Shown: piece after piece, positions 1 through 64,000 of the stretch
How positions within the stretch are numbered: position 1 is the first letter of the stretch
Layout of the letters: every line of letters begins with the position of its first letter
DNA from: Euzebya sp.
GTDB taxonomy: Bacteria; Actinomycetota; Nitriliruptoria; Euzebyales; Euzebyaceae
Direction: 5' to 3'
Assembly (NCBI RefSeq): GCF_964222135.1
Contig: NZ_CAXQBR010000109.1
Span: forward strand, 1-64,000
Length of the DNA stretch: 64,000 nucleotides
Position numbers and translations under genes: made by a program
Notes under the pieces: model-generated
The model's database searches: none
Seen by the model: the letters and a program-made list of their open reading frames with translations, nothing else
What the model was told of the DNA's origin: nothing

Positions 1-281
1 GGCGAGGATGGTCGACTCCAGCAGTCGGTGTGGCGGTGGTAGGCCCGGCCATCATGGCCGGTCACCGCGCACTGGCTGCTGGAACTCGCCGTCCCTTCGG
101 AAGGTAATGGGTCCCCGCGGTCGTGCCCAATCATTGCCCGCTAGGCAACCAGACGCATTCCGGCCTTCCCCTCAGCATGCCCGAGGCCTAATGACGAACA
201 TGCCGCTTCGGTGCCAGCCACTCCCTCGAAGCGTCGTGGAGCACCACGGCCGGGCCGGGGGACAGCGTTGAGAGCAAGCGA
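1..281. other. Left-edge region without a supported gene
   Basis: No reading frame here has a convincing start, ribosome site or recognisable product. A short palindrome (CCGGCC at 45-50 facing GGCCGG a few bases later) is present but has no T tract. The stretch lies downstream of the minus-strand secreted-protein pair. Confidence 0.5.
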
Positions 282-308
282 GCGTCCCCGCCGGTTGGGC
301 GGGGACGC
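282..308 (-). terminator. Hairpin downstream of the secreted-protein pair
   Basis: A perfect 11-bp stem (GCGTCCCCGCC at 282-292, GGCGGGGACGC at 298-308) with a 5-base loop begins 18 bases past the stop of the minus-strand gene at 327. There is no real U tract after the stem, as is common for actinobacterial terminators. Its position suggests it ends that transcript. Confidence 0.55.
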
Positions 309-326
309 GTTTGCCTACGATGTCGT

Positions 327-923
327 CTAGTCTGCTGCCTCTTGGTAGGCCTGCAAGAACCTGACACCGACCGACACGGCTTCGTCGCCAGACGGGGATA
401 TACCACCGGGGGGAGTGTTCAACACGACACTCATGACCACCTCCCCCGGCAACTGGGCCATCACTTGCGTGAACAAAAGCGAATTCTCCATCACGTAGAA
501 CTGGTGCCCGTCAGCACGTACACTTGTTACGCAATCCGAGCACAGTTCTTGCTGGAGGAACTCCGCATTTTCCTCGAGACTCCCTGGCCATAGAGTGACC
601 TTGCCTATCGCAGCGTCAGGCATGACCCGCGGGGTACCGTTCGTTTCCGTGACCAACACCATTCTAGACAGGTTGGCATCGTCCGATGCGACACTCATTG
701 CTCGTTCGGCGCGGGCTGCGACCTCTTCGGAGACCACCGGCGTCTCATGGAATATTTCATCTGGCAGGTCGGCATAGTCCTCATCGGTGGTCTGCGGTCC
801 CGAATCACTGCCGTCCGGCTCCGGGTCCCCCCCGGCGACGGCCGTCAAGGCTGCTGCAGTCACGACCACACCGGCGAGGGCTAGGACGACCATGGCGCGG
901 ATGCTCATCTTGATGGGAAACAT
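327..923 (-). CDS. Exported or membrane-anchored hypothetical protein
   Basis: 198 residues, no family recognised. Residues 1-30 are a basic start plus a hydrophobic stretch (MVVLALAGVVVTAAALTAVA) that reads as a signal peptide or single membrane anchor. It is followed by an acidic, proline-containing linker and a domain of about 150 residues with one close cysteine pair (CSDC). The ATG at 923 is preceded by GAGGAG in good position, which fixes the start. The gene begins only 12 bases after the stop of the upstream exported protein, so the two probably share a transcript and act outside the membrane. Base composition is clearly less GC-rich than the bulk of the window, suggesting recent acquisition. 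Confidence 0.7.
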   Translation of the reverse strand: MFPIKMSIRAMVVLALAGVVVTAAALTAVAGGDPEPDGSDSGPQTTDEDYADLPDEIFHETPVVSEEVAARAERAMSVASDDANLSRMVLVTETNGTPRVMPDAAIGKVTLWPGSLEENAEFLQQELCSDCVTSVRADGHQFYVMENSLLFTQVMAQLPGEVVMSVVLNTPPGGISPSGDEAVSVGVRFLQAYQEAAD

Positions 924-935
924 GGGTGTGCTCCT

Positions 936-1505
936 CTACCTAGTCGTGTCCACAGGCGTCCACGCGCTGTTCGTGCCCGATCGGACCGTGTACCACTCCC
1001 ACTGACTATCGTTCGGATAGTCTTGGCGGTAGAACGCGTACGGGCCGGTCAGGCCGACTGCCTGCCAGTAGGAGTAGTTATCGTTGGCTCCGTAGTACCC
1101 TTCAAAGGTGAGCGCATTGTCCTTCAACCAGGTCCACTCGGAAGTGAGGCCTGTGCCGTCGACGACATATCCCCCACCAAGGCCCTTGTCATTTTCGTAG
1201 TCGTGCCAGTCCTCTGCCGTTGAGCTGCCGAAGACGCCATCCACGTAGTACGGTAGCGAGCCGTTACCTGCTCCCAAGAGAATCCATTGTACTGCGGTCG
1301 TGTACGCACTGGTACGCTCATATATAGCGCTGTTGTCGCCGACGGCACAGTTGTTGGTCCAGTACCGCGTTTGCGCGTGGGTGTCACACGTCGCGGGATT
1401 CTTAGCATCAGCGAGCACTGGCGGAGCCGTCAACGCCAAACTCAGGGCAGTGGCAAGCACCACAACCAAGACCCGCAACCTTGTACTGTTGCAATCATAT
1501 CGCAT
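936..1505 (-). CDS. Secreted protein with peptidoglycan-binding-like segment
   Basis: 189 residues. A classical signal peptide covers about 1-32 (hydrophobic core VLVVVLATALSLALTAPPV, then LADA). Residues about 70-130 resemble the PGBD (PF01471-like) fold: VQWILL, then VDGVFGSSTAEDW, then GTGLTSEWTWL match the usual pattern of VDGVFG..T and GVVG..TW. The C-terminal 60 residues are rich in Trp and Tyr and not recognised. Two cysteines (ATCD, NNCA) could pair after export. GGAGGG precedes the ATG. It is first in a two-gene transcript with the exported protein at 327-923. Function: likely wall-associated; a catalytic domain is not visible. Lower GC than the surroundings. Confidence 0.65.
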   Translation of the reverse strand: MRYDCNSTRLRVLVVVLATALSLALTAPPVLADAKNPATCDTHAQTRYWTNNCAVGDNSAIYERTSAYTTAVQWILLGAGNGSLPYYVDGVFGSSTAEDWHDYENDKGLGGGYVVDGTGLTSEWTWLKDNALTFEGYYGANDNYSYWQAVGLTGPYAFYRQDYPNDSQWEWYTVRSGTNSAWTPVDTTR

Positions 1506-1788
1506 GCTTGCCCTCCGGCCATTTGACTAACGGACACCCGAACTGGGCCCGTTGGTTGCAACACGTTTGCGCTGTGCTGCCGCATCCGGACTCCACTTAA
1601 ACCTATGGGCTCCCGTGTAGTTTGTCAAACGTCGTGTTCAGGTTGCGTCCGGAACCTGTCAATGCCTGGTTGCCGGTGATCTTCAAGTTTCTGGGCGTCC
1701 TGTAGAAGTAGTCGGTCGCTGACGGGGCAGGGGCGGTGGAGGTGCTGGTCAGCGCGACGGCGAGGTCTGGTGGCGCCTGGTGGGGTGC
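1506..1788. other. Intergenic stretch, no supported gene
   Basis: Between the exported-protein pair (minus) and the propeller fragment (plus). A minus-strand open frame ending at 1603 has protein-like stretches (DYFYRTPRNLKITGNQ) but no start, ribosome site or homology I recognise, so it may be a gene remnant. Low GC compared with the rest of the window. Confidence 0.4.
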
Positions 1789-1853
1789 GCACGACCTGAG
1801 ACACGATTCCGGGGCTTCCAAGCTCCCGAGATCGAAGGGTCATCAGGTCGTGC
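1789..1853. repeat. Inverted repeat, 11-bp arms
   Basis: GCACGACCTGA at 1789-1799 is exactly inverted as TCAGGTCGTGC at 1843-1853, with 43 bases between. It lies immediately before the point where the truncated propeller reading frame begins. It could be a terminator, an operator or the scar of an excised small element; nothing in the 43-bp centre decides. Confidence 0.5.
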
Positions 1854-1871
1854 GACCTTGCGTCTAGCCAA

Positions 1872-2288
1872 GTGCTGGCCACGGCCTCACACATGCAGAG
1901 TCTTGGTTGGCATCCTTATGGGGACCGACTACTGCTCGTTGCCGACGGCGAGGTCATCGATGTGGAATTCGGTGGCTCACGTCTGGGGGTAGGTCCGGGA
2001 AATATCGCACGATGGGCACCAGATGGACTCAGACTCGCCGTAGGCGACAACCAGACGCTGCTCCTGAAAGACGTTGGCACGGGTGCCAGTCGAGTGTTGA
2101 TAGATGGCCTAGGCCAGATTGGGGACTTTACGTGGCTCGAAGACAGCAGGTCGGTGGTGTTTGTGGCCTCTGAGATCGATCCCGGCACACTCCTTCCAAT
2201 AGGAGCGATGTACATGCTGGATGCCGACAGTTCAGACCTAGAGGTACTTGCTACCGGTCTCATCCGAGATCCAGCGGTCGCTGCCTAG
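1872..2288 (+). pseudogene. Fragment of a TolB/PD40-like beta-propeller protein
   Basis: 138 residues of propeller-type repeats: WHPYGDRLLLV, RWAPDGLRLAVGD and WLEDSRSVVFVA follow the PD40/WD40-like pattern (W.PDG..L...). There is no signal peptide, no ribosome site before the GTG (or the ATG at 1893), and far too few blades for a closed propeller, so this looks like a truncated or decayed copy. A full-length propeller protein with the same repeat type begins at 3207, so the fragment may be a remnant of a paralogue. It ends 31 bases before the deacetylase gene. Whether it is translated cannot be told from sequence. Confidence 0.5.
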
Positions 2289-2319
2289 ACCGTCTGCATC
2301 AGAGACTTAAGGAGTTCCC

Positions 2320-3186
2320 GTGGTAACCACCACCAAGTCACAGATCACATACGTGGTCTTCGCGCACCCTGACGACGAGTACGCTTCTTGGGCGCTCATC
2401 CACAAGTCTACGGCCAACTACCCAGTTTTCTGCATGTTGACGCGCGGAGAACAAAGCGGCCACTGTCCTGCACCGAATTACCAAGCTGGCGAGAAGCAGC
2501 ACCCATCACTACTCCCCGCGCCCAAGGGGACAACGGAGTGCGCCACGGCCCGCATCAATAGTTTTCGCGATTTTCATGGGGCTATGGCGAGCATCGACAG
2601 CACGCTAGAGGACCCCGTGCTGAATCCTCAACGGCAGGGGCCGCGAACTGGGGTTAGCGGATTCGGCACAATCTCTGACCGCAACTACCTCCTCTACGCG
2701 GGATCGAAGTGCGCATTTCTCTTCTTCAACCTCGGCGACGGATCTCTCACCACAGATGAAGTGAATTGGGCCATCGCGTCCGCCCGCGCAGCCCGCTCGG
2801 CTGGGGACTTGCCAAACAAGCCGGAGTATGCGGTTATTGCAGCTTCCTACTACTGGGAGGGTACAGCGAACAGCAACGGCTCGCGCCTATATCCCCACGT
2901 AGACCACAAGACCGTCAATCAGGCCATCTACAATAAGATCAACGGATACTGGTCCGGCGGGCGTCGATGGGGCGCAACGGCGTTCAACGACTCGCGAGCT
3001 TCACGAACGGATTCCATCACGGCCTCCCACCATGAGTATGCATTCGTAAGAAGTCCGAGTGCCTCATCGATTGGTGCGTTCCAGAAGTACTACGGTTGGC
3101 TTGAGGGCTACTGGGAGTTTGGGCGATGGATCAAAGAGTCTCCCAATCGGGTCTATCAACAGAAGCACTGGCAGAAGCTGGACTAG
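2320..3186 (+). CDS. PIG-L/LmbE-family deacetylase
   Basis: 288 residues. The hallmark zinc motif AHPDDE lies at 15-20 (His16, Asp18, Asp19) and a second metal-binding segment HVDH at 193-196, as in the PIG-L (PF02585) family of N-acetyl-sugar deacetylases (MshB, GlcNAc-PI deacetylase). The GTG start at 2320 is set by a perfect AAGGAG at 2309-2314. No signal peptide is visible, although comparable surface-glycan deacetylases are often exported. It is followed after 20 bases by a propeller/cell-wall-repeat surface protein, so a role in a surface or wall glycan is plausible (inference). The middle and C-terminal regions (about 70-130 and 200-288) diverge from the small-molecule enzymes, so the substrate is unknown. 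Confidence 0.75.
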   Translation: MVTTTKSQITYVVFAHPDDEYASWALIHKSTANYPVFCMLTRGEQSGHCPAPNYQAGEKQHPSLLPAPKGTTECATARINSFRDFHGAMASIDSTLEDPVLNPQRQGPRTGVSGFGTISDRNYLLYAGSKCAFLFFNLGDGSLTTDEVNWAIASARAARSAGDLPNKPEYAVIAASYYWEGTANSNGSRLYPHVDHKTVNQAIYNKINGYWSGGRRWGATAFNDSRASRTDSITASHHEYAFVRSPSASSIGAFQKYYGWLEGYWEFGRWIKESPNRVYQQKHWQKLD

Positions 3187-3206
3187 GAAGCTGGATTAGG
3201 TCGATC

Positions 3207-5177
3207 ATGAAGCGCGCAATCGTTGCAATCATCGGGTTGTCGGCATTGATGGTGGCCACTGCCGCGTCAGCTGACGTGGTGGTGTCGGACCCCGAGGAGG
3301 GGGTCCTGTCCATCGACTCCGTCTCAGGTGAGATCACTGAGCTGACCACCGAGGCAGGTGACCTGGAGACGAGCGTGTCACCGGACGGGTCGCGTGTGGC
3401 GTTCAGCAGGGCCACTGAGTCGGACTCGGGGATTTGGGTCGTAGACGTGCGTGGCGGCGAGGAGCGCCGCGTCAGCCCTGAAGGACTCGGCCTGAACGTA
3501 CGGAACCCGGACTGGAGCCCTGACGGCACACAGCTGGCCTGGAGCGACCGAGACGACCTCTGGGTGACGGATCTGCTGAGCGACATCAGCAGGCGAGTGA
3601 CGGAGGGGGCCGAGAATGACGGCGAGCCGAGCTGGGCCCCCGACGGCGGCGCAATCGCCTTCACTCGCTTCGCCGAGAACGTGGACAGTGGCTCGGCCAT
3701 TGCCGTCGTCTCGATGGCGTCCGGAACCGTGCAGGTGCTCGCAGAATCCGACGGCGGTACGCGGCCGGAGTGGTCGCCCAACGGCGACCTGATCGCCTGG
3801 ACGCAGTCCGCCCCTTCACCGCCACGCGTCTACACCGTGGCGATCTCCGGGGCGGGGACAGTCGGTCCGCCGATGGAGATCGGACCCGGAACGGCGGCGG
3901 CATGGTCACCTGACGGTGACGCTCTAGTCCTCGGCAGCTCATCCGCCTCTGACCCCGCATTGCCGATCGTGCGACACGACATCCGGACTGGGGCGGAACG
4001 GGTAGTCGTCGACAAGCCATCGGGTGGTGTCCAGTCGCTGTCGGTTAGCCAAGACGGCAGCGATCTCGCAGTAGTCCTCGGCGATGACGATGAGGTGGTG
4101 CTTGAGGTCTTCAGCGGTATTGAGTCTGACGAGACGACCTCTGAGGTGCTCATCCGCCGTCGGTTCCTCCGAGACGTGGAATGGGTCCGCGACATCGCGC
4201 AGCGACTCGCGGGAGCGACCCGCGTCGACACCGCCGTTGCGGTGAGTCGGGCTCTGGACTCGGCTGCCAGACCGGCGGCCGGCAGCGTGCCCATCTTCCT
4301 GGCGACGTCCACGAACTATGCTGACGCGCTTGCGGTGGGACCGCTGGTGACCAAGCTCAACGGCCGACTCCTACTCGTGGACGGTAACGGCAGGCTGTCC
4401 CGGGCCACGACGGACGAGGTCCTCCGCCTGGCCCCCGAAACCGCCTACGTCGTTGGGGGAACCGCCGCCGTCTCGGAGATGGTTGAAGACGGCCTGTCGC
4501 AGCTCGGAGTTGACTCAATCGAGCGGATCGGAGGCGCCGACCGATTCGAGACGGCAAGTCGTATCGCGGAACGCGTGGGCACTGCGGGCGGGGTTGTGAT
4601 CGCGGAAGGGCAGGACGCTGACCCGTCGCGAGGCTGGCCCGATGCCCTTGTCGGCGGATCCCTTGCCTCACGCGAAGGGATTCCGATCCTGTTGGTCACC
4701 ACCGAAACCGTCCCGGATGCAAGCCGCGTGATGCTCGAACAGTGGAATCCCGAACACATCATCATCGTTGGTGGGACCACCGCCGTCTCTGACGAGGTCG
4801 CACAAACCCTCGACGCGCTTGGCGGGACCATCGAGCGAATCGCCGGAGCCGACCGATACGCCACCGCGACTCAAGTCGCCGCGTATGCCGCGGGCGCAGA
4901 GGGAGACGCAGACGCCTCACGCTCCACAACCGTATGGCTGGCCTCTGGGGAGAACTGGCCGGATGCCTTGGTGGCCGTCCCCTCAGCCGGCAGACAGGGA
5001 GCGCCACTGCTGCTGAGCCCAAGGGCCGCTCTCGGAAACGCCCCACTCAACTTCCTGTGTGCTCACACCAGCACGCTGGGACGACTGGTCGCGGTCGGCG
5101 GTCCGGACGTCCTGTCAGCTCGCAGCCTGAGCGCAGCCACAGCTGTCCTCACCGACCGTCGTCCCTGCCCCAGTTGA
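3207..5177 (+). CDS. Surface protein: beta-propeller plus cell-wall-binding repeat 2
   Basis: 656 residues from the ATG at 3207; upstream in-frame codons overlap the deacetylase and lack a signal peptide. Residues 1-23 are a signal peptide (MKRAIVAIIGLSALMVATAA). About 25-310 carry six PD40-like blades (SPDGSRVAFS, WSPDGTQLAWS, WAPDGGAIAFT, WSPNGDLIAWT and two weaker ones). The C-terminal third holds three cell-wall-binding repeat 2 units (PF04122), recognisable by RLAGATRVDTA, RIGGADRFETA and RIAGADRYATA, each with a YVVGGT/IIVGGT/VAVGGP strand. PF04122 units are known to attach proteins non-covalently to the wall. The propeller probably binds or displays a ligand. Likely cotranscribed with the PIG-L gene 20 bases upstream. 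Confidence 0.85.
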   Translation: MKRAIVAIIGLSALMVATAASADVVVSDPEEGVLSIDSVSGEITELTTEAGDLETSVSPDGSRVAFSRATESDSGIWVVDVRGGEERRVSPEGLGLNVRNPDWSPDGTQLAWSDRDDLWVTDLLSDISRRVTEGAENDGEPSWAPDGGAIAFTRFAENVDSGSAIAVVSMASGTVQVLAESDGGTRPEWSPNGDLIAWTQSAPSPPRVYTVAISGAGTVGPPMEIGPGTAAAWSPDGDALVLGSSSASDPALPIVRHDIRTGAERVVVDKPSGGVQSLSVSQDGSDLAVVLGDDDEVVLEVFSGIESDETTSEVLIRRRFLRDVEWVRDIAQRLAGATRVDTAVAVSRALDSAARPAAGSVPIFLATSTNYADALAVGPLVTKLNGRLLLVDGNGRLSRATTDEVLRLAPETAYVVGGTAAVSEMVEDGLSQLGVDSIERIGGADRFETASRIAERVGTAGGVVIAEGQDADPSRGWPDALVGGSLASREGIPILLVTTETVPDASRVMLEQWNPEHIIIVGGTTAVSDEVAQTLDALGGTIERIAGADRYATATQVAAYAAGAEGDADASRSTTVWLASGENWPDALVAVPSAGRQGAPLLLSPRAALGNAPLNFLCAHTSTLGRLVAVGGPDVLSARSLSAATAVLTDRRPCPS

Positions 5178-5229
5178 TCAGACCCCGGATGCACAGAGGA
5201 GCGGCCAGCTGAGCTTCTCCAAGGTCTAC

Positions 5230-5847
5230 TCAGACCAGGCCCATTCGTGATGCAAGAGCCACGGCCTGGTCACGATTGGCCACACCCAAACGCAGGTACA
5301 GACCGGCAAAGCGACGGCTCATCTGTCGCGATGACCATCCCGACTGCACAGCGATCTTGTCTACGGTCTCGCCCTCGGCCAGGAGGGACAGCCACCTTCG
5401 TTCCTCGTCGGAAACTGCGTCACTTGTTATCCCGGTAGGTGGGAGCAAGGCACTGAACCGACTCAGGAGAACCTGGGGTAGCATTGCATCGCCGTCAACG
5501 GCAGCCTCAGCGGCCCTCAGGATTCGCCGAGAATCCGCTTCGATGGAAAGAACACCGCTAGCCCCCAGAGCCAGTGCTCGAAGGAGGTCCGAATCCTGGC
5601 GGGCCAGTCCTACGACCGGGCATGTATCTGACCATTCCATGAGTCGCACCAGAAGACTCCAGTTGTCCGCCCCATCGAGTCCTATGAGTAGGACTCTTCG
5701 AGACGTGAAGTCCAGACGGCCGTCCTGAACAAACCTGGTCGGGTCGTCGACTACCTCTACCTCCTGCTCTACCGAATCGGCGGCCACCAGTTGGCGAGAT
5801 ACGTAAGCAGGAAGGAAGACGGCACCCACCCGTGTTGCGGTCCCCAT
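5230..5847 (-). CDS. LuxR/NarL-type regulator with degenerate receiver
   Basis: 205 residues from the ATG at 5847, chosen because AAAGGAG lies five bases upstream; the longer frame to 5901 has no such site. Residues about 50-120 look like a receiver fold: VLLIGLDGADN supplies an acidic residue where the phosphoacceptor would sit, but the usual switch Thr/Ser (here VVGLA) and the conserved Lys (here VLSIEA) are missing, so classical phosphorylation control is doubtful. Residues about 140-205 are a LuxR helix-turn-helix (SDEERRWLSLLAEGETVDKIA, then SSRQMSRRFAGLYLRLG). It converges with the surface-protein gene, whose stop is 53 bases away. No partner kinase is nearby. Target genes unknown. Confidence 0.7.
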   Translation of the reverse strand: MGTATRVGAVFLPAYVSRQLVAADSVEQEVEVVDDPTRFVQDGRLDFTSRRVLLIGLDGADNWSLLVRLMEWSDTCPVVGLARQDSDLLRALALGASGVLSIEADSRRILRAAEAAVDGDAMLPQVLLSRFSALLPPTGITSDAVSDEERRWLSLLAEGETVDKIAVQSGWSSRQMSRRFAGLYLRLGVANRDQAVALASRMGLV

Positions 5848-5930
5848 AGATTCTCCTTTGGCTAGTAGCGAGGCTACCTGCCAAGAGCTGTCAATGGCCA
5901 AGTGAAAGTCCTCACCTGGCCGGGGTGGGG

Positions 5931-6149
5931 TCAGGTGGTGGGGCCACCTCCTCGGGCGCGTATGCGGTGGGAGTCGACTTCGGTTGCGATGACGATGGCG
6001 TGGTGGAGGAGCCGGTCCAGGCGGCCAGCGCCGGGCCTTCCGAGGTCGGTGTCAACGGACAGTCGGTCGGTCTTGGAGTAGCCGACGAGGATCTCCACCG
6101 CCCCCCTTGGAGGACCATCACCGACGTCCTCGTCGACGCCGTACTCCAC
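5931..6149 (-). pseudogene. IstB-like (IS21 family) ATPase remnant
   Basis: A short minus-strand frame ends with LDRLLHHAIVIATE followed by DSHRIRARG. This closely recalls the C-terminus of IS21 helper ATPases, which end DRLLHH..V....G.SYRLR. Only about 50 recognisable residues remain; the P-loop region is absent and no IstA-like transposase or terminal repeats were seen. The rest of 5902-6325 holds no other recognisable gene. The remnant lies just downstream of the first toxin-antitoxin copy and adds to the evidence for mobile-element traffic here. Confidence 0.4.
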
Positions 6150-6325
6150 ACCACGCCGGGACTCAGTTCACCCACCGCTCTTGCGCAACAGGACGGCCGT
6201 GCGACTCCCGCTCCTCCATCGGACCTACGAAGGGCGCGCGGATCCCTCCAGAGGTGATCGTCCTGCGCCAACTCGACGAGCGGCCATCGGCAGCGCGCGC
6301 CGGACCGGATCCCAGCCCATCCCAT

Positions 6326-6676
6326 TCAGAGCCAGTGGACCTGGTCCCGGAGGTGGTCGTCGGGAAGGTCGAGCAGCGGGCGCAGCGCGTCGACGAACCG
6401 GCCGGTCGTGTCGGCCGTCCGCGGCCACCGCGCATCGTCGGTGAAGATCAGCCCGGCGTGCGACCGACCCCCTGCCGCCCACCCCTGGGCGATCACGACG
6501 AAGTCCCTGACGTTGTTCGTCATCAGCACCCGCCCCTCGGACGTGCAGTGATCGAGGAGCGCCTCATCGTGAAGGGTGTGCCAACCGCGCTGGTGCGCCG
6601 TGACCACGTCGAAGCCGTCCTCGACGAGCCGTGTGGCCAGCATGACGGGGAAGTGGTGGTCGAGGCAGAGCCTCAC
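6326..6676 (-). CDS. DUF5615 PIN-like toxin, copy 1
   Basis: 116 residues starting at the GTG at 6676, which overlaps the antitoxin stop as GTGA; the longer frame to 6703 would lie inside the antitoxin gene. DUF5615 proteins are small PIN-like presumed nucleases paired with DUF433 proteins. Visible family features are an acidic residue near the start (LCLDHHFP), DEALLDHC in the middle and MTNNVRDF, where the Asp and Asn fit the PIN-like metal site. The product is expected to be a cytoplasmic RNase-type toxin neutralised by the upstream-encoded partner; RNase activity is family inference. Highly similar to the gene at 9918-10268. Confidence 0.8.
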   Translation of the reverse strand: MRLCLDHHFPVMLATRLVEDGFDVVTAHQRGWHTLHDEALLDHCTSEGRVLMTNNVRDFVVIAQGWAAGGRSHAGLIFTDDARWPRTADTTGRFVDALRPLLDLPDDHLRDQVHWL

Positions 6677-7098
6677 GCCAGCAGCTGACGCTGGTGCTCC
6701 CAACGACGGCGCTGCCGCTCCGCGAAGGCTGTCGCCTCCTCCATGGCCTGGTCGATCTCCTCGGTGAAGTCGCTGTAGTAGGCGACCGCGGCCTCAACCA
6801 GTGGCACGGCGATGTCGAAGTACCCCGCGGTCTGCGCCAGGTCGCCGTGATGTTCCCGGGCGGTGTGGATCACGTCGCGGACCTTCAGGCGGGTGCCGAC
6901 CAGGTGCGGCTCGCGATCACCGGACGCGCCGGTGCGGAACTGGATCAGCGGGTGCTCGAGCGCGCGCAGCCCCTCCAAGAGCAGACGGTCAGCGAGTGCG
7001 TTGGCCGACTCTGCCCCTCGGGCCGCCTCGGCTTCGAGCCGGTCGGCGGTCTCCTGCCGCAGGCGCAGGGTCCGCTGGATGGGCTTCTGATCCGACAT
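6673..7098 (-). CDS. DUF433 antitoxin, copy 1
   Basis: 141 residues. The N-terminal 50 residues resemble a ribbon-helix-helix-like segment (RTLRLRQETADRLEAEA), and about 55-125 form a DUF433 domain (HLVGTRLKVRDVI, then VPLVEAAVAYYSDF). DUF433 proteins are the usual antitoxins of DUF5615 PIN-like toxins. The toxin gene overlaps its stop by four bases, so translation is coupled and the antitoxin is made first. A TACACT box seven bases before the ATG suggests a leaderless message. The second copy at 10265-10690 differs by a modest number of substitutions, mainly around residues 26-30 (ARGAES against GRTQES). Confidence 0.8.
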   Translation of the reverse strand: MSDQKPIQRTLRLRQETADRLEAEAARGAESANALADRLLLEGLRALEHPLIQFRTGASGDREPHLVGTRLKVRDVIHTAREHHGDLAQTAGYFDIAVPLVEAAVAYYSDFTEEIDQAMEEATAFAERQRRRWEHQRQLLA

Positions 7099-7105
7099 GC
7101 ACCAC

Positions 7106-7111
7106 AGTGTA
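7106..7111 (-). promoter_or_regulatory. Candidate -10 box of toxin-antitoxin copy 1
   Basis: On the minus strand TACACT (TAnnnT type) ends seven bases before the antitoxin ATG, the spacing typical of leaderless actinobacterial genes. The box and its flanks are conserved in the second copy, while no -35 consensus is seen. Confidence 0.45.
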
Positions 7112-7125
7112 GGCGCATGCAGTCA

Positions 7126-8667
7126 TCAGACCGACGTGGGTACTGGATCCGAAGTCGCTCCCGCCCACTCGATCTGGACGTCGGTCGGGTCGAACCCAGG
7201 TCCCTGGCGGGTCGGCATCAGGGAGACGGAGAGTCCCAGCACCTCCAGCACCCGCCGACGCCCGCGCACGTCGAGACGGGCCCACGCCGCTTCCACGTCC
7301 GCACTGCCCAGGAGGTCGCGCAGGGGCTTGGGATCCGGAGTGGCGTAGGTGCGCAGCGCCTTGCGCTCGGCGGTCTCCATCTGCGGGCGAAGCCGCATGG
7401 AGATCTCGCGGAGCTGCTGCCGGTCGATGATCCCCTCGGCGTAGTCCACTGCCGCGGCGTCGAGTCGCCTTCTGAGGTCCTCGGCGATCCGCCGGTGGTC
7501 CTCTGCGCCCGTTCGCCGCCGGGTGGCCGTCAGGTCGGGGAGCTCGGCGTCGGGCGCCCTGAGGCGGGCGATCACGACCTGGCCGACGAGGTCGTCGACC
7601 GAGGGTTCGTCGCGGCTGGTGCAGCCCTTCGCTTCACAGGTGTAGAGCGTCCGATCGACGGTCTTGCCGGTCCGCTTGCGGTGGTAGCGCCAGGACTTGA
7701 CCCGCAGATCCGCACCGCACACCCCGCAACGGCCGATCCCGTAGGTCAGCAGGTGAGCCCGCCGGTTGCTGGCGACCGTGGTCCGGCGCGTGTTGCTCGT
7801 CAGGAGCGCGACCACCTCGCGATGCTGCTCCTCGTCGATGATCGCGGGCCAGGCGGCGTCCCCGATGACGCACGCCTCGGTGCACGGGCCGCTGTGCCGC
7901 GGAGCGCGGCGACCGTGCCGGTCCCGCTTGAGCCCGTGGTGGACGCGCTTGGCGACGTTCGCAGGACGCAACGCGAGCTTGCGCACCGTACCCGCACGCC
8001 ACCGCACCCCCTCACGCCCAGACGGCACGAGGATGCCGCGACGGTTGAAGTCCTCGGCGATGCCCTTCATCGAGTCTCCGCCGATGATCCGATCGACCAG
8101 ATCGCGGACGACGTCGGCCTGGTCGGGATCTTCGACGTCCCGGAACGACACCTGCCGGCCCTCGCCGTCGAGGATGGGCTCACGCCGCCAGCCGTAGAGC
8201 ACCGGTCCTGACGCGCGCCCTTCCTGCGCGCGTTGCAGGGCGGCCCTGGCGACGCGCTCCCCCTTGATGGCGGACTCCGCGGTGTCGAACTCGCCCAGGA
8301 TGCCCGCGACCATCCGGCCCGAGGCGCTCGCCAGTTCGAGCTCAGGACCGGACACCGCCGCGACGGAGATCCGCCGATCCGCGAGCAGGTCCATCGCCTC
8401 GGCCCGCTCCCGCCGGGACCGCCACAGCCGGGACGTCATGTAGACCACGATCCGGTCGAACTCGCCGGCAGCCGCCGACTCCATCAGGGCGGTGTACCCG
8501 GCCCTGGTCGCGCCGGAGTAGGCGCTGACGTCGTTGTCCGTCCACTCCCCCACCACCTGCCAGCCGCGCGCGTCGGCCAGGGCACGGGCGTCCTCGAGTT
8601 GGCGCTGGACGCCCTTCTCGGTGCCGTGCTCGTCCTGGGAGATGCGGGCGTACAGCGCCGCCCTCAT
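7126..8667 (-). CDS. Large serine recombinase / integrase
   Basis: 513 residues from the ATG at 8667 (MRAALYARIS); the longer frame adds an unlikely 22-residue extension. The N-terminal resolvase domain has the YARIS nucleophile motif (Ser10) and the conserved arginine region (RLWRSRRERAEA). It is followed by a recombinase domain (about 170-270, PF07508-like), a zinc ribbon (CGVCG at about 305, a second CxxxxxC around YTCEAKGC) and a long helical C-terminus. Such enzymes integrate and excise phages and conjugative elements. The 5' end lies about 60 bp from a broken MBL-fold gene, where an integrase gene next to its attachment site would be expected; the stop codon falls in the end of the toxin-antitoxin repeat. 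No excisionase is recognised. Confidence 0.88.
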   Translation of the reverse strand: MRAALYARISQDEHGTEKGVQRQLEDARALADARGWQVVGEWTDNDVSAYSGATRAGYTALMESAAAGEFDRIVVYMTSRLWRSRRERAEAMDLLADRRISVAAVSGPELELASASGRMVAGILGEFDTAESAIKGERVARAALQRAQEGRASGPVLYGWRREPILDGEGRQVSFRDVEDPDQADVVRDLVDRIIGGDSMKGIAEDFNRRGILVPSGREGVRWRAGTVRKLALRPANVAKRVHHGLKRDRHGRRAPRHSGPCTEACVIGDAAWPAIIDEEQHREVVALLTSNTRRTTVASNRRAHLLTYGIGRCGVCGADLRVKSWRYHRKRTGKTVDRTLYTCEAKGCTSRDEPSVDDLVGQVVIARLRAPDAELPDLTATRRRTGAEDHRRIAEDLRRRLDAAAVDYAEGIIDRQQLREISMRLRPQMETAERKALRTYATPDPKPLRDLLGSADVEAAWARLDVRGRRRVLEVLGLSVSLMPTRQGPGFDPTDVQIEWAGATSDPVPTSV

Positions 8668-8729
8668 GGCCGGATCCGCCCCGTTCGCATGGCGGGAGCA
8701 TATCACTTCTGGGGAGGGAATTTCCCCCC

Positions 8730-8918
8730 GCATTCCCGGGTGGGCCCGGGAACACCTTCGGGAACGCCAATGCGTTCGCCACGATCATGAACACCCTCGA
8801 CCAGCGCATCTTCGGCGTGCTGGACGACGAGACGTGGGTGTACCCAGGCCACGGGGACGACACGACGCTCGGCACCGAGCGACCCCACCTCGAGGAGTGG
8901 CGCGAGCGCGGCTGGTGA
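8730..8918 (+). pseudogene. 3' remnant of an MBL-fold hydrolase gene
   Basis: In frame from about 8730 to the stop at 8916-8918 the sequence reads AFPGGPGNTFGNANAF, then TWVYPGHGDDTTLG and ERPHLEEWRERGW. This is the C-terminal signature of a glyoxalase II-like metallo-beta-lactamase fold family (YPGHG..TTLG.E.PHL..W). The zinc-binding N-terminal half is absent and no start is available, so the gene is truncated. The break at about 8720-8735 lies 50-65 bp upstream of the serine recombinase start. The missing N-terminal half was not found anywhere to the left in this window. Confidence 0.75.
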
Positions 8919-9496
8919 GGCTGTGCCGCCGGTGGTTGGGAGGCCCCGGTAGGCCCGACGGCCGTTGAACCCCGCAGATGTGCACTTGCGCCACGCACCG
9001 GGCCGAAGTACATCCAGCCGGGGACGGGCCCCGTTCCGCCCCACAGGTCGACACGACTGGTCCTGGGCCGAGGTCGCGCTGTCGAGCTGCGGGACCGCGA
9101 CTGGTGACGGATCTTGCGGACCGCGACGGCGTTGAACGTCGTCCACCGCGACGGGACGGTCATGCCCGTCGCCGCAGCCGGCCACCCCGACGAGCTGAAG
9201 GCGGCCCGGAAGGCACTCGTCATGCGGGCTCGTGCAGCGGGCGTCCCGCTGGTCGACCGACGCGCGGCGGGCTGACACAGGGCCGCCGGTCCGTAGGCCC
9301 CAGGCGTCGGAGGCACCGTCGATCAGGAGGGCCTCGTGACCACGCTGGAGGTCGTGGCTGATGAACGAGCTCCAGGGGCACGGAGGTGCACGCGAGCGTC
9401 TCGGCCACGAGCAGCCAGATCCGACGACGAGCGCCATCCTGTCGGGTGGCGTCTGGGCGGTGCGCAGGCTCTGGCGAGCCTAGGCTGCACAGTCGG
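8919..9496. other. Gene-poor stretch with possible coding remnants
   Basis: No intact gene is supported. One plus-strand frame ending with a stop near 9270 reads like a protein C-terminus (TALNVVHRDGTVMPVAAAG, then HPDELKAARKALVMRARAAG), but no start or family is recognised. Frames on both strands are long only because GC is high. The stretch lies between the broken MBL gene and the second toxin-antitoxin copy and looks like decayed accessory DNA. Confidence 0.45.
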
Positions 9497-9780
9497 ATGG
9501 GCGGGATCGAGGCATTCATCGCGAGGGCGTACCCGCCACGCGCGCCGCAGAACTCGGTCGGTCCGCTCGCGTTGATGGCGTGGGGAGTGGTGGTGCTCGC
9601 GCTGGTGGCTGTCGCGGTCGCCTCGTGGCGAGTCCACACAGATCGAGACAGGCTCCGCGTCCTCGAGAACCTGCGCAGACAGCACCCGGCTGGGGTCGTC
9701 GGACCGCCTACGCCGCTCTCGCCCATGCCGCCGTTCTCGGCTTCTACCTCTTCCTGAGAGAGCTCGGGACGGCGTCCTGA
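9497..9780 (+). pseudogene. Possible frameshifted small membrane protein
   Basis: From the ATG at 9497 one frame gives a membrane segment (LALMAWGVVVLALVAVAVAS) followed by a basic stretch (WRVHTDRDRLRVLENLRRQ). A second hydrophobic segment ending in a stop (TAYAALAHAAVLGFYLFLRE) continues in a different frame to 9780. Joined by one frameshift near 9680-9700 they would make a two-helix membrane protein of about 90 residues. Either this is a broken gene, a sequence error, or two chance hydrophobic frames; no family is recognised and there is no strong ribosome site. Confidence 0.3.
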
Positions 9781-9917
9781 TCGATGCAGGCCCGGACGAT
9801 CGGCCATGACCGACCGTCGAACCCGCTAGGCCACCCGCGTCCCCGTGTGAGATGTGATGCCCGCACCCTATCGGGGCGGACTCACCTGGCTCCCGGGTCG
9901 GATCCAGCCCATGCCGT

Positions 9918-10268
9918 TCAGAGCCAGTGGACCCGATCCCGGCGGTGGTCGTCGGGAAGGTCGAGCAGCGGGCGCAGCGCGTCGGTGAACCGTCCGGTCG
10001 TGTCGGCCGTCCGCGGCCATCGCGCGTCGTCGGTGAAGATCAGCCCGGCGTGCGATCGACCCTCCGCGGCCCACCGCTGGGCGATGACGACGACGTCCCT
10101 GACGTTGTTCGTCATCAGCACCCGTCCCTCGGCGGTGCAGTGATCGAGGAGCGCCTCGTCGGTGACGGTGTGCCAGCCGCGCTGGTGTGCCGTGACCACG
10201 TCGACGCCGTCCTCGACGAGCCGGTCGGCCAGCGCGCCGGGGAAGTGGTGGTCGAGGCAGAGCCTCAC
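9918..10268 (-). CDS. DUF5615 PIN-like toxin, copy 2
   Basis: 116 residues from the GTG at 10268, overlapping the antitoxin stop as GTGA. It keeps the family positions seen in copy 1: LCLDHHFP, DEALLDHC and MTNNVRDV (Val where copy 1 has Phe). Differences include PGALADRL for PVMLATRL and a few changes near the C-terminus (DDHRRDRVHWL). The reading frame is intact, so both copies may be functional. Presumed PIN-like nuclease toxin, neutralised by the adjacent DUF433 protein. Confidence 0.8.
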   Translation of the reverse strand: MRLCLDHHFPGALADRLVEDGVDVVTAHQRGWHTVTDEALLDHCTAEGRVLMTNNVRDVVVIAQRWAAEGRSHAGLIFTDDARWPRTADTTGRFTDALRPLLDLPDDHRRDRVHWL

Positions 10269-10690
10269 GCCAGCAGCTGACGCTGGTGCTCCCAACGACG
10301 GCGCTGCCGCTCCGCGAACGCCGTCGCCTCCTCCATGGCCTGGTCGATCTCCTCGCTGAAGTCGCTGTAGTAGGCGACCGCGGCCTCAACCAGCGGGACG
10401 GCGATGTCGAAGTACCCCGCGGTCTGCGCCAGGTCGCCGTGGTGTCCGCGGGCGGTGTGGATCACGTCGCGGACCTTCAGGCGGGTCCCGATCAGATGCG
10501 GTTCACGATCACCAGACGAACCGGTGCGGAACTGGATCAGCGGGTGCTCGAGCGCGCGCAGCCCCTCCAAGAGCAGACGGTCAGCGAGCGCGTTGGCCGA
10601 CTCCTGCGTCCTTCCGGCCTCGGCTTCGAGCCGGTCGGCGGTCTCCTGCCGAAGGCGCAACGTCCGCTGGACGGGCTTCTGATCAGACAT
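10265..10690 (-). CDS. DUF433 antitoxin, copy 2
   Basis: 141 residues, same layout as copy 1: ribbon-helix-helix-like start (RTLRLRQETADRLEAEAG), then a DUF433 domain. Intact and coupled to the toxin by a four-base overlap. The main divergence from copy 1 is around residues 26-30 and 56-66, which could affect pairing specificity. It remains to be seen whether this antitoxin can cross-neutralise the other toxin. The WYL-regulator gene ends about 230 bp further on, with an unusual symmetric repeat array between. Confidence 0.8.
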   Translation of the reverse strand: MSDQKPVQRTLRLRQETADRLEAEAGRTQESANALADRLLLEGLRALEHPLIQFRTGSSGDREPHLIGTRLKVRDVIHTARGHHGDLAQTAGYFDIAVPLVEAAVAYYSDFSEEIDQAMEEATAFAERQRRRWEHQRQLLA

Positions 10691-10697
10691 GAACCAC

Positions 10698-10703
10698 AGT
10701 GTA
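10698..10703 (-). promoter_or_regulatory. Candidate -10 box of toxin-antitoxin copy 2
   Basis: Minus-strand TACACT seven bases before the antitoxin ATG, conserved with copy 1 and placed for a leaderless transcript. Confidence 0.45.
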
Positions 10704-10757
10704 GGCGCATGCAGTCATCACACCGATGCGGGGAATCCGACCGATCTTCACGGCCAA

Positions 10758-10858
10758 CTGCACGGTGTCGGGTGGTGGGGATCGACCGGCTGCACGGCAC
10801 CCCGGACCCTCCGGGACGACGTGCAGTCACCCGCCGCGGCGAACGGGGCGACGTGCAG
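10758..10858. repeat. Symmetric four-site array (CTGCACG/CGTGCAG)
   Basis: CTGCACG occurs at 10758-10764 and 10790-10796, and its inverse CGTGCAG at 10820-10826 and 10852-10858. Steps are 32, 30 and 32 bases. A central hairpin CCCGGA-CCC-TCCGGG (10801-10815) has the same dyad centre, 10808, as both outer pairs. The array begins 38 bases beyond the end of the repeated toxin-antitoxin block and ends 63 bases before the stop of the WYL gene. The geometry suggests a binding site for a multimeric protein (regulator or recombinase); no protein can be assigned. Confidence 0.6.
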
Positions 10859-10921
10859 TCCTGGCGACGACCTCTCGCCCTGCCAAGACCGGATCGAGGA
10901 CCGCCTGGGAACGCCGGGTCG

Positions 10922-11890
10922 TCACGTCGTCGGGGCGGACAGGTTGGCCGCGAGCGCCCGCACCTCGGCGGCGAGCCCGTCGGGGTCGAGGACGGTGACC
11001 GGGGCCACCAGGGCGGCGCGGACGACCGAGACCGCGAGCCAGTCGCGGTCCTCCGCGCGGAGCTGGACGGTGCACGAGTCCGGCCCCTCCTCGATCACGG
11101 TGTGCTCGACCCAGCCGAGCACGCCCGCGAGCGCGGCGGCCGGGGCGGCCACCACGACCGTCGCCTCGTGCGGTCGGGGCACCTGGCCCAGCGACCTCGC
11201 GACGTACGCCGCCGCATCGCCGCCTGGGATGGCGCGGGGTGAGAAGTGCGTGCCGGCCGGCTCGACCCCGCCCATCCGGTCCAACCGGAACGTGCGCCAG
11301 TCGCCGCGGCGGCGGTCCCACGCCACCAGGTACCAGCGGCGGCCGACGGTGACGAGCTGGTGGGGCTGGACGACCCGGAGACCCCCCTCCCCGTCACGCC
11401 GCCGGTAGTCGAACTGCACGTCCTCGCGGTCACGGCAGGCCGCGGCCAGCACGCTGAGCGCATCGGGGTCCACGACGTCGCCCTCTGCCGCCCACCGCAC
11501 CGACGTGACGGTCGAGTGCACCGCCGACACGCGACGGCGCAGGCGGTGGGGCAGGAGCTGCTCGATCTTGGCGAGGGCGCGCAGCGACGTCTCCTCCATG
11601 CCGCCGATGGCCGCCTCGGCGGCGTACCGCAGCCCGAGGGCCACCGCGACCGCCTCGTCGTCGTCGACGAGCAGGGGCGGCACATGCGACCCCGCGGCGA
11701 GCCGGTAGCCGCCGTGGCGCCCCGACGTGGCGTCGACCGCGTAGCCGAGGGCGCGCAGCCGATCGACGTCGCGGCGCACCGTCCGCTCCGTCACCTCGAG
11801 GCGTCCGGCGAGCTCGGCGCCGCCCCACCACCGGCGGGTCTGGAGGAGGGAGAGCAGCTGCAGCGCCCGACCGGTCGGATCCTTCGGCAT
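10922..11890 (-). CDS. DeoR/WYL-type transcriptional regulator
   Basis: 322 residues. An N-terminal winged helix (HTH_11/DeoR-like: RALQLLSLLQTRRWWGGAEL, then TERTVRRDVDRLRALGY) is followed by the WYL domain at about 145-215 (GRRWYLVAWDRRRGDWRTFR contains the WYL motif) and a C-terminal WCX-type extension. This is the standard layout of WYL regulators, which sense a ligand, often nucleotide-like, through the WYL domain. It is divergent from the epoxide-hydrolase-like gene at 11999 and probably controls it and itself from the 108-bp shared region, where three GATCC repeats occur. Start ATG at 11890; no competing start with better support. Confidence 0.85.
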   Translation of the reverse strand: MPKDPTGRALQLLSLLQTRRWWGGAELAGRLEVTERTVRRDVDRLRALGYAVDATSGRHGGYRLAAGSHVPPLLVDDDEAVAVALGLRYAAEAAIGGMEETSLRALAKIEQLLPHRLRRRVSAVHSTVTSVRWAAEGDVVDPDALSVLAAACRDREDVQFDYRRRDGEGGLRVVQPHQLVTVGRRWYLVAWDRRRGDWRTFRLDRMGGVEPAGTHFSPRAIPGGDAAAYVARSLGQVPRPHEATVVVAAPAAALAGVLGWVEHTVIEEGPDSCTVQLRAEDRDWLAVSVVRAALVAPVTVLDPDGLAAEVRALAANLSAPTT

Positions 11891-11895
11891 CGCCG

Positions 11896-11925
11896 GATCC
11901 TGCCACCGATCCAGGACCGATCCTG
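11896..11925. promoter_or_regulatory. Candidate WYL operator: three GATCCWG repeats
   Basis: GATCCTG, GATCCAG and GATCCTG start at 11896, 11908 and 11919, one helical turn apart (12 and 11 bases), in the shared control region of the divergent WYL regulator and epoxide-hydrolase genes. Such phased direct repeats are a reasonable operator, and the position would give autoregulation. Confidence 0.45.
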
Positions 11926-11939
11926 TCCGCGATGCCCCC

Positions 11940-11945
11940 TACGGT
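11940..11945 (+). promoter_or_regulatory. Candidate -10 box of the epoxide-hydrolase gene
   Basis: TACGGT within CCCCTACGGTGC, 53 bases before the GTG at 11999. The same extended string occurs before the AAA+ gene at 27849, supporting it as a promoter element. No clear -35 consensus. Confidence 0.4.
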
Positions 11946-11998
11946 GCCCGCAGCCGGCCGGGAGCCCCCGATCGGCACGACCCGAGAGGAGCCACGAA

Positions 11999-12937
11999 GT
12001 GCCCCATCCAACCACCTTCCCCGAGCCCACCACCGTCGCGGTCAACGGCGTGGAGCTTGAGGTCTTCGACGCCGGGCGGGAGCACGCCGGCAACCCCATC
12101 GTGCTCTGCCACGGCTGGCCGGAGCACGCCTTCTCGTGGCGCCACCAGGTGCCCGCCCTGGTCGCGGCGGGCCACCACGTCATCATCCCGAACCAGCGCG
12201 GCTACGGCGGGTCGTCCCGACCCGACGACGTGGAGTCCTACGACATCGCGCACCTGACGGGCGACCTCGTCGCGCTCCTCGACCACCACGGGTACGAGGA
12301 CGCCACCTTCGTCGGCCACGACTGGGGCGCGATGGTCGTCTGGGGGCTGGCGCTGCTGCACCCGGACCGCGTGAACCGGGTGATCAACCTGAGCCTGCCC
12401 TACCAGCCGCGGGGTGATCGGCCGTGGATCGAGGTCATGGAGGCCGCGCTCGGCGAGGACTTCTACTTCGTCCACTTCAACCGCCGGCCCGGCGTCGCGG
12501 ACGCCCTGTTCGAACACAACACCCACCGGTTCCTCCGCAACCTCTACCGGAAGGACCTGCCGCCCGCGGCCCCGCCCCAGGCCTTGCTCGACCTGCCGCT
12601 GGTGGACACGCCACGAGGGACGCCCCTGATGAGCGATCGCGAGCTGGCCGTCTTCGTCGACGCCTTCGAGTCGTCCGGGTTCACGCCCAGCCTGAACTGG
12701 TACCGGAACCTCGACCGGAACTGGCACCTGCTGGCGGACGTGGACCCGATCGTCCGCCAGCCCACCCTCATGATCTACGGGGAACGGGACACGGTTGCCA
12801 GAGCAGAGGACCTCACTGCCTGGGTGCCCGACGCCGACGTCATGAGCCTGGACTGCGGCCACTGGATCCAGCAGGAGGAGCCGGAGGCGACGACCGCCGC
12901 GATCCTGGGGTGGCTGGAGCGGCGCGGTACGGCCTGA
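11999..12937 (+). CDS. Alpha/beta hydrolase, epoxide hydrolase type
   Basis: 312 residues from the GTG at 11999, preceded by GAGAGGAG. Alpha/beta-hydrolase fold with the epoxide hydrolase signature: the oxyanion loop HGWPEHAFSWRHQ at about 38-50, the nucleophile motif GHDWGAM with Asp (not Ser) at the elbow, and the catalytic His in CGHWIQQEEPE near the C-terminus. The length and cap region (EDFYFVHFN, NTHRFLRNLYRKDLPP) fit soluble bacterial epoxide hydrolases; some relatives are dehalogenases, which also use Asp. It would open an epoxide through an ester intermediate in the cytoplasm. Substrate unknown. Divergent from the WYL regulator, which probably controls it. Confidence 0.85.
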   Translation: MPHPTTFPEPTTVAVNGVELEVFDAGREHAGNPIVLCHGWPEHAFSWRHQVPALVAAGHHVIIPNQRGYGGSSRPDDVESYDIAHLTGDLVALLDHHGYEDATFVGHDWGAMVVWGLALLHPDRVNRVINLSLPYQPRGDRPWIEVMEAALGEDFYFVHFNRRPGVADALFEHNTHRFLRNLYRKDLPPAAPPQALLDLPLVDTPRGTPLMSDRELAVFVDAFESSGFTPSLNWYRNLDRNWHLLADVDPIVRQPTLMIYGERDTVARAEDLTAWVPDADVMSLDCGHWIQQEEPEATTAAILGWLERRGTA

Positions 12938-12962
12938 TCACGGGTGCCGTCGCCCCATCGAC

Positions 12963-13006
12963 TTCCGAGGGTTCTCTGAGGATCGGCGGCGGTGCGTCTG
13001 AGGTCG
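12963..13006 (+). promoter_or_regulatory. Candidate OmpR-type operator of the YceI-kinase-regulator operon
   Basis: Direct repeats GAGGGTT (12967), GAGGATC (12978) and GAGGTCG (13000) are spaced 11 and 22 bases, the phasing used by OmpR/PhoB-family regulators. The first two lie in a 24-bp block (12963-12986) that recurs with four mismatches at 16124-16147, upstream of the dioxygenase gene. The local regulator at 15413 is of this family, so autoregulation is likely. Confidence 0.55.
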
Positions 13007-13072
13007 CGAGCGGAGCATGCGTGCCATCCCACCGGCGCGCCACGCGCCACCGCCCCCGGAGAGGACCCCGCC

Positions 13073-13861
13073 ATGCCCACCGCGACCCCCACCCGCCCCA
13101 CACCCACCGCCGACCCGCACCCGGACCGCCCACGCCGATCGATCGCCAGGCTCCTCGTCGCCGTCGCCGTGGTCTTGACCCTCCTGGCCAGCGGCATCGC
13201 CTGGTACCTGTTCCGTCCCGCGCCCGATGCAGTCGACATCCAGGCGGCCGTCGACGGTACCACCGAGACGTCCGGCGACACTGCGGCCGCCACCGCGTCG
13301 GCCGACGTCAGCGGCACCTGGGCGGTGGACACGACTGTCGCCACGTTCTCGGTCACCGACACCACCGGGACCTTCGTCGGGTTCCGGGTCGCCGAGGAGC
13401 TCGCCAACCTCGGGGCGGTGGAGGCCGTGGGCCGCACCCCGGAGGTGACCGGCACCGTCACCCTCGACGGGACCACGCTGACCGCCGGGGAGATCACCGC
13501 CGACCTCACGGCGATGGTCAGCGACGAGTCCCGCCGCGAGGACGCCATCCAGGAGGCGCTGGGGACCAGCACCTCCCCCACCGCGACGTTCACCGTCACC
13601 GAAGCCGTCGACCTGGGCTCGGACCTGTCCGACGGCCAGGTCGTCGACGTGACCGTGCCCGGCACCCTCACCGTCAACGGCGTCTCCCGAACCGTCGACG
13701 TCACCATGCAGGTCGTGCGCTCGGGCGAGACGGTGGTGGTCACCGGCACGACCCCGGTCACCTTCGCCGACTTCGACGTCGCGACCCCCACCTCACCCAT
13801 CGTGGTCTCCCTCGACGACGCCGGGACGATCGAGTTCCAGCTCTACCTCACCAGGGCCTGA
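13073..13861 (+). CDS. Membrane-anchored YceI-domain protein
   Basis: 262 residues from the ATG at 13073. A Pro/Thr-rich cytoplasmic tail of about 24 residues is followed by one membrane helix (about 25-48, LLVAVAVVLTLLASGIAWYL) and an extracytoplasmic YceI-like domain (PF04264): SGTWAVDTTVATFSV, FVGFRVAEEL, GTLTVNGVSRTVDV and FADFDV are typical positions. YceI proteins are lipocalin-like and bind long hydrophobic molecules such as polyisoprenoids. It is the first gene of a probable operon with the histidine kinase and regulator that follow, so it may bind or signal the same lipophilic stimulus (inference). Confidence 0.85.
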   Translation: MPTATPTRPTPTADPHPDRPRRSIARLLVAVAVVLTLLASGIAWYLFRPAPDAVDIQAAVDGTTETSGDTAAATASADVSGTWAVDTTVATFSVTDTTGTFVGFRVAEELANLGAVEAVGRTPEVTGTVTLDGTTLTAGEITADLTAMVSDESRREDAIQEALGTSTSPTATFTVTEAVDLGSDLSDGQVVDVTVPGTLTVNGVSRTVDVTMQVVRSGETVVVTGTTPVTFADFDVATPTSPIVVSLDDAGTIEFQLYLTRA

Positions 13862-13923
13862 TCACCGCGCCGGCTGGGCCACCCGGGGTCCGGCCGGCGC
13901 TCGACGGCCATGATGGAGCCACC

Positions 13924-15420
13924 GTGAGCCTCCGCCTCCGCCTCGTCGCCGCCCTGGTGGTCCTGCTGGCCGTTGGGATCGCCGGGTACGGCGCGGTCAC
14001 CTACCGGGCGTTCGCCGACCGGGAGCTCGCGGGGCTGGACACCGACATCCGGAGCGCCATCCCGGCGCTCGCCCGCCAGCTGGACGTGGCGGCCGGACGC
14101 CACGTCGACGTGCCGGTCCCCGGTCCCGACGCAGACGGGACCAGGCCCGACGGCGAGAGCCCACGACCGGAGGGCGCGCCCGGCGGGGTGGCCGGCATCG
14201 TGCAGCCCGACGTCCCGCGCGGCACGTACGCCGAGCTCCGCGACCCCCGAGGCGAGGTCCTCGTCACCCGCACCCCGACGGGTGACGACCGGCCTGACCT
14301 GCGCGACGTCCCGATCCCGGCGGCGGGCTTCGAGATCCGCACCGCCCCTGGCGCCGACGGGGACGGGGACCGCTGGCGGGTCGTGGTGGAGCGCCGCCCG
14401 GACGAGACCGTGCTCGTCGCCGCCGCGCCGATGGGCGCACTCGACCGGGCGCTGCGGGGCCTCCTGCTGATCGAGGTCGTCGGCGGTCTCGGGCTGGTCG
14501 TGCTGCTCGGCGGTGGGGCGTGGACCATCCTGCGCAGGGGTCTGCGACCGCTCGACCGCATCGCCGACACCGCGGCGTCGATCACGGCCGGCAGCCTCGA
14601 CCAGCGCGTGCCCACCGCCCCGGGCGAGCCGACCGAGACCCGCCAGGTCGCCACCGCCATCAACGGGATGCTCGACGACCTCTCCCGGGCCTTCGCAGAA
14701 CGGCAGGCCACCGAGGCGAAGCTCCGCCGCTTCGTCGCCGACGCCTCCCACGAGCTGCGCACCCCCCTCACGTCCATCCAGGGCTACGCCGAGCTGTTCC
14801 GCATCGGCGCCGACTCCCAACACGTCGACACCCCCACGATCCTGCGGCGGGTCGAGGAGGAGGCCGGACGGATGCGCCACCTGGTCGAGGACCTCCTCAC
14901 CCTCGCCCGGCTCGACGAGCCGAGACCGCTCGACGTGGGACCCGTGGACCTCTCGATCATCGCCGCCGACGCCTGCAGCGACGCCGCCGCGCTGGACGCC
15001 TCCCGCGAGGTCACCCTCGACGTCCCCGGCCCGGTCGTCGTCACCGGGCAGGACCCGGCGCTCCGCCAGGCCGCCACCAACCTGCTGGCCAACGCCCTCC
15101 GCCACACCCCCGCCGGCACACCGGTCGAGGTCGCCACCGCCACGCGCGACGGCCACGGCACCCTCACCGTCACCGACCACGGCCCAGGCCTCTCGGCCGA
15201 GGGCGCCGCCCGGGCCTTCGACCGGTTCTGGCAGGCCGACGCGGCCCGCACGGGGCACGGCGCCGGCCTGGGCCTGTCCATCGTCCAAGCCGTCGCCCAG
15301 GCGCACGGCGGCCACGTCACCGCGGGCAACGCCGCGCACGGCGGCGCCACGTTCACCCTCGCCATCCCCCTCGTCGAACCCCCCGACGACGCCGACCCCG
15401 GAGCCGACCCCGATGTCTGA
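13924..15420 (+). CDS. Two-component sensor histidine kinase
   Basis: 498 residues from the GTG at 13924. Membrane helix 1 at about 5-26, an extracytoplasmic sensor region of about 150 residues, helix 2 at about 178-200, a HAMP linker (LRPLDRIADTAASITAG), the HisKA box with phosphoacceptor His276 (DASHELRTPLTSIQGY), and an ATPase domain with N (NLLANALRHTP), G1 (DHGPGLS) and G2 (GHGAGLGLSI) boxes. All catalytic motifs are intact. The stop overlaps the start of the response-regulator gene, so the two are coupled. The order kinase then regulator is less usual. Neighbouring YceI and dioxygenase genes suggest a lipophilic or aromatic stimulus, which is inference. Confidence 0.92.
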   Translation: MSLRLRLVAALVVLLAVGIAGYGAVTYRAFADRELAGLDTDIRSAIPALARQLDVAAGRHVDVPVPGPDADGTRPDGESPRPEGAPGGVAGIVQPDVPRGTYAELRDPRGEVLVTRTPTGDDRPDLRDVPIPAAGFEIRTAPGADGDGDRWRVVVERRPDETVLVAAAPMGALDRALRGLLLIEVVGGLGLVVLLGGGAWTILRRGLRPLDRIADTAASITAGSLDQRVPTAPGEPTETRQVATAINGMLDDLSRAFAERQATEAKLRRFVADASHELRTPLTSIQGYAELFRIGADSQHVDTPTILRRVEEEAGRMRHLVEDLLTLARLDEPRPLDVGPVDLSIIAADACSDAAALDASREVTLDVPGPVVVTGQDPALRQAATNLLANALRHTPAGTPVEVATATRDGHGTLTVTDHGPGLSAEGAARAFDRFWQADAARTGHGAGLGLSIVQAVAQAHGGHVTAGNAAHGGATFTLAIPLVEPPDDADPGADPDV

Positions 15421-16117
15421 GGCCCCCACCATCCTCACCGTCGACGACGAGGTGCACATCCGCGAGCTCGTGCGGATGGGGCTGGCCGTCCACGGCTACC
15501 ACGTCGTGGAGGCCGCCGACGGTCGCGGCGCGCTCGAGGCCCTCGCCGCCCACGAGCCCGACCTGGTCGTGCTCGACGTGATGATGCCGGGGTTGGACGG
15601 CTTCGAGGTGGCCCGGCGCATCCGGGCGGGCACCGGCCCCAGCCGGCAGGTGCCGATCATCTTCCTCACCGCCCGCGACGAGACCACCGACAAGGTGGCG
15701 GGGTTGCGACTGGGCAGCGACGACTACCTCACCAAGCCGTTCTCCATCGAGGAGCTCGCCGCCCGCGTGGACGCCGTGCTGCGCCGCAGCGGCCTGGCAG
15801 CCACCGCGACCGCCGACCGGCTCGAGGTCGCCGGACTGGTGCTGGACGACGCCACCCACGAGGTGTGGCGCGACGGCGAGCGGATCGACCTGACCGCCAC
15901 GGAGTTCCGGCTGCTGCACCACCTCATGCGCAGCTCCCCGCGGGTGGTGACCCGCGCGCAGATCCTCCACGCCGTCTGGGACTACTCGTTCACCTCCAAC
16001 GCGAGCGTCCTCGACACCTACATCAGCTACCTGCGCCAGAAGGTCGACGCCGGCCGCCCGGCCCTGATCCAGACCGTGCGCGGCGTCGGGTACTCCCTGC
16101 GGCCGCCGAGGGACTGA
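15413..16117 (+). CDS. OmpR-family response regulator
   Basis: 234 residues from the ATG at 15413, overlapping the kinase stop by eight bases. Receiver domain with acidic pair Asp11/Asp12, phosphoacceptor Asp55 (LVVLDVMMPG), switch Thr and Lys108 (LTKPF). C-terminal winged helix of the Trans_reg_C type (LTATEFRLLHHLMRSSPRVV, then VLDTYISYLRQKVD and VRGVGYSL). All expected residues are present. It should be phosphorylated by the kinase just upstream and bind 11-bp-phased direct repeats; such repeats occur before the operon (12967/12978/13000) and before the dioxygenase gene (16128/16139), which names its likely targets. Confidence 0.93.
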   Translation: MSEAPTILTVDDEVHIRELVRMGLAVHGYHVVEAADGRGALEALAAHEPDLVVLDVMMPGLDGFEVARRIRAGTGPSRQVPIIFLTARDETTDKVAGLRLGSDDYLTKPFSIEELAARVDAVLRRSGLAATATADRLEVAGLVLDDATHEVWRDGERIDLTATEFRLLHHLMRSSPRVVTRAQILHAVWDYSFTSNASVLDTYISYLRQKVDAGRPALIQTVRGVGYSLRPPRD

Positions 16118-16123
16118 ACCCGG

Positions 16124-16147
16124 TTCTGAGGGATCTCCGAGGATCGG
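16124..16147 (+). promoter_or_regulatory. Candidate OmpR-type operator of the dioxygenase gene
   Basis: GAGGGAT at 16128 and GAGGATC at 16139, 11 bases apart, in a 24-bp block nearly identical to 12963-12986. It starts seven bases after the regulator stop and 91 bases before the dioxygenase ATG. Confidence 0.55.
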
Positions 16148-16214
16148 CCGATCCCCGCCACAGACGCGGGCGCCACCGTGTGGACATCCCCCCGTCCCAC
16201 AGGAGCGCACGCCG

Positions 16215-17185
16215 ATGACCACACCCACCTACGAAGGCCGCCCCCTCGCCAACCCTGACGAGCCCGTCCAGGACCAGGGCCTCGCCTTCGACCTCGAGAC
16301 CCTCGCCGTCCGCCGCCGCAGCCGCCGTCAGGTCCTCCGAGCCCTCGGCATCGGTGCCGGGGCGGTCGCCCTCGGGGCGTGCAGCCCGTCCGGTTCGCTG
16401 ACGGAGGTCACCACGGAGCGCGCCACCGGCACCGGCGCCGCGGCGTGCGGCACGACGATCCCGCAGGAGACCGCCGGCCCCTACCCGGGCGACGGGTCGA
16501 ACGGCCCCGACGTGCTGGGCGAGTCCGGCATCGTCCGCCGCGACATCACGTCCAGCATCGGCGAGCTGTCGGGCAGCGCCAGCGGCGTGCCGTTCGAGAT
16601 CGAGATGTACATCGAGGACAGCGACGACGGGTGCGTCCCCTACGCCGGCGCCGCCGTCTACGTGTGGCACTGCGACGACCAGGGCCGCTACTCGCTGTAC
16701 TCCGAGGGCGTGACCGACCAGAACTGGCTCCGCGGCGTGCAGGCCGCCGACGCAGACGGGATCGTCCGCTCACCTCGGTGTTCCCCGGCTGCTACGCCGG
16801 CCGCTGGCCCCACATCCACTTCGAGGTCTTCCCGAGCCTCGACGCCGCCACCGACGTCGCCAACGCGATCGCCACCTCCCAGATCGCCATCCCCCAAGCC
16901 ATCTGCGAGGAGATCTACGGCGCCACGAGCGGCTACGAGCAGAGCACCCCCAACCTCTCCCAGCTGTCGCTCGAGACCGACGGCGTCTTCGGCGAGGACG
17001 CCGCCGCTCTGCAGCTCGGCACGATCACGGGCACCCCGGGCGATGGCCTCGCCATCCGCCTCGACGTCCCCGTCAGCGCCACCCCGGCGCCGGCTTCGGA
17101 GGGAGGCGGCGGTGCCCCGCCCGCCGGCGGTCCCGCGGGACCCGGAGGTCCAGGCGGCCCACCGGCCGGTGGTGCACCCGGCTGA
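16215..17185 (+). pseudogene. Frameshifted intradiol-dioxygenase-like Tat lipoprotein
   Basis: The first frame (16215 to about 16770) carries a twin-arginine signal with lipobox (RRRSRRQVLRALGIGAGAVA then LGAC) and the start of an intradiol ring-cleavage dioxygenase-like domain (ETAGPYPGDG, VYVWHCDDQGRYSLYS). The domain then continues in another frame (TSVFPGCYAGRWPHIHFEVF) to a glycine/proline-rich tail ending at 17185. One missing base near 16772 (the string CGCTCACC where CGCTTCACC is expected) joins them. The Tyr and His positions of the non-haem iron site (HCDD..GRY; WPHIHFEV) are all there, so without the frameshift this would be a full exported protein of about 323 residues. Natural pseudogene or single-base error cannot be told apart here. 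Confidence 0.75.
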
Positions 17186-17209
17186 CAAGGGCGTGACCGG
17201 GAGGTGCCC

Positions 17210-17485
17210 TCAGGCGACCTGCGCCACGTCGCTGGTCGACGCGGTGCGGAACACGACGGCGTCCTCGGCGATGCGGCGCACGCGGAGGACGTCGCCGTGG
17301 ACGAGCAGGTCGACACCGGGTTCCAGCAGTCGGCGGTGGACCTGCCCGCACCCGTCGACGACCTCGGTGAAGACGTAGGGGAGGGTGCCGGTGTGCGGCG
17401 CGTCGAAGATGACCGTCCAGCCGCCGAGCTCGAGGTGACCGGGCGCATCGCAGGACCGCTCGGTCCACCGGCGTCGGCGTGGCAT
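17210..17485 (-). CDS. Small hypothetical protein
   Basis: 91 residues, no family recognised. GGGAGGAG seven bases before the ATG at 17485 supports translation, and codon third positions are G/C as in real genes here. The chain starts with a basic stretch (MPRRRRW) and then looks like a small beta-rich domain (GGWTVIFDAPHTGTLPYVF, LLVHGDVLRVRRIAEDAVVF). No signal peptide or membrane segment. It converges with the dioxygenase gene, whose stop is 24 bases away, and is divergent from the EAL gene. Confidence 0.6.
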   Translation of the reverse strand: MPRRRRWTERSCDAPGHLELGGWTVIFDAPHTGTLPYVFTEVVDGCGQVHRRLLEPGVDLLVHGDVLRVRRIAEDAVVFRTASTSDVAQVA

Positions 17486-17589
17486 GCGGGTCTCCTCCCG
17501 GTCTCGTCGCTCACCCTCCTCATCGGCAGGCGGGTGAGGACCTTGACCCTCTCCGCCGCCGACCCTGACGACCGTCCGGCCGGGAATGG

Positions 17590-17619
17590 CTGAGGGTTAC
17601 TAGTTCCTACTGAGGGTAA
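17590..17619 (+). promoter_or_regulatory. Direct repeat upstream of the EAL gene
   Basis: CTGAGGGTTA at 17590-17599 and CTGAGGGTAA at 17610-17619, 20 bases apart and ending 57 bases before the EAL start. They share the GAGGGT core with the candidate OmpR-type sites at 12967 and 16128 but not the 11-base spacing. Confidence 0.4.
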
Positions 17620-17676
17620 GGTGGTGCTTGCCGGCGGCGGGGATCGCCGGACCCGCCGGACCACAGGGGGCTCGTC

Positions 17677-18483
17677 ATGCAGGCGATCACCGCATCGGAT
17701 GTCCACGAGGTGCTGGACACGCCCGGGTCCCTCCGCACCGTCTTCCAGCCGATCGTCGACCTCTGGGCGCGACGGACCGTCGGGTTCGAGGCGCTGTGCC
17801 GCGTCACGATCCGCGAGCCGGCGTCGCCCGGCCCGTGGCTGGCCGCCGCGCGTCGTGCGGGGCTCGGTCTCGCGCTCGAGTCCAAGGCCTTCGCAGAGGC
17901 GCTCCGGGCCCTGCCGACGATGCGCGACGGGCGGTTCCTCAGCATGAACCTCTCGCTCGAGGCGCTCGCCTGGGGCGGGGTCGGGCGGCGCCTGCGGGAC
18001 GTGGACCCCGAACGCGTCGTCGTGGAGATCACCGAGGACGTCGCGATGCCGGCGGTCCCCCACCGCGACCTGGTGCTCGACGGCCTCCGCGCCCGCGGGC
18101 TGCGGTTGGCGATCGACGACGTCGGCACGGGGTACTCGAGCCTGGCGCGGATCCTCGAGGTGCGACCGGATCTGATCAAGGTCGACCGCGAGCTGGTGCA
18201 GGGCTGCGCGGTCGACCCGTCGCGGCGCATCGTGCTGCAGATGATCCGCGACCTGGCCGCCAGCCAGGACGGCGAGGTGATCGCGGAGGGCGTCGAGGAC
18301 CTCGCGGACCTGCAGGTCGTGGAGCAGATCGGCATCCGCTACGCGCAGGGGTTCCTCCTCGGCCGCCCGGGCGACACGCCGACCGACGTCGTGCCGCCGG
18401 CCGCGACCCCCCGGGTCCCCGCCCGGAGCGTCGACCTGTCCGCCGTCGAGGCCGCGATCGCGACGCTGCCGCTGCGGGACTGA
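17677..18483 (+). CDS. EAL-domain cyclic-di-GMP phosphodiesterase
   Basis: 268 residues, essentially one EAL domain (PF00563) with no sensor or GGDEF domain. Active-site motifs are intact: FEALCR (the EAL triplet), MNLSLEA, VEITED, IDDVGTGYSS (usual DDFGTG), IKVDRELV, AEGVED and QGFLLGRP. It should hydrolyse cyclic-di-GMP to pGpG in the cytoplasm. The ATG at 17677 follows a promoter region with a GAGGGT direct repeat. A lone EAL domain without N-terminal input suggests control at transcription or by a partner protein. Its stop faces the MBL-fold gene at 18506. Confidence 0.88.
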   Translation: MQAITASDVHEVLDTPGSLRTVFQPIVDLWARRTVGFEALCRVTIREPASPGPWLAAARRAGLGLALESKAFAEALRALPTMRDGRFLSMNLSLEALAWGGVGRRLRDVDPERVVVEITEDVAMPAVPHRDLVLDGLRARGLRLAIDDVGTGYSSLARILEVRPDLIKVDRELVQGCAVDPSRRIVLQMIRDLAASQDGEVIAEGVEDLADLQVVEQIGIRYAQGFLLGRPGDTPTDVVPPAATPRVPARSVDLSAVEAAIATLPLRD

Positions 18484-18505
18484 GCCCCCGCACCGCGGCG
18501 CTCGC

Positions 18506-19125
18506 TCAGACGGTGGTCGACTCGCCGTCGTCGAGCACGATCACCCGGGCGATCCCGCAGCGGTCCGCGAACATCCGCGGGTCGGCGACGAACACGTCGT
18601 GGTGGATGGGGATGGCGGTCGAGGGGCCGAGCCGCTCGACCATGCGGTAGGCGTCGCGGAACGAGATGGACGGCCCGGCGATCGGCACCGCGAGCACGTC
18701 GACGCGCACGCCGTCGACGTCCATCCCGTCGCCGGGGTGCAGCAGGTGGTCGTCGAAGACCAGCCCCGTGTTGGGGGACCCGGCGACCCGTCGACCATGA
18801 CCACGTGCGGGATGTCGTGCGGCGCCACCGCCCACCCGGCCACCTGCAGGGCGCTGCCGGACTCGATGCGGGTGACGGGGCGCTCCCCCAGCGCCTCGCA
18901 GACGTCCGCGTTGCCGTACACGGGCACGTCGCGGTCGAGGAGCGCGTCGACCACGGCGGTGTCCATGTGGTCGGAGTGGCGGTGGGTGAACAGGACGGCG
19001 TCGAGGCTGCCGATCGCGTCGAGGTCGTGGGGGCCGTCGGGGCGGGTCCCCAGGTCGATGGCGATCCGGCCGCCGCCGTCCTTGGCGAGGATGACCGCGG
19101 ACTGGTGCAGCTTGGTGATCTCCAT
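18506..19125 (-). pseudogene. Frameshifted MBL-fold hydrolase
   Basis: From the ATG at 19125 the first frame carries the metallo-beta-lactamase zinc motif FTHRHSDHMD and continues to VMVDGSPG. The rest of the fold continues in another frame (SPNTGLVFDDHLLHPGDGMD, IPIHHDVFVAD) to the stop at 18506. The break lies at about 18774-18795, next to runs of G and C. With one base restored the protein would be about 206 residues, resembling the small UPF0173/lactonase-like group of MBL proteins (HxHxDH, HPGD, IPIHHD). Natural decay or a homopolymer error are both possible. It lies 30 bases downstream of the CocE-type gene on the same strand. Confidence 0.75.
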
Positions 19126-19155
19126 GGGCAGGTACCTACCACCTGACGAGGTCGT

Positions 19156-21198
19156 TCAGACGTGGTCGCGCGGCACCTCGACGTTCCAGGTGCGCGCATC
19201 GACGCGGCGGTCGCCCTCGTAGGCGTCCTGGGTGGCGTGGAGGACGAACGTGCGGGGCGTGCAGGTCAGCGCGGTCGCGGTGCGCGTCTCGGCCGACCAC
19301 GTGCCCCGGGCGACGCGCATGGTCCACCGGGCGTCGCCGCGCGCGGACGTGACGTCGTCGCCGACCCAGCTGTACCGCTCCTCGGCCCGACGGCGGAGGG
19401 ACCAGTCGATGTCGGGGAAGCGGACCTCGCCCAGGTCCTTGACGACCTCGAGCGCGGAGCCGTAGGTCACCAGGTCGCGGACGACGCGCCAGGTCTGCTC
19501 GCCGGGCCGCACCTGCTCGGCAGCCAGCGGCGCCGTCCCCTCGGGGGGACCGAACGTCACCAGGTCGTCGTCCTCCGGACGGGGGTCGCGGACGGGGAGG
19601 CGGAGGGTGCTGTCGGCGGGGTGGACGGTCAGGCAGGCCGGTTCCGGGGGGCGGCCAGGCGAGGGGCCAGTAGGACGACGAGAGCGACAGCCGGATCCGG
19701 TGTCCGGGCGGGAACGCCTGTGCCACGCCGTTGAGGACCACCTGCACGCGATACCGCTGCCCCGGCACCAGCGGCGCGGGCTCGGCGTGGCCGTCGCGGT
19801 GGGTCAGGTTCAGCAGGCCGTAGGTCACGCGGGTCGCCCGGCCCTCCGGCGACACGTCCGAGAGCCGCGCGGCGACCATGGCCACCGGGCGGTCGGCCGC
19901 GACCTCCAGCTCGACCACCGGCATCCCCAGGATCTCCACCCGCTCGTCGAGCACGGCGGAGTCGAAGACCAGGGATCCGCCGTCCTCCTCCCGCTGGTCG
20001 TAGGGCAGGTCGGGCGGCGCGGTGTAGCTGCACCACTTGCCGGCGAACTGCCCGACCGACAGCGGCGACTCGATCTGCAGCGCCGGACCCGAGCCGGTGC
20101 TGGCGGCCCCCGCCGGGGTGGCGAGGCCCTCGGCGAGGGAGCGCTCCTCGACCCGGACCCCCGCGCTCGGCCACGACGGTTCGCCGACCCACCGGCCCGG
20201 CCGCTCGTCGTAGGCGGTGGCGGGCGGGACGCTCTCCTGCATCCAGATGCGCAGCGCCGGGCGGTCGTCGGAGGCGCCGTCGGCGTCGTCGGCCCGGTCG
20301 GACGCAGCCACCGGTCCCACCAGCCGACGACCTCCTGGAGGAAGCCGATGGCCGGTCCCGGTCGGCCCAGGTGGGGGTAGGCGTGGCTCCACGGGCCGAT
20401 GAACCCCTCGCAGGGGACGTCGAGGCCCTCGAGCAGCCGGAAGACGGCGTTCGAGTACCCGTCCGCCCAGCCGCTGACGGCCAGCACCGGGACGTCGATG
20501 GCTGAGAGGTCCTCGCAGACCGACCCGTGGGCCCAGTACCCGTCGCGCCGCTGGTGCCGCAGCCAGGTCTCGAGCCACAGGCCGCTGCCCTCCAACCGTC
20601 GGCGCCACATCTCCCGCCACCGGTCACCGGCCAGGGCCGGGTCGGGCGGGCAGGAGTTGTAGGCGAACATGGTGGACGCCCACGACAGGTTGTCGCTGAG
20701 CAGGCAGCCGCCCATGTAGTGGACGTCGTCGGCGTAGCGGTCGTCGGTGGAGCAGACGGTGACGACGGCGGCGAGCGGGTCGGGTCTGCGGGCGGCGACC
20801 TGCAGGCCGTTGAACCCGCCCCAGGAGATGCCGAGCATGCCGACCCGGCCGGTGCACCACGGCTGCGCGGCGAGCCAGTCGAGGACGGCCTCGGCGTCGG
20901 CCAGCTCGGACTCGAGGTACTCGTCGGTCAGGACCCCCCCGCTGTCCCCGCTGCCGCGCAGGTCGACGCGGACCGACGCGTAGCCGTGCCCCGCCATGTA
21001 CGGGTGGTGGATCGAGTCGCGGACGGCGGTCATGTCCCGCTTGCGGTACGGGATCATCTCGAGCACGGCGGGCACCGGGTCGACGTCACTCGACGCGGGC
21101 CGCCAGATCCGCGCGGCGAGCCGCACGCCGTCCGGCATCGCGATCTCGACGTGCTCGTCCTGTCGCACCTCGTGGGGCAGGTCCTCGACGACGCGCAC
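19156..21198 (-). pseudogene. CocE/NonD-family hydrolase with two frameshifts
   Basis: Starts at the GTG at 21198 behind GGAGGGGG. The first frame has the X-Pro dipeptidyl-peptidase/CocE catalytic domain: nucleophile in MLGISWGGFN, Asp in SGWADGYSNAV, His in GPWSHAYP. Near 20305 the frame changes and continues DRADDADGASDDRPALRIWM through a jelly-roll C-terminal domain (EILGMPVVELEV, FPPGHRIRLSLSSSYWP). At a six-G run (19646-19651) it changes again and ends with ERYSWVGDDVTSARGDARWT, stop at 19156. Corrected, the protein would be about 680 residues, normal for the family, which hydrolyses esters or acyl-peptide bonds. Two single-base errors or true inactivation cannot be separated here. Confidence 0.8.
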
Positions 21199-21199
21199 G

Positions 21200-21481
21200 C
21201 TAGGCCCCCTCCCCCGCGCCGATGGTCGCCGGCACGCCGTCGACCTCGAAGGCGAGGGCGTCGACGCACGCCTCCCAGCGCGCCAGCAGCTCGTCGTGGT
21301 CCGGGGCCGACAGGTGCACCTCGGCGAGCTTCGTGCTGTAGGCGTCCTGGTCGTGGAGCTCCGACAGCCGATCACCTTCGCGGGCCACCAGCGCGACGGT
21401 GGCGCCGGGCATGCGGTCCTCGAGCTCGAGATCAACCCCCGCCACTCCCAGTCCCACGCGCCGCTGCTGAAGGCCGTGCAC
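21200..21481 (-). CDS. Small hypothetical protein coupled to the CocE gene
   Basis: 93 residues beginning at the GTG at 21481, directly after the stop of the upstream gene (TGAGTG), and ending one base before the CocE-type start. Codon third positions are strongly G/C, supporting real coding. The chain contains LELEDRMPGATVALVAREGD and HDELLARWEACVDALAFEVD; no family is recognised. The first 18 residues look less protein-like, so an additional frame problem near the start is possible. Its position suggests it is cotranscribed with its two neighbours. Confidence 0.5.
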   Translation of the reverse strand: MHGLQQRRVGLGVAGVDLELEDRMPGATVALVAREGDRLSELHDQDAYSTKLAEVHLSAPDHDELLARWEACVDALAFEVDGVPATIGAGEGA

Positions 21482-22162
21482 TCACGCACAGTCGCGGCAG
21501 TACTCCTCGTCCCCCGCGAAGAGGGTCGGGGCGCGCAGCAGCCCGCACCCGGGGCAGAGCCGGTCGGGGACCGCCGCCCGTGCGGGCTTCGCAGGCGCCG
21601 ACGCCCTGGCGCGTGGCCGCGGGGTGGCGGTGCGCGCGGCCGCCTTCCGCGCGGCGAGGGGGACGTCGGACGGGTCCCGTCCGAGGAAGTCGTCGACCTC
21701 GCCGGCCAGGCGCTGCCAGCCCCGCTGCTCGGACAGCCGTCGGATCACGTCCTTCGCGGCAGCCGAGGTGAGCAGCACGTCGTCGACGTGGGCGGTCGCG
21801 ACCCGGCCGAACCAGCGCATGGGACGGGCGTGGCGGTGGACGCCACGGCCCGCCTCGAAGTCGTACTCGCCGGCGATCTCGCCGAGGAGCAGGTCGTCGG
21901 CCAGCGGATCGGGGACCACCACGACGTCGCCGGTGGACAGCCGGTTGGCGAACATCCGGAGATCCCGCAGGTCGTCGGCGGGCTTCCGCCGCCCGGCCGC
22001 CTGCAGCGCGAGGAAGATCTCGGCGTCCTCGGTCGCCCGGAGGTCGGCGATCCCGTCCCACTCCCAGGCGATCGACACCAGGCCGTGGGTCACGAAGGCC
22101 TGTGGCAGCCGGCTGCGGCCGCCGGGCCGGATGAGCCAGCAGGTGCGGTCGTCGAATGCCAT
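21482..22162 (-). CDS. PUA/EVE-like domain protein with C-terminal zinc ribbon
   Basis: 226 residues. Residues about 5-125 resemble the PUA/EVE-like domain found at the N-terminus of Mrr-type restriction proteins: RTCWLIRPGG, GLVSIAWEWDGIADL, RLSTGDVVVVPDPLADDLLL, GEIAGEYDFE and RHARPMRWFGRV follow that pattern. A basic, alanine-rich linker (about 165-195) leads to a four-cysteine ribbon (CPGCG then YCRDC). There is no nuclease or McrB-type GTPase domain, so this would be a stand-alone reader of modified bases or a small-ligand sensor; the similarity is by eye. It heads a tight three-gene set with the small hypothetical and the CocE-type hydrolase. Confidence 0.55.
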   Translation of the reverse strand: MAFDDRTCWLIRPGGRSRLPQAFVTHGLVSIAWEWDGIADLRATEDAEIFLALQAAGRRKPADDLRDLRMFANRLSTGDVVVVPDPLADDLLLGEIAGEYDFEAGRGVHRHARPMRWFGRVATAHVDDVLLTSAAAKDVIRRLSEQRGWQRLAGEVDDFLGRDPSDVPLAARKAAARTATPRPRARASAPAKPARAAVPDRLCPGCGLLRAPTLFAGDEEYCRDCA

Positions 22163-22260
22163 GGGCGGTCCCCTCTGGAGCGCGGTCGGCGCGCCAGGCT
22201 AGCCGCCGACCTCGCCGGGTCCGCCGTCGGGGGGCGCGCGCGAGCGGCGTGCACGCGACA

Positions 22261-22291
22261 CGGCCGGCCGTCCGAGGTGGACGGCCGGCCG
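22261..22291 (-). terminator. Hairpin downstream of the fasciclin gene
   Basis: A perfect 13-bp stem, CGGCCGGCCGTCC at 22261-22273 and GGACGGCCGGCCG at 22279-22291, with loop GAGGT, 21 bases past the fasciclin stop and before the next minus-strand gene. No U tract, but the stability and position fit a terminator. Confidence 0.65.
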
Positions 22292-22312
22292 CGGGTGGCT
22301 CGGGAGGCTGGG

Positions 22313-23092
22313 CTACCCGGCCTCGGTGGCGCCCGCCTCGGCACCGCCGCTGGCGCTCGGCGGCAGCATGACGGAGTCGATCAGGTGGACGGTCGCGTTG
22401 GCGGTCTGGATGTCGGGCACGACGATCTGGGCCTGGCCGGCGACCATGTCGCCCTCGACGGTGAGGGTCTCACCGGTGAAGGTGGTGTACTCACCGGAGA
22501 GGTCGGCGGAGGCGATCTGCTCGCCCGGGATGACGTGGAAGCCGAGGACGGTGGTCAGCAGCCCGGTCGGGTCGGCGAGCGCCGCGTCGAGGGTCGCGGG
22601 GTCGAGGGCCGCGAACGCGCAGTCGGTCGGCGCGAAGACCGTCAGGGCCTCGGCCGTGTTCAGGGTGTCGACCAGGCCGGCCTCGGTGACGGCGGCCGTC
22701 AGGGTGGTCAGGACCGGGTTGTTGGAGGCCGCGGTCCCCACCGGGTCGTCGGTCATCCCGTCGAGCGTGCCCTCCTCGGCACCGCCCTCGACGGCCTCGA
22801 CGATCGCGTCGGTGTCACAGGCCTGGGTCGAGTCCGCGACGGCGGCGTCGGTGGCCCCCGCGTCCTCGGTCATCTCGGTGGCCATCTCCTCGGTGGCCAT
22901 CTCCTCGGTGGCCATCGCCTCGGAGGCGTCCTCCTGCGCGGCGGGGTCAGCGGTCTCGCCGGTGTCGGCGGCGGCCTCGCTGGCGCCGGTGTCGGCCTCG
23001 TCGTCGCCGCCCTCCTCCGCGGCGCAGGCACCGGCCAGCATGGCCAGGACGAGCAGCAGCATCAGGCTGCGGAGCGTGATGGTCGATCGCAT
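22313..23092 (-). CDS. Fasciclin-domain lipoprotein
   Basis: 259 residues. Lipoprotein signal with lipobox LAGAC (Cys at about 23), then an acidic Ala/Glu/Thr-rich linker of about 75 residues that includes repeated MATEE units, then one fasciclin/FAS1 domain (PF02469, about 120-245) with the family strings LTVFAPTDCAFAAL, LGFHVIPGE, YTTFTGETLTVE and TANATVHLIDSVMLP. FAS1 domains mediate adhesion. The protein is expected on the outer face of the membrane. It is divergent from the PaaZ-type gene and followed by a strong hairpin. Confidence 0.9.
   Translation of the reverse strand: MRSTITLRSLMLLLVLAMLAGACAAEEGGDDEADTGASEAAADTGETADPAAQEDASEAMATEEMATEEMATEMTEDAGATDAAVADSTQACDTDAIVEAVEGGAEEGTLDGMTDDPVGTAASNNPVLTTLTAAVTEAGLVDTLNTAEALTVFAPTDCAFAALDPATLDAALADPTGLLTTVLGFHVIPGEQIASADLSGEYTTFTGETLTVEGDMVAGQAQIVVPDIQTANATVHLIDSVMLPPSASGGAEAGATEAG
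22875..22919. repeat. Three tandem 15-bp units in the fasciclin linker
   Basis: Three consecutive 15-base units (22875-22889, 22890-22904, 22905-22919; the last has one change) encode the MATEE repeats of the lipoprotein linker. In-frame unit number could vary by slippage without breaking the gene. Confidence 0.8.
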
Positions 23093-23303
23093 CGGATGTG
23101 TCCTTCTTCGTCGGGATCGTGCGGGCTGGGCCGCGGGTGCGTCGCTGACGGCGGTCCTGCGCCGAACGCGAGGGCGGGAAACCGTTGCCTACTACTTCTG
23201 TCGTACCTTGACCCGGATCGCACCGCGGCCTCGTGGGGTCGTTCGGTGCCGACGGCGAGGTGGACTGGTCCGATCTGATCAGCCACCCGGGACGCCCGTC
23301 GCG

Positions 23304-23326
23304 GATGCGATGATCCGGGTCGCATC
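23304..23326 (+). promoter_or_regulatory. Palindrome upstream of the PaaZ-type gene
   Basis: GATGCGA at 23304-23310 and TCGCATC at 23320-23326 form a 7-9-7 palindrome, 31 bases before the ATG at 23358 in the fasciclin/PaaZ divergent region. It is a candidate operator; no regulator gene is adjacent. Confidence 0.4.
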
Positions 23327-23357
23327 CCCCGACCCCGATGCAGGAGCCGAGATCCAC

Positions 23358-25388
23358 ATGCAGCTGGAGAGCTACGTCCGAGGACGCTGGGAAGCCGGGG
23401 AGGGGGTGCAGGTCGAGATGCGCGACGCGGCCACCGGCGCGCCCGTGGCGACCGCGTCGTCCTCCGGCCTCGACTTCGCCGGGATCCTGGCGCACGGCCG
23501 CGACGTGGGGGGTCCGGCCCTGCGCGCGATGACCCTGCACGAGCGGGCGGTCGCCGTGAAGGACGTGGCAGCGGACCTGATGGCGCACCGGGAGGACTTC
23601 GCCGAGCTGTCCTTCGCCACCGGTGCGACCAGGGCCGACCGGGGTTTCGACGTGGAGGGCGGGATCGTGACCGCCCGGTCGGTGTCCTCGGCGGCGCGAC
23701 GGGGGCTGCCCAACGCCCACGTGGTCCACGACGGGGCGCCGGAGGTCCTCAGCCGGGACGGGTCGTTCATCGGCCAGCACGTCTTCACGCCGCGCCACGG
23801 CGTGATGCTGCAGATCAACGCCTTCAACTTCCCCGTGTGGGGGATGCTCGAGAAGCTGGCGCCCGCCGTCATCGCCGGCCTGCCGGCGGTGGTGAAGCCC
23901 GCGCCGCAGACGGCGTACCTGACCGCCGCCGTGGTGCGGCGGATCATCGAGTCGGGCCACCTGCCCGAGGGGGCGCTCCAGCTTGTGGTGGGCGAGCCCG
24001 GTGAGCTGCTCGCCCACGTGACCAGCCAGGACGTCGTGGCCTTCACCGGCTCGGCGGCCACCGCCCGGACGTTGAAGGCGCATCCCGCGGTGGTCGAGTC
24101 CGGCGCGGTCTTCAACGCCGAGCAGGACTCGCTCAACTGCGCGATCCTCGGTCCGGACGCCGAGCCCGGCAGCCCCGAGTTCGACGCCTTCTGCGGCGAG
24201 GTGGTGGCCGAGATCACCGCGAAGGCCGGGCAGCGTTGCACCGCGATCCGGCGGGCCCTCGTGCCCGACCGGTGGGCCGACGACGTGGCCGAGGCGCTCG
24301 CGGCGCGGCTGGCCGACGTCGTCGTCGGCGACCCGCGCGACGAGGCGACCACCGTCGGTCCGCTCGTGAGCCTGGCCCAGCGCGACGCGGTGCGCCGGGC
24401 CGTCGCCGAGCTGGGGGTGCACGCCCGCATCGTCGTCGGCGACCCCGACGGTCGCGTCGCCGGGGTGGACGTCGAGGCCGGCGCGTTCATGGCGCCGGTC
24501 GTGCTGGCCGCGGACGACCCCTGGGCCACCCCGCTGCACACCGTGGAGGCGTTCGGGCCCGTCGCCACCGTCTTCGGCTACGACGGACTCGACGAGGCGG
24601 TCGCGCTGGCGGCCCGCGGCGACGGCAGCCTGGTCGGGTCGCTGTTCACCGACGACCTGGACGTCGCCCGGCAGGTGGTGCTCGGCGCCGCCGCCCACCA
24701 CGGCCGCATCCACATGGTCAACCGCGAGGTCGTGGCGTCGCAGTCCGGCCACGGCTCGCCGATGCCGACGATGGTCCACGGGGGGCCGGGCCGGGCCGGG
24801 GGCGGTGAGGAGCTCGGCGGCATCCGCGGGATCCTCCACCTGATGCAGCGCACGGCCCTGCAGGGGCCGCCGTCGCTGATCACCGGTGCCACCCGCACGT
24901 GGCTGCCGGGGGCGGACGCCCAGCGGACCGAGGTCCACCCGATGGCGAAGACCCTCGAGGAGGTCCAGGTCGGCGACCAGGTCGTCGTCGGCCCGCGGGA
25001 GGTCACCCTGGCGGACATCGAGGCGTTCGCCGACTCCACGGGCGACCGCTTCTACGCCCACGTGGACGCCGACGCCGTCGCCGACCACCCGTTCTTCGAG
25101 GGTCGGGTCGCGCACGGCTACCTGCTGCTCAGCTGGGCCGCCGGGATGTTCGTCCACGCGCCGAAGGGGCCGTTGCTGGCCAACCAGGGGCTGAACGACC
25201 TGCACTTCGGCGCTCCCGTGTACCCCGGCGACGCGATCACCGTCACCCTCACCTGCAAGTCCAAGAGCCCGCGGACCGACCAGCCCTACGGCGAGGTCCG
25301 CTGGGACACCCGGATCACCAACGGCGATGGCGCGGAGGTCGCGAGCTACGAGCTGTTGACCGTCGTCGCCAAGGGCGGCGACGCCTGA
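23358..25388 (+). CDS. paaZ: PaaZ-type bifunctional aldehyde dehydrogenase / enoyl-CoA hydratase
   Basis: 676 residues from the ATG at 23358 (MQLESYVRGRW), preceded by CAGGAG; an upstream in-frame ATG at 23310 lies in a palindrome and is less likely. Residues 1-520 are an aldehyde dehydrogenase with Glu255 (NAEQDSLN) and Cys294 (GQRCTAI), and residues about 530-676 a MaoC (R)-hydratase domain (ADSTGDRFYAHVD, then GRVAHGYLLLSW). This matches PaaZ, which opens oxepin-CoA and oxidises the resulting semialdehyde during aerobic phenylacetate breakdown; size and layout agree with the E. coli enzyme. No other paa genes are in the window, so it may act in another CoA-aromatic route. A phosphatase gene follows after three bases. 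Confidence 0.85.
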   Translation: MQLESYVRGRWEAGEGVQVEMRDAATGAPVATASSSGLDFAGILAHGRDVGGPALRAMTLHERAVAVKDVAADLMAHREDFAELSFATGATRADRGFDVEGGIVTARSVSSAARRGLPNAHVVHDGAPEVLSRDGSFIGQHVFTPRHGVMLQINAFNFPVWGMLEKLAPAVIAGLPAVVKPAPQTAYLTAAVVRRIIESGHLPEGALQLVVGEPGELLAHVTSQDVVAFTGSAATARTLKAHPAVVESGAVFNAEQDSLNCAILGPDAEPGSPEFDAFCGEVVAEITAKAGQRCTAIRRALVPDRWADDVAEALAARLADVVVGDPRDEATTVGPLVSLAQRDAVRRAVAELGVHARIVVGDPDGRVAGVDVEAGAFMAPVVLAADDPWATPLHTVEAFGPVATVFGYDGLDEAVALAARGDGSLVGSLFTDDLDVARQVVLGAAAHHGRIHMVNREVVASQSGHGSPMPTMVHGGPGRAGGGEELGGIRGILHLMQRTALQGPPSLITGATRTWLPGADAQRTEVHPMAKTLEEVQVGDQVVVGPREVTLADIEAFADSTGDRFYAHVDADAVADHPFFEGRVAHGYLLLSWAAGMFVHAPKGPLLANQGLNDLHFGAPVYPGDAITVTLTCKSKSPRTDQPYGEVRWDTRITNGDGAEVASYELLTVVAKGGDA

Positions 25389-25391
25389 GCC

Positions 25392-25859
25392 ATGACGACG
25401 AAGATCCTGATGGTCTGCCTCGGGAACATCTGCCGCTCCCCCACCGCCGAGGCCGCGCTCCGGCACGCCGCCGCCGAGGCGGGCGTCGACGTCGAGGTGG
25501 ACTCCGCCGGGACCGCCGCGTACCACGTCGGCGAGCCCGCCGACCCGCGGATGGTGGACGCCGCCAGCGGCGTCGGCATGGCGCTCACGTCCGTCGCACG
25601 CCAGGTCGCCGACGCCGACTTCGCCGACTTCGACCTGATCGTCGCGATGGACCGCTCGAACCTCGAGGAGCTGCGCCGCCGCGCGCCGGACGAGGCCGCC
25701 CTGGCCAAGCTGCGGCTGCTGCGCGACTTCACCGATGAGCCGGGCACCGACGTCCCCGACCCCTACTACGGAGGACCCGAGGGGTTCGCCGAGGTCGTGC
25801 GGATCGTGCGGGACGGCGCGCGCGGGATCCTGGCCTCGTTGCCGGCTGGGAGCCGCTAG
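25392..25859 (+). CDS. Low-molecular-weight protein-tyrosine phosphatase
   Basis: 155 residues. The P-loop CLGNICRS (CX5R; Cys near residue 9) sits at the start and the general-acid loop near the end (VPDPYYGG), with DSAGTAAYHVGEPADPR in between, all standard for the family (PF01451). It should dephosphorylate tyrosine-phosphorylated proteins in the cytoplasm; in actinobacteria relatives such as PtpA also occur outside the cell. It begins three bases after the PaaZ-type stop, so the genes are probably cotranscribed, though no functional link is known. Confidence 0.9.
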   Translation: MTTKILMVCLGNICRSPTAEAALRHAAAEAGVDVEVDSAGTAAYHVGEPADPRMVDAASGVGMALTSVARQVADADFADFDLIVAMDRSNLEELRRRAPDEAALAKLRLLRDFTDEPGTDVPDPYYGGPEGFAEVVRIVRDGARGILASLPAGSR

Positions 25860-25928
25860 CCCACGCCGGGTACGCTCGCCTACCCACCGGTAACCGATCG
25901 ACCGGCGACCCAGAGGAGAGCCTCCGCG

Positions 25929-27713
25929 ATGACCTACCGCGCCCCCGTCAAGGACATGCTGTTCACCCTCGAGCACGTGGCCCGGCTCGACGAGATCCAG
26001 GGGATGGCGGCGTTCGCGCACGCCGACGCCGAACTGGTCGAGGGGCTCCTCCGGGAGGCTGGCCGGTTCTACGCCGAGGTGGTCGCCCCCACCAACGTCG
26101 ACGGTGACACCCAGGGCTCGGTGCTGCGCGACGGCGAGGTCGTCACGCCGGACTCGTTCAAGGCGGCCTACGACGCCTACGTGCAGTCGGGGTGGGGGGC
26201 GCTGCAGTTCCCCGAGCGCTTCGGTGGGGGCGGGTTCCCGACCGCGGTCGCCCTGGCGGCGAAGGAGATGCTCACGTCGGCCAACATGGCCTTCAGCCTG
26301 AACCCGCTGCTGACCACCGGCGCCGTCGTCGACCTGCTCGCCCACGGCGACGACCACCTCCAGCAGACCTTCATGCCGAAGATGATCAGCGGCGAGTGGG
26401 CCGGGACGATGAACCTGTCCGAGCCCCAGGCGGGGTCGGACGTCGGTGCCCTGACCACCAAGGCCGTCCCGAACGACGACGGGACCTACTCGATCACCGG
26501 GACGAAGATCTGGATCACCTGGGGCGAGCACGACCTGACCGAGAACATCTGCCACCTGGTCCTGGCCCGGCTGCCCGACGCCCCCCCGGGCACCAAGGGC
26601 ATCTCGCTGTTCCTGGTCCCCAAGTTCCTGGTCCGCGACGACGGGTCGCTGGGTGAGCGCAACGGCGTGCAGGTGGTGTCGATCGAGGAGAAGCTCGGCA
26701 TCCACGCCTCCCCCACCTGCGTGATGGAGTACGACCGGGCCGTCGGGTACATCGTCGGCCAGCCCAACGAGGGCATGCGCCAGATGTTCACGATGATGAA
26801 CGACGCTCGACTCGGCGTGGGCCTGCAGGGCCTGGCGATCGCCGAGCGCGCCTACCAGGACGCCGTGGCCTACGCCTGGGAGCGCCGGCAGGGCAAGGCC
26901 CCCGGCGACGAGGACCTCGAGGCGGGGCAGTCCCGCATCGTCGCCCACCCCGACGTGCGGCGTCAGCTCCTGACGATGCGGTCCCAGATCGAGGCGATGC
27001 GGGCGCTGACCTACCGCAACGCCGCCGCGCTCGACTTCGCCCACCACGCCGACGACGAGGCGCGGGCGGAGCGCGAGCGCAAGCTGGCCGACCTGCTGAC
27101 CCCGCTGTCGAAGGCGTGGTGCACCGACCTGGGCGTGGAGCTCACGTCGATCGCGATCCAGATCCACGGCGGCATGGGCTACGTCGAGGAGACCGGGGTC
27201 GCCCGGCACTTCAGGGACGCCCGGATCGCCCCGATCTACGAGGGCACCAACGGCATCCAGGCGATGGACCTCGTCGGCCGCAAGCTGCCGATGGACGGCG
27301 GCGCGTTCGTCAAGGGGCTGCTGGCCGAGGTGCGCGAGCTGGCCGGCACCCTCGACGACGACGCCTACGGCCAGCTCGGGACCCAGCTCGGCCGGGCGCT
27401 CGACGCGGTCGAGGAGGCCATCGAGTGGCTGGTCACCAACCGCACCGACTTCGCCATGTCCTTCGGCGGGGCCACGCCGTTCCTCCGCATGATGGCCGTG
27501 ACCCTCGGCGGGTGGCTGCTGGCGATCCAGGCGCAGGCCGCGAAGGCCGCGATCGACGCGGGCGGCGACGACCCGTTCCTGTCCGACAAGCTGGCCACGG
27601 TCCGGTTCTACGCCGCGAACGTCCTGCCGACGGTCGGCGGCCTGCTCGACTCGGTGACCGCCGGCTCGGCGGACCTCTTCACCATCGACTCCCAGCGGCT
27701 GCAGAGCGCCTGA
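25929..27713 (+). CDS. Acyl-CoA dehydrogenase, long (DmdC-like) type
   Basis: 594 residues, longer than the usual 380 of fatty-acyl-CoA dehydrogenases, with an added C-terminal domain (about 470-594, PF12806-like). Family motifs: MNLSEPQAGSDVGALTT (FAD/substrate region), GTKIWITWGEHD, EEKLGIHASPTCVM, QIHGGMGYVEETGVARH, and the catalytic Glu in IYEGTNGIQAMDLVGRK. The closest group is the one including 3-methylmercaptopropionyl-CoA dehydrogenase (DmdC); exact substrate unknown. GAGGAG lies 10 bases before the ATG at 25929. It probably works with electron-transfer flavoprotein in the cytoplasm. Confidence 0.88.
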   Translation: MTYRAPVKDMLFTLEHVARLDEIQGMAAFAHADAELVEGLLREAGRFYAEVVAPTNVDGDTQGSVLRDGEVVTPDSFKAAYDAYVQSGWGALQFPERFGGGGFPTAVALAAKEMLTSANMAFSLNPLLTTGAVVDLLAHGDDHLQQTFMPKMISGEWAGTMNLSEPQAGSDVGALTTKAVPNDDGTYSITGTKIWITWGEHDLTENICHLVLARLPDAPPGTKGISLFLVPKFLVRDDGSLGERNGVQVVSIEEKLGIHASPTCVMEYDRAVGYIVGQPNEGMRQMFTMMNDARLGVGLQGLAIAERAYQDAVAYAWERRQGKAPGDEDLEAGQSRIVAHPDVRRQLLTMRSQIEAMRALTYRNAAALDFAHHADDEARAERERKLADLLTPLSKAWCTDLGVELTSIAIQIHGGMGYVEETGVARHFRDARIAPIYEGTNGIQAMDLVGRKLPMDGGAFVKGLLAEVRELAGTLDDDAYGQLGTQLGRALDAVEEAIEWLVTNRTDFAMSFGGATPFLRMMAVTLGGWLLAIQAQAAKAAIDAGGDDPFLSDKLATVRFYAANVLPTVGGLLDSVTAGSADLFTIDSQRLQSA

Positions 27714-27848
27714 CCCCGCCGCCGTCGCGCTCGGTGGGCGGCCGGGAGGCGGCGGCACCCTGCCGGCCCCACCTGGTGCATGTGGCCGACGTGTGGGCGA
27801 CATCCACAGACCGGTGAGATCTCCGCTCGCGCACGCCTCGCGGTCCCC

Positions 27849-27854
27849 TACGGT
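27849..27854 (+). promoter_or_regulatory. Candidate -10 box of the AAA+ gene
   Basis: TACGGT within CCCCTACGGTGC, 26 bases before the GTG at 27881. The same 12-base string precedes the epoxide-hydrolase gene (11936-11947). Confidence 0.4.
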
Positions 27855-27880
27855 GCGGACCCTCCGACCGAGGGGATGCC

Positions 27881-29293
27881 GTGGACACCGAGGACTTCGC
27901 CCGCACCTACGCCGCCTTCCTGCGCCACGTGATCGCGCTCGAGCCGGCCGAGGACACGCCGATCAGCCGTCTGATCCGCGAGCACCTCGAGGTGGATCCG
28001 CGCGCTCTCGCCGTCATCGCCCTGTCCCTCCCGGCCCACGACCACCCGAACCTCCAGCGGGCCATCGATGCCTGGGCCGCGTCTCCTGGCCGCGACGTCA
28101 CGGTCCTCGGACTCGGGATCCCCAACCGCCGCTTCAACCCGATGTCCCTCGGGGAGCTGCTCCAGCCGGTCCAGAGGGGGCTGCACGGCGGCGCCGTCGT
28201 GGACGTCGGTCCGGTGGACTACCGCTCGTGTCCGGTGTCGCTGACGGAATCGCTCTCGTGCATCCAGCACGGGTTGGTGCTCATGGTCGACGGCGACGTC
28301 CCCCTCGTGGCGCTCGTGCACGGTCCCACGGAGCACAGCGAGGACCTGGAGGTCGAGCTCCTCGCGGCAGAGGCACCCACGGCCGAGCGCGTCGTGGCGG
28401 AGCTGCGCGACCTGGTCCGCGAGCACGACGTCCACCGCGGGCAGGCCATCGTCCTCGGCACCCGCCACGGGCCGTACCACGCCGGCAGCCCGACCGTCGA
28501 GTTCGTCGCGACCGAGGTCGTCGCGCGCGACGACGTGATCCTCCCCGCGGGCGCGCTCGAGCAGATCGAGCAGCAGACCCTCGGCGTCACCCAGCGCGCG
28601 GCTGCCCTCCGCGCCGCCGGCCAGCCCCTGAAGCGCGGTCTGCTGCTGTACGGACCCCCGGGCACCGGCAAGACGCACACCCTCACGCACCTCATGGGGC
28701 GGATGCCGGACCGGACGACGATCGTCCTGTCCGGGACCGCGTTCGGCATGATCGCCCCGGCGGCGGAGATGGCCCGCGCGCTGGCCCCGTCGATGCTGGT
28801 GATGGAGGACGTCGACCTGGTCGCCCAGGAGCGTGACATCGGACCGCAGGGCACCCAACCCCTCCTCTTCGAGCTGCTGAACGAGATGGACGGCATCGGC
28901 CCGGACGCCGATGTCATCTTCGCCCTCACGACCAACCGCGCCGACCTGCTCGAACCCGCGCTCGCCCAACGCCCCGGCCGCATCGACCTCGCCGTCGAGA
29001 TCCCGCTGCCCGACGCCGACGGCCGGCGGCGCCTCCTCGCCACCTACGGGCGCGGCTTCGACCTGACCGATGCCGACCGGGACGCCGTCGTCACGCGCAC
29101 GGACGGGGTCACGGCGTCGTTCCTCCGCGAGCTCTGCCGCCGGGCCGTGCTGCACGCCGCCGGGCCGGACGGTCCGGTCCCCACCGTCGGTGCCGCCCAC
29201 GTCTCCGCCGCGCTCGATGAGCTGCTGGGGAACGCCGACGAGCTCCGCCGGCGGATGACGGGCAGCGCCGGCGGCAGGGCCGGGTTCGCCTGA
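27881..29293 (+). CDS. AAA+ ATPase, SpoVK/FtsH-like core
   Basis: 470 residues from the GTG at 27881. The N-terminal 240 residues are a substrate-recognition region of unknown family (an early helical part and a beta-rich part with LVLMVDGDVPLVALVHG). The AAA core starts at about 245: Walker A GPPGTGKT, Walker B MLVMEDVDLV, sensor FALTTNRADLLEPAL and arginine finger QRPGRID. There is no membrane segment and no protease domain, so it is not FtsH; it probably remodels a protein complex as a hexamer in the cytoplasm. It converges with the lipoprotein gene (10 bases between stops). Target unknown. Confidence 0.82.
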   Translation: MDTEDFARTYAAFLRHVIALEPAEDTPISRLIREHLEVDPRALAVIALSLPAHDHPNLQRAIDAWAASPGRDVTVLGLGIPNRRFNPMSLGELLQPVQRGLHGGAVVDVGPVDYRSCPVSLTESLSCIQHGLVLMVDGDVPLVALVHGPTEHSEDLEVELLAAEAPTAERVVAELRDLVREHDVHRGQAIVLGTRHGPYHAGSPTVEFVATEVVARDDVILPAGALEQIEQQTLGVTQRAAALRAAGQPLKRGLLLYGPPGTGKTHTLTHLMGRMPDRTTIVLSGTAFGMIAPAAEMARALAPSMLVMEDVDLVAQERDIGPQGTQPLLFELLNEMDGIGPDADVIFALTTNRADLLEPALAQRPGRIDLAVEIPLPDADGRRRLLATYGRGFDLTDADRDAVVTRTDGVTASFLRELCRRAVLHAAGPDGPVPTVGAAHVSAALDELLGNADELRRRMTGSAGGRAGFA

Positions 29294-29302
29294 GGGCCCG
29301 GT

Positions 29303-30280
29303 CTAGCCCGACGTGCCGCCGGTGATGGTCGGGTTCGGCTCGGACGAACCGGCGTCCTCGCCGCGGGAGTTGTCGATGTCGTCGTCGGGGCAGAGGAAGT
29401 AGTCGCCGGCGACCGGCTGGGCGCCGGGGTCGCCCTCGTCGCAGAAGTCGATGCCGGTGCCCGGGGGCCGCTCCCCCGGCGGGCCGGCCGTCGGCCGCGC
29501 CGTCGGGGTCCCGGTCCCGCCCCCGCCCCCGGGCGTGGTCGGCTGCGGCGTGGCCGTGATCGGCGGCAGCGTCGTCGGCTGGGTGGGGGTGGTCGTCGGC
29601 CGTGACGTGGGCGTCGTGGTCGTGCCGCCGCCGCTGGTCGCCGGCGTGGTCGCCGCGGTGGTGGGGGCCGCGGCGACGATGACCTCCGGCTCCTCGCACA
29701 GCAGGAAGTGGCTGACGTCGTCGCCGATCACCTGCAGGTGCACGTTGGCGACGCGGTCGGCGACGCGGAGCAGGTCGCCCTCGTAGCTGAACGCGACGAC
29801 CATGGTGAACAGGCCCTGGCCGATGTCACGGCCCGCCAGCGGCCCGGTGACCATCTGCCAGCCGGGATCGGACTCGATCGACCCCTCGAGCAGCGCGTTG
29901 CGCTCGGCGAAGCCGGGGGGGACCTCACCGTCGAACCACGCCTCGCGGCACTCCTCGGCGGTGTAGGGCAGCAGGGGGTGGTTGTTCGCGACCACGAACG
30001 CGAGGCCGGCCTCGGGACCTGCGGCGAACGCCGCGTCGCGGGCCTCCCAGTAGTCCTCGATCGCCGTGACCACGTCATCGGTGACCGGCTCGGGCGGGGT
30101 CGCCGGCATGGTCGTGACCGCGGGCACGGCGACGGGTGGCACGTCGGCGGGCGGTGGCTCGGACGACACGCACGCCGCCGCGAGGACGGTGACCGCGCCG
30201 AGCAGCGCCATCAGGCGGACGGGCGACCGGTGCGGTGACACCGGCTCATCGTAGGGCCGGGGCCGGGTGCGGTGGCGCAT
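29303..30280 (-). CDS. Proline/threonine-rich lipoprotein
   Basis: 325 residues from the ATG at 30280, which overlaps the stop of the protease gene by one base. Lipobox LAAAC (Cys at about 37), then a globular domain (about 60-200, DDVVTAIEDYWEARDAAFA, GQGLFTMVVAFSYEGDLLRV) that resembles small extracytoplasmic NTF2-like domains but is not firmly recognised. A Thr/Pro-rich spacer (about 210-270) suited to span the wall and a short Cys-containing end (FCDEG, FLCPDDD) follow. Coupling to the giant protease suggests the two are made together; the lipoprotein could be a partner or inhibitor (inference). A GTG 13 codons later is an alternative start with a shorter signal peptide. Confidence 0.7.
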   Translation of the reverse strand: MRHRTRPRPYDEPVSPHRSPVRLMALLGAVTVLAAACVSSEPPPADVPPVAVPAVTTMPATPPEPVTDDVVTAIEDYWEARDAAFAAGPEAGLAFVVANNHPLLPYTAEECREAWFDGEVPPGFAERNALLEGSIESDPGWQMVTGPLAGRDIGQGLFTMVVAFSYEGDLLRVADRVANVHLQVIGDDVSHFLLCEEPEVIVAAAPTTAATTPATSGGGTTTTPTSRPTTTPTQPTTLPPITATPQPTTPGGGGGTGTPTARPTAGPPGERPPGTGIDFCDEGDPGAQPVAGDYFLCPDDDIDNSRGEDAGSSEPNPTITGGTSG

Positions 30281-33200
30281 CAGCAGCGCACCTCGGCCGC
30301 CAGGGCGTCCTCGGCGTCGTGGCTGATAAGGCTGCCACCGCCGATGAGGCGGACCTCGTCGACCCCGGGGCACGCCCCCGCGAGCAGGTCGAGCGTGGCG
30401 GCTGGCACCTCGTCACCGCCGGTGTAGAGCAGCGGCCGGTCCTCGTCCGCGGCCCAGCCGGCGGCCGCGAGGGCGTGGACCCATCCGCGGGCGTAGTAGC
30501 CGTTGACGATGGTGTAGCCGTCGACGTCGTCGGACCACAGGCGGTCGGCGACCTCGACGGCGGTCGCGGCGCGCTCGGCACCGGCGATCCGGGTCGGGGA
30601 CGGCAGCTGGTCGACGACCGCGTCGCTGATCGCTGCAGTCCCACCGAAGACGACGGTCGACGTCGTGCCCCAGCGGTCGAGCGCCTCCGCCACCGCCGGG
30701 TGCAGCTGGTCGGTGCCCGTGACCACGAGCGGGGTCGTGGTGTCCGCGGCCCAGGCGCCGCCGCTCAGCGCGTCGGCCCACTGGGCGGTCGGGCTGTTGC
30801 CGCCGTCTGCGCGCGCGACGGCGACGGTGCCGCCACCCGGGTACCGGTCCCGGACCTCGTCAGCGATCGCCACCGCGGTCTCGACGCGGCTGGGCCCGGC
30901 CAGGCGGGTCGGGGCGTAGCCGGCGTCGCGCAGCTGGGACTCGACGGCCGGTCCGAGGGCTGCCTCGCCGCCGAGCAGGTACACCTGCCCGCCGTCCGGC
31001 ATGAGCTCGGCCAGCACCTCCATCGTCGAGGCGGCGATCCCGTCCTGTCGGGCGACCAGGAGCGGCCCCTCGGACAGGAGCGGCGCACCGGCCAGCGCGT
31101 CCACCGCGACGTCGCTGCGGGTGAACGTCACGAAGGGCGGGAAGTCCGTCGGCCGGCTGAGCGCGATGTCCTCGGCGGCCTCGACGACTGAATCGGCGTT
31201 CGTCCGCGGGAGCTGGGCACGGGCCGGGTCGATGAGCGGCCCGCCCACCGCCTGCACGTCGAGCATCCGGTCGACGTCGAGCCGGCCCCAGCCGTTCAGC
31301 AGGTCGTGGCCGGCCGGCGGGCGGTCCACCACGCCGTTCTGCACGGCGATGCTCACGTCGTCGACGGTGCGCTGGTACCCGTCCGGCGGGTCGGGGAAGT
31401 TGCTGCCCGGGTCCGGCGGGGTCGGCGACGGCGTGAACGGCCGCGCGATGTGCGGGTTCAGCCCGAGGTACAGCGAGATCGCGCCCGTGACGAGCGGCGC
31501 GGCGAAGCTGGTGCCCGCGACGGTCCGGATGCGGTCGAGCTCCCACAGCACGGCCAGGTCGCCGGCGAGGGTGCGGGTGTTGCTGCCACCCGGGGCGATC
31601 ACATCGAGCCACCGGCCGGTCGAGGAGTAGAACGCCCGGTTGCCGTCGCGGTCGCTCGCACCCACGGCGATGACGCCGGGGTAGGCGGCCGGGTACACGA
31701 CCGGGTCGCCGGAGGAGCCGAAGTTGCCGGCGGAGGTGACCACGGGGACGCCCTGCTCCATGGCGTAGTCGATCGTCTCGCGGAGCGGGTCGAAGGCCTC
31801 GGACTCGCCGTCCTTGCCCTCGAAGTCGTCATCCGGACCGCTGCAGTCCGCGTCGGCGGTGTCGGTGACGCCGTCGGCGTCGTTGTCGCGCCCGTCGCTG
31901 CACGCCGGGGTCGGATCGACCCCGCCGTCGCCGCCCGCCGTCACGTCGACGCCCTCCGATCCGTCGTCGGCGCTGTCGCAGCCGAGGTCCGGCGCGGCGC
32001 CGGCCGGTGGCTGGAAGTCCGCGGCGCCGTCGCGGTCGTTGTCGAGCCCGTCGTTGCACTCAGGCGTGTCCGCCTCGGCGTCGTCGGGGGTGAACAGCGC
32101 GGTCTCAGGGGCGCCGAGCGAGACGTGCACGACGTCGGCGCCGTGGTCGACGGCCCACTTGATGCCCTCGGCGACGACGACGTTGCTGATGCAGCCGTTC
32201 ACGTCGTTGACGCGGATCGGCATCAGCCGGGCACCCCAGTCGACGCCGGCGATCCCGAAGGTGTTGTTGCCGCGGGCGCCGATCAGGCTGGCCACGCCGG
32301 TGCCGTGGGGGTCGCGGTCGGAGTTGCGCGCGTTGACCCCGATGGCCTCGTAGGCGACGCCCCGGGGGCCGATGATCGGACCGATCGCGCCGCCGTTGTC
32401 CTCACCTTCGAGCTCGAGGCCGTAGACGGCATCGAGGCCACCCACGACCCGCACGCCGCCCTCGACGAAGTCGGCCCGGGTCGAGTCGATCCCGGTGTCG
32501 ACCACCGCGATGGTGACCGGGCGGCTGCGCCCGCCGGTGGAGGAGTCCCGGATGGTGTCCCAGGCGTCGTCGGCCTGGATCTGGCGCTGGTACCACTGGT
32601 GGACCCAGCCATCGTCGTTCGGCGTCACCGCCTGCGGTTGGAGCCGGTAGGTGATCCGGTCGTCGACGGCCTCGGCCTGCAGGCCGCAGGCCTCCGGCAC
32701 GGGGAACTGGGGGATGTGCGTGCCGACGATCTCGTCCTCGCCGTCGCCGACGCGGAGCTGCCAGTTGCGCTCGGGGAACCAGTCACGACCGCCGGACGGC
32801 TGCTGGGTGTCGACGGCCTCGACGGTCCAGGCGAAGCCGTCGTCGGCGGTGAAGTCGCCGATCGCGCTGGTGGGCACGACACCGTCGATCTCGTAGCCGT
32901 CGATCCGCTCGGCCCGGTCGAGGAACGTCACGGTCCACGTCGAGCGGTCACGCGACGGCGTGCGGATGGCCATGATCTGGTAGGGCCGGTCCGGGACGCT
33001 GCGCTCGGGGAAGATCGTGACGATGAAGTCGGGTCCGGCCTCGGGGTCGCCGAGGATGGTCGGGTACTCGTTCGCGCTCTCCTCGATCGAGACGTGGAGG
33101 CCGAAGGTGATCCCGCCGGCGCCCAGGTTCTCGAAGCCCCACTGCTGGCAGGCGTAGACGAGGAACGCGGTCTGGTCGAAGCGCCCGCCGTCGTCGGTCG

Positions 33201-33735
33201 ACTGGAGCATGAAGATGCTGCGCAGGTCGATCTGCGGAGGCGGTGCCGGCGCGGACGGGTTGTAGGACGTGCCGCCCGTGGTGTCCGCGCCGCCGCGGTA
33301 GAGGCCGGCGCGGGACGCCTGCACCCCGTCGTCGGGGAGGTTCGACCCGTCGTCGCACTCGTCGTAGTACTGCTGGGCCAGCGCTGAGGACCGCTGGGTG
33401 CCGACGTCGGCGTAGCCGGCGCCGGATCCCTCACCGGTCGCCTGGGCGTAGGCCGCCCGCGCATCGTCGCGGAGCGCGTCGCGGGAATCCGCGGCGACGT
33501 CGGCTGCGGACGCCCATCTGCTCGACTCGTACGCCTGCCGGTGCTCGGCGGCGAACGCGGCCCAGTCGACGTCGAGCTCGCCGGGCGTCCACCCCTCCCC
33601 CGAGGGCTCGGCCCGCACCGCAGGCGCCGGCTGGTCGGCACCGGCGTGGGACTGACCCCCCGCCGGGACGGCCGGCACCAGTGCCACGGCGAGGACCATG
33701 GCCAGCGCCGCGGGTAGAAGGGCAGACAGACGCAT
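30280..33735 (-). CDS. Secreted S8 (subtilisin-like) protease with calcium-type insert and cell-wall repeats
   Basis: 1151 residues from the ATG at 33735 (AGGAG upstream). Signal peptide 1-27; a large N-terminal region (30-390); S8 peptidase domain with Asp413 (VVDTGID), His477 (DPHGTGVAS), oxyanion Asn671 (SAGNFG) and Ser743 (GTSFAAP). Between the substrate strand (VVHVSLGAP, 535-543) and the oxyanion Asn lies an insert of about 95 residues with two acidic CNDGLDNDRDG / CSDGRDNDADG units (560-570, 612-622) resembling calcium-binding thrombospondin-3-like repeats. Residues about 870-1151 hold cell-wall-binding repeat 2 units (RLAGPSRVETA, RIAGAERAATA, VYLLGGEAAL, VVFGGTAAIS). Expected at the cell surface. 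Confidence 0.9.
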   Translation of the reverse strand: MRLSALLPAALAMVLAVALVPAVPAGGQSHAGADQPAPAVRAEPSGEGWTPGELDVDWAAFAAEHRQAYESSRWASAADVAADSRDALRDDARAAYAQATGEGSGAGYADVGTQRSSALAQQYYDECDDGSNLPDDGVQASRAGLYRGGADTTGGTSYNPSAPAPPPQIDLRSIFMLQSTDDGGRFDQTAFLVYACQQWGFENLGAGGITFGLHVSIEESANEYPTILGDPEAGPDFIVTIFPERSVPDRPYQIMAIRTPSRDRSTWTVTFLDRAERIDGYEIDGVVPTSAIGDFTADDGFAWTVEAVDTQQPSGGRDWFPERNWQLRVGDGEDEIVGTHIPQFPVPEACGLQAEAVDDRITYRLQPQAVTPNDDGWVHQWYQRQIQADDAWDTIRDSSTGGRSRPVTIAVVDTGIDSTRADFVEGGVRVVGGLDAVYGLELEGEDNGGAIGPIIGPRGVAYEAIGVNARNSDRDPHGTGVASLIGARGNNTFGIAGVDWGARLMPIRVNDVNGCISNVVVAEGIKWAVDHGADVVHVSLGAPETALFTPDDAEADTPECNDGLDNDRDGAADFQPPAGAAPDLGCDSADDGSEGVDVTAGGDGGVDPTPACSDGRDNDADGVTDTADADCSGPDDDFEGKDGESEAFDPLRETIDYAMEQGVPVVTSAGNFGSSGDPVVYPAAYPGVIAVGASDRDGNRAFYSSTGRWLDVIAPGGSNTRTLAGDLAVLWELDRIRTVAGTSFAAPLVTGAISLYLGLNPHIARPFTPSPTPPDPGSNFPDPPDGYQRTVDDVSIAVQNGVVDRPPAGHDLLNGWGRLDVDRMLDVQAVGGPLIDPARAQLPRTNADSVVEAAEDIALSRPTDFPPFVTFTRSDVAVDALAGAPLLSEGPLLVARQDGIAASTMEVLAELMPDGGQVYLLGGEAALGPAVESQLRDAGYAPTRLAGPSRVETAVAIADEVRDRYPGGGTVAVARADGGNSPTAQWADALSGGAWAADTTTPLVVTGTDQLHPAVAEALDRWGTTSTVVFGGTAAISDAVVDQLPSPTRIAGAERAATAVEVADRLWSDDVDGYTIVNGYYARGWVHALAAAGWAADEDRPLLYTGGDEVPAATLDLLAGACPGVDEVRLIGGGSLISHDAEDALAAEVRC

Positions 33736-33760
33736 CCCAGACTCCTGATCGGGTGTCACA

Positions 33761-33790
33761 ATAGTTACCTACGGCCTCACTACTTGACAA
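33761..33790 (-). promoter_or_regulatory. Candidate promoter of the S8 protease gene
   Basis: On the minus strand TTGTCA (33790-33785) is followed after 17 bases by TAACTAT (33767-33761), giving a start of transcription about 20 bases before the ATG at 33735. One of few near-consensus -35/-10 pairs in the window. Confidence 0.4.
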
Positions 33791-33917
33791 GGACCCCCGC
33801 GGAGGCCTCCCCCGGTGTGACGGCTCTGGGGCAGTGACGTCCGAGACCCTCCCGCCGGTGCACGGGGAGTGATGGTCCGACTACATCTTCGCACCTGCCG
33901 GTGGGCGGCGCCGATGA

Positions 33918-35984
<2,067 letters not shown>

Positions 35985-36046
35985 GGCCCCGAGTCTAGGT
36001 CCGGGCTGCGACACCGCCGTCGGAGAGGGGTGCGCGGCCCCGGGGG

Positions 36047-36052
36047 TAGCCT
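36047..36052 (+). promoter_or_regulatory. Candidate -10 box of the enoyl-CoA hydratase gene
   Basis: TAGCCT (TAnnnT type) 46 bases before the ATG at 36099 in the short uvrB divergent region. No -35 consensus seen. Confidence 0.3.
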
Positions 36053-36098
36053 GCGCAGCCGCGAACCGGACCCCCACCCCTCCACCGCCGGAGCACCG

Positions 36099-36881
36099 AT
36101 GCCCGCAGAGCACATCACCACCCGCGTCGACGGCCACGTCCTCCACATCGGCGTCGACCGGCCCGACAAGCGCAACGCCTTCGACCGGGAGATGAACGCC
36201 GCGCTGGCCGAGGCGTACCACCGCCTGGCCACCGAGGACGACCTGCGGGTCGGGGTCCTCCACGCCGAGGGCGACCACTTCTCCGCAGGCCTGGACCTGG
36301 CCGACGTCGGGCCGGCCGTGGCCTCGGGGGAGCCGTACATCCCGCCCGGGATGACCGACCCGTACGGGGTCTGGGGGCCGGCCTGCCCCAAGCCGGTGGT
36401 CATGGCCGTGCAGGGGATCGCGTTCACCCTGAGCATCGAGCTGGCCCTGGCAGCCGACATCGTGATCGCGGCGGACGACGTCCGCTTCGCCCAACTCGAG
36501 ATCGCCCGCGGCATCGTGCCCTTCGGCGGCGCGACCATCCGCGCCGCGGGCCACCTGGGCTGGGGCAACGCGATGCGGTTCCTGCTGACCGCCGAGGAGT
36601 TCGGCGCCGAGGAGGCCCTGCGCATCGGTCTGGTGCAGGAGGTCGTCCCCGCCGGGACCCAGCGCGAGCGCGCCACCGAGATCGCCGAGCGGATCGCGGC
36701 GATGGCGCCGCTCGGGGTGCAGGCGACGCTCCGCCAGGCCCGGCTCGCCCGCGACGAGGGCACCGGGGCGGCGATCCGCGACATGCGGCAGTCGCTCCAG
36801 GGGATCATGACGTCCGAGGACGCCGCGGAGGGACTGGCGTCCTTCGTCGAGCGCCGCGAGGGCCGGTTCACCGGCCGCTAG
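36099..36881 (+). CDS. Enoyl-CoA hydratase/isomerase family protein
   Basis: 260 residues of crotonase fold (PF00378). Family positions: [25 protein letters not shown] (oxyanion-hole segment), [20 protein letters not shown] and [18 protein letters not shown]. The hydratase glutamates are only partly matched (the second segment reads [14 protein letters not shown]), so it may catalyse another crotonase reaction such as isomerisation. Likely acts on acyl-CoA in the cytoplasm. Single gene followed by a small membrane protein 29 bases downstream. Confidence 0.85.
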
Positions 36882-36910
36882 GACGCCGGCACCCGAGGAC
36901 GGATCGGATC

Positions 36911-37309
36911 GTGACGCGCCGCGTGGCCTCGGCCACCGCCGGCGGGGTGCTCGCCGCTGCGGCGCTGACGGCCGTGCTCGTGTGGTCCCCGTGGCGACCG
37001 ACCGGGTTCCTCGTCGGCCTCGCGCTGATCGCCCTCGCCGTCCCCGCGGTCACCGCCGCCGGCACCTGGGCCGGTCTGCGCGCGGTGGCCGGTGCAGATG
37101 CCCCCGGTGCCGCCCGCCTCGCCGCGCTGGGCGCCCCGGTCACCACGGTCACCGCGCTCTTCTGCATCCAGCTCGCGGCCAGGCAGATCCCCGAGGGCGC
37201 CCAGCAGGCGTGGGCGGTGGTCGTCGGGGTCGCGGTGGCCGCCGCGCTCGCGGCCCGCTTCACCGGCCCGGAGGCGGAGGTGGACGCCGCCTCACCCCCG
37301 GAGCGCTGA
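36911..37309 (+). CDS. Small integral membrane protein, unknown function
   Basis: 132 residues from the GTG at 36911. Four predicted membrane helices: about 7-27, 31-55, 68-90 and 100-118 (for example [35 protein letters not shown]), with short loops and a charged C-terminal tail. No family is recognised with confidence. It may be cotranscribed with the preceding hydratase gene. It converges with the CO-dehydrogenase cluster; the gap between them holds the 15-bp repeat array. Confidence 0.6.
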
Positions 37310-37342
37310 TGTCGGGGAGGTCGTGATCACCCCGACGCCGGG

Positions 37343-37577
37343 CACGAATCGACTCCGGTCGCTCGGGCGGGGAGCACGGGGGGTCACCCCGTCCCGCACG
37401 AATCGACTCCGACCAGGCCGCGTGGTGGAGGCGGCAGTGCACATCTGTGCGCGAACACCCTGCTCAGGGCGATCTCGGCCCGGGATGCGGAGTCGATCGG
37501 TGGGGCGTCGGAGTCGATCCGTGGGTGGCGGGGGACCACGCCGGAGTCGATCCGTGGGACGGCGGAGTCGATCCGTG
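37343..37577. repeat. Six-copy array of the 15-mer CGGAGTCGATYCGTG
   Basis: The motif lies on the minus strand at 37343-37357 and 37397-37411 and on the plus strand at 37488-37502 (one mismatch), 37509-37523, 37542-37556 and 37563-37577. Steps are 54, 91, 21, 33 and 21 bases, mostly close to whole helical turns. It occupies the gap between two convergent genes, so it is not an ordinary promoter. The spacing rules out CRISPR. It is a candidate protein-binding array or a palindromic-repeat family. Confidence 0.85.
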
Positions 37578-37597
37578 CCCAGAACCCGGCGGGACCC

Positions 37598-38281
37598 TCA
37601 GCTGCGGCGACCGCGCACCAGCCACCAGAGGAACAGCACCAGGACCAGCACGCCGGCGACGGGGGCGGCGCGGCGGGCCACCGGGGCGCCGGCGACGTCG
37701 AGGAGGTCGATGGCCTCCGCCTCGCGGCGCGGCCGGTCGACGGGGGCGCTCGGCGGACGGACGGCCTCGCGGGCGGCCGTCGGCGCGGCAGCCCCCTCCC
37801 CTGCGGCGGGTGCGGGGTCCTCGGCGGCCTCCTCGTCCTCGCCGCCCAAGGTCGACGCCAGGCACTCGGCGAAGGAGTTGATCAGCTTCTGGCCGACCTC
37901 CTCCATGACGCCGCGGCCGAACTGCGCCGGCTTGCCGGTCACCGCGAGGTCGGTCACGACGTGGACCTCGGTGCCCTCGGGCGCCTCGGTCAGCCGCGAG
38001 GTCACGGTGGCGGTCGCGGTCCCCTGGCCCCGCTGCTCCTTGCCCTTCGCCTCGATGACCGCGGTCTTCGAGGCCTCGTCGACGGAGGTGTAGGCCGCCT
38101 CACCGGCGTAGGTGACCTTGATCGGGCCGATCTTCACCTTGACGCTGCCCGTGAAGCTGTCGCCGTCGACCGACTCGATCGTCGCGCCGGGCATGCACGG
38201 CCCGATCCGCTCGATGTCGCGGAGGACCTGGAACGCCTCGTCGGGCGGGACCGGGACGGTGAAGGTGTGCTCGAGCTCCAT
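37598..38281 (-). CDS. coxG: CoxG-like SRPBCC protein with C-terminal membrane anchor
   Basis: 227 residues. Residues 1-145 are a CoxG/SRPBCC domain (PF06240): FTVPVPPDEAFQVLRDIERI, CMPGATIESVDGDSFTGSVK, KVKIGPIKVTYAGEA, GKPAQFGRGVMEEV. An Ala/Pro/Glu-rich linker follows and a C-terminal membrane helix (about 205-222, PVAGVLVLVLFLWWLV) ends in arginines. CoxG anchors CO dehydrogenase to the membrane in carboxydotrophs; the explicit helix here fits that role. It is the last gene of the cox-type cluster. Confidence 0.88.
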   Translation of the reverse strand: MELEHTFTVPVPPDEAFQVLRDIERIGPCMPGATIESVDGDSFTGSVKVKIGPIKVTYAGEAAYTSVDEASKTAVIEAKGKEQRGQGTATATVTSRLTEAPEGTEVHVVTDLAVTGKPAQFGRGVMEEVGQKLINSFAECLASTLGGEDEEAAEDPAPAAGEGAAAPTAAREAVRPPSAPVDRPRREAEAIDLLDVAGAPVARRAAPVAGVLVLVLFLWWLVRGRRS

Positions 38282-38329
38282 GTGCCTCTCCTGTGCAGGG
38301 TCCGGCCGCGGGCGGCCGGGTCGGGTCGG

Positions 38330-38983
38330 TCAGATCCTTGCAGTCCTCTGCTGACGTACCCACCGGTCGACGTCGGCAGGCGTGTCGAGGTCGCGGGGGT
38401 CCCCCACGTCCCCGCACTCCACGGCGGTCACGAGGTCGGGGTGGGTCCGGAGCCAGCGGCGGGCGCCCTCGTCGCCCTCCACGACGTCGGCGACGTCGGA
38501 CCAGCGGCGCCGTCCGAGCAGGACCGGGTTGCGCTGCCGGCCGTCGTAGGCGGCGGCCAGGACGCCCTCGGGCGGGGCGCCGCCATCGCGCCAGACCTCG
38601 ATCAGGCGGGCCACCACCGCCGGGCCGATCCCGGGGGTGTCGACCGGCAGGAGGATGACCGCGCCGGCCGTGGTGGTGGCCGCCCACCCGAGGCCCGCGG
38701 CGACCGAGCTGCCCATGCCGGACGCCCACCGGCGGTTGTGGAGGACCGCGACGTCCGCTGCGCGGCCCAGGACCTCGGCCACCTCCGCCGCCGCGGCGCC
38801 GGTGACCGCCGCCACGTGCGCGCAGCCGCCGTCGGCCAGCGCGGCCACCGCCCTGAGAACGAGGGGCTGCCCGTCGATGGTGACCAGCGCCTTCGGGCTG
38901 CCCATCCGACGCCCCGCGCCCGCGGCCAGGACCACCCCGGCCACACCAGCCACCGCGCCGCCGGTCACGTCATCACCGGTCAC
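38330..38983 (-). CDS. MocA-like molybdopterin nucleotidyltransferase
   Basis: 217 residues from the GTG at 38983 (GTGA overlap with the XdhC gene). NTP-transferase fold (PF12804) with VVLAAGAGRRMGSPKAL, the NTP-binding loop, and LLPVDTPGIGP with the metal-binding Asp. In cox/xanthine dehydrogenase clusters such enzymes add CMP to molybdopterin (MCD cofactor), so it is probably a CTP:molybdopterin cytidylyltransferase serving the Mo-hydroxylase encoded upstream. Ends 49 bases before the CoxG gene. Confidence 0.85.
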   Translation of the reverse strand: MTGDDVTGGAVAGVAGVVLAAGAGRRMGSPKALVTIDGQPLVLRAVAALADGGCAHVAAVTGAAAAEVAEVLGRAADVAVLHNRRWASGMGSSVAAGLGWAATTTAGAVILLPVDTPGIGPAVVARLIEVWRDGGAPPEGVLAAAYDGRQRNPVLLGRRRWSDVADVVEGDEGARRWLRTHPDLVTAVECGDVGDPRDLDTPADVDRWVRQQRTARI

Positions 38984-40083
38984 GGGACCGCCACGCGATC
39001 CGGGTGGATCCGCCCCTCGGTGTCGGTCAGGGGCCTGCCGCTGCCGCCCCAGCGCAGCTGGACGATCTCCGCGGCGATCGACACCGCGGTCTCCTCCGGC
39101 GTCCGGGCGCCGAGGTCCAGCCCGATCGGTGACCGGAGCTTGGACAGCTCCTCGTCCCCGAGCCCGAGCTCGCGCAGCCGCTCCAACCGGTCGTCGTGGG
39201 TGCGCCGCGACCCCATGGCCCCGATGTAGGCGGCGTCGGTCCGCAGGGCGACCTCGAGCAGCGGCACGTCGAACTTCGGGTCGTGGGTCAGCACGCAGAT
39301 GGCCGTGCGGCTGTCGATCGGTGCGGTCGGGAGGAACCGGTGGGGCCACTGCACGACGACCTCGTCGGCGTCGGGGAATCTGGCCTTGGTGGCGAACACG
39401 CGGCGGGCGTCGCAGACGACGACGTGGTAGCCGAGGAACTTGCCGACGCGGGCCACGGCGGTGGCGAAGTCGATCGCCCCGAAGACGTACATCCGCGGTG
39501 GCGGCTGGAAGGACTGGATGAACACCGTGACGTCGTCGACGCGCCGCTCGCCGTGGACGCCGTAGCCGCGGTGGGCCGTGCGGCCCTGGGCGAGCAGCCC
39601 GCGGGCGTCGGACGTCACGGCCACGCCCAGGCCCTCGCTGCCGAGGTCCCCGTAGGTCTCGTCGGCGGTGACGACCAGCTTGGCGCCGACCGGGCCGGGG
39701 CCGTCCACCACGGTGGCGACGGCGACCGGCACACCGGTGGCGATGTGGTCGCGGACGGTCTCGAAGGCCGGCACCGCGAAGGGCTCGATGAACAGCGAGA
39801 TCTCCCCGCCGCACGTCAGCCCGACGGCCATCGCCTCGTCGTCCGACACCCCGTAGGTGACCCTGCGGGGCGCGCCGCCGTCGAGGATCTCCCGAGCCTG
39901 CTCGACGACGGCACCCTCGACGCAGCCGCCGGACACGCTGCCGATCACGACGCCGTCGGCGTTCAGGGCCATCGCGGCCCCCGGGTCCCTGGGCGCGCTG
40001 ATCCGGGTCTCGACGACCGTGGCCAGCGCGGCCGGGGTCCCGGCGGCGTGCCACGACGCCAGGTCCTCGAGGATCTCACGCAT
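38980..40083 (-). CDS. XdhC/CoxF-family molybdenum cofactor chaperone
   Basis: 367 residues from the ATG at 40083, overlapping the VWA gene stop by eight bases. N-terminal XdhC/CoxI part (ATVVETRISAPRDPGAAMAL, GSVSGGCVEGAVVEQA, LTCGGEISLFIEP with conserved cysteines) and a C-terminal Rossmann part (MYVFGAIDFATAVARVGKFL, YIGAMGSRRTHDDRL). XdhC-type proteins bind the sulfurated molybdenum cofactor and deliver it to the hydroxylase. Coupled to both neighbours. Confidence 0.9.
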   Translation of the reverse strand: MREILEDLASWHAAGTPAALATVVETRISAPRDPGAAMALNADGVVIGSVSGGCVEGAVVEQAREILDGGAPRRVTYGVSDDEAMAVGLTCGGEISLFIEPFAVPAFETVRDHIATGVPVAVATVVDGPGPVGAKLVVTADETYGDLGSEGLGVAVTSDARGLLAQGRTAHRGYGVHGERRVDDVTVFIQSFQPPPRMYVFGAIDFATAVARVGKFLGYHVVVCDARRVFATKARFPDADEVVVQWPHRFLPTAPIDSRTAICVLTHDPKFDVPLLEVALRTDAAYIGAMGSRRTHDDRLERLRELGLGDEELSKLRSPIGLDLGARTPEETAVSIAAEIVQLRWGGSGRPLTDTEGRIHPDRVAVP

Positions 40084-41320
40084 GGTCGGCCTCCTCCTCG
40101 GCGCGATCGACGGCGCGCACCGGTACCATCCTGACACCTCGGGCACGGTCCGTGGGCGCGCGGTGGGGCGAGGGGTCGGATCGGGTCGCGCCGGCCACGA
40201 CCCGGGCGAGGTGCTCGAGGGCCGCCAGGCTGTGCCCGCTCAGGAAGTCGTCGACGTGGGGCAGCGCGGCGGCCATCCCGCCGACGAGCGGCTGGTAGCC
40301 CCGCGCGGCCTTCCGGGGGTTCGACCACACCACCCGGTGCGCCAGGCGGTGGAGCCGCGCGACCTGCTCCCCCAGCTGGGCCGTGTCCCCCCGCTCCCAG
40401 CCGTCGGAGAGGATCACCACGACCGCCCCGCGCGCCAGCCCCCGCTGGCCCCAGACGTCGAGCCACTCCTTCAACCCCTCCCCCAGCCTGGTGCCCCCCG
40501 ACCAGTCGGGGATCGCGCCGGCCACGGCCGCCATCGCGGTGTCGGGGTCGCGGTGGCGCAGCTCGCGGGTGATCCGGGTGAGCCGGGTGCCGATGGTGAA
40601 CGCCTCGGTGGGCCGGTCGCGGGCGGTCCGGCCGACGGCGACGTGGGCGAAGCGGAGGAGCGCGTCCGCGTAGGTGCTCATCGACCCCGACACGTCGACG
40701 AGCAGCACCACGGTGCGCGGGCGTCGCCGGGCACGCCGGTGGCGCAGCCGGCGGGGGTCGCCCAGGCCGTGTAGGGCCTCGCGGACGGTGCGGTGCCGGT
40801 CGAGCCCACCGCGGTGCCAGCGCTCGTGGCGGCGGGTGCGGCGGGGCTCACCGGGCAGTCGGAGGGCGGCGAGCAGCCGGTTGACGAGCTCGCGGTCGCC
40901 GGGGGTCAGGGTGGCCAGATCGCGGTGGCGCAGCAGCTCGGCGTCCGACGCGCTGGCGGTCAGGTGGAGGTCCTCAGCGTCCTCCGGCTCCTCGAGACCG
41001 GTCCGCAGCGGGGCGGTGACCGACCGGAGCGTCGGCGGTGGCGCGTCCGGCGCGGCGGGACGCAGCCGCTCGTGGGGGGCCTCGCCGCTGAAGAAGGCCT
41101 CGAACGCGCGGTCGTAGCGGCCGAAGTCCTCGTGGTCCCCGCACAGGGTGGCGTGCCCGGCCCAGTACACGTCCTGGCGGCGGGTCGGGTCGAGGACGCC
41201 GAGGGCCTCGACGAACGCCTCCACCCGACCGACGGTGACCGGCACCCCCGCCGCCCGCACGGTCCGGGCGAACGCCGTCGCGACGTCGACCGCGTCTGCT
41301 CCCCGCTCCCTAGAGCTCAC
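40076..41320 (-). CDS. coxE: CoxE-like VWA-domain maturation protein
   Basis: 414 residues, ATG at 41320 inside the end of the AAA gene (11-base overlap). CoxE family: an N-terminal region with DVYWAGHATLC and a VWA domain with an intact metal site (LLVDVSGSMS, then SGGTRLGEGL and VVILSDGWERGD). CoxE acts with the CoxD ATPase to mature the CuSMo-type site in form I enzymes; what it does for form II relatives is unknown. The C-terminal 40 residues are basic and unstructured. Confidence 0.9.
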   Translation of the reverse strand: MSSRERGADAVDVATAFARTVRAAGVPVTVGRVEAFVEALGVLDPTRRQDVYWAGHATLCGDHEDFGRYDRAFEAFFSGEAPHERLRPAAPDAPPPTLRSVTAPLRTGLEEPEDAEDLHLTASASDAELLRHRDLATLTPGDRELVNRLLAALRLPGEPRRTRRHERWHRGGLDRHRTVREALHGLGDPRRLRHRRARRRPRTVVLLVDVSGSMSTYADALLRFAHVAVGRTARDRPTEAFTIGTRLTRITRELRHRDPDTAMAAVAGAIPDWSGGTRLGEGLKEWLDVWGQRGLARGAVVVILSDGWERGDTAQLGEQVARLHRLAHRVVWSNPRKAARGYQPLVGGMAAALPHVDDFLSGHSLAALEHLARVVAGATRSDPSPHRAPTDRARGVRMVPVRAVDRAEEEADHA

Positions 41321-42233
41321 CGATGGCCTTGGCGACCATGTGGCCGAGGTCCATGCGCTGGGCCTGCTCGAGGTCCTCGCGGTACTTGAGGACCGCGCCG
41401 AGGGTGTGGGTCGCCAGCTCGGCGTCGAGCGTGTCCGCGCCCAGGGCGACCAGCGCGCGGGTCCAGTCGATCGTCTCGGCGACCCCGGGGGGCTTGAACA
41501 GGTCCTCGGCGCGGAGCTGCTGCACGACGGCGACGACCTGGCGGGTGAGGGCGTCCGCCGCGTCGGGGCACCGACGCCGGACGATCGCGCACTCGCGGTC
41601 GAACCCGGGGTGGTCGACCCAGTGGTAGGTGCAGCGGCGCTTGAGCGCGTCGTGCACCTCGCGCGTCCGGTTCGACGTGATCACCACCAGCGGCGGCACC
41701 GCCGCGCGTACCTCCCCCAGCTCGGGGATGGTGACGGCGAACTCGCTGAGCAGCTCGAGGAGGAACGCCTCGAACTCGTCATCCGCGCGGTCGATCTCGT
41801 CGATCAGCAGCACGGCCGGGCTGGTCCGCAGGGCGCGCAGCAGGGGCCGCTCGACCAGGAACCGCTCGTCGTACAGCTCACCCTCGAGCGCGTCGACGTC
41901 CAGCGCCGACCCGGCGTGGGCGGCCTCGGCGGCGCGCAGGTGTAGGAGCTGGCGGGGGAAGTCCCAGTCGTAGAGCGCCTGGGCGGCGTCGATCCCCTCG
42001 TAGCACTGCAGCCGGATCAGCGGCGCGTGGAGCAGCTGGGCCATCGCCTGGGCGAGGGCGGTCTTGCCGACGCCGGGCTCGCCTTCGAGGAAGAGGGGCC
42101 GCTGGAGGACCAGGCCCAGGTAGGTCACGGTCGCCAGGCCGTCGCCGGCGAGGTAGTCGACGTCGGCCAGGGCGGCTGCCAGGTCGGCGGGGCCGGTGAT
42201 CCCCTCCGGCAGGAGCGTCGTCACGGCGGTCAC
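41310..42233 (-). CDS. coxD: CoxD-like MoxR-family AAA+ ATPase
   Basis: 307 residues. MoxR-type AAA+ with Walker A (LEGEPGVGKTALAQAM), Walker B (AVLLIDEIDRADDEFEAFLL), sensor 1 (LVVITSNRTREVHDALKRRC) and arginine finger. In cox clusters CoxD unfolds the apo-CoxL for cofactor assembly, working with CoxE. First gene after the intergenic hairpin at 42235-42272, translated in an overlap with coxE. Confidence 0.92.
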   Translation of the reverse strand: MTAVTTLLPEGITGPADLAAALADVDYLAGDGLATVTYLGLVLQRPLFLEGEPGVGKTALAQAMAQLLHAPLIRLQCYEGIDAAQALYDWDFPRQLLHLRAAEAAHAGSALDVDALEGELYDERFLVERPLLRALRTSPAVLLIDEIDRADDEFEAFLLELLSEFAVTIPELGEVRAAVPPLVVITSNRTREVHDALKRRCTYHWVDHPGFDRECAIVRRRCPDAADALTRQVVAVVQQLRAEDLFKPPGVAETIDWTRALVALGADTLDAELATHTLGAVLKYREDLEQAQRMDLGHMVAKAIGEL

Positions 42234-42234
42234 G

Positions 42235-42272
42235 GCCGGCCGGCCCCCCGGAGCGCGGGGGGACCGGCCGGC
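42235..42272 (-). terminator. Large hairpin between coxM and coxD
   Basis: A 16-bp stem with one bulged base: GCCGGCCGG plus CCCCCCG (42235-42250) against CGGGGGG and CCGGCCGGC (42256-42272), loop of five. It fills most of the 63-bp gap in the otherwise tightly packed cluster. It could be an attenuating terminator or an RNA-processing site that lowers the maturation genes relative to the enzyme subunits. Confidence 0.6.
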
Positions 42273-42296
42273 GACGGCGCAGGTCGCCTGCCCGCG

Positions 42297-43148
42297 CTAC
42301 GCAAGTGCGCTCGTGACGGCCCGGCGGGTCAGCACCCGGGCCAGGTGGGCGCGGAACGCGGCGTCGGCGTTCAGGTCGTCCGGGGGGCTGGTGCCCTCGG
42401 CAGCGGACTCGCACGCCGCGGCGATCGCCCCGGCGTCGTCGGCTGCGACGCCGCTCAGCGCCTCCTCGACGCCGGTCGGGCGGACGGGGACGGTGCCCAT
42501 GTGGGTCAGGCCGATGCGGGCCTGGTCGATCGATCCGTTCCCGGTGATGACCGCCAACGCCCCGACGATGGCCCAGTCCTGCTTGACCCGCGTGAACTTC
42601 TGGTAGTTCCAGCGGGTGCCGGCAGCCAGCAGCGGCCAGGACACCTCGACGAGGACCTCGTCCTCGCCGACGGCGGTGATCAGGTAGTCGACGAAGAACT
42701 CCGAGGCCGGAACGGTCCGCCGGCCCGATGGCCCCTCGATGGTGAACTCGGCGCCCAGGGCCAGCGCGGTCGCGGGCAGGTCGCCGGCCGCGTCGCCGTG
42801 GGCGAGCGCCCCTCCGTGGGTGCCGCGGTGGCGCACCTGGGGGTCGCCGATGGTCTTCGTGACGTGGGCGATGGCGCCGCACGCCTGGGCCACGGTCTCG
42901 TCGTGGGCCACCTGGTGGTGGGTGACGGCCGCGCCGATCACGAGGCGGTCCCCCTCGGTGCGGATGCCGCGCATCTCCTCGACGCGGCCGATGTCGACCA
43001 GCGTCTCAGGGTAGGCGAGGCGCAGCTTCATGAGGGGCAGCAGGGAGTGGCCGCCGGCGAGGAGCTTCGCGTCCTCGGCCTCGCCGAGGGCCTGGACGGC
43101 CTCGGCGACGCTCGAGACGCGGACGTAGTCGAACTCTGCGGGGATCAT
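42297..43148 (-). CDS. coxM: CO-dehydrogenase-type FAD-binding subunit
   Basis: 283 residues. FAD-binding PCMH-type medium subunit: FDYVRVSSVAEAVQALGE, LLAGGHSLLPLMKLRLAYP (FAD pyrophosphate loop), VIGAAVTHHQVA and HRGTHGGALAHGDAAGDLPA (second FAD loop). It passes electrons from the Fe-S subunit to the acceptor. Starts three bases after the coxL stop and is followed by the hairpin. Length is normal for CoxM. Confidence 0.93.
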   Translation of the reverse strand: MIPAEFDYVRVSSVAEAVQALGEAEDAKLLAGGHSLLPLMKLRLAYPETLVDIGRVEEMRGIRTEGDRLVIGAAVTHHQVAHDETVAQACGAIAHVTKTIGDPQVRHRGTHGGALAHGDAAGDLPATALALGAEFTIEGPSGRRTVPASEFFVDYLITAVGEDEVLVEVSWPLLAAGTRWNYQKFTRVKQDWAIVGALAVITGNGSIDQARIGLTHMGTVPVRPTGVEEALSGVAADDAGAIAAACESAAEGTSPPDDLNADAAFRAHLARVLTRRAVTSALA

Positions 43149-43151
43149 CGC

Positions 43152-45517
43152 TCAGCCCTCCCGGGCAGCGTTGATCGCGGCCCACACGTTCTTCGGGGTC
43201 ATCGGCATCAGCACGTCGCTGACGCCCATCGGTCGCAGCGCGTCCACGACGGCGTTGACCACCGCCGGGGTCGACGCGATGGTGCCGGCCTCCCCGACGC
43301 CCTTGACGCCGAGGTCGTTCGACGTGGCAGGGGTCTCGGTCCGGTCGGTGGTGAAGTGCGGCATGTCCGCAGCGGAGGGGACCGGGTAGTCGACCAGCGA
43401 CGCGGTCGTGAGGTTGCCGGCCTCGTCGTACTCCACCCCCTCCCACATCGCCTGGGCGATGCCCTGGGCGAGGCCGCCGTGGACCTGCCCCTCGACGATC
43501 ATCGGGTTGATCACCTTCCCGACGTCATCGACGCAGACGTACTTCAGGATGCTGACCTTGCCGGTCTCGGTGTCGACCTCGGTGGCGCACAGGTGCGTGC
43601 CGTGGGGGAAGGAGAAGTTCTCCGGGTCGAAGACGTACTGCGACGTCAGGTCGAGCTCGGCGCCCTCGGGGTAGTCGTGCCCGGCGAAGACCGCGAGCGC
43701 GATGTCCTGGATCGTCGTCGACTTGTCCGGGTCGCCCTTCACGCGGAAGCTGCCGGCGTCGAACTCGAGGTCGTCCTCGGACGCCTCCAGCATGTGGGCG
43801 GCGAAGACCTTCGCCTTCTCGACCACGCGGTCGCAGGCGCGCTTCAGCGCGATGCCGCCGACGACCAGGGACCGGGAGCCGTAGGTGTCGAGGCCCTGCG
43901 GGCTGATCTTGGTGTCACCGTGCAGCACGTCGACGTCGTCGAACGGGACGCCGAGGTGGTCGGCGGCGATCTGGGACCAGGCGGTCACGTGGCCCTGGCC
44001 GTGGGGGCTGGTGCCGGTGACGACCTCGACCTTGCCGGTGGGCAGGACCCGCACGGTGGCGGCCTCCCAGCCGCCGGCGCCGTAGTCGAGCGAGCCGAGC
44101 ACCCGCGAGGGTGCCAGGCCGCACATCTCGGTGAAGGTCGAGATGCCGATGCCGAGCTGCACGGGATCGCCGGACTCGCGGCGCCGCTGCTGCTCGGCGC
44201 GGAGCCCGTCGTAGTCGAACAGCTCCATCGCCCGGTCGGTCGCGGCCTCGTAGTTCCCCGAGTCGTAGGTCAGCCCGGTGATCGTGTCGAAGGGGAACTC
44301 CTCGTGGGCGATCCAGTTGCGCCGCCGCAGCTCCATCGGCTCCATGCCGAGCTCGGCGGCGAGCTCGTCGATGATCCGCTCGATCGCGAAGGTGGCCTCG
44401 GGACGGCCGGCGCCCCTGTAGGCGTCGGTCGGCGTCTTCGTGGTGAACACCCCGCGGCAGCGGAAGGAGTAGGCGTCCATCTTGTAGATCGCCGGGAACA
44501 TCAGCGCGCCGAGGATCGGCACACCCGGCGTCACGAGCTGCAGGTAGGCGCCCATGTCGGCCAGCAGGTCGACCTTGAGCCCGCGGATGCGGCCGTCGGC
44601 GTCGGCGGCGATCGCGATGTCCTGGATCTGGTCGCGGCCGTGGATCGTGGCCTGGATGTCCTCCGAGCGGGTGGCCGTCCACTTGATCGGCTTGCCCAGC
44701 CGGCGGCCGACGGCGGTCAGCAGGACCTCCTCGGCGTACACGTTCAGCTTCGAGCCGAACCCGCCGCCGACGTCGGGGGCGATGACGCGGATCTTCTGCT
44801 CGCTGATCCCCATCACCATCGCGAGCATCAGCCGCAGGATGTGCGGCACCTGCGTGGTGGACCAGACGGTCACCTCACCCGATGCCGGCTGCGGGTCGAC
44901 CACGACGCTGCGCGGCTCCATCGCCGCGGGGATGAGCCGCTGGTTGATGAAGCGGCGCTCCACCACCGTCGCGGCGCCGCTGAACGCCCCGTCGACGTCG
45001 CCGGCCTCGAAGGGCCAGGTGAAGGAGATGTTCGACTCGGTGTCGGCGTGGACCTTCGGCGAGCCCGGCTCGGCGGCGGCGGCGAGGTCGACGACCGCGT
45101 CGAGGGGCTCGTAGTCGATGTCGATCGCCTCGAGCGCGTCGACCGCCGAGGCCTTGTCGCGGGCCACCACGACGGCGACCGCGTCCCCGACGTACCGGAC
45201 CTCGTCGACGGCGAGCGCCAGGTGGGGCGGGTTGACCATGTCCGGCGTGACGGGCCAGGCGCACGGCAGCGCCCCGTAGTCGTCGGCCAGGTCGGCGCCG
45301 GTGAAGACCGCGACGACGTTCGGCCGCTCCTTCGCGGCGCTGACGTCGAGGTTCGTGATGCGCGCGTGCGCGATCGGGGAGCGGAGCAGCGCCGCGTGGA
45401 GCATGCCCGGCAGCGCGAGGTTGTCGGTCCAGCGGGTCTGGCCGGTGATCAGCCGCGCGTCCTCCTTGCGGGGGGCGGCGGTCCCGATGCTGGGTTGGGG
45501 ACGGTCCTCGATGGTGG

Positions 45518-45521
<4 letters not shown>
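43152..45521 (-). CDS. coxL: Form II CO-dehydrogenase-like molybdenum-binding large subunit
   Basis: 789 residues from the GTG at 45521 (GTGA overlap with coxS). Aldehyde oxidase/xanthine dehydrogenase large subunit with GGGFGSKLN (253-260), the MCD/Mo-binding segments and the catalytic Glu region [10 protein letters not shown] near the C-terminus. The active-site loop reads AYRGAGR (367-373), the form II signature; true (form I) CO dehydrogenases have AYxCSFR with the Cu-binding Cys. The gene order S-L-M is also that of form II. So CO oxidation is doubtful and the substrate is unknown. An arginine and a proline replace the form I residues, so no copper site is expected. Confidence 0.93.
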
Positions 45522-46021
<500 letters not shown>

Positions 46022-46133
46022 GTGCCCTCCAGTAGCCCTCCCGGTGCCGCGGCTCGCCGCACCGGACCGTGGCGGAGACTAGAACCACGTCGAGCTCCCC
46101 GAAAGGGGTCGCGCGTGCGGGCTTCTGCGTGCG

Positions 46134-46162
46134 AGGTTGCAACGCGCGACGTGCAGGTTGCA
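46134..46162. promoter_or_regulatory. Candidate operator: AGGTTGCA direct repeat
   Basis: AGGTTGCA at 46134-46141 and 46155-46162, 21 bases (two helical turns) apart, in the 218-bp divergent region between coxS (minus) and the MaoC gene (plus). A small hairpin CCCC-GAAA-GGGG lies near 46097-46108. Confidence 0.45.
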
Positions 46163-46239
46163 GGCAGTGGCGCACCTTGGCCCCGCTCGGTCACGCAGCG
46201 TAGGGTGCGGGCGCACTTCCCCCTCGACCCAGAGGCCCC

Positions 46240-46698
46240 GTGACCACGACGTTGACCATCCCGCTCGAGGACCTCCACACCATCGTGGGGCGTCCCCTCG
46301 GCCCGACCCCGTGGCGGGACATCACCCAGGCGGACGTGGACGCGTTCGCCGACGTCACCGGTGACCACCAGTGGATCCACACCGACGTCGAACGGGCCGC
46401 ACGCGGACCGTTCGGCGGGACGATCGCGCACGGGTTCATGACCCTCGCCCTGCTCCCGGTCCTGATCGGCGGCCTGCTGCACGTGGAGGGTCCGGCCCTC
46501 ACGGTGAACTACGGCCTCGACAAGGTGCGCTTCCCCTCCCCCGTCCCGGTCGGCACCGCCGTGCGGGCCACCGGGCAGCTCGTGGCGCTCGACCCCGTCG
46601 AGGGTGGCCTGCAGGGCCGCATGGCCGTCGTCGTGGAGCGGGACGCCGGGACGAAGCCGGTCTGCGTCGCCGAACCTGTCTTCAGGTACTACCGATGA
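46240..46698 (+). CDS. MaoC-family (R)-specific hydratase
   Basis: 152 residues from the GTG at 46240. Single hot-dog domain with the hydratase-2 motif: FADVTGDHQWIHTDVERA (Asp and His catalytic), GGTIAHGFMTLALLPVL and VNYGLDKVRFPSPVPVG. It should hydrate trans-2-enoyl-CoA to (R)-3-hydroxyacyl-CoA in the cytoplasm. Divergent from the cox-type cluster; may share its control region. Confidence 0.9.
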   Translation: MTTTLTIPLEDLHTIVGRPLGPTPWRDITQADVDAFADVTGDHQWIHTDVERAARGPFGGTIAHGFMTLALLPVLIGGLLHVEGPALTVNYGLDKVRFPSPVPVGTAVRATGQLVALDPVEGGLQGRMAVVVERDAGTKPVCVAEPVFRYYR

Positions 46699-46816
46699 CC
46701 GGTGTCGAGCCCATGTAGGCGGATTACCCTCACGGACTAGTCACGGGCGGCGTCGGTGGGGAGCGGTGCACACACGCCCACGGACGAAGGACACGAGCGC
46801 GGGATCGGACAGCGTC

Positions 46817-47038
46817 ATGTCGAACCAGGATGAGCGGAGAGCGCACCCGGTGCGCGTGCGGGAGCGGGTGGTCCTGAGCCCGCCCGCACGGATCCAGCCG
46901 TCGCGGCCGGAGCCGCTGGTCATCCGCTTCGTCCCGCGACGGGACCCCGACGTCGACCGCGGTCGCACCCCGTCATCGCACCAGCAGCAGACCCCCCACC
47001 ACCCCGTCGACGCCGGCCCCTGGGAGGACCGCACATGA
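46817..47038 (+). CDS. Small arginine-rich hypothetical protein
   Basis: 73 residues from the ATG at 46817, very rich in Arg and Pro (RVRERVVLSPPARIQPSRPE), with a Gln/His stretch near the end. No family recognised. Its stop overlaps the start of the next gene as ATGA, which supports translation. Real but uncertain; the high Arg content also arises in non-coding GC-rich frames. Confidence 0.45.
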   Translation: MSNQDERRAHPVRVRERVVLSPPARIQPSRPEPLVIRFVPRRDPDVDRGRTPSSHQQQTPHHPVDAGPWEDRT

Positions 47039-47670
47039 GCACCCTGCCCGACCTGCAGGATGCGGTTCGACGCATACACGGCGTCGCCTCGGCATTCATC
47101 CGCTGGCCCGACCCCGAGGGTCCCGCGATGCTGCGGGTGGAGTTCACGGACGGGGCCGACACCCAGCGCGTCGGCGAGGAGGTCGTCCGCACGCTGGTCG
47201 ACGTCGGGCAGGTCGACCTGGCCACCCTGCAGGTCGGACGGGGCGCCGAGGAGGTCCAGCCGGCCCGACCCGTGTTCACCGGCATGGTCCTCGACCGGGT
47301 CGACGACGAGCTCGAGGTCGAGGTGACGCTCGAGTACCACGCCGCCACGTTCAGGGGGACCGCGCGGGGAGACGTCACGCAGGTCGACGAGCTCGCCCTG
47401 GTCGCGAGCGCCGCAGTCGACGCGGTCATGGGCATCCGCCCCGACGGACACCACCTCCGCACCGTCCAGCGCCACCACGTCCAGGGCGCCAGCGACGTCG
47501 TCACCGTGCTGCTGGACCACGACGCCTCGTGGCAGCCGTCCCTCGTCGGCACCGCGCTGGTGGAGCGCGACGCCCGCGAGGCCACCGTCCGCGCCACCCT
47601 CGACGCCCTCAACCGGGTGTGGACCTTCGCCGACCCCTCCCCCGCGAGCAACCCCGCCCTCATCGGCTAG
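47035..47670 (+). CDS. Conserved-looking hypothetical protein
   Basis: 211 residues, cytoplasmic, no signal or membrane segment. Two similar-sized alpha/beta halves are suggested: about 1-75 (VASAFIRWPDPEGPAMLRVE, TQRVGEEVVRTLVDVGQVD) and about 85-205 (DDELEVEVTLEYHAATFRG, SLVGTALVERDAREATVRAT, LDALNRVWTF). The second half recalls small regulatory ACT-like domains but I cannot assign a family. Coupled by ATGA to the Arg-rich small gene. Its stop lies in CATCGGCTAGCCGC, a 14-base string found again in both hairpin repeats downstream. Confidence 0.65.
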   Translation: MSTLPDLQDAVRRIHGVASAFIRWPDPEGPAMLRVEFTDGADTQRVGEEVVRTLVDVGQVDLATLQVGRGAEEVQPARPVFTGMVLDRVDDELEVEVTLEYHAATFRGTARGDVTQVDELALVASAAVDAVMGIRPDGHHLRTVQRHHVQGASDVVTVLLDHDASWQPSLVGTALVERDAREATVRATLDALNRVWTFADPSPASNPALIG

Positions 47671-47679
47671 CCGCAGCTC

Positions 47680-47816
47680 AGGGCCTGGTGTGGAGATGTC
47701 CTCCATCGGCTAGCCGCCGATGTAGGACATCTCACCGGACGCGATGGCGCCGGTGACACCTGGACGACGCGGCTCCGCCGCGGCCGAGGGCCTGGTGTGG
47801 AGATGTCCTCCATCGG

Positions 47817-47840
<24 letters not shown>
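47680..47840. repeat. Duplicated 54-bp hairpin at the moaA 3' end
   Basis: An identical 54-base block occurs at 47680-47733 and 47787-47840. Each contains a 17-bp inverted repeat with one mismatch: GAGATGTCCT...AGGACATCTC (10 bp) enclosing CATCGGC/GCCGATG (7 bp), loop of five (hairpins 47693-47733 and 47800-47840). The second copy encodes the last codons and stop of moaA. A part of it, CATCGGCTAGCCGC, also covers the stop of the plus-strand gene (47661-47674). It probably terminates transcription from both sides. Confidence 0.85.
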
Positions 47841-48833
<993 letters not shown>

Positions 48834-48842
48834 GTGCCCGCC

Positions 48843-48890
48843 AGGCTACGCGGCCGACCGCACCGCGTGCCCCGCAGCCGCGGATAGGCT
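48843..48890. promoter_or_regulatory. Divergent leaderless promoters of moaA and the kinase gene
   Basis: TAGCCT on the minus strand (48848-48843) is nine bases before the moaA ATG, and TAGGCT on the plus strand (48885-48890) is ten bases before the kinase GTG at 48901. Both have the TAnnnT -10 pattern and leaderless spacing, in a 67-bp divergent gap. Confidence 0.5.
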
Positions 48891-48900
48891 GGGCGGACCT

Positions 48901-50448
48901 GTGCGCCCGGACCTCCCCCACGTCGCGGTGCCCGCGGTCCTGCGGGGCAACGGCTGGCTCCTGGCCGGCCTGCTCCTCGGCACGGCGGTGGCCTTCTGGC
49001 CGTCGACGGCGACCCCCGCGGTGGTGGCGCCCGGCGCGCGGGTGTCGCTCGAGACCGCCCGCTTCCTCGTGACCCTCGCCGCCGCCGGGCTGATGACGAG
49101 CTTCGGGGGAGGGATGGGCGGCCCGCTGCGGCGCGGGTTCGTCGCGGCGCTGGTCGTGCTGGGCCTGACCGACCTGTGGTTCGGCGTCATCCCGCACATG
49201 ACCGAGGTGGCCGCCGGGGCGGCCGGGTCGGCGCTGCTCCCCTGGATCGCGGCGCGGTACCTCGCCGGCGCCCTGTTCGTGATGGCGGGCATGGAGTGGC
49301 CGCGCTGGTCGACGACGCGGCTGGTCTGGACGGCCCTGGCCGCCCACGTCGCGGTGCAGCTGGCCGTGGCGGCGACCGGGCCCACGACCCTGGTGACCCT
49401 CGAGGACCCCGACTTCGCCGGGGTCCCGCTCGCCCAGGTCCTCCTCGAGCTCGGCCCCATGGTGCTGTTCGGCGCCGGCGCCGTGCTCGCCAGCCGCCTG
49501 TACGAACGCGACCAGCAGCCCCTCGAGCGCTGGCTCGTCGCCGCCCTGCTGGTCGGCGTCTTCACCCAGGTGCACGAGGCCGCCTTCCCCGCGGGACTCG
49601 GCCCCGTCGTCAGCTCGGCCGATCTGCTGCGTGCGCTGTCGACGGTCCTGCTCCTGGTGGGCGCCATCCAGCAGGTCACCCAGCTCCGCGCCGACCGCGC
49701 CCGGGCCCTCGAGCTGTCCCAGGCCGACCTGCGCGAGCTGCGCGAGGTGTCGAGCCGCCTCCAGGACTACGTCGCCCAGGAGGCGTCCTTCCGCTCGGTG
49801 GTGACCCACGAGCTGGCCACCCCCGTGGCGACGATCTCCGCCTACGCCCACGTCCTCGGCGCCGCCCAGCTGCCGACGGCGGCGCGGGAGGCCGCGGACA
49901 CCATCGGCACCGAGGCGCGCCGGCTCCGCAGCCTGATCCACCGGATGGACGAGCTCGCCGACGTCGACACCGACGCGCTCGCCGTCGACCTCCGCCCCGT
50001 CGCCGTGCGGCCGCTGCTCGAGGAGGCCGCGGCCTTCGGCCGTGCGCTCCCCGGCAACCACGCCGTGTCCACCTCGGTGGATGACGCGGTGCTCACGGCC
50101 GATCCGACACGGCTGTCGCAGGTGATGCGGAACCTGGTCGGCAACGCCGCCCGCTACACCCCCTCCGGCACGCCCATCCACCTCTCGGGGCACCGCGAGG
50201 GCGACGTGTACGCGGTGGTCGTGGTCGACGAGGGACCCGGCTTCGGCACCGCCGACGTCGAGCCGCTGTTCGCCAAGTACCGGCGCGGCGCCTCGGGTGC
50301 GCACCTGGACGGGACCGGGCTCGGGTTGTGGATCGTGCGGGAGATCGTGCAGGCGCACGGCGGTCGGGTCCACGTCATCGACCCCGCCGACGCCGGCGGC
50401 CGGGTCCAGGTCGAGCTGCCCCTCGAGGGGCCGGGAGGTCAGCCGTGA
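48901..50448 (+). CDS. Membrane histidine kinase with multi-helix input domain
   Basis: 515 residues from the GTG at 48901. Residues about 15-265 hold seven or eight hydrophobic segments (for example WLLAGLLLGTAVAFWP, LLLVGAIQQV), a membrane-embedded sensor without a big outer domain. It is followed by a short coiled coil (DLRELREVSSRLQDYV), a HisKA box with His303 (FRSVVTHELATPVATISAY) and an ATPase domain (NLVGNAARYTPSG, DEGPGFG, DGTGLGLWIV). All catalytic motifs are present. The stop overlaps the LuxR-type regulator start (GTGA). Signal unknown; membrane perturbation or a lipophilic ligand would suit the architecture. Confidence 0.9.
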   Translation: MRPDLPHVAVPAVLRGNGWLLAGLLLGTAVAFWPSTATPAVVAPGARVSLETARFLVTLAAAGLMTSFGGGMGGPLRRGFVAALVVLGLTDLWFGVIPHMTEVAAGAAGSALLPWIAARYLAGALFVMAGMEWPRWSTTRLVWTALAAHVAVQLAVAATGPTTLVTLEDPDFAGVPLAQVLLELGPMVLFGAGAVLASRLYERDQQPLERWLVAALLVGVFTQVHEAAFPAGLGPVVSSADLLRALSTVLLLVGAIQQVTQLRADRARALELSQADLRELREVSSRLQDYVAQEASFRSVVTHELATPVATISAYAHVLGAAQLPTAAREAADTIGTEARRLRSLIHRMDELADVDTDALAVDLRPVAVRPLLEEAAAFGRALPGNHAVSTSVDDAVLTADPTRLSQVMRNLVGNAARYTPSGTPIHLSGHREGDVYAVVVVDEGPGFGTADVEPLFAKYRRGASGAHLDGTGLGLWIVREIVQAHGGRVHVIDPADAGGRVQVELPLEGPGGQP

Positions 50449-51098
50449 TCCGCGTGCTCATCGTCGAGGACCACGCGAGCTTCCGACAGGCGCTGGCGGC
50501 CGTGCTGTCGCTCGAGCCGGACCTGACCATCGGCGGCCAGCTGGGCACCGGCGAGGTCGACGCCGCGCTCGCCGCCGCGGCGGACGCCGACGTCGCGATC
50601 GTCGACCTCGAACTGCCCGAGGGCGACGGCGTCGGCATCGTCGAGGCGCTGCGGCAGGCCGCCCGCCCCGTCCCCTCGGTGGTCCTGACGGGGTTGCGCG
50701 ACGACCGCGAGCTCGGCCGGGCCATCGAGGCCGGCGCCGCCGCGGTGCTCACCAAGACCGCCGAGATGATCGCGATCGTCGACGCGGTGCGGGTGGTCGC
50801 CGCCGGCGGCTCGGTCCTGCCACCGGAGGTGACCAGCCAGCGCCTGCGCGCCCTGGCGCGCGACCGCGAGCGCCGCTGGCGGTCCGAGCTGCTCGCGAAC
50901 GAGCTGACCGCGCGCGAGATCGAGGTCCTCGAGCACCTGGTCTACGGCGAGGGCAACGCCGACATCGGCGCCCGGCTGGGGATCTCGCCGGAGACGGTGC
51001 AGACCCACGTCCGGAACCTCATGGCCAAGCTGGGGGCGACGTCACGGCTTCACGCGGTCAGCCTCGCCCTCCAGCACGAGCTGGTCGACCCACCGTGA
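50445..51098 (+). CDS. LuxR-type response regulator
   Basis: 217 residues from the GTG at 50445. Receiver with Asp9-His10 region (VEDH), phosphoacceptor Asp54 (AIVDLELPEGDG), Thr82 (VVLTGL) and Lys104 (VLTKTAE). C-terminal LuxR helix-turn-helix (LTAREIEVLEHLVYGEGNAD, then ISPETVQTHVRNLMAKL). All residues for phosphotransfer are intact. Partner of the kinase it overlaps. HisKA kinases usually pair with OmpR-type regulators, so pairing with a LuxR-type output is less common. Confidence 0.92.
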   Translation: MIRVLIVEDHASFRQALAAVLSLEPDLTIGGQLGTGEVDAALAAAADADVAIVDLELPEGDGVGIVEALRQAARPVPSVVLTGLRDDRELGRAIEAGAAAVLTKTAEMIAIVDAVRVVAAGGSVLPPEVTSQRLRALARDRERRWRSELLANELTAREIEVLEHLVYGEGNADIGARLGISPETVQTHVRNLMAKLGATSRLHAVSLALQHELVDPP

Positions 51099-51175
51099 GC
51101 CGGCGCCCGGATCGGTACGGATCACTACCCGAGACCGGGTAGGGACCACCGTCCGTCGGCGGGGACGCTGGTGGC

Positions 51176-51760
51176 ATGCAGGCCCACGTCCCGGCGCACC
51201 GCCCCCACGGCTCCCACCGGCCGGCCCTCGGCCTGGCCGCCGGCGTCGTCGTCGTGCTGGCCGGCGGCACGCTCGCGGCCACCGACGTCACGGTCGGGGT
51301 CGCCATCGCGTGCGCCGGCCTCCTGATGGCCGTCTGGTACGTGGGGGTCCTCGACGACGAGCGCACCCTCGCCAACCTCGCGGGCGTCGCCCTCGGCGAC
51401 ATGGCCGTGCCGCTGCCGGTCCTGCCGGCGGCGTCAGCGCACCCCCCCCGCGACGTCGCCCTGCTGTCCGACGACCTGCCGGCCGTGGTCGCCCTGCCCG
51501 CCGGCGGGTGGGGGCTCGTCCCGCGCGACTCCGCCCGAGCGGCGCTCGGGCGCGCCGGGTTCGGCGGCCGGTGGCACCGGATCGCCCGGCCCGTGGACGT
51601 CTGGGACCCAGACGTGGCGCTCCCCGACATCGGCCGGATCCCCCGGGACGCCGACGCGGTGCTGGTCAGCAACCCGGCAGGTGCGCCCCTCGGCGTGACC
51701 GGCGCCGCGATGCGGGCGCGGGCGACGGCCGTCGCGCGGGCGCAGGAGCTGAGCCGGTGA
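51176..51760 (+). CDS. Membrane protein of unknown function coupled to the antiporter
   Basis: 194 residues. Two membrane helices near the start (about 17-37 and 39-58, LGLAAGVVVVLAGGTLAAT, GVAIACAGLLMAVWYVGVLD) and a soluble C-terminal domain of about 130 residues (DLPAVVALPAGGWGLVPRDS, ADAVLVSNPAGAPLGVTG) with no recognised family. The stop overlaps the GTG of the antiporter gene, so both are made together; it may be an accessory subunit (inference). A Pro-rich linker separates the parts. Confidence 0.6.
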   Translation: MQAHVPAHRPHGSHRPALGLAAGVVVVLAGGTLAATDVTVGVAIACAGLLMAVWYVGVLDDERTLANLAGVALGDMAVPLPVLPAASAHPPRDVALLSDDLPAVVALPAGGWGLVPRDSARAALGRAGFGGRWHRIARPVDVWDPDVALPDIGRIPRDADAVLVSNPAGAPLGVTGAAMRARATAVARAQELSR

Positions 51761-53895
51761 CGCCGGTCCTGGCCGCCGGCGCAGTCGCCGCGGAGGACCT
51801 CCTCCGCTTCTGGATCGCCCTCGGGGTCCTGCTGGCGGCCGCCAAGGTGCTCGGGTGGGCGGCCCGCCGCGCGGGCCAGCCGGCGGTGGTCGGCGAGCTG
51901 TCGGCCGGCGTGCTGCTGGGCCCGACGCTCCTCGGCAGGATCGCCCCGGACCTGACCTCGTGGCTGTTCCCCGTGGAGGGCAACGCGGCCGCGATGATCA
52001 GCGCCGTCGCATGGCTGGGCGTCGTGCTCCTGCTCGCGGTCACGGGCTTCGAGATCGACCTCGGCACGCTCAAGCGGTTGGGCCGGACCGCGACGACGAC
52101 CGCCACGGCGAGCCTCGTCATCCCGGTCGCGATGGGGCTCGCGCTCGGGTTCGCGCTGCCGACCAGCTTCGCCGGCGAGAACGGCGAGGGGTCCCTCCCC
52201 CTCTTCATCGGTGTCGCCCTGGGCATCTCGTCGCTCCCCGTCGTGGCGAAGGTGCTGCGCGAGCTGCAGCTCGCCAAGGCCGGCGTGGGCCAGGTCATGC
52301 TCGCTGCCGGCATGGTCAACGACGTGATCGGCTGGGCCCTCCTCGGTGTCGTGGCCGGTGTCGTGTCGGCCAGCGGCTCGCCCCTCATCGGGCTCGCCAC
52401 CGCCCTGATCGGCTCCGTCGCGGTCATCGTCGGTGGCCTCACGGTCGGCCAGCGGGCCGTCGACTGGCTGCTCCGGCTGGTCCGCCGCCGCGACGACGAC
52501 CGCGGGTCGCTCCTCGGCGTCTCGACGATCCTCATCGTCGCCGCCGGGGCGGTGACCCAGGCGATCGGGGTCGAGGCGGTGCTCGGCGCGTTCGTCGCCG
52601 GCATGGTGCTGGCGCGGTCCCCGCTGGGCGGCCGACCCATCGAGAAGCCGCTCAGCCAGATGGCCGACCAGATCCTCGCCCCGGTGTTCTTCGCGACCGC
52701 CGGCCTGCAGGTCGACCTGTTCGCGATCGTCCAGCCGCCGATCCTGTGGTGGACGCTCGCGATCGTCGCCGTCGCGGTCGTGGGGAAGGTGCTCGGCGGA
52801 TGGCTCGGCGCCCGGCTCGGCGGGTTCTCCCACCGGGACAGCCTGGCCGTCGGCATCGGCCTGAACGCCCGCGGAGCACTCGAGATCGTCGTGGCGTCCG
52901 TCGGCCTCTCCCTGGGCGTGCTGTCCAGCGAGGCCTACAGCGCCATCGTGGTCATGGCCGTGCTCACGTCGCTGATGGCCCCGCCGCTGCTGACCGCCGT
53001 GCTCGGCCTGACACCGGGCCGTGGCGACGACGACGAGGAGGCCAGTCGCTTCGCCCGCATGCGGACCGCGCTGATGCCCACCCGCGGCGGAGCCTCATCG
53101 GTGCTGGCCGGCCGGGTCGCCGACGCGGTGCTGCCGCCGACGGCCACGCTGACCGCCCTGACCGTCCACGCGACCGGTGAGGACGCCCCGGCCGGCCGCG
53201 CGGCCGCCCGCGCCCTCGGGGCCCACGTCCGCCGACGGCTGCGGGGGCGCGACCACGTGGCCGACGACCCCGCGGACGAGGTCCTCGCCGAATCGGCCCT
53301 CGGCTACGACCTGCTGGCCGTCGGCGCCACGGCCGACCAGCTGGGCGGGCAGATCAGCCGGACCCTCGAGCGCATGATCGCCCACGCGCCCGTGCCGGTG
53401 CTGCTCGTCCGCAACGCCCCGGACGCCGACCCGGAGCACATCGCGCTGCGCCGCGTCGCCGTGGGGATCACCGGATCGGACGCCGCGTCCCTCGCCGTCG
53501 ACCTGGCCGCCCGCGTGGCGGCCACCAACGACGCCCGGTTGACGCTGCTCCACGTCGTGGTGCGCCCCGAGCCCACCGCCCCCGCCACGGGCTCGGCGGC
53601 GGTCCCCTCCTCCTCCGCCGCGGTCGCACAAGCCGTGCCGTTCACCGACGCGACCGACCTGCTGACGACCCCCCGACGGCAGGCGGAGGCGCTCGGCGTC
53701 CACGCCGACCTGCGGGTCCTGCACAGCCGCACGGTCGCCGAGCAGCTGGTCGAGGCGGCGGTCGAGGCGGACGCCGACCTGCTGGTCATCGGCGGGCAGC
53801 GCCGGGCCGACGGGTCCTTCCTCGGCCACACCGTCGCCCACCTCCTGCGCGCCGCGCCGATGTCGGTCGCGGTGGTCATCGCCCCGCGCGGGTAG
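51757..53895 (+). CDS. CPA2-type cation:proton antiporter fused to universal stress domains
   Basis: 712 residues from the GTG at 51757. Residues about 10-410 are a Na+/H+ exchanger-like membrane domain (PF00999) of 11-12 helices, with GELSAGVLLGPTLLGRI, the two-Asp-type core (GMVNDVIGWALLG) and NARGALEIVVASVGL. Residues about 430-712 hold two UspA-type domains (LTALTVHATGEDAP, HAPVPVLLVRNA; RRVAVGITGSDAASLAVDLA, ADLLVIGGQRRADGSFLGHT). Such fusions regulate ion/proton exchange through nucleotide binding to the stress domains. Expected in the cytoplasmic membrane, with the stress domains inside. Confidence 0.9.
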   Translation: MTPVLAAGAVAAEDLLRFWIALGVLLAAAKVLGWAARRAGQPAVVGELSAGVLLGPTLLGRIAPDLTSWLFPVEGNAAAMISAVAWLGVVLLLAVTGFEIDLGTLKRLGRTATTTATASLVIPVAMGLALGFALPTSFAGENGEGSLPLFIGVALGISSLPVVAKVLRELQLAKAGVGQVMLAAGMVNDVIGWALLGVVAGVVSASGSPLIGLATALIGSVAVIVGGLTVGQRAVDWLLRLVRRRDDDRGSLLGVSTILIVAAGAVTQAIGVEAVLGAFVAGMVLARSPLGGRPIEKPLSQMADQILAPVFFATAGLQVDLFAIVQPPILWWTLAIVAVAVVGKVLGGWLGARLGGFSHRDSLAVGIGLNARGALEIVVASVGLSLGVLSSEAYSAIVVMAVLTSLMAPPLLTAVLGLTPGRGDDDEEASRFARMRTALMPTRGGASSVLAGRVADAVLPPTATLTALTVHATGEDAPAGRAAARALGAHVRRRLRGRDHVADDPADEVLAESALGYDLLAVGATADQLGGQISRTLERMIAHAPVPVLLVRNAPDADPEHIALRRVAVGITGSDAASLAVDLAARVAATNDARLTLLHVVVRPEPTAPATGSAAVPSSSAAVAQAVPFTDATDLLTTPRRQAEALGVHADLRVLHSRTVAEQLVEAAVEADADLLVIGGQRRADGSFLGHTVAHLLRAAPMSVAVVIAPRG

Positions 53896-53913
53896 ACGAC
53901 CCCACCCGCGGAG

Positions 53914-54513
53914 TCAGGGGCCGCCGTCGACCTCGAGCGCGGCAGCGTCCACCACCCGATCCCCGAGGTCGAAGACCCTCCGCGCGTTCTCGGCGTGCTC
54001 CCCCACCAGGGCGCGCAGCTGCGCGTCGGTCACCTCGACGGCCTCATCCACCACGAACCACCGCACCTCCTGGCCGAACGGCGGTGTCGTCCGCGATCCG
54101 AGGTACGTGCACGCGGTCCGCCCAGGTGGCAGGAGCGCCGACAGGGCACCCTGCCGCTCGAGCAGGCGGTCGACGGCGGCGTTCCGTCGACCGATGGCCA
54201 ACCGCAGGGCGAGGACCGACGTCCGATCCCCGTCCACGTGGACGATGTGCAGCTCCCCTGCGCCCTGGACGCCGTCCCACAGGTGCTCGGACGGGGCGTG
54301 GGTGTGGAACTCGACCACAGCCAGCGGCTCGCTCCCGTCACCGATGCGCAGGTGACCGCCGGAGCCCGCCGGCACGGGCACCATCCCCGCGTTGAACGGG
54401 CTGTCGCGCTCCTGCCACCGGGCGTCCGGGTACGAGCAGGACGGATGCCAGACCTCGCTCGTCCGGATGGTGCTGGAATCGATGTCGATCGGTGATTGCT
54501 GCGGGTAGTTCAT
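53914..54513 (-). CDS. Alpha-type carbonic anhydrase without signal peptide
   Basis: 199 residues. Alpha-carbonic anhydrase hallmarks: QQSPIDI at 5-11, the first two zinc histidines in FHTHAPSEHLWDG, the third in ELHIVHVDG, and the LGSRTTPPFGQEVRWFV segment that lines the active site. It hydrates CO2 to bicarbonate. Unlike most bacterial members it starts directly at the core, without a signal peptide or the usual N-terminal Trp/Tyr segment, so it is predicted to be cytoplasmic. The ATG at 54513 is the only start; no good ribosome site is visible, so a longer or differently started product is possible. Converges with the antiporter gene. Confidence 0.8.
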   Translation of the reverse strand: MNYPQQSPIDIDSSTIRTSEVWHPSCSYPDARWQERDSPFNAGMVPVPAGSGGHLRIGDGSEPLAVVEFHTHAPSEHLWDGVQGAGELHIVHVDGDRTSVLALRLAIGRRNAAVDRLLERQGALSALLPPGRTACTYLGSRTTPPFGQEVRWFVVDEAVEVTDAQLRALVGEHAENARRVFDLGDRVVDAAALEVDGGP

Positions 54514-54625
54514 GAGTTCCTGTGGCCGTCTGCCGGTGCGAGGGGTGTCGGCGCCCGACGGGCTCGGCGGGTTGCCCGGCCATCCCCGTCTGCGCGGCGG
54601 TGATCATCTCCCGCCGGCCTGGCAC

Positions 54626-55234
54626 CTAACCGCCGGCAGACGCCCTCACGAGCGCGGCGGCGACCTCGTCGACTCGGGCCTCGAGCTCGGCGATGGTCCC
54701 CTCGTTGCGGATGACGTGCGTGGCGACGGCGACCTTGTCGGCCTCCGACGCCTGGCTGTCGATCCGCGCCCAGGCCTCGGTCGGGTCCATGTCCCGGTCG
54801 GCCACGAGCCGGTCGTGCTGGACCTGGCGGTCCGCGGTGACCACGACGATCTCGGGGTAGGCGTCGGCGTGCCCCATCTCCACGAGCAGGGGGGAGTCGA
54901 CGACGACCGGGCCGTCGTGGTCGGCCAGCGCGGCGATCCGCCGACCCACCTCCTCGGCGATCCGCGGGTGGGTGATGGCGTTCAGCGCCTGTCGGGAGGG
55001 CTCGTCGCCGAAGACGATGGCGGCGAGGGCCGGGCGGTCGAGCGCACCGTCCGCCCGGATCACCCCGTCGCCGAAGCGGTCGGCGATCTCGGCCAGCGCG
55101 GGACGTCCCGGCTCCACGACCACCCGCGCGACCACGTCGGCGTCGATCACGGGGAACCCGTGGACCTCCGCGAAGCGCCGCGAGACCGTCGACTTCCCCG
55201 TCGCGATCCCGCCCGTGAGCCCGACCAGCAGCAT
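54626..55234 (-). CDS. coaE: Dephospho-CoA kinase
   Basis: 202 residues. Walker A GLTGGIATGKSTV at 5-17, DADVVAR, the CoaE lid and LNAITHPRI, VVDSPLLVE segments are standard (PF01121). It phosphorylates dephospho-CoA in the last step of CoA synthesis. Lies downstream of rpsA, as in many actinobacteria, but the hairpin at 55293-55320 probably separates the transcripts. Confidence 0.95.
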   Translation of the reverse strand: MLLVGLTGGIATGKSTVSRRFAEVHGFPVIDADVVARVVVEPGRPALAEIADRFGDGVIRADGALDRPALAAIVFGDEPSRQALNAITHPRIAEEVGRRIAALADHDGPVVVDSPLLVEMGHADAYPEIVVVTADRQVQHDRLVADRDMDPTEAWARIDSQASEADKVAVATHVIRNEGTIAELEARVDEVAAALVRASAGG

Positions 55235-55292
55235 GGGCGGGCAGGCTAGCGGCCCGGACCTCTCGGGGCCGGGTGCGTCGCCCGAGACGCGA

Positions 55293-55320
55293 CGAGGGAC
55301 CGTCCGGAGACGGTCCCTCG
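55293..55320 (-). terminator. rpsA terminator
   Basis: A perfect 12-bp stem, CGAGGGACCGTC at 55293-55304 and GACGGTCCCTCG at 55309-55320, with a 4-base loop, 43 bases past the rpsA stop and before coaE. Confidence 0.75.
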
Positions 55321-55363
55321 TTCGTGCAGCTGTCGCCCGGGCGGCGACGTGGAGGCGCTACTC

Positions 55364-56965
55364 CTACTCGTCGCTGCTCTCGGGCTCCTCGGCCTCGGCG
55401 GTCTCGGCGTCGTCGGTCTCGGCGTCCGGGGTCGCAGCCTCGTCGGTAGCGGCCTCGGTGCTCCCCTCCTCCTCGGCCGGCTCGTCCGCGGCCGCCTCGG
55501 TGGTCTCCTCCGCGACGGGCTCCTCGGAGACGTCCTCGGAGTCGGCCTCCTCGTCCTCGACGTCGGCGTCCTCGGCCGCCGCGGCCGCGGCCTGGGCCTG
55601 GACGCGGGCGATGACGTCCTGGGCGGACAGGCCGCCGGACTCACCGGACTCCTCGTCCTCCGCCTCCTCGGCGGCGCGGGCCTGCTGCGAGCGCTGCATG
55701 GCCTGGGCCAATGCGGCACCCATCGCCGAGCCGCCGTCGCCGCCGGTGTCCCCACCACGGCTGGAGGTCGGGGCCTCCGCGGCGTAGGTCGGGGCCTCGT
55801 CGATCTCGGGCGCCTCGCCGTAGCCGGCCTTGACGGCCTGCTTCAGCGACAGCGAGATCCGGCGGCGGACGTCGTCGATGTCGATGATCTTGACGGTCAG
55901 GCGGTCGTTGACCTTGACGACCTGCTCGGGCTGCTCGACGTGGGCGTCGGCCAGCTCGGAGATGTGGATCAGGCCCTCGATGCCGTCCTCGACCTTCACG
56001 AAGGCGCCGAAGGGGACCAGCTTGGTGACGTTGCCCTCGACGAACTCGCCCACGTAGTGCTGGCGGGCGAACTGCTGCCACGGGTCTTCCTGGGTCGCCT
56101 TGAGCGACAGCGACACGCGCTCGCGCTCGAGGTCCACGTCGAGCACCTCGACCTCGACCTCCTGGCCCAGCTCGACGACCTCACCGGGGTGGTCGACGTG
56201 CTTCCAGGACAGCTCGGAGACGTGCACGAGCCCGTCCACGCCGCCCAGGTCGACGAACGCGCCGAAGTTGACGCAGGAGGAGACGGTGCCCTTGCGGATC
56301 TCGCCCTTCTGCAGGGTCTCGAGGAACTCCCGGCGGAACTCGCTCTGGGTCTCCTCGAGGAACTTGCGGCGGCTCAGGACCACGTTGTTGCGGTTCTTGT
56401 CGAGCTCGATGACCTTGCACTCGAGCTCCTGGCCCACGTAGGGGTGCAGGTCGCGGACGCGCCGCATCTCGACCAGCGACGCGGGCAGGAAGCCGCGGAG
56501 GCCGATGTCGAGGATGAGGCCGCCCTTGACGACCTCGATGACCGTGCCGGTGACCGTGGAGTCCCGCTCGTGGATCTCCTCGATCTTGCCCCAGGCGCGC
56601 TCGTACTGGGCGCGCTTCTTCGAGAGGACCAGCCGACCGTCCTTGTCCTCCGTCTGGAGGACGAGGGCCTCGATCACATCGCCCACGGCGACGACCTCGT
56701 TGGGGTCGACGTCGTGCTTGATGGAGAGCTCGCGGCTGGGGATGACCCCCTCGGACTTGAAGCCGATGTCGAGGAGGACCTCCTCGGGATCGACCTTGAC
56801 GACGACCCCCTCCACGATGTCACCGTCGTCGAAGTCCTTGACGGTGGCCTCGAGTGCGGCGAGGAAGGCTTCCTCGGTGCCGAACTCCTCGAGGAGGATG
56901 GCGGCTCCCCGCTCCCGCTCCTCGTCAGGGGCGGTGGCCAGGATGTGGGTCTGCTCGTCGGTCAT
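55364..56965 (-). CDS. rpsA: 30S ribosomal protein S1
   Basis: 533 residues from the ATG at 56965 (MTDEQTHILATAP); the longer frame is unsupported. Four S1 RNA-binding domains at about 47-115, 132-198, 217-285 and 302-372 (DIVEGVVVKVDPEEVLLDI, KGTVSSCVNFGAFVDLGGVD, GNVTKLVPFGAFVKVEDGIE). An acidic Ala/Glu/Asp-rich tail of about 160 residues follows, longer than is usual. S1 helps bind mRNA to the ribosome. Upstream lies the 12-bp palindrome array; a small hairpin CCTGTC/GACAGG at 57005-57021 is in the leader. Confidence 0.96.
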   Translation of the reverse strand: MTDEQTHILATAPDEERERGAAILLEEFGTEEAFLAALEATVKDFDDGDIVEGVVVKVDPEEVLLDIGFKSEGVIPSRELSIKHDVDPNEVVAVGDVIEALVLQTEDKDGRLVLSKKRAQYERAWGKIEEIHERDSTVTGTVIEVVKGGLILDIGLRGFLPASLVEMRRVRDLHPYVGQELECKVIELDKNRNNVVLSRRKFLEETQSEFRREFLETLQKGEIRKGTVSSCVNFGAFVDLGGVDGLVHVSELSWKHVDHPGEVVELGQEVEVEVLDVDLERERVSLSLKATQEDPWQQFARQHYVGEFVEGNVTKLVPFGAFVKVEDGIEGLIHISELADAHVEQPEQVVKVNDRLTVKIIDIDDVRRRISLSLKQAVKAGYGEAPEIDEAPTYAAEAPTSSRGGDTGGDGGSAMGAALAQAMQRSQQARAAEEAEDEESGESGGLSAQDVIARVQAQAAAAAAEDADVEDEEADSEDVSEEPVAEETTEAAADEPAEEEGSTEAATDEAATPDAETDDAETAEAEEPESSDE

Positions 56966-57220
56966 GTAGGCGGTCCGTTCAAGGGGTTGGCAGTGTCGCA
57001 GGGACCTGTCACGAGGGACAGGGTGTGGATCTGATCCTGTTGGTCGCCACCGTGCGGGGAGGCCCGGCGGCGGGTGTGCGCGCCCGACTGGGACGGCGAG
57101 CAGCACAGAAAGCCCCCGGAGGGGCGGAGGACTCAGTCTGCCACGGCGCGTCGGGGCACGCCACCGCCAGTCCAGCCGTCCGCGCGGGGGCGTCCGACGC
57201 GGCGGACGGCCGTGGACCGG
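56966..57220. other. rpsA leader and upstream region
   Basis: The 393-bp gap between metZ and rpsA holds a small stem-loop at 57005-57021, the palindrome array at 57221-57343 and no supported gene. No close match to promoter consensus was found; the rpsA leader must lie here. Confidence 0.5.
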
Positions 57221-57343
57221 GACTCAGATCTGAGCCGCAGGGCCGCCGGCGGGGCGAACTCTCAGATCTGTGATCGCGGTCGCGCGCACCGGGACCCAGA
57301 TCTGAGCCGCACCTGCGCCGGCGGAGCTGAACCTCAGATCTGA
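57221..57343. repeat. Four-copy array of the palindrome CTCAGATCTGAG
   Basis: The 12-bp palindrome occurs at 57221-57232 (perfect), 57260-57271 (ends GTG), 57294-57305 (starts CCC) and 57332-57343 (perfect). Steps are 39, 34 and 38 bases. Copies 1-2 and 3-4 form two similar units of about 48 bp (CAGATCTGAGCCGCA ... GCCGGCGG ... CTCAGATCTG), with a period of 73. It starts 256 bases upstream of the rpsA start. No known element fits; it could be an operator or a mobile palindromic repeat. Confidence 0.85.
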
Positions 57344-57358
57344 GATGACGAGCGGCGC

Positions 57359-58534
57359 TCAGGCGGACAACGCCCGGGCGAGGTCCTCGCGCAGGTCCTC
57401 GACGTCCTCCAACCCGACCGACAGCCGGATCACCCCGTCGGTGATGCCGACGGCCGCCCGCCCCTCCGGGCCGATGCGGTGGTGCGTCGTCGTCGCCGGG
57501 TGGCAGGCCAGGGACTTCGCGTCGGCGAAGTTGTTCGAGATGTCCACGACGTCGAGGGCGTCGAGGACCGCGAACGCCCGGTCGGTCCCGCCCTCCACCT
57601 CGAACGTCACCACGGTCCCGCCGCCGGTCATCTGCCGCCGGGCCAGGTCGTGCTGGGGGTGGGACGCCAGCCACGGGTGGCGCACCCACGTGACCGCCGG
57701 CTGCGACTCGAGCCAGCCGGCCAGATCGAGGGCGGTGGCGGCCATCCGCTCGACCCGCAACCGCAGGGTCTCGAGGCCCTTCAGCACCACCCAGGCGTTG
57801 AACGGGCTGAGGACCGGGCCGGTGTGGCGCATCAGCGGTTGGACCTCGCCGTCGATGAACGCCGCCGACCCGAGGATCACCCCGCCGAGGGTCCGTCCCT
57901 GGCCGTCCATGTGCTTGGTGGTCGAGTAGACGACGACGTCGGCGCCCAGGTCGAGGGGCCGTTGGAACACCGGGGAGGCGAAGATGTTGTCCACGATCAC
58001 GCGGGCGCCCACCGCGTGGGCGAGCTCGCAGACCGCGGCGATGTCGACGAGCTCCTGCATGGGGTTCGAGGGGCTCTCGAAGAACACCGCTGCCGCCGGT
58101 GTCGACAGGGCCGACTCCCACTGGCCCAGGTCGTCGCCGTCGACGAAGTCGGTCGTGACGCCGTAGCGGGGCAGGATCTCGTCGAGGACGACGGTGCAGG
58201 ACCCGAAGAGGCTCCGGGCCGCCACCACCCGGTCCCCCGCCCGCACCGACGCGAGCAGGGCGTAGAACACCGCGGCCATCCCGCTCGCCGTCGTCCACGC
58301 GGCCTCGGCGCCCTCGAGCTGGCGCACCCGCTCGGTCAGCATCGCGACGGTCGGGTTGGACACGCGGCTGTAGCGGTGGCGCTCGATGTCACCGGCGAAC
58401 GCGGCCGCCGCCTCCGCGGCCGTGGCGTACACGTACCCGGAGTTCAGGAACAGCGCCTCGGAGGTCTCGTCGAACGCCGAGCGCGCCAGTCCGCCGCGGA
58501 CCGCGGCGGTGTCGGGGCGCCAGTCGCCGGCCAC
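57359..58534 (-). CDS. metZ: O-succinylhomoserine sulfhydrylase
   Basis: 391 residues of the Cys/Met-metabolism PLP family (PF01053): SRVSNPTVAMLTERVRQLEG, TASGMAAVFYALLA, PLP-lysine in STTKHMDGQGRTLGGVILG. The KHMDGQGR string is typical of MetZ, which makes homocysteine from O-succinylhomoserine and sulfide; related gamma-lyases are possible. It is directly downstream (6 bases) of a rhodanese-like gene, the common MetZ pairing that hands over sulfur. Confidence 0.88.
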   Translation of the reverse strand: MAGDWRPDTAAVRGGLARSAFDETSEALFLNSGYVYATAAEAAAAFAGDIERHRYSRVSNPTVAMLTERVRQLEGAEAAWTTASGMAAVFYALLASVRAGDRVVAARSLFGSCTVVLDEILPRYGVTTDFVDGDDLGQWESALSTPAAAVFFESPSNPMQELVDIAAVCELAHAVGARVIVDNIFASPVFQRPLDLGADVVVYSTTKHMDGQGRTLGGVILGSAAFIDGEVQPLMRHTGPVLSPFNAWVVLKGLETLRLRVERMAATALDLAGWLESQPAVTWVRHPWLASHPQHDLARRQMTGGGTVVTFEVEGGTDRAFAVLDALDVVDISNNFADAKSLACHPATTTHHRIGPEGRAAVGITDGVIRLSVGLEDVEDLREDLARALSA

Positions 58535-58540
58535 GGGGCC

Positions 58541-58954
58541 TCAGGACTGCGTCCAGGGCAGGCCGGCGGCCTTCCAGCCCGCCGAGGTGCCCCGGTGGCC
58601 GGCGGCGTCCCGCGGTCCCTCGAACCCGCCGGCGACGTTGTGGGCGCGGGTGTAGCCGTGCGCGGTGGCGGCCTCGGCCGCCGCGGCGGAGCGGGCGCCG
58701 CTCCGGCACAGGAACAGGACCGGGGTGTCGGGGTCGAGCCCCTCGGCGTCGAGCTCGTCGAGGAAGGCCTCGTTGCGGCCGCCGTCCGCGGTGCTCCACT
58801 CGATCCGGACGACCGCCTTGTCGACGTCGTCGAGGTCCGGCAGCCCGACGTAGGTCCACTCCGCGCGGGTCCGCACGTCCACGAGGACCGCGTCGCGGTC
58901 GTCCTCCAGGACGTCCCACGCCTCCTCGGGGCTGATGTCACCAGCGTGCGCCAT
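58541..58954 (-). CDS. Rhodanese-domain sulfurtransferase
   Basis: 137 residues, one rhodanese domain (PF00581) with DAVLVDVRTRAEW and the active-site loop FLCRSGARSAAAA (Cys nucleophile). It carries persulfide sulfur. Same transcript as metZ, 6 bases apart, so it probably provides sulfur for homocysteine formation. ATG at 58954. Confidence 0.93.
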   Translation of the reverse strand: MAHAGDISPEEAWDVLEDDRDAVLVDVRTRAEWTYVGLPDLDDVDKAVVRIEWSTADGGRNEAFLDELDAEGLDPDTPVLFLCRSGARSAAAAEAATAHGYTRAHNVAGGFEGPRDAAGHRGTSAGWKAAGLPWTQS

Positions 58955-59015
58955 GGCGCCAGAGCCTATGCGGCGCAGCGGCCCCGATCGGGCGTGCGAA
59001 GGCGCAGAACCCCGG

Positions 59016-59426
59016 TCAGCGGCCGGGCCGCTCCCCCGTCGAGTACGGGTGGATCTTGAGGTCCATCCAGATCCAGAGGGTCTTCGACCGCGGGTAGAAC
59101 CAGATCGCGACCACGGCGACCGCGACGATGAGGATCCAGGTCAGCGCCGTCCACGGCACGTCCGGCCAGGTGACCGCGAGCCCGATCCCGAACCCCGCCA
59201 CGAACGTCAGCAGCACCGCGACGGTGTTCATGATGAGGGCGCCCACGTAGTAGCCCTCCTCACCCTGGTCGAAGTCGTAGCCGCAGCCGGGACAGGTCTC
59301 GACCAGCTCGCCGTAGCCCGACGTGATCGGCTTCTGGCCGCACAGCGGACAGCGCATCCGCAGCGCGCGGAGGAGCCGCGGGCGCTGCTGCATGCGGTGG
59401 TCGGCAGAGGGCTCCCCGGAGGTCAT
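59016..59426 (-). CDS. DUF983-family membrane protein
   Basis: 136 residues. Two zinc-ribbon-like cysteine pairs (CPLCGQ and CPGCGYDF, about 26-50) followed by two membrane helices (about 62-84, VAVLLTFVAGFGIGLAV, and 92-113, ALTWILIVAVAVVAIWF), the DUF983 (PF06170) layout. Function unknown. The ATG at 59426 overlaps the stop of the acyl-CoA oxidase-like gene (ATGA), so it is the downstream partner in a transcript. Confidence 0.85.
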   Translation of the reverse strand: MTSGEPSADHRMQQRPRLLRALRMRCPLCGQKPITSGYGELVETCPGCGYDFDQGEEGYYVGALIMNTVAVLLTFVAGFGIGLAVTWPDVPWTALTWILIVAVAVVAIWFYPRSKTLWIWMDLKIHPYSTGERPGR

Positions 59427-61372
59427 GCGCCCGATTGTGCCTGCCGTCGCAGTTCCTGCCGCCGGGCCTCGTCACCCAGCGCGATCGGTGCGGCGATCGC
59501 CTCCTCGGGGATCCCGAAGGCGTCGACCAGCCCCCGGGCGTGGGGCCGGACCTCGGCCAGCAGCTGCTCCACCTCGGCGGTGATGGCCTTCGACTGCTCC
59601 GGGCTGATGCGTCCGTGCTCGAGGAACCACGCGCGGTCCTCCTCGATGGTGGACAGCGCGTACAGGTCGTTGAGCAGCTCGAGCTGCGCCCGCGCGTCCG
59701 GGTCGGCGCAGCGGTCCACCGCAGCGGTCATCTGCTGCAGCACCAGGTTCTCGATGTGCACGCGCGCGGCGTACAGCACGTGGTTCTGCACGTCGTTGAA
59801 CGCCCGGAAGGAATCCCCGTGGTCCTCCATGCCCGCCCGGATCCGCATCGCGGCGGTCTCGAGCGCGTGCTCCTCGCGGTAGGTGAACATCTCGACCTGC
59901 CACCCGCGGTCGCGCAGGCCGGGGTCGTCCTTCGCGCTCGGCATCACGCTGCGGAGGGACTGCACGAGCGACGCGCCGCGGAGGCGCTCGAGGAGGGTGT
60001 CGACGACCTGGTCGGCGGCGAAGCGGGCGGTGCCGAGCGTGTCGAGCTGGCTGAACTCCTCGCGGTAGCCGGTCAGGAGGCCCTTCGCGACGAGCTGGAG
60101 CAGGACGGTGTTGGCCCCCTCGAAGGTGGCGAACACGTCGGTGTCCGCGCGCAGGTCCGGCAGGCGGTTGACCGACAGGTACCCCGCGCCGCCGCAGGCC
60201 TCGCGGCAGGCCTGGATGGTCCGGACCGCGTGCCAGGTGGCGACGGCCTTCAACCCGGCCGCGACCGGTTCGACCTCACGTCGGGCGTCGGCGTCGTCGC
60301 CCGCGAAGGCCTTCACGAGCCGGTCGACCAGGTCCTCCTGGGCGAAGTGGAGGGCGTAGGTCTTGGCGAGCGCCGGCAGCAGGGCGGTCTGGTGGCTCTG
60401 GTAGTCGAGCAGCGCCTGCTCCCGCCCGTCGCCGTCGGCGTCGAACTGGCGGCGCACCTCGCCGTAGCGGATGGCGATGGCCAGGGCGACCTTCGTCGCG
60501 CTGATCGCCGCCCCGGCGATCGAGGTCCGGCCGGTGACGAGCGTGCCGAGCATCGTGAAGAAGCGGCGCGAGGGGTTCTCGATCGGCGAGGTGTAGCGGC
60601 CGTCGGCCTCGACGGCCCCGAAGCGGTCGAGCAGGTCCTCACGAGGGACGCGGACGTGATCGAAGGTGATCCGCCCGTTGTCGACGCCGTTGAGTCCGGC
60701 CTTCGGGCCGTCGTCGGCGAGCGTGACGCCGGGGCAGGGCCGCATGTCGTCATCGCGGATCGGGACGACGAGGGCGTGGACGCCGTGCTCGCCGTCCGGC
60801 GTGATCAGCTGGGCGAACACGACGGCGGCCCTGCCGTCGCGGCCGGCGTTGCCGATGTAGTCCTTCGCGGCGTCCTCGTCCGGGGTGTGGACGACGAAGG
60901 TCCCGTCGGCCGGGTCGTACGTCGCGGTCGTCCGCAGGCTCTGGACGTCCGAGCCGTGCCCCACCTCGGTCATGGCGAAGCAGCCGGGGAGGGTCAGGTC
61001 GGCCACGTCGGCGAGGTAGCGCTCGTGGTGCCGCTCGGTGCCGAGGTTGAGGATGGCCCCGCCGAAGAGGCCCCACTGCACCCCGGCCTTGATCAGCAGG
61101 CTGAGGGACCCGAACGCGAGGGTCTCGAACGCCGCGATGCCGGCACCGAGGTCGTCCTGACCGCCGACAGCCGTCGGGTAGCCGAGCGCCGGGGTGAGCT
61201 TGCGCTCCCCGAGGACCGCCATCTGCTCGGCGACGCGGGCGCGGTGCTCGTCACGCGGCAGCCCGGTCGTCGGGGCGAACAGGGGGTCCTCGAGCAGCTG
61301 GCGCACCCGGGTGCGGACGTCGCCGTAGCGGCCGTCCAGGTGGTGGGCGAGGGCACGGGTGGTGGGGTCCAT
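59423..61372 (-). CDS. Acyl-CoA oxidase/dehydrogenase-like flavoprotein
   Basis: 649 residues from the ATG at 61372; the much longer frame upstream overlaps polA in another frame. Acyl-CoA oxidase size and layout: GCFAMTEVGHGSDVQSLRTT (FAD/substrate region), TFDHVRVPREDLLDRFG, ACREACGGAGYLSVNRLPDL and FEGANTVLLQLVAKGLL (catalytic-base region), then a long helical C-terminal domain (about 440-649). It oxidises acyl-CoA to enoyl-CoA in the cytoplasm, passing electrons to oxygen or another acceptor. Followed by the DUF983 gene. Its start is 27 bases after the polA stop. Confidence 0.87.
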   Translation of the reverse strand: MDPTTRALAHHLDGRYGDVRTRVRQLLEDPLFAPTTGLPRDEHRARVAEQMAVLGERKLTPALGYPTAVGGQDDLGAGIAAFETLAFGSLSLLIKAGVQWGLFGGAILNLGTERHHERYLADVADLTLPGCFAMTEVGHGSDVQSLRTTATYDPADGTFVVHTPDEDAAKDYIGNAGRDGRAAVVFAQLITPDGEHGVHALVVPIRDDDMRPCPGVTLADDGPKAGLNGVDNGRITFDHVRVPREDLLDRFGAVEADGRYTSPIENPSRRFFTMLGTLVTGRTSIAGAAISATKVALAIAIRYGEVRRQFDADGDGREQALLDYQSHQTALLPALAKTYALHFAQEDLVDRLVKAFAGDDADARREVEPVAAGLKAVATWHAVRTIQACREACGGAGYLSVNRLPDLRADTDVFATFEGANTVLLQLVAKGLLTGYREEFSQLDTLGTARFAADQVVDTLLERLRGASLVQSLRSVMPSAKDDPGLRDRGWQVEMFTYREEHALETAAMRIRAGMEDHGDSFRAFNDVQNHVLYAARVHIENLVLQQMTAAVDRCADPDARAQLELLNDLYALSTIEEDRAWFLEHGRISPEQSKAITAEVEQLLAEVRPHARGLVDAFGIPEEAIAAPIALGDEARRQELRRQAQSGA

Positions 61373-61398
61373 GTGGTGGTCCTTCCCGGCTGACGGGG

Positions 61399-64000
61399 TC
61401 AGTGCTTCTCCGCCTCGGCCCACGACGGGCCAGTGGCGGTGTCGACCTCGAGCGGCACGGCCAGCTCGATCACCCCCGCCATGGCATCGACGAGCAGCTG
61501 GCGCAGCTGCTCGGCCTCGTCCGCCACCGTCTCGCAGACCAGCTCGTCGTGGACCTGGAGCAGCAGCTGGGACCGCAGGCCCGCGTCGCGCATGGCCGCC
61601 CGCACGTCGTTCATCGCGATCTTCATGATGTCCGCGGCGGTGCCCTGGATGGGGGCGTTGAGCGCCATCCGCTCGGCCATCTGCCGCCGTTGCCGGTTGT
61701 CGCTCATCAGGTCGGGCAGGTAGCGCCGCCGGCCGGTGAGGGTCTCGGTGTACCCGGTGCGACGCGCATCCTCCACCCCGCCGTAGAGGTAGTCGCGCAC
61801 ACCGGGGAAGCGCTCGAAGTACGCGTCCATCAGCTCCTGGGCCTCCTCCCGCGGGATGGTGAGCTGCTGGGCCAGCCCGTAGGCGCTGAGCCCGTACGCC
61901 AACCCGTAGGTCATCCCCTTGATCTTCGAGCGGAGGGTGTTGTCGACCGCGTCGGTGCTGATCCCGAAGACCATCGCCGCGGTGGTGGCGTGGATGTCCT
62001 CGCCGGAGGCGAACGCCGCGAGCAGGCCCTCGTCGCCGGAGAGGTGGGCCATCACCCGCAGCTCGATCTGGGAGTAGTCGGCGACCAGCAGGGCGTCGAA
62101 GCCGTCGCCGGGCACGAACGCGCGACGGATCTGACGTCCCAGCTCGGTCCGGATCGGGATGTTCTGCAGGTTCGGGTTCTGGCTGGACAGCCGGCCGGTG
62201 ACCGCGACCGTCTGGTTGAACTCGGCGTGGACCCGCTGGCGGCGTCGGCCGCCGACCAGCGCGAGCAGCGGGTCGATGTAGGTGCCCTTGAGCTTCGAGT
62301 ACTCCCGGTAGGCCAGGATCGCGGGGATGACCGGGTGCTCGTCGGTGATCTTGCCGAGCTCCGCGGCGTCGGTCGACCAGCCGGTCTTGATCCGCTTGGT
62401 CTTCTTCAGCTCGAGGTGCTCGAAGAGCAGCTGCTGCAGCTTCTTCGGCGAGTCGAGGAAGGCGAGGTCGACGAACTCGTCGAGGTCGCGCGGATCGGCG
62501 AGCAGCGCCGCCCGTGCGGTGTCCTGCGCCGAGTCGATCTGCTCGGCGAGCTGCGTGCCCAGCTCGTGGAGCACCTCGCCGTCCACGGTGATCCCGACGC
62601 GCTCGAGCTCTGCCAGCCCGGCGATGAGGGGGACCTCGATGGAGCGGAGCAGCTCGGCCTGGCCGCGCTGGGTGACCTCGGCGTCGAGGACCTCCGCCAG
62701 CTCGAACAGCGCCTGGGCCGACAGCGCCCGGCCGCGCCACTCGCCGCCGTCGTCGGCGTCGCCGACGAGCAGCCCGAGCTGGGCGGGACCGTCGGTGTCG
62801 GCGGCGGCGAGCTCGTCCTCGGTGGTGAGGGTCTTGTTCAGGTAGGCCAGGCTGAGCTGGTCGAGGTCGTAGGACCGGTCCTGGGGCTGGAGGATGTAGG
62901 CCCACAGCTCGGTGTCGATCGTGGGGGGCGCGACCTCACCCAGCTCGGCGCCGCGCGCGAAGTGGTGCAGCCGCTTGCCGTCGTGCACCCACAGCTGCAG
63001 GCCGGCGGCGCCGGTCACCACGTCGGCCAGCGCGGCGTGGTCGGCGTCGTGGAGGGTCGCCATCGACGCGGCGATCGGGTTCGCCCCGGCGGCGGCGAGG
63101 GCCACGGCGACCGGCTCGAGGTCGGGCAGCCGACCGGTGGCGAGGGGGACGACCGCCACGGGCTGGCCCGCCGGCACCCGGGCGATCCAGGCTGCGAGGT
63201 CGCCGGCGTCGGCGCGCTCGGGCTCGGTGTCGAAGCCCGATGCCGCCTGGGTCGCCTGGGCTCCGAGGACCGTCTCGTTCAGCCGGTCCCACAGCGAGCG
63301 GAACTCGAGGGTGGCGAACAGCTCGCGCACGCGATCGGCGTCGAGGTCCCCCATCCGCAGGTCCTCGATCGGACGGGGCAGCGGCAGGTCGCGGTGGACG
63401 GTGGTCACGGTCCGGCTGGCGTACACCGCGTCGCGGTGCTCGGCGAGCATGGCGGGGACCTTCTTGCCGCGCAGCGCGTCGAGGTTCGCGTAGATGCCGT
63501 CGAGGTCGCCCCACTCGACCAGCAGCTTCGCGGCGGTCTTGTCACCCACCCCCGGCACGCCGGGGATGTTGTCGCTGGGGTCACCGCGGAGGGCGGCCAG
63601 CATCGGGTAGGAGGCCGGCGGCACGCCGTAGCGCTCCTCCACCGCCGCGGCGTCCATCACGACGGTGTCGCTGATGCCCCGCCGGGTGTACAGCACCTTG
63701 ACGTGCGGGTCCACGAGCTGGAACAGGTCCCGGTCGCCGGTCACGACGAGGACGTCCCAGCCCTCCGCCTTCGCCACCTCGGCGTAGCTGGCGATCAGGT
63801 CGTCGGCCTCCTGCCCCTCGAGGTCGACGCGCGGGATCGACATGGCGGCCAGCACCTCGTCGATCAGCGGCAGCTGGCTCTTGAACTCGTCCGGCGACGT
63901 GGTGCGGTTGGCCTTGTAGTCGGGCAGCAGCTCGGTGCGGGCAGCCGGCCGCCCCCGGTCGAACACCGCCGCGATCCCGTCGGGCGGGTGCTCGTCGAGC
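61399..64000 (-). CDS. polA: DNA polymerase I, 5' end beyond the window
   Basis: Open to the right edge, so the start is outside. Visible parts: 5'-3' exonuclease domain (GQEADDLIASYAEVAK, VVTGDRDLFQLVD, DNIPGVPGVGDKTAAKLL), an intermediate domain in which the proofreading signature FDTET is not found (the strand reads VAVVPLATG), and the polymerase domain with ADYSQIELRVMAHLSGD, KGMTYGLAYGLSAYGL and LLLQVHDELVCE. So it is predicted to lack 3'-5' exonuclease activity, as in Thermus and mycobacterial PolA. It repairs gaps and processes Okazaki fragments. Confidence 0.96.
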   Translation of the reverse strand, partial: LDEHPPDGIAAVFDRGRPAARTELLPDYKANRTTSPDEFKSQLPLIDEVLAAMSIPRVDLEGQEADDLIASYAEVAKAEGWDVLVVTGDRDLFQLVDPHVKVLYTRRGISDTVVMDAAAVEERYGVPPASYPMLAALRGDPSDNIPGVPGVGDKTAAKLLVEWGDLDGIYANLDALRGKKVPAMLAEHRDAVYASRTVTTVHRDLPLPRPIEDLRMGDLDADRVRELFATLEFRSLWDRLNETVLGAQATQAASGFDTEPERADAGDLAAWIARVPAGQPVAVVPLATGRLPDLEPVAVALAAAGANPIAASMATLHDADHAALADVVTGAAGLQLWVHDGKRLHHFARGAELGEVAPPTIDTELWAYILQPQDRSYDLDQLSLAYLNKTLTTEDELAAADTDGPAQLGLLVGDADDGGEWRGRALSAQALFELAEVLDAEVTQRGQAELLRSIEVPLIAGLAELERVGITVDGEVLHELGTQLAEQIDSAQDTARAALLADPRDLDEFVDLAFLDSPKKLQQLLFEHLELKKTKRIKTGWSTDAAELGKITDEHPVIPAILAYREYSKLKGTYIDPLLALVGGRRRQRVHAEFNQTVAVTGRLSSQNPNLQNIPIRTELGRQIRRAFVPGDGFDALLVADYSQIELRVMAHLSGDEGLLAAFASGEDIHATTAAMVFGISTDAVDNTLRSKIKGMTYGLAYGLSAYGLAQQLTIPREEAQELMDAYFERFPGVRDYLYGGVEDARRTGYTETLTGRRRYLPDLMSDNRQRRQMAERMALNAPIQGTAADIMKIAMNDVRAAMRDAGLRSQLLLQVHDELVCETVADEAEQLRQLLVDAMAGVIELAVPLEVDTATGPSWAEAEKH

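Follow-up and report, generated by a model that had tools for sequence, protein, structure and literature searches.

The closest known relative of the switch considered here is the PhoPR system of Mycobacterium tuberculosis. PhoP (structures 3R0J and 5ED4) is an OmpR-family regulator whose sites are direct repeats of TCACAGC, always with a 4-bp spacer and hence 11 bp from one repeat to the next. It binds them as a tandem dimer, and on extended repeats it can reportedly form trimers and tetramers (PMC4832192). Two other OmpR-type systems of the Actinobacteria that act in envelope or secretion stress, MprAB with HtrA and CutRS, are tied to exported quality-control proteins. The published operators are TKTTAAGAAM for MprA in C. 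glutamicum (PMC12113857) and TAWATAAA for CutR in S. venezuelae (PMC12802291).

YceI proteins are common and stress-induced. Relatives bind isoprenoids, ubiquinone-8 among them, and in Burkholderia give protection from antibiotics or lipid peroxyl radicals (PMC9113575, PMC5350466). One of them, the stress-induced lipocalin BcnA/LcoA, is a proposed extracytoplasmic binder of lipophilic molecules; it is linked to cytochrome b561, and a two-component system or dioxygenase partner is not described for it (PMC9113575). In Ralstonia solanacearum, which belongs to another phylum, the yceI gene AVT05_RS03545 is induced by the phenolic compound methyl gallate and is needed for methyl gallate tolerance, and the abstract of that report mentions neither a linked regulator nor a dioxygenase (PMC8472277). 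The control of YceI genes in Actinobacteria is apparently undescribed in the open-access full texts that were searched, and these gave no report of an actinobacterial two-component system linked to YceI.

The stretch analysed here, called the window, comprises 64,000 nucleotides of a draft genome of Euzebya sp. It contains genes in the order YceI-kinase-regulator-dioxygenase, with two similar short blocks, one before the YceI gene and one before the dioxygenase gene:

12963-12986, + strand: putative operator block 1, TTCCGAGGGTTCTCTGAGGATCGG, 87-110 bp before the start of the YceI gene
12964-12970 and 12975-12981, + strand: half-sites TCYGAGG in block 1, spacing 11 bp
12997-13003, + strand: third half-site, TCTGAGG, in phase, 22 bp past the second half-site
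13073-13861, + strand: membrane-anchored YceI-family protein, N-terminal transmembrane segment followed by the YceI domain (PF04264, E 4.5e-16)
13924-15420, + strand: sensor histidine kinase with GTG start; N-terminal hydrophobic segment, extracytoplasmic stretch, HAMP, HisKA and HATPase_c
15413-16117, + strand: OmpR/PhoP-clade response regulator; Response_reg (PF00072, 7.9e-30) and Trans_reg_C (PF00486, 2.1e-25)
16124-16147, + strand: putative operator block 2, TTCTGAGGGATCTCCGAGGATCGG, 68-91 bp upstream of the dioxygenase start
16125-16131 and 16136-16142, + strand: half-sites TCYGAGG in block 2, spacing 11 bp
16215-17185, + strand: protein of the intradiol-dioxygenase type; twin-arginine signal plus lipobox (RRRSRRQVL...LGAC); matches catechol dioxygenase models

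An earlier sequence-only reading of this DNA had claimed the same gene order and an OmpR-type regulator between the two blocks, and both claims hold, the latter by the two domains of the regulator. The YceI domain scores 60 bits against a Pfam gathering cut-off of 23.7, and the start of the regulator overlaps the stop of the kinase by eight bases. The twin-arginine signal of the dioxygenase-type protein matches TIGR01409 and precedes the LGAC lipobox; the protein is therefore probably an exported lipoprotein. A net shift of -1 interrupts its frame at about 16767-16777, ahead of the iron-ligand motif GRxPHIH and upstream of GCYAGRWPHIHFEV, the stretch with the histidine iron ligands. The intact open frame through the iron ligands that marks an intradiol dioxygenase is absent from the sequenced copy, and the homologues have one uninterrupted frame through the same region. 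The N-terminal piece scores 20.3 bits against the Dioxygenase_C cut-off of 27.3 and the C-terminal piece gives no match. The homologues in two other genomes (G077 and G160) exceed this cut-off, so the kinship to intradiol dioxygenases stands in spite of the damage to the sequenced copy. The fault at the frameshift lies either in the draft assembly or in the gene itself, and the dioxygenase may be non-functional as sequenced.

The closest solved relative of the regulator is PhoP of M. tuberculosis (phmmer, E 4e-63), with 48% identity over 224 residues, followed by PrrA (3.5e-50) and MtrA (2.7e-45). In a tree of 65 regulators, PhoP nests among the homologues of the phylum, with the same-genus paralogues outside the clade (support 99/93), and the window regulator pairs with the one in genome G057 (66%; support 100/93) as sister of the rest. 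The locus resembles PhoPR in the clade of its OmpR-family regulator, in the head-to-tail 7-bp half-sites at 11 bp and in the position of a block before the regulator's own operon, as in an autoregulated system. It differs in that the operon contains a YceI gene, in that there are apparently only two target sites as opposed to the large PhoP regulon, and in the half-site itself. Compared with TCACAGC, the half-site TCYGAGG has the same spacing and shares T, C, A and G, with G for C at the fourth base. The published motifs of MprA and CutR do not resemble the blocks, and these two were rejected as the family of the regulator. Shared with their systems are the OmpR type and a tie to exported quality-control proteins: the closest orthologue, in G057, and others adjoin HtrA.

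PhoP residues that contact bases are partly kept in the window regulator (V213, Y217 and Y220) and partly changed (N212S, E215D and S216T), and some of the half-site letters contacted by PhoP have changed along with them. A single recognition-helix residue as the cause of the G was considered and rejected, since N212S and E215D both occur with C-type boxes. Regulators with S or D at these helix positions keep C-type boxes, which means that there is no simple code from residue to base.

Block 1 is intergenic, between an alpha/beta-hydrolase gene and the YceI gene, and block 2 lies between the stop of the response regulator (16117) and the start of the dioxygenase-type gene (16215). The recurrence claimed by the sequence-only reading is real, with three mismatches and not four: the blocks are identical at 21 of 24 positions, and identity ends at the edges of the 24-bp block. 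This is the best 24-mer match between the two intergenic stretches, and none of 2000 dinucleotide shuffles reaches 21 (maximum 20). No further 24-mer with at least 18 of 24 positions identical to either copy was found when the whole window was scanned. The spacings of 11 and 22 bp stand too; the half-site had been drawn too narrowly, as GAGGxxx, and should read TCYGAGG, which is a variant form of TCNCAGS. A trait of the OmpR/PhoB family is a tandem of half-sites upstream of the own operon with a spacing of roughly one helical turn, seen here as the 11 bp at 12964/12975 and 16125/16136. Bare GAGG-N7-GAGG was rejected as a signal by itself: the window has 3 such pairs where 6.3 are expected, no more than chance would give, hence the evidence is the longer block and not the GAGG pairs.

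The 19-bp core TTCYGAGGGWTCTCYGAGG occurs twice in the 5.06-Mb genome (97.1% complete), with no third place within two mismatches; the seven others listed have three mismatches. No place with fewer than two mismatches was found in 65 other genomes of the class. A larger regulon was also sought in the same genome with relaxed patterns, and no further convincing site was found. Two paralogous regulators of this genome have other upstream sequences (GTGAA-N6-GTGAA and CCTCAGG...), so that GAGG blocks do not accompany its regulators in general. A scan of genome contigs with the regulator as query gave mostly generic OmpR matches, and little was gained from it.

Comparison of upstream regions in relatives conserves the class of box and not its exact form. 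A box YTCNSAGS-N3-YTCNSAGS (score at least 18.5, 10-150 bp upstream of the start) was found upstream of the regulator in 29 of 58 homologues in the phylum, when 0.11 would be expected for 58 regulators from dinucleotide shuffles and about 0.2 from background density. The controls gave none, either in reversed sequence or in a kinase-coding stretch of equal length. The scoring scheme was fixed after the sites of some homologues were known, but the excess over the controls is so great that this is immaterial. In six of the 29 boxes TANNNT lies exactly nine bases downstream, versus three at all other offsets combined, a layout that fits an activator replacing the -35 element. No recognisable -10 was found after either block of the window, and there is no TANNNT 9 nt past the box.

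The variant base of the half-site is C in both half-sites of 28 of the 29 boxes, and G in the window. The sole exception among the 29 is G238, which has a similar G in its operator. Judged from these alignments, the blocks of the window are a rare variant (GAGG) of a conserved box class (CAGS, half-site TCNCAGS). The closest orthologue, in G057 (66%), is in an HtrA-kinase-regulator operon and has no convincing block upstream, the YceI genes of the congeners lie apart from the two-component system and lack the GAGG block, and the one in G001 shows no more than a C-type box that lies on the other strand. One block with two mismatches in G057 (C288:1832) precedes a gene judged by eye to be DUF3179-like and was left out as evidence because such matches arise by chance.

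The genes of the locus keep company elsewhere. Eight other genomes have YceI beside a homologous two-component system: five of them (G160, G296, G238, G088 and G333) carry it downstream of the kinase, two (G173 and G100) carry it upstream of the regulator, and in one (G227) it is divergent. YceI is followed by a dioxygenase gene in G160 and G296, which gives regulator-kinase-YceI-dioxygenase clusters; these two genomes were picked for closeness of regulator and dioxygenase, and the remaining six on the basis of just the regulator or just YceI. Since the gene order differs from that of the window, the association has outlasted rearrangement. A single origin of the YceI-linked regulators was rejected, as they do not form one clade in the tree of 65 regulators.

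Boxes are also found before the partner genes. Linked YceI genes are boxed in G296 (score 20), G333 (18.5) and G088 (17.5), and in G227 the divergent YceI (18.5) and the regulator (20) are boxed separately. Of 21 YceI genes that have no such system next to them, six are boxed (0.59 expected, P about 4e-5). An unlinked dioxygenase gene in G077, a genome which also has one boxed YceI, is preceded by a box with three half-sites (score 18.5, reached in none of 300 shuffles). Other dioxygenase genes have weak boxes (G331, G213 and G237, p about 0.02-0.03) or none.

With the box before the regulators of the clade, before linked and unlinked YceI genes, and with the recurrent gene association, the compact autoregulated regulon suggested by the sequence-only reading gains good support. 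The two blocks are very likely to be operators of the regulator encoded between them, which would control its own operon (YceI, kinase and regulator) and one gene for a probably exported dioxygenase. What was computed is that the blocks exist and are unique, that their box class is conserved and that the gene association recurs; binding, positive control, the signal and the enzyme substrate we infer. An extracytoplasmic signal would activate the kinase, and the phosphorylated regulator would sit on each block as a head-to-tail dimer with one subunit per TCYGAGG half-site, the 11 bp placing one helical turn between the subunits, as in M. tuberculosis PhoP on TCACAGC-N4-TCACAGC. Through block 1 the regulator would then control its own operon and induce YceI, a lipocalin-like protein, and through block 2 it would control the exported dioxygenase.

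The blocks might instead belong to another of the OmpR-family regulators encoded in this genome, with the regulator between them there by coincidence. The genome has many OmpR-type regulators, the half-site is one base off the consensus of the clade and no single change in the recognition helix explains it. This is nevertheless quite unlikely, because one block precedes the regulator's own operon, as expected in a clade where 29 of 58 members appear autoregulated, because the two paralogues that were checked have boxes of other sequence, and because boxed YceI and dioxygenase genes are recurrent partners of this very two-component system. Far less probable still is a chance or structural repeat around the operon, such as a recombination relic or the footprint of a mobile element. 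As direct repeats the blocks lie some 3.16 kb from each other, and the neighbourhood contains a serine recombinase as well as a larger duplication; however, the match is beyond chance in the shuffles, identity is confined to the 24-bp block and the same box class occupies equivalent positions in other genomes.

It is also conceivable that the operators are real and that the regulator is a repressor, or that the block before the dioxygenase is a relic, the dioxygenase gene being a decaying pseudogene beside a working regulon of YceI, kinase and regulator only. The one-base frameshift before the iron-ligand motif and the lack of a recognisable -10 past either block speak for this. However, block 2 is no less intact than block 1, and the coding sequence of the dioxygenase is otherwise well conserved before and after the shift, as would be expected from a recent lesion or from an error in the assembly, a draft of 111 contigs. 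We regard such a situation as unlikely, if less so than the two others, and prefer the working regulon of four genes with two operators.

For that regulon the likeliest output would be envelope protection, with YceI at the membrane handling a lipophilic or quinone-like ligand and the dioxygenase acting on catechol-like compounds outside the cell. The switch is a small branch of the PhoP family, apparently undescribed, and not a new kind of switch. Tentatively, and with more doubt than confidence, it may be one instance of a widespread undescribed actinobacterial module in which a PhoP-clade system controls a membrane-anchored YceI lipocalin and an exported intradiol dioxygenase in a dedicated envelope defence against phenolic or quinone-type compounds, and in which the operator of one lineage has shifted from CAGS to GAGG and so keeps its site apart from those of paralogues. 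The recurrent regulator-kinase-YceI(-dioxygenase) arrangement with a recognisable operator defines a regulon that can be tested and offers a way to the signal. A PhoP-DNA structure has been solved for this clade, and the change from C to G in the half-site makes a good case for studying how paralogous OmpR-type regulators separate their sites.

The lipophilic aromatic signal proposed in the sequence-only reading is speculation, and envelope stress is at least as likely. The literature on YceI, with binding of ubiquinone-8 and tolerance to methyl gallate, makes a phenolic or quinone signal possible; the HtrA neighbours and the kinship to PhoP make a general envelope signal equally possible. HtrA-like proteases occur at the same place as YceI in three genomes (G057, G182 and G123), and further partners there include an ABC-type permease, a glycosyltransferase and others, all judged by eye from the translations.

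In six of the 29 boxed promoters of the regulator homologues, TANNNT lies exactly nine bases 3' of the box, and this fixed spacing suggests activation from the -35 position. The two window blocks differ from these six promoters in having no TANNNT nine bases downstream.

A near-match to the 19-bp window core, CCCCGAGGGTTCTCCGAGG, is found in the genome that also carries the closest regulator (L174, G057:C288, 1832-1850) and differs from the core by two mismatches. Two genes lie close to it: one for a secreted DUF3179-like protein, which follows after approximately 240 bp, and a divergent ABC-transporter gene at a distance of 46 bp. The site could be a target or a chance match. A paralogous OmpR-type regulator (L338, G000:C41) is preceded by an 11-bp direct repeat, GTGAA-N6-GTGAA, which is conserved throughout the genus, in each of its four genomes (L338, L339, L342 and L343), with ATGAA in place of GTGAA in the congener form. 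This repeat is a putative operator family of its own.

At three loci (L137, L250 and L296) the place of YceI beside a two-component system of the same clade is occupied by HtrA-like protease genes, linking the clade to envelope quality control. The dioxygenase gene in the window is split at 16767-16777, just ahead of the iron-ligand motif, by a net one-base deletion relative to its homologues, which is either an assembly error or a young pseudogene.

Elsewhere in the window, a segment of approximately 830 bp is duplicated (6312-7140 and 9904-10732) with 91-92% identity in the aligned parts and a constant offset of 3592. The genes concerned are:

7126-8733, minus strand, large serine recombinase, beginning at one duplicate copy
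9918-10295, minus strand, DUF5615 gene (PIN-like toxin type), within the duplicated segment
10265-10690, minus strand, small partner gene upstream of the DUF5615 gene, within the duplicated segment

The duplication looks like a toxin-antitoxin pair doubled around the recombinase.

Follow-up and report, generated by a model that had tools for sequence, protein, structure and literature searches.

The region between a metZ-like gene and rpsA in Euzebya sp. (assembly GCF_964222135.1) raises the question of what four regularly spaced 12-bp palindromes are, and what they are there for. The stretch of DNA analysed, referred to as the window in the rest of the text, comprises positions 1 to 64,000 of contig NZ_CAXQBR010000109.1 (64,000 nucleotides); its source genome is referred to as G000. 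A preliminary description of the window had placed four palindromes in two similar units at 57221-57343, with a period of 73 bp. A pattern scan confirmed the palindromes and the two units, but moved the span to 57223-57344 and the period to 72 bp.

A tandem dimer of a 72-bp unit follows metZ

Palindromes P1 (CTCAGATCTGAG, 57223..57234) and P4 (CTCAGATCTGAG, 57333..57344) are exact copies, and P2 (CTCAGATCTGTG, 57261..57272) and P3 (CCCAGATCTGAG, 57295..57306) carry one mismatch each (all four unstranded); the successive spacings are 38, 34 and 38 bp. Scanning the window with two mismatches allowed recovered these four palindromes only, and shuffled sequences gave 2.3 scattered matches on average; it is therefore the clustering of the palindromes, not their count, that is unusual within the window.

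The complete element (57212..57355, minus strand; alignment A1, model R1) consists of a quasi-palindromic unit of 72 bp present twice in tandem, the unit length following from conservation that reaches ~10 bp past the outer palindromes. The two units occupy 57212-57283 and 57284-57355, with a polarity that was taken from unit comparison and is weak for the second unit. Alignment A1 holds 26 dimers in 144 gap-free columns, and model R1 matches the window element at 57216-57353 with 96 bits. Each unit opens and closes with a boundary motif; inside these stand the two palindromes, separated by a spacer of 26 bp that has a quasi-palindromic centre. The conserved quasi-palindromic centres lie midway between P1 and P2 (57240..57255, profile columns 18-33) and between P3 and P4 (57312..57327, profile columns 90-105), and the linker between the units (57273..57294) contains boundary motif R (GGTCG..CGACC-like), which the conservation table also places at the outer ends of the dimer; centres and linker are likewise unstranded.

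The metZ-like gene (57359-58534, minus strand) codes for a Cys/Met metabolism PLP enzyme (Pfam PF01053, E = 1.7e-125), and the next gene downstream is rpsA (55364..56965, minus strand), coding for ribosomal protein S1 (S1 domains PF00575, E = 4.1e-79; start from a codon-based gene finder). The element starts 14 bp past the metZ stop and 257 bp ahead of the rpsA ATG (56965). A terminator-like stem with a T-rich tail (57112..57130, minus strand; two overlapping sites compared to a mean of 0.1 in shuffled sequences) lies between the element and rpsA. Since the order along transcription is thus metZ stop, element, terminator-like stem and rpsA, the element belongs to the 3′ region of metZ and not to the rpsA promoter, and it is not an rpsA signal.

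The element is one copy of a dispersed repeat

A genome-wide count, proposed as a check in the preliminary description, showed that the unit is not single. G000 (5.06 Mb, a draft assembly of 111 contigs) contains 39 exact copies of the 12-mer compared to none of the reversed control pattern, and a model built from 26 dimers gave 73 matches, on both strands at most loci. These define 36 loci, 28 with dimers and 8 with monomers or partial copies. The repeat is non-coding, intergenic and dispersed, and the window feature is one of its copies. The 26 dimers had been chosen by a fixed 38/34/38 scan, and the unbiased evidence on spacing comes from separate pair searches in G000, three congeners (G001, G002 and G003) and a genome of an unrelated family (G132). 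Of the 49 pairs that G000 yielded with spacings of 28-48 bp allowed, 48 are spaced at exactly 38 or 34 bp, and the remaining pair is at 45 bp.

Palindrome cores are almost invariant among the G000 copies while spacers diverge. The core GATC is intact in nearly all of 61 units examined, and the spacers of different loci agree at only ~14 of 26 positions, those of the paired units at a single locus at 19 of 26. From this divergence of copies within the genome it follows that the spread was not recent. The GATC centre had also been pointed out as common to an array near 37.3 kb; this looks incidental, and the family of a sister species uses a different centre. That array, an intergenic set of CGGAGTCGATC and CGAATCGACTCC repeats in inverted orientation (window 37345-37580), has one similar site, in L069 (G000 C45:82000-88000), and is possibly another repeat family of G000. 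Elsewhere in the window, 47663-47830 contains two direct copies of a repeat of ~50 bp that has GGCTAGCCG palindromes as well as ATGTAGGACATCTC arms.

The placement of the elements was read relative to genes called with a codon-based gene finder. Of 67 elements classified across the four genus genomes, none lies between divergent genes, compared to 104 of the 342 intergenic gaps that measure 60 bp or more (Fisher, P = 6e-10); five elements had been excluded before this count, three under a predicted gene and two at contig ends. Many elements begin less than 50 bp from a stop codon. In G132, 9 of 10 elements are not between divergent genes, and the exception faces the start of the nuclease gene described below.

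Close pairs of elements enclose a gene for a predicted nuclease

Exactly one pair of elements less than 5 kb apart is present in each of G000, G001 and G002, and each pair encloses a single gene coding for a protein of 293-296 aa (L077:4125-5009 in G000, contig C73; L237:3264-4154 in G001; L262:3082-3963 in G002). The three enclosed proteins are homologous (31-35% identity), and none of the other genes adjoining these elements match each other. In AbiE type IV toxin-antitoxin systems, a DUF1814 toxin gene is the neighbour; by eye, the neighbours of the C73 gene resemble an oxidoreductase and an MMPL transporter.

PADLOC AbiEi profiles match all three enclosed proteins (E = 3e-13, 1.7e-12 and 2.7e-07). 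The DUF559 profile matches two of them (4.6e-11 and 4.5e-12) and gives 0.056 for the G000 protein, under the Pfam cut-off; the PF04480 genome search also missed the latter. A structure of the G000 protein was predicted with a pLDDT of 91.8. In this model, residues 1-184 match AbiEi 6y8q (Z = 12.2) and Rv2827c (Z = 9.5), and residues 188-291 match I-Bth0305I (Z = 11.7), Vsr (Z = 10.8) and the endonuclease-like protein 3hrl. Foldseek alone returned 3r3p at an E value of 0.02 and 3hrl at 0.33, and the assignment of a nuclease fold is based on the structural Z scores and the profiles, not on the Foldseek ranking. Residues D223, E234 and H240 are invariant in 25 proteins, and D236 and D249 are nearly so; we infer that the five would be the active-site residues of the EDxHD motif. 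The C73 protein of ~294 aa is thus predicted, from profiles and the modelled structure, to combine an AbiEi-type DNA-binding region with a Vsr/EDxHD (DUF559) nuclease domain. One nuclease had no match in plasmid records, and one family member had none in 50,697 phage records.

The three genomes also share a second nuclease locus with diverged flanking tandem palindromes, the GATC cores of which are 38 bp apart in each genome when counted by eye. This locus (L274, G000 C13:17638-18498; L272, G001 C4; L267, G002 C1:3084508) apparently occupies a common place, with the same downstream gene. A truncated relative of the G001 C4 nuclease, 85% identical over residues 115-295 only, is found in G003 (L270, C1:2673683).

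Flanking repeats recur across the genus and the phylum

The four genus genomes contain 18 DUF559 matches. Matching repeats are present on both sides at 10 of these 18 loci (score of at least 57), compared to 14 of 2000 cross-locus control pairs, which include related loci. Clear paired palindromes stand at seven of the ten positive loci, and the other three (L269, L280 and L282) have short GC-rich or simple repeats instead.

Of 197 genomes sampled across the phylum, 63 have matches to AbiEi/DUF559 proteins, in some cases at least ten in one genome. Of 30 phylum loci returned, 29 were usable (L288 was dropped for too little upstream DNA), and the strand was set as the one with fewest stops, or plus where the strands tied; L308 contains a single internal stop. 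At 13 of the 29, the two flanks have matching repeats (score of at least 50), compared to none of 2000 control pairs; two of the 13 are genus loci that were already known. Eight of the 18 genus loci and 16 of the 29 phylum loci are without flank repeats at these thresholds. Tandem periods in the phylum nuclease flanks include 62 and 72 bp, and a period of 82 bp occurs in G001.

In G132, the flank repeats of the nuclease gene predicted a dispersed family: 14 pairs were found, all at 38 or 34 bp, while the same pattern gave no pair in six other genomes. Five G132 arrays have four sites, four of them spaced 38/34/38, and on the contig of the nuclease gene, the sole pair less than 5 kb apart has that gene between its members. 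A prediction of this kind, from nuclease flanks, was made once.

Sister species share the architecture but not the palindrome

The G000 palindrome pattern was found in none of 60 relatives, and model R1 gave weak matches alone in 40 relatives (best E = 0.0026). A species collection also contained no G000 pattern; the G001-type triple pattern likewise gave none there, though G001 and G003 hold it, so that these species are probably absent from that collection or left out of it. The six stretches returned from IMG/VR have one pair each, and four of the stretches are near-identical, a chance-like result.

A palindrome-blind look at 800 kb revealed families in the three congeners. In G002, a CGCATGCG-centred palindrome forms 15 pairs, all at 39 bp. 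An ACRATYGT-type palindrome is common to G001 and G003, where the same pattern finds 39 and 11 pairs, respectively; the spacing is 38 or 44 bp in 38 of the 39 G001 pairs (the odd pair is at 36 bp) and in all 11 G003 pairs, and the elements comprise 38/44/38 dimers, a number of monomers and a single longer array. The inter-unit spacings of 34 and 44 bp (45 bp in one G000 locus) differ by about one helical turn. With G132, the same architecture is present in four further genomes, two of them assembled in 2 and 10 contigs. The palindrome sequence differs completely between sister species.

Four element sites are common to G001 and G003, accounting for four of five G003 copies, and one of them holds a dimer in G001 and a monomer in G003 (L244/L250). 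At the G001 C6 site, G003 is without the element and ~40 bp on each side, and the flanks are 86-91% identical. No target-site duplication is evident at this single filled/empty site, where the extra stretch is wider than the element and the difference may be a gain or a loss. No intact copy of the G001 C5 nuclease was detected among the four DUF559 matches in G003. This result and the lower number of pairs in G003 than in G001 are what is expected if upkeep of the repeats depends on the enzyme, in what is a single comparison.

A different tandem repeat (L244:3150-3361, G001 C20), which contains GTGCTGGCGTTGCGGTCCAG, adjoins the L244 element; most of it is missing from the corresponding site in G003. 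TGACGTCA arrays in G001 and G003 were considered as a repeat family and rejected, the only site being one common to both genomes; this array, conserved in both species (L211, G003 C1:4033551; L214, G001 C25:1283), is likely an ordinary regulatory region.

Discussion

The association between the repeats and the nuclease genes is well supported. We favour the reading, with a probability of about 0.7, that the window element belongs to a dispersed repeat with a cognate AbiEi-nuclease, in a system resembling REP/RAYT but built on an unrelated enzyme. How the repeats are mobilised and what the enzyme does to them we infer as follows. A dimer of the enzyme would bind the two palindromes of one unit through its winged-helix domains, which would set its nuclease domains over the unit centre, where they would act. 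Cutting and repair could then copy the repeats, expand them to one, two or three units and maintain them, as is thought for RAYTs and REPINs, and copies would persist where they are least harmful, after gene ends.

Other explanations were weighed against this one. Operators for a repressor of metZ and rpsA, proposed in the preliminary description, would fit palindromic sites of a dimer-type protein upstream of rpsA, but the 36 loci lie at 3′ ends beside many unrelated genes, the terminator-like stem precedes rpsA, and metZ and rpsA are neighbours in G004 without any element; we give this idea almost no credence. The same description had alternatively suggested stem-loop mobile repeats, of which the dispersed repeat came close to what was found and the stem-loop did not. 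A hairpin working in the 3′ UTR, as an RNA element or as an intrinsic terminator, would agree with the position after stop codons and with the good folding of single element sequences (z of −5.95 to −1.41 in six folds). However, hairpin covariation is absent in 61 units, where mirror positions pair no more than expected and mostly less, which argues for a double-stranded protein site; elements show no consistent orientation relative to transcription, Rfam returned no family near its threshold, and the sole terminator-like stem lies outside the element. A hairpin role is accordingly very improbable. Short dispersed repeats are often MITEs, and the assembly of G000 is a draft in 111 contigs; yet chance, an artefact of the assembly or an ordinary MITE whose transposase went undetected is scarcely credible given the same architecture in four further genomes, including the two with few contigs, and a flanked gene that codes for a predicted nuclease rather than a transposase.

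A less distant alternative, which we still regard as unlikely, is that the elements are domesticated sites: the AbiEi-nuclease or another protein would use them as fixed genome-wide binding sites, in insulation, 3′-end processing or nucleoid organisation, and the flanked gene would be autoregulated by its two copies. The almost invariant palindrome cores amid diverging spacers, the rigid helical spacing and the 3′-end placement are all in line with such sites, and a stable host function would also agree with the fact that four of the five copies in G003 occupy sites common to G001. Moreover, AbiEi and Rv2827c are described as autoregulating via tandem inverted repeats (PMC7319586). Against fixed sites stand the complete change of palindrome between sister species, the differences in presence and unit number at common sites, and the conservation of the predicted nuclease active-site residues.

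The favoured reading, a repeat with its own nuclease, has partial precedents. RAYTs are HUH tyrosine (Y1) transposases that act on single strands. RAYT genes are flanked by their own REPs, of which doublets are the usual unit as set out in PMC3116915; here, too, short palindromic repeats are dispersed in intergenic DNA, and an enzyme gene has copies of its repeat on either side. In contrast, the enzyme is AbiEi plus Vsr/EDxHD by profile and fold, the spacing is exact to the base, and the palindromes show no hairpin covariation. REPs are also characterised by a GTAG or CGTC tag at one palindrome end (PMC3733652), and no tetranucleotide of this type is conserved beside the palindromes in the 26 aligned copies.

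The type IV antitoxins AbiEi and Rv2827c share the fold of residues 1-184. Rv2827c binds four 23-bp inverted repeats in a promoter region of ~131 bp, where an additional 10 bp of spacing may, as the authors propose, make room for its larger C-terminal domain (PMC7319586). Their sites are in their own promoter, whereas here copies, presumably bound, flank the gene and occur at some 34 further loci, and the protein has a nuclease domain in addition. I-Bth0305I and Vsr have the same catalytic-domain fold, and the EDxHD enzyme of PMC3943268, the source of the motif name, dimerises on a target of nearly 60 bp, which resembles one repeat unit in length. The presumed targets here are dispersed repeats instead, with no intron or cognate empty allele known.

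A wider proposal stands at even odds in our view: AbiEi-EDxHD (DUF559) nucleases would form a second, independently evolved class of repeat-maintaining enzymes, the counterpart of RAYTs in Actinomycetota, with palindromic families specific to each paralogue, a dimer that reads palindromes 38 bp apart and cuts the centre, and fast coevolution of enzyme and palindrome. Coevolution at such a pace would explain why sister species share no palindrome. A Caulobacter DUF559 protein has been linked to cytosine methylation in PMC12907096. Among open-licence full texts, we found no description of a link between DUF559/AbiEi nucleases and palindromic repeats. To our knowledge, AbiEi/DUF559 proteins have no known role. 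If linked to dispersed palindromic repeats, this large family of unknowns would acquire a function, and the wider proposal, if true, would explain the many DUF559 paralogues of the phylum to which no function is assigned. The link is open to direct test, as palindrome families can be predicted from nuclease flanks. It would also mean that REP-like systems have more than one origin, each with an enzyme unrelated to the other, and would make available a natural collection of sequence-specific two-site nucleases, the targets of which are legible in the genome sequence.
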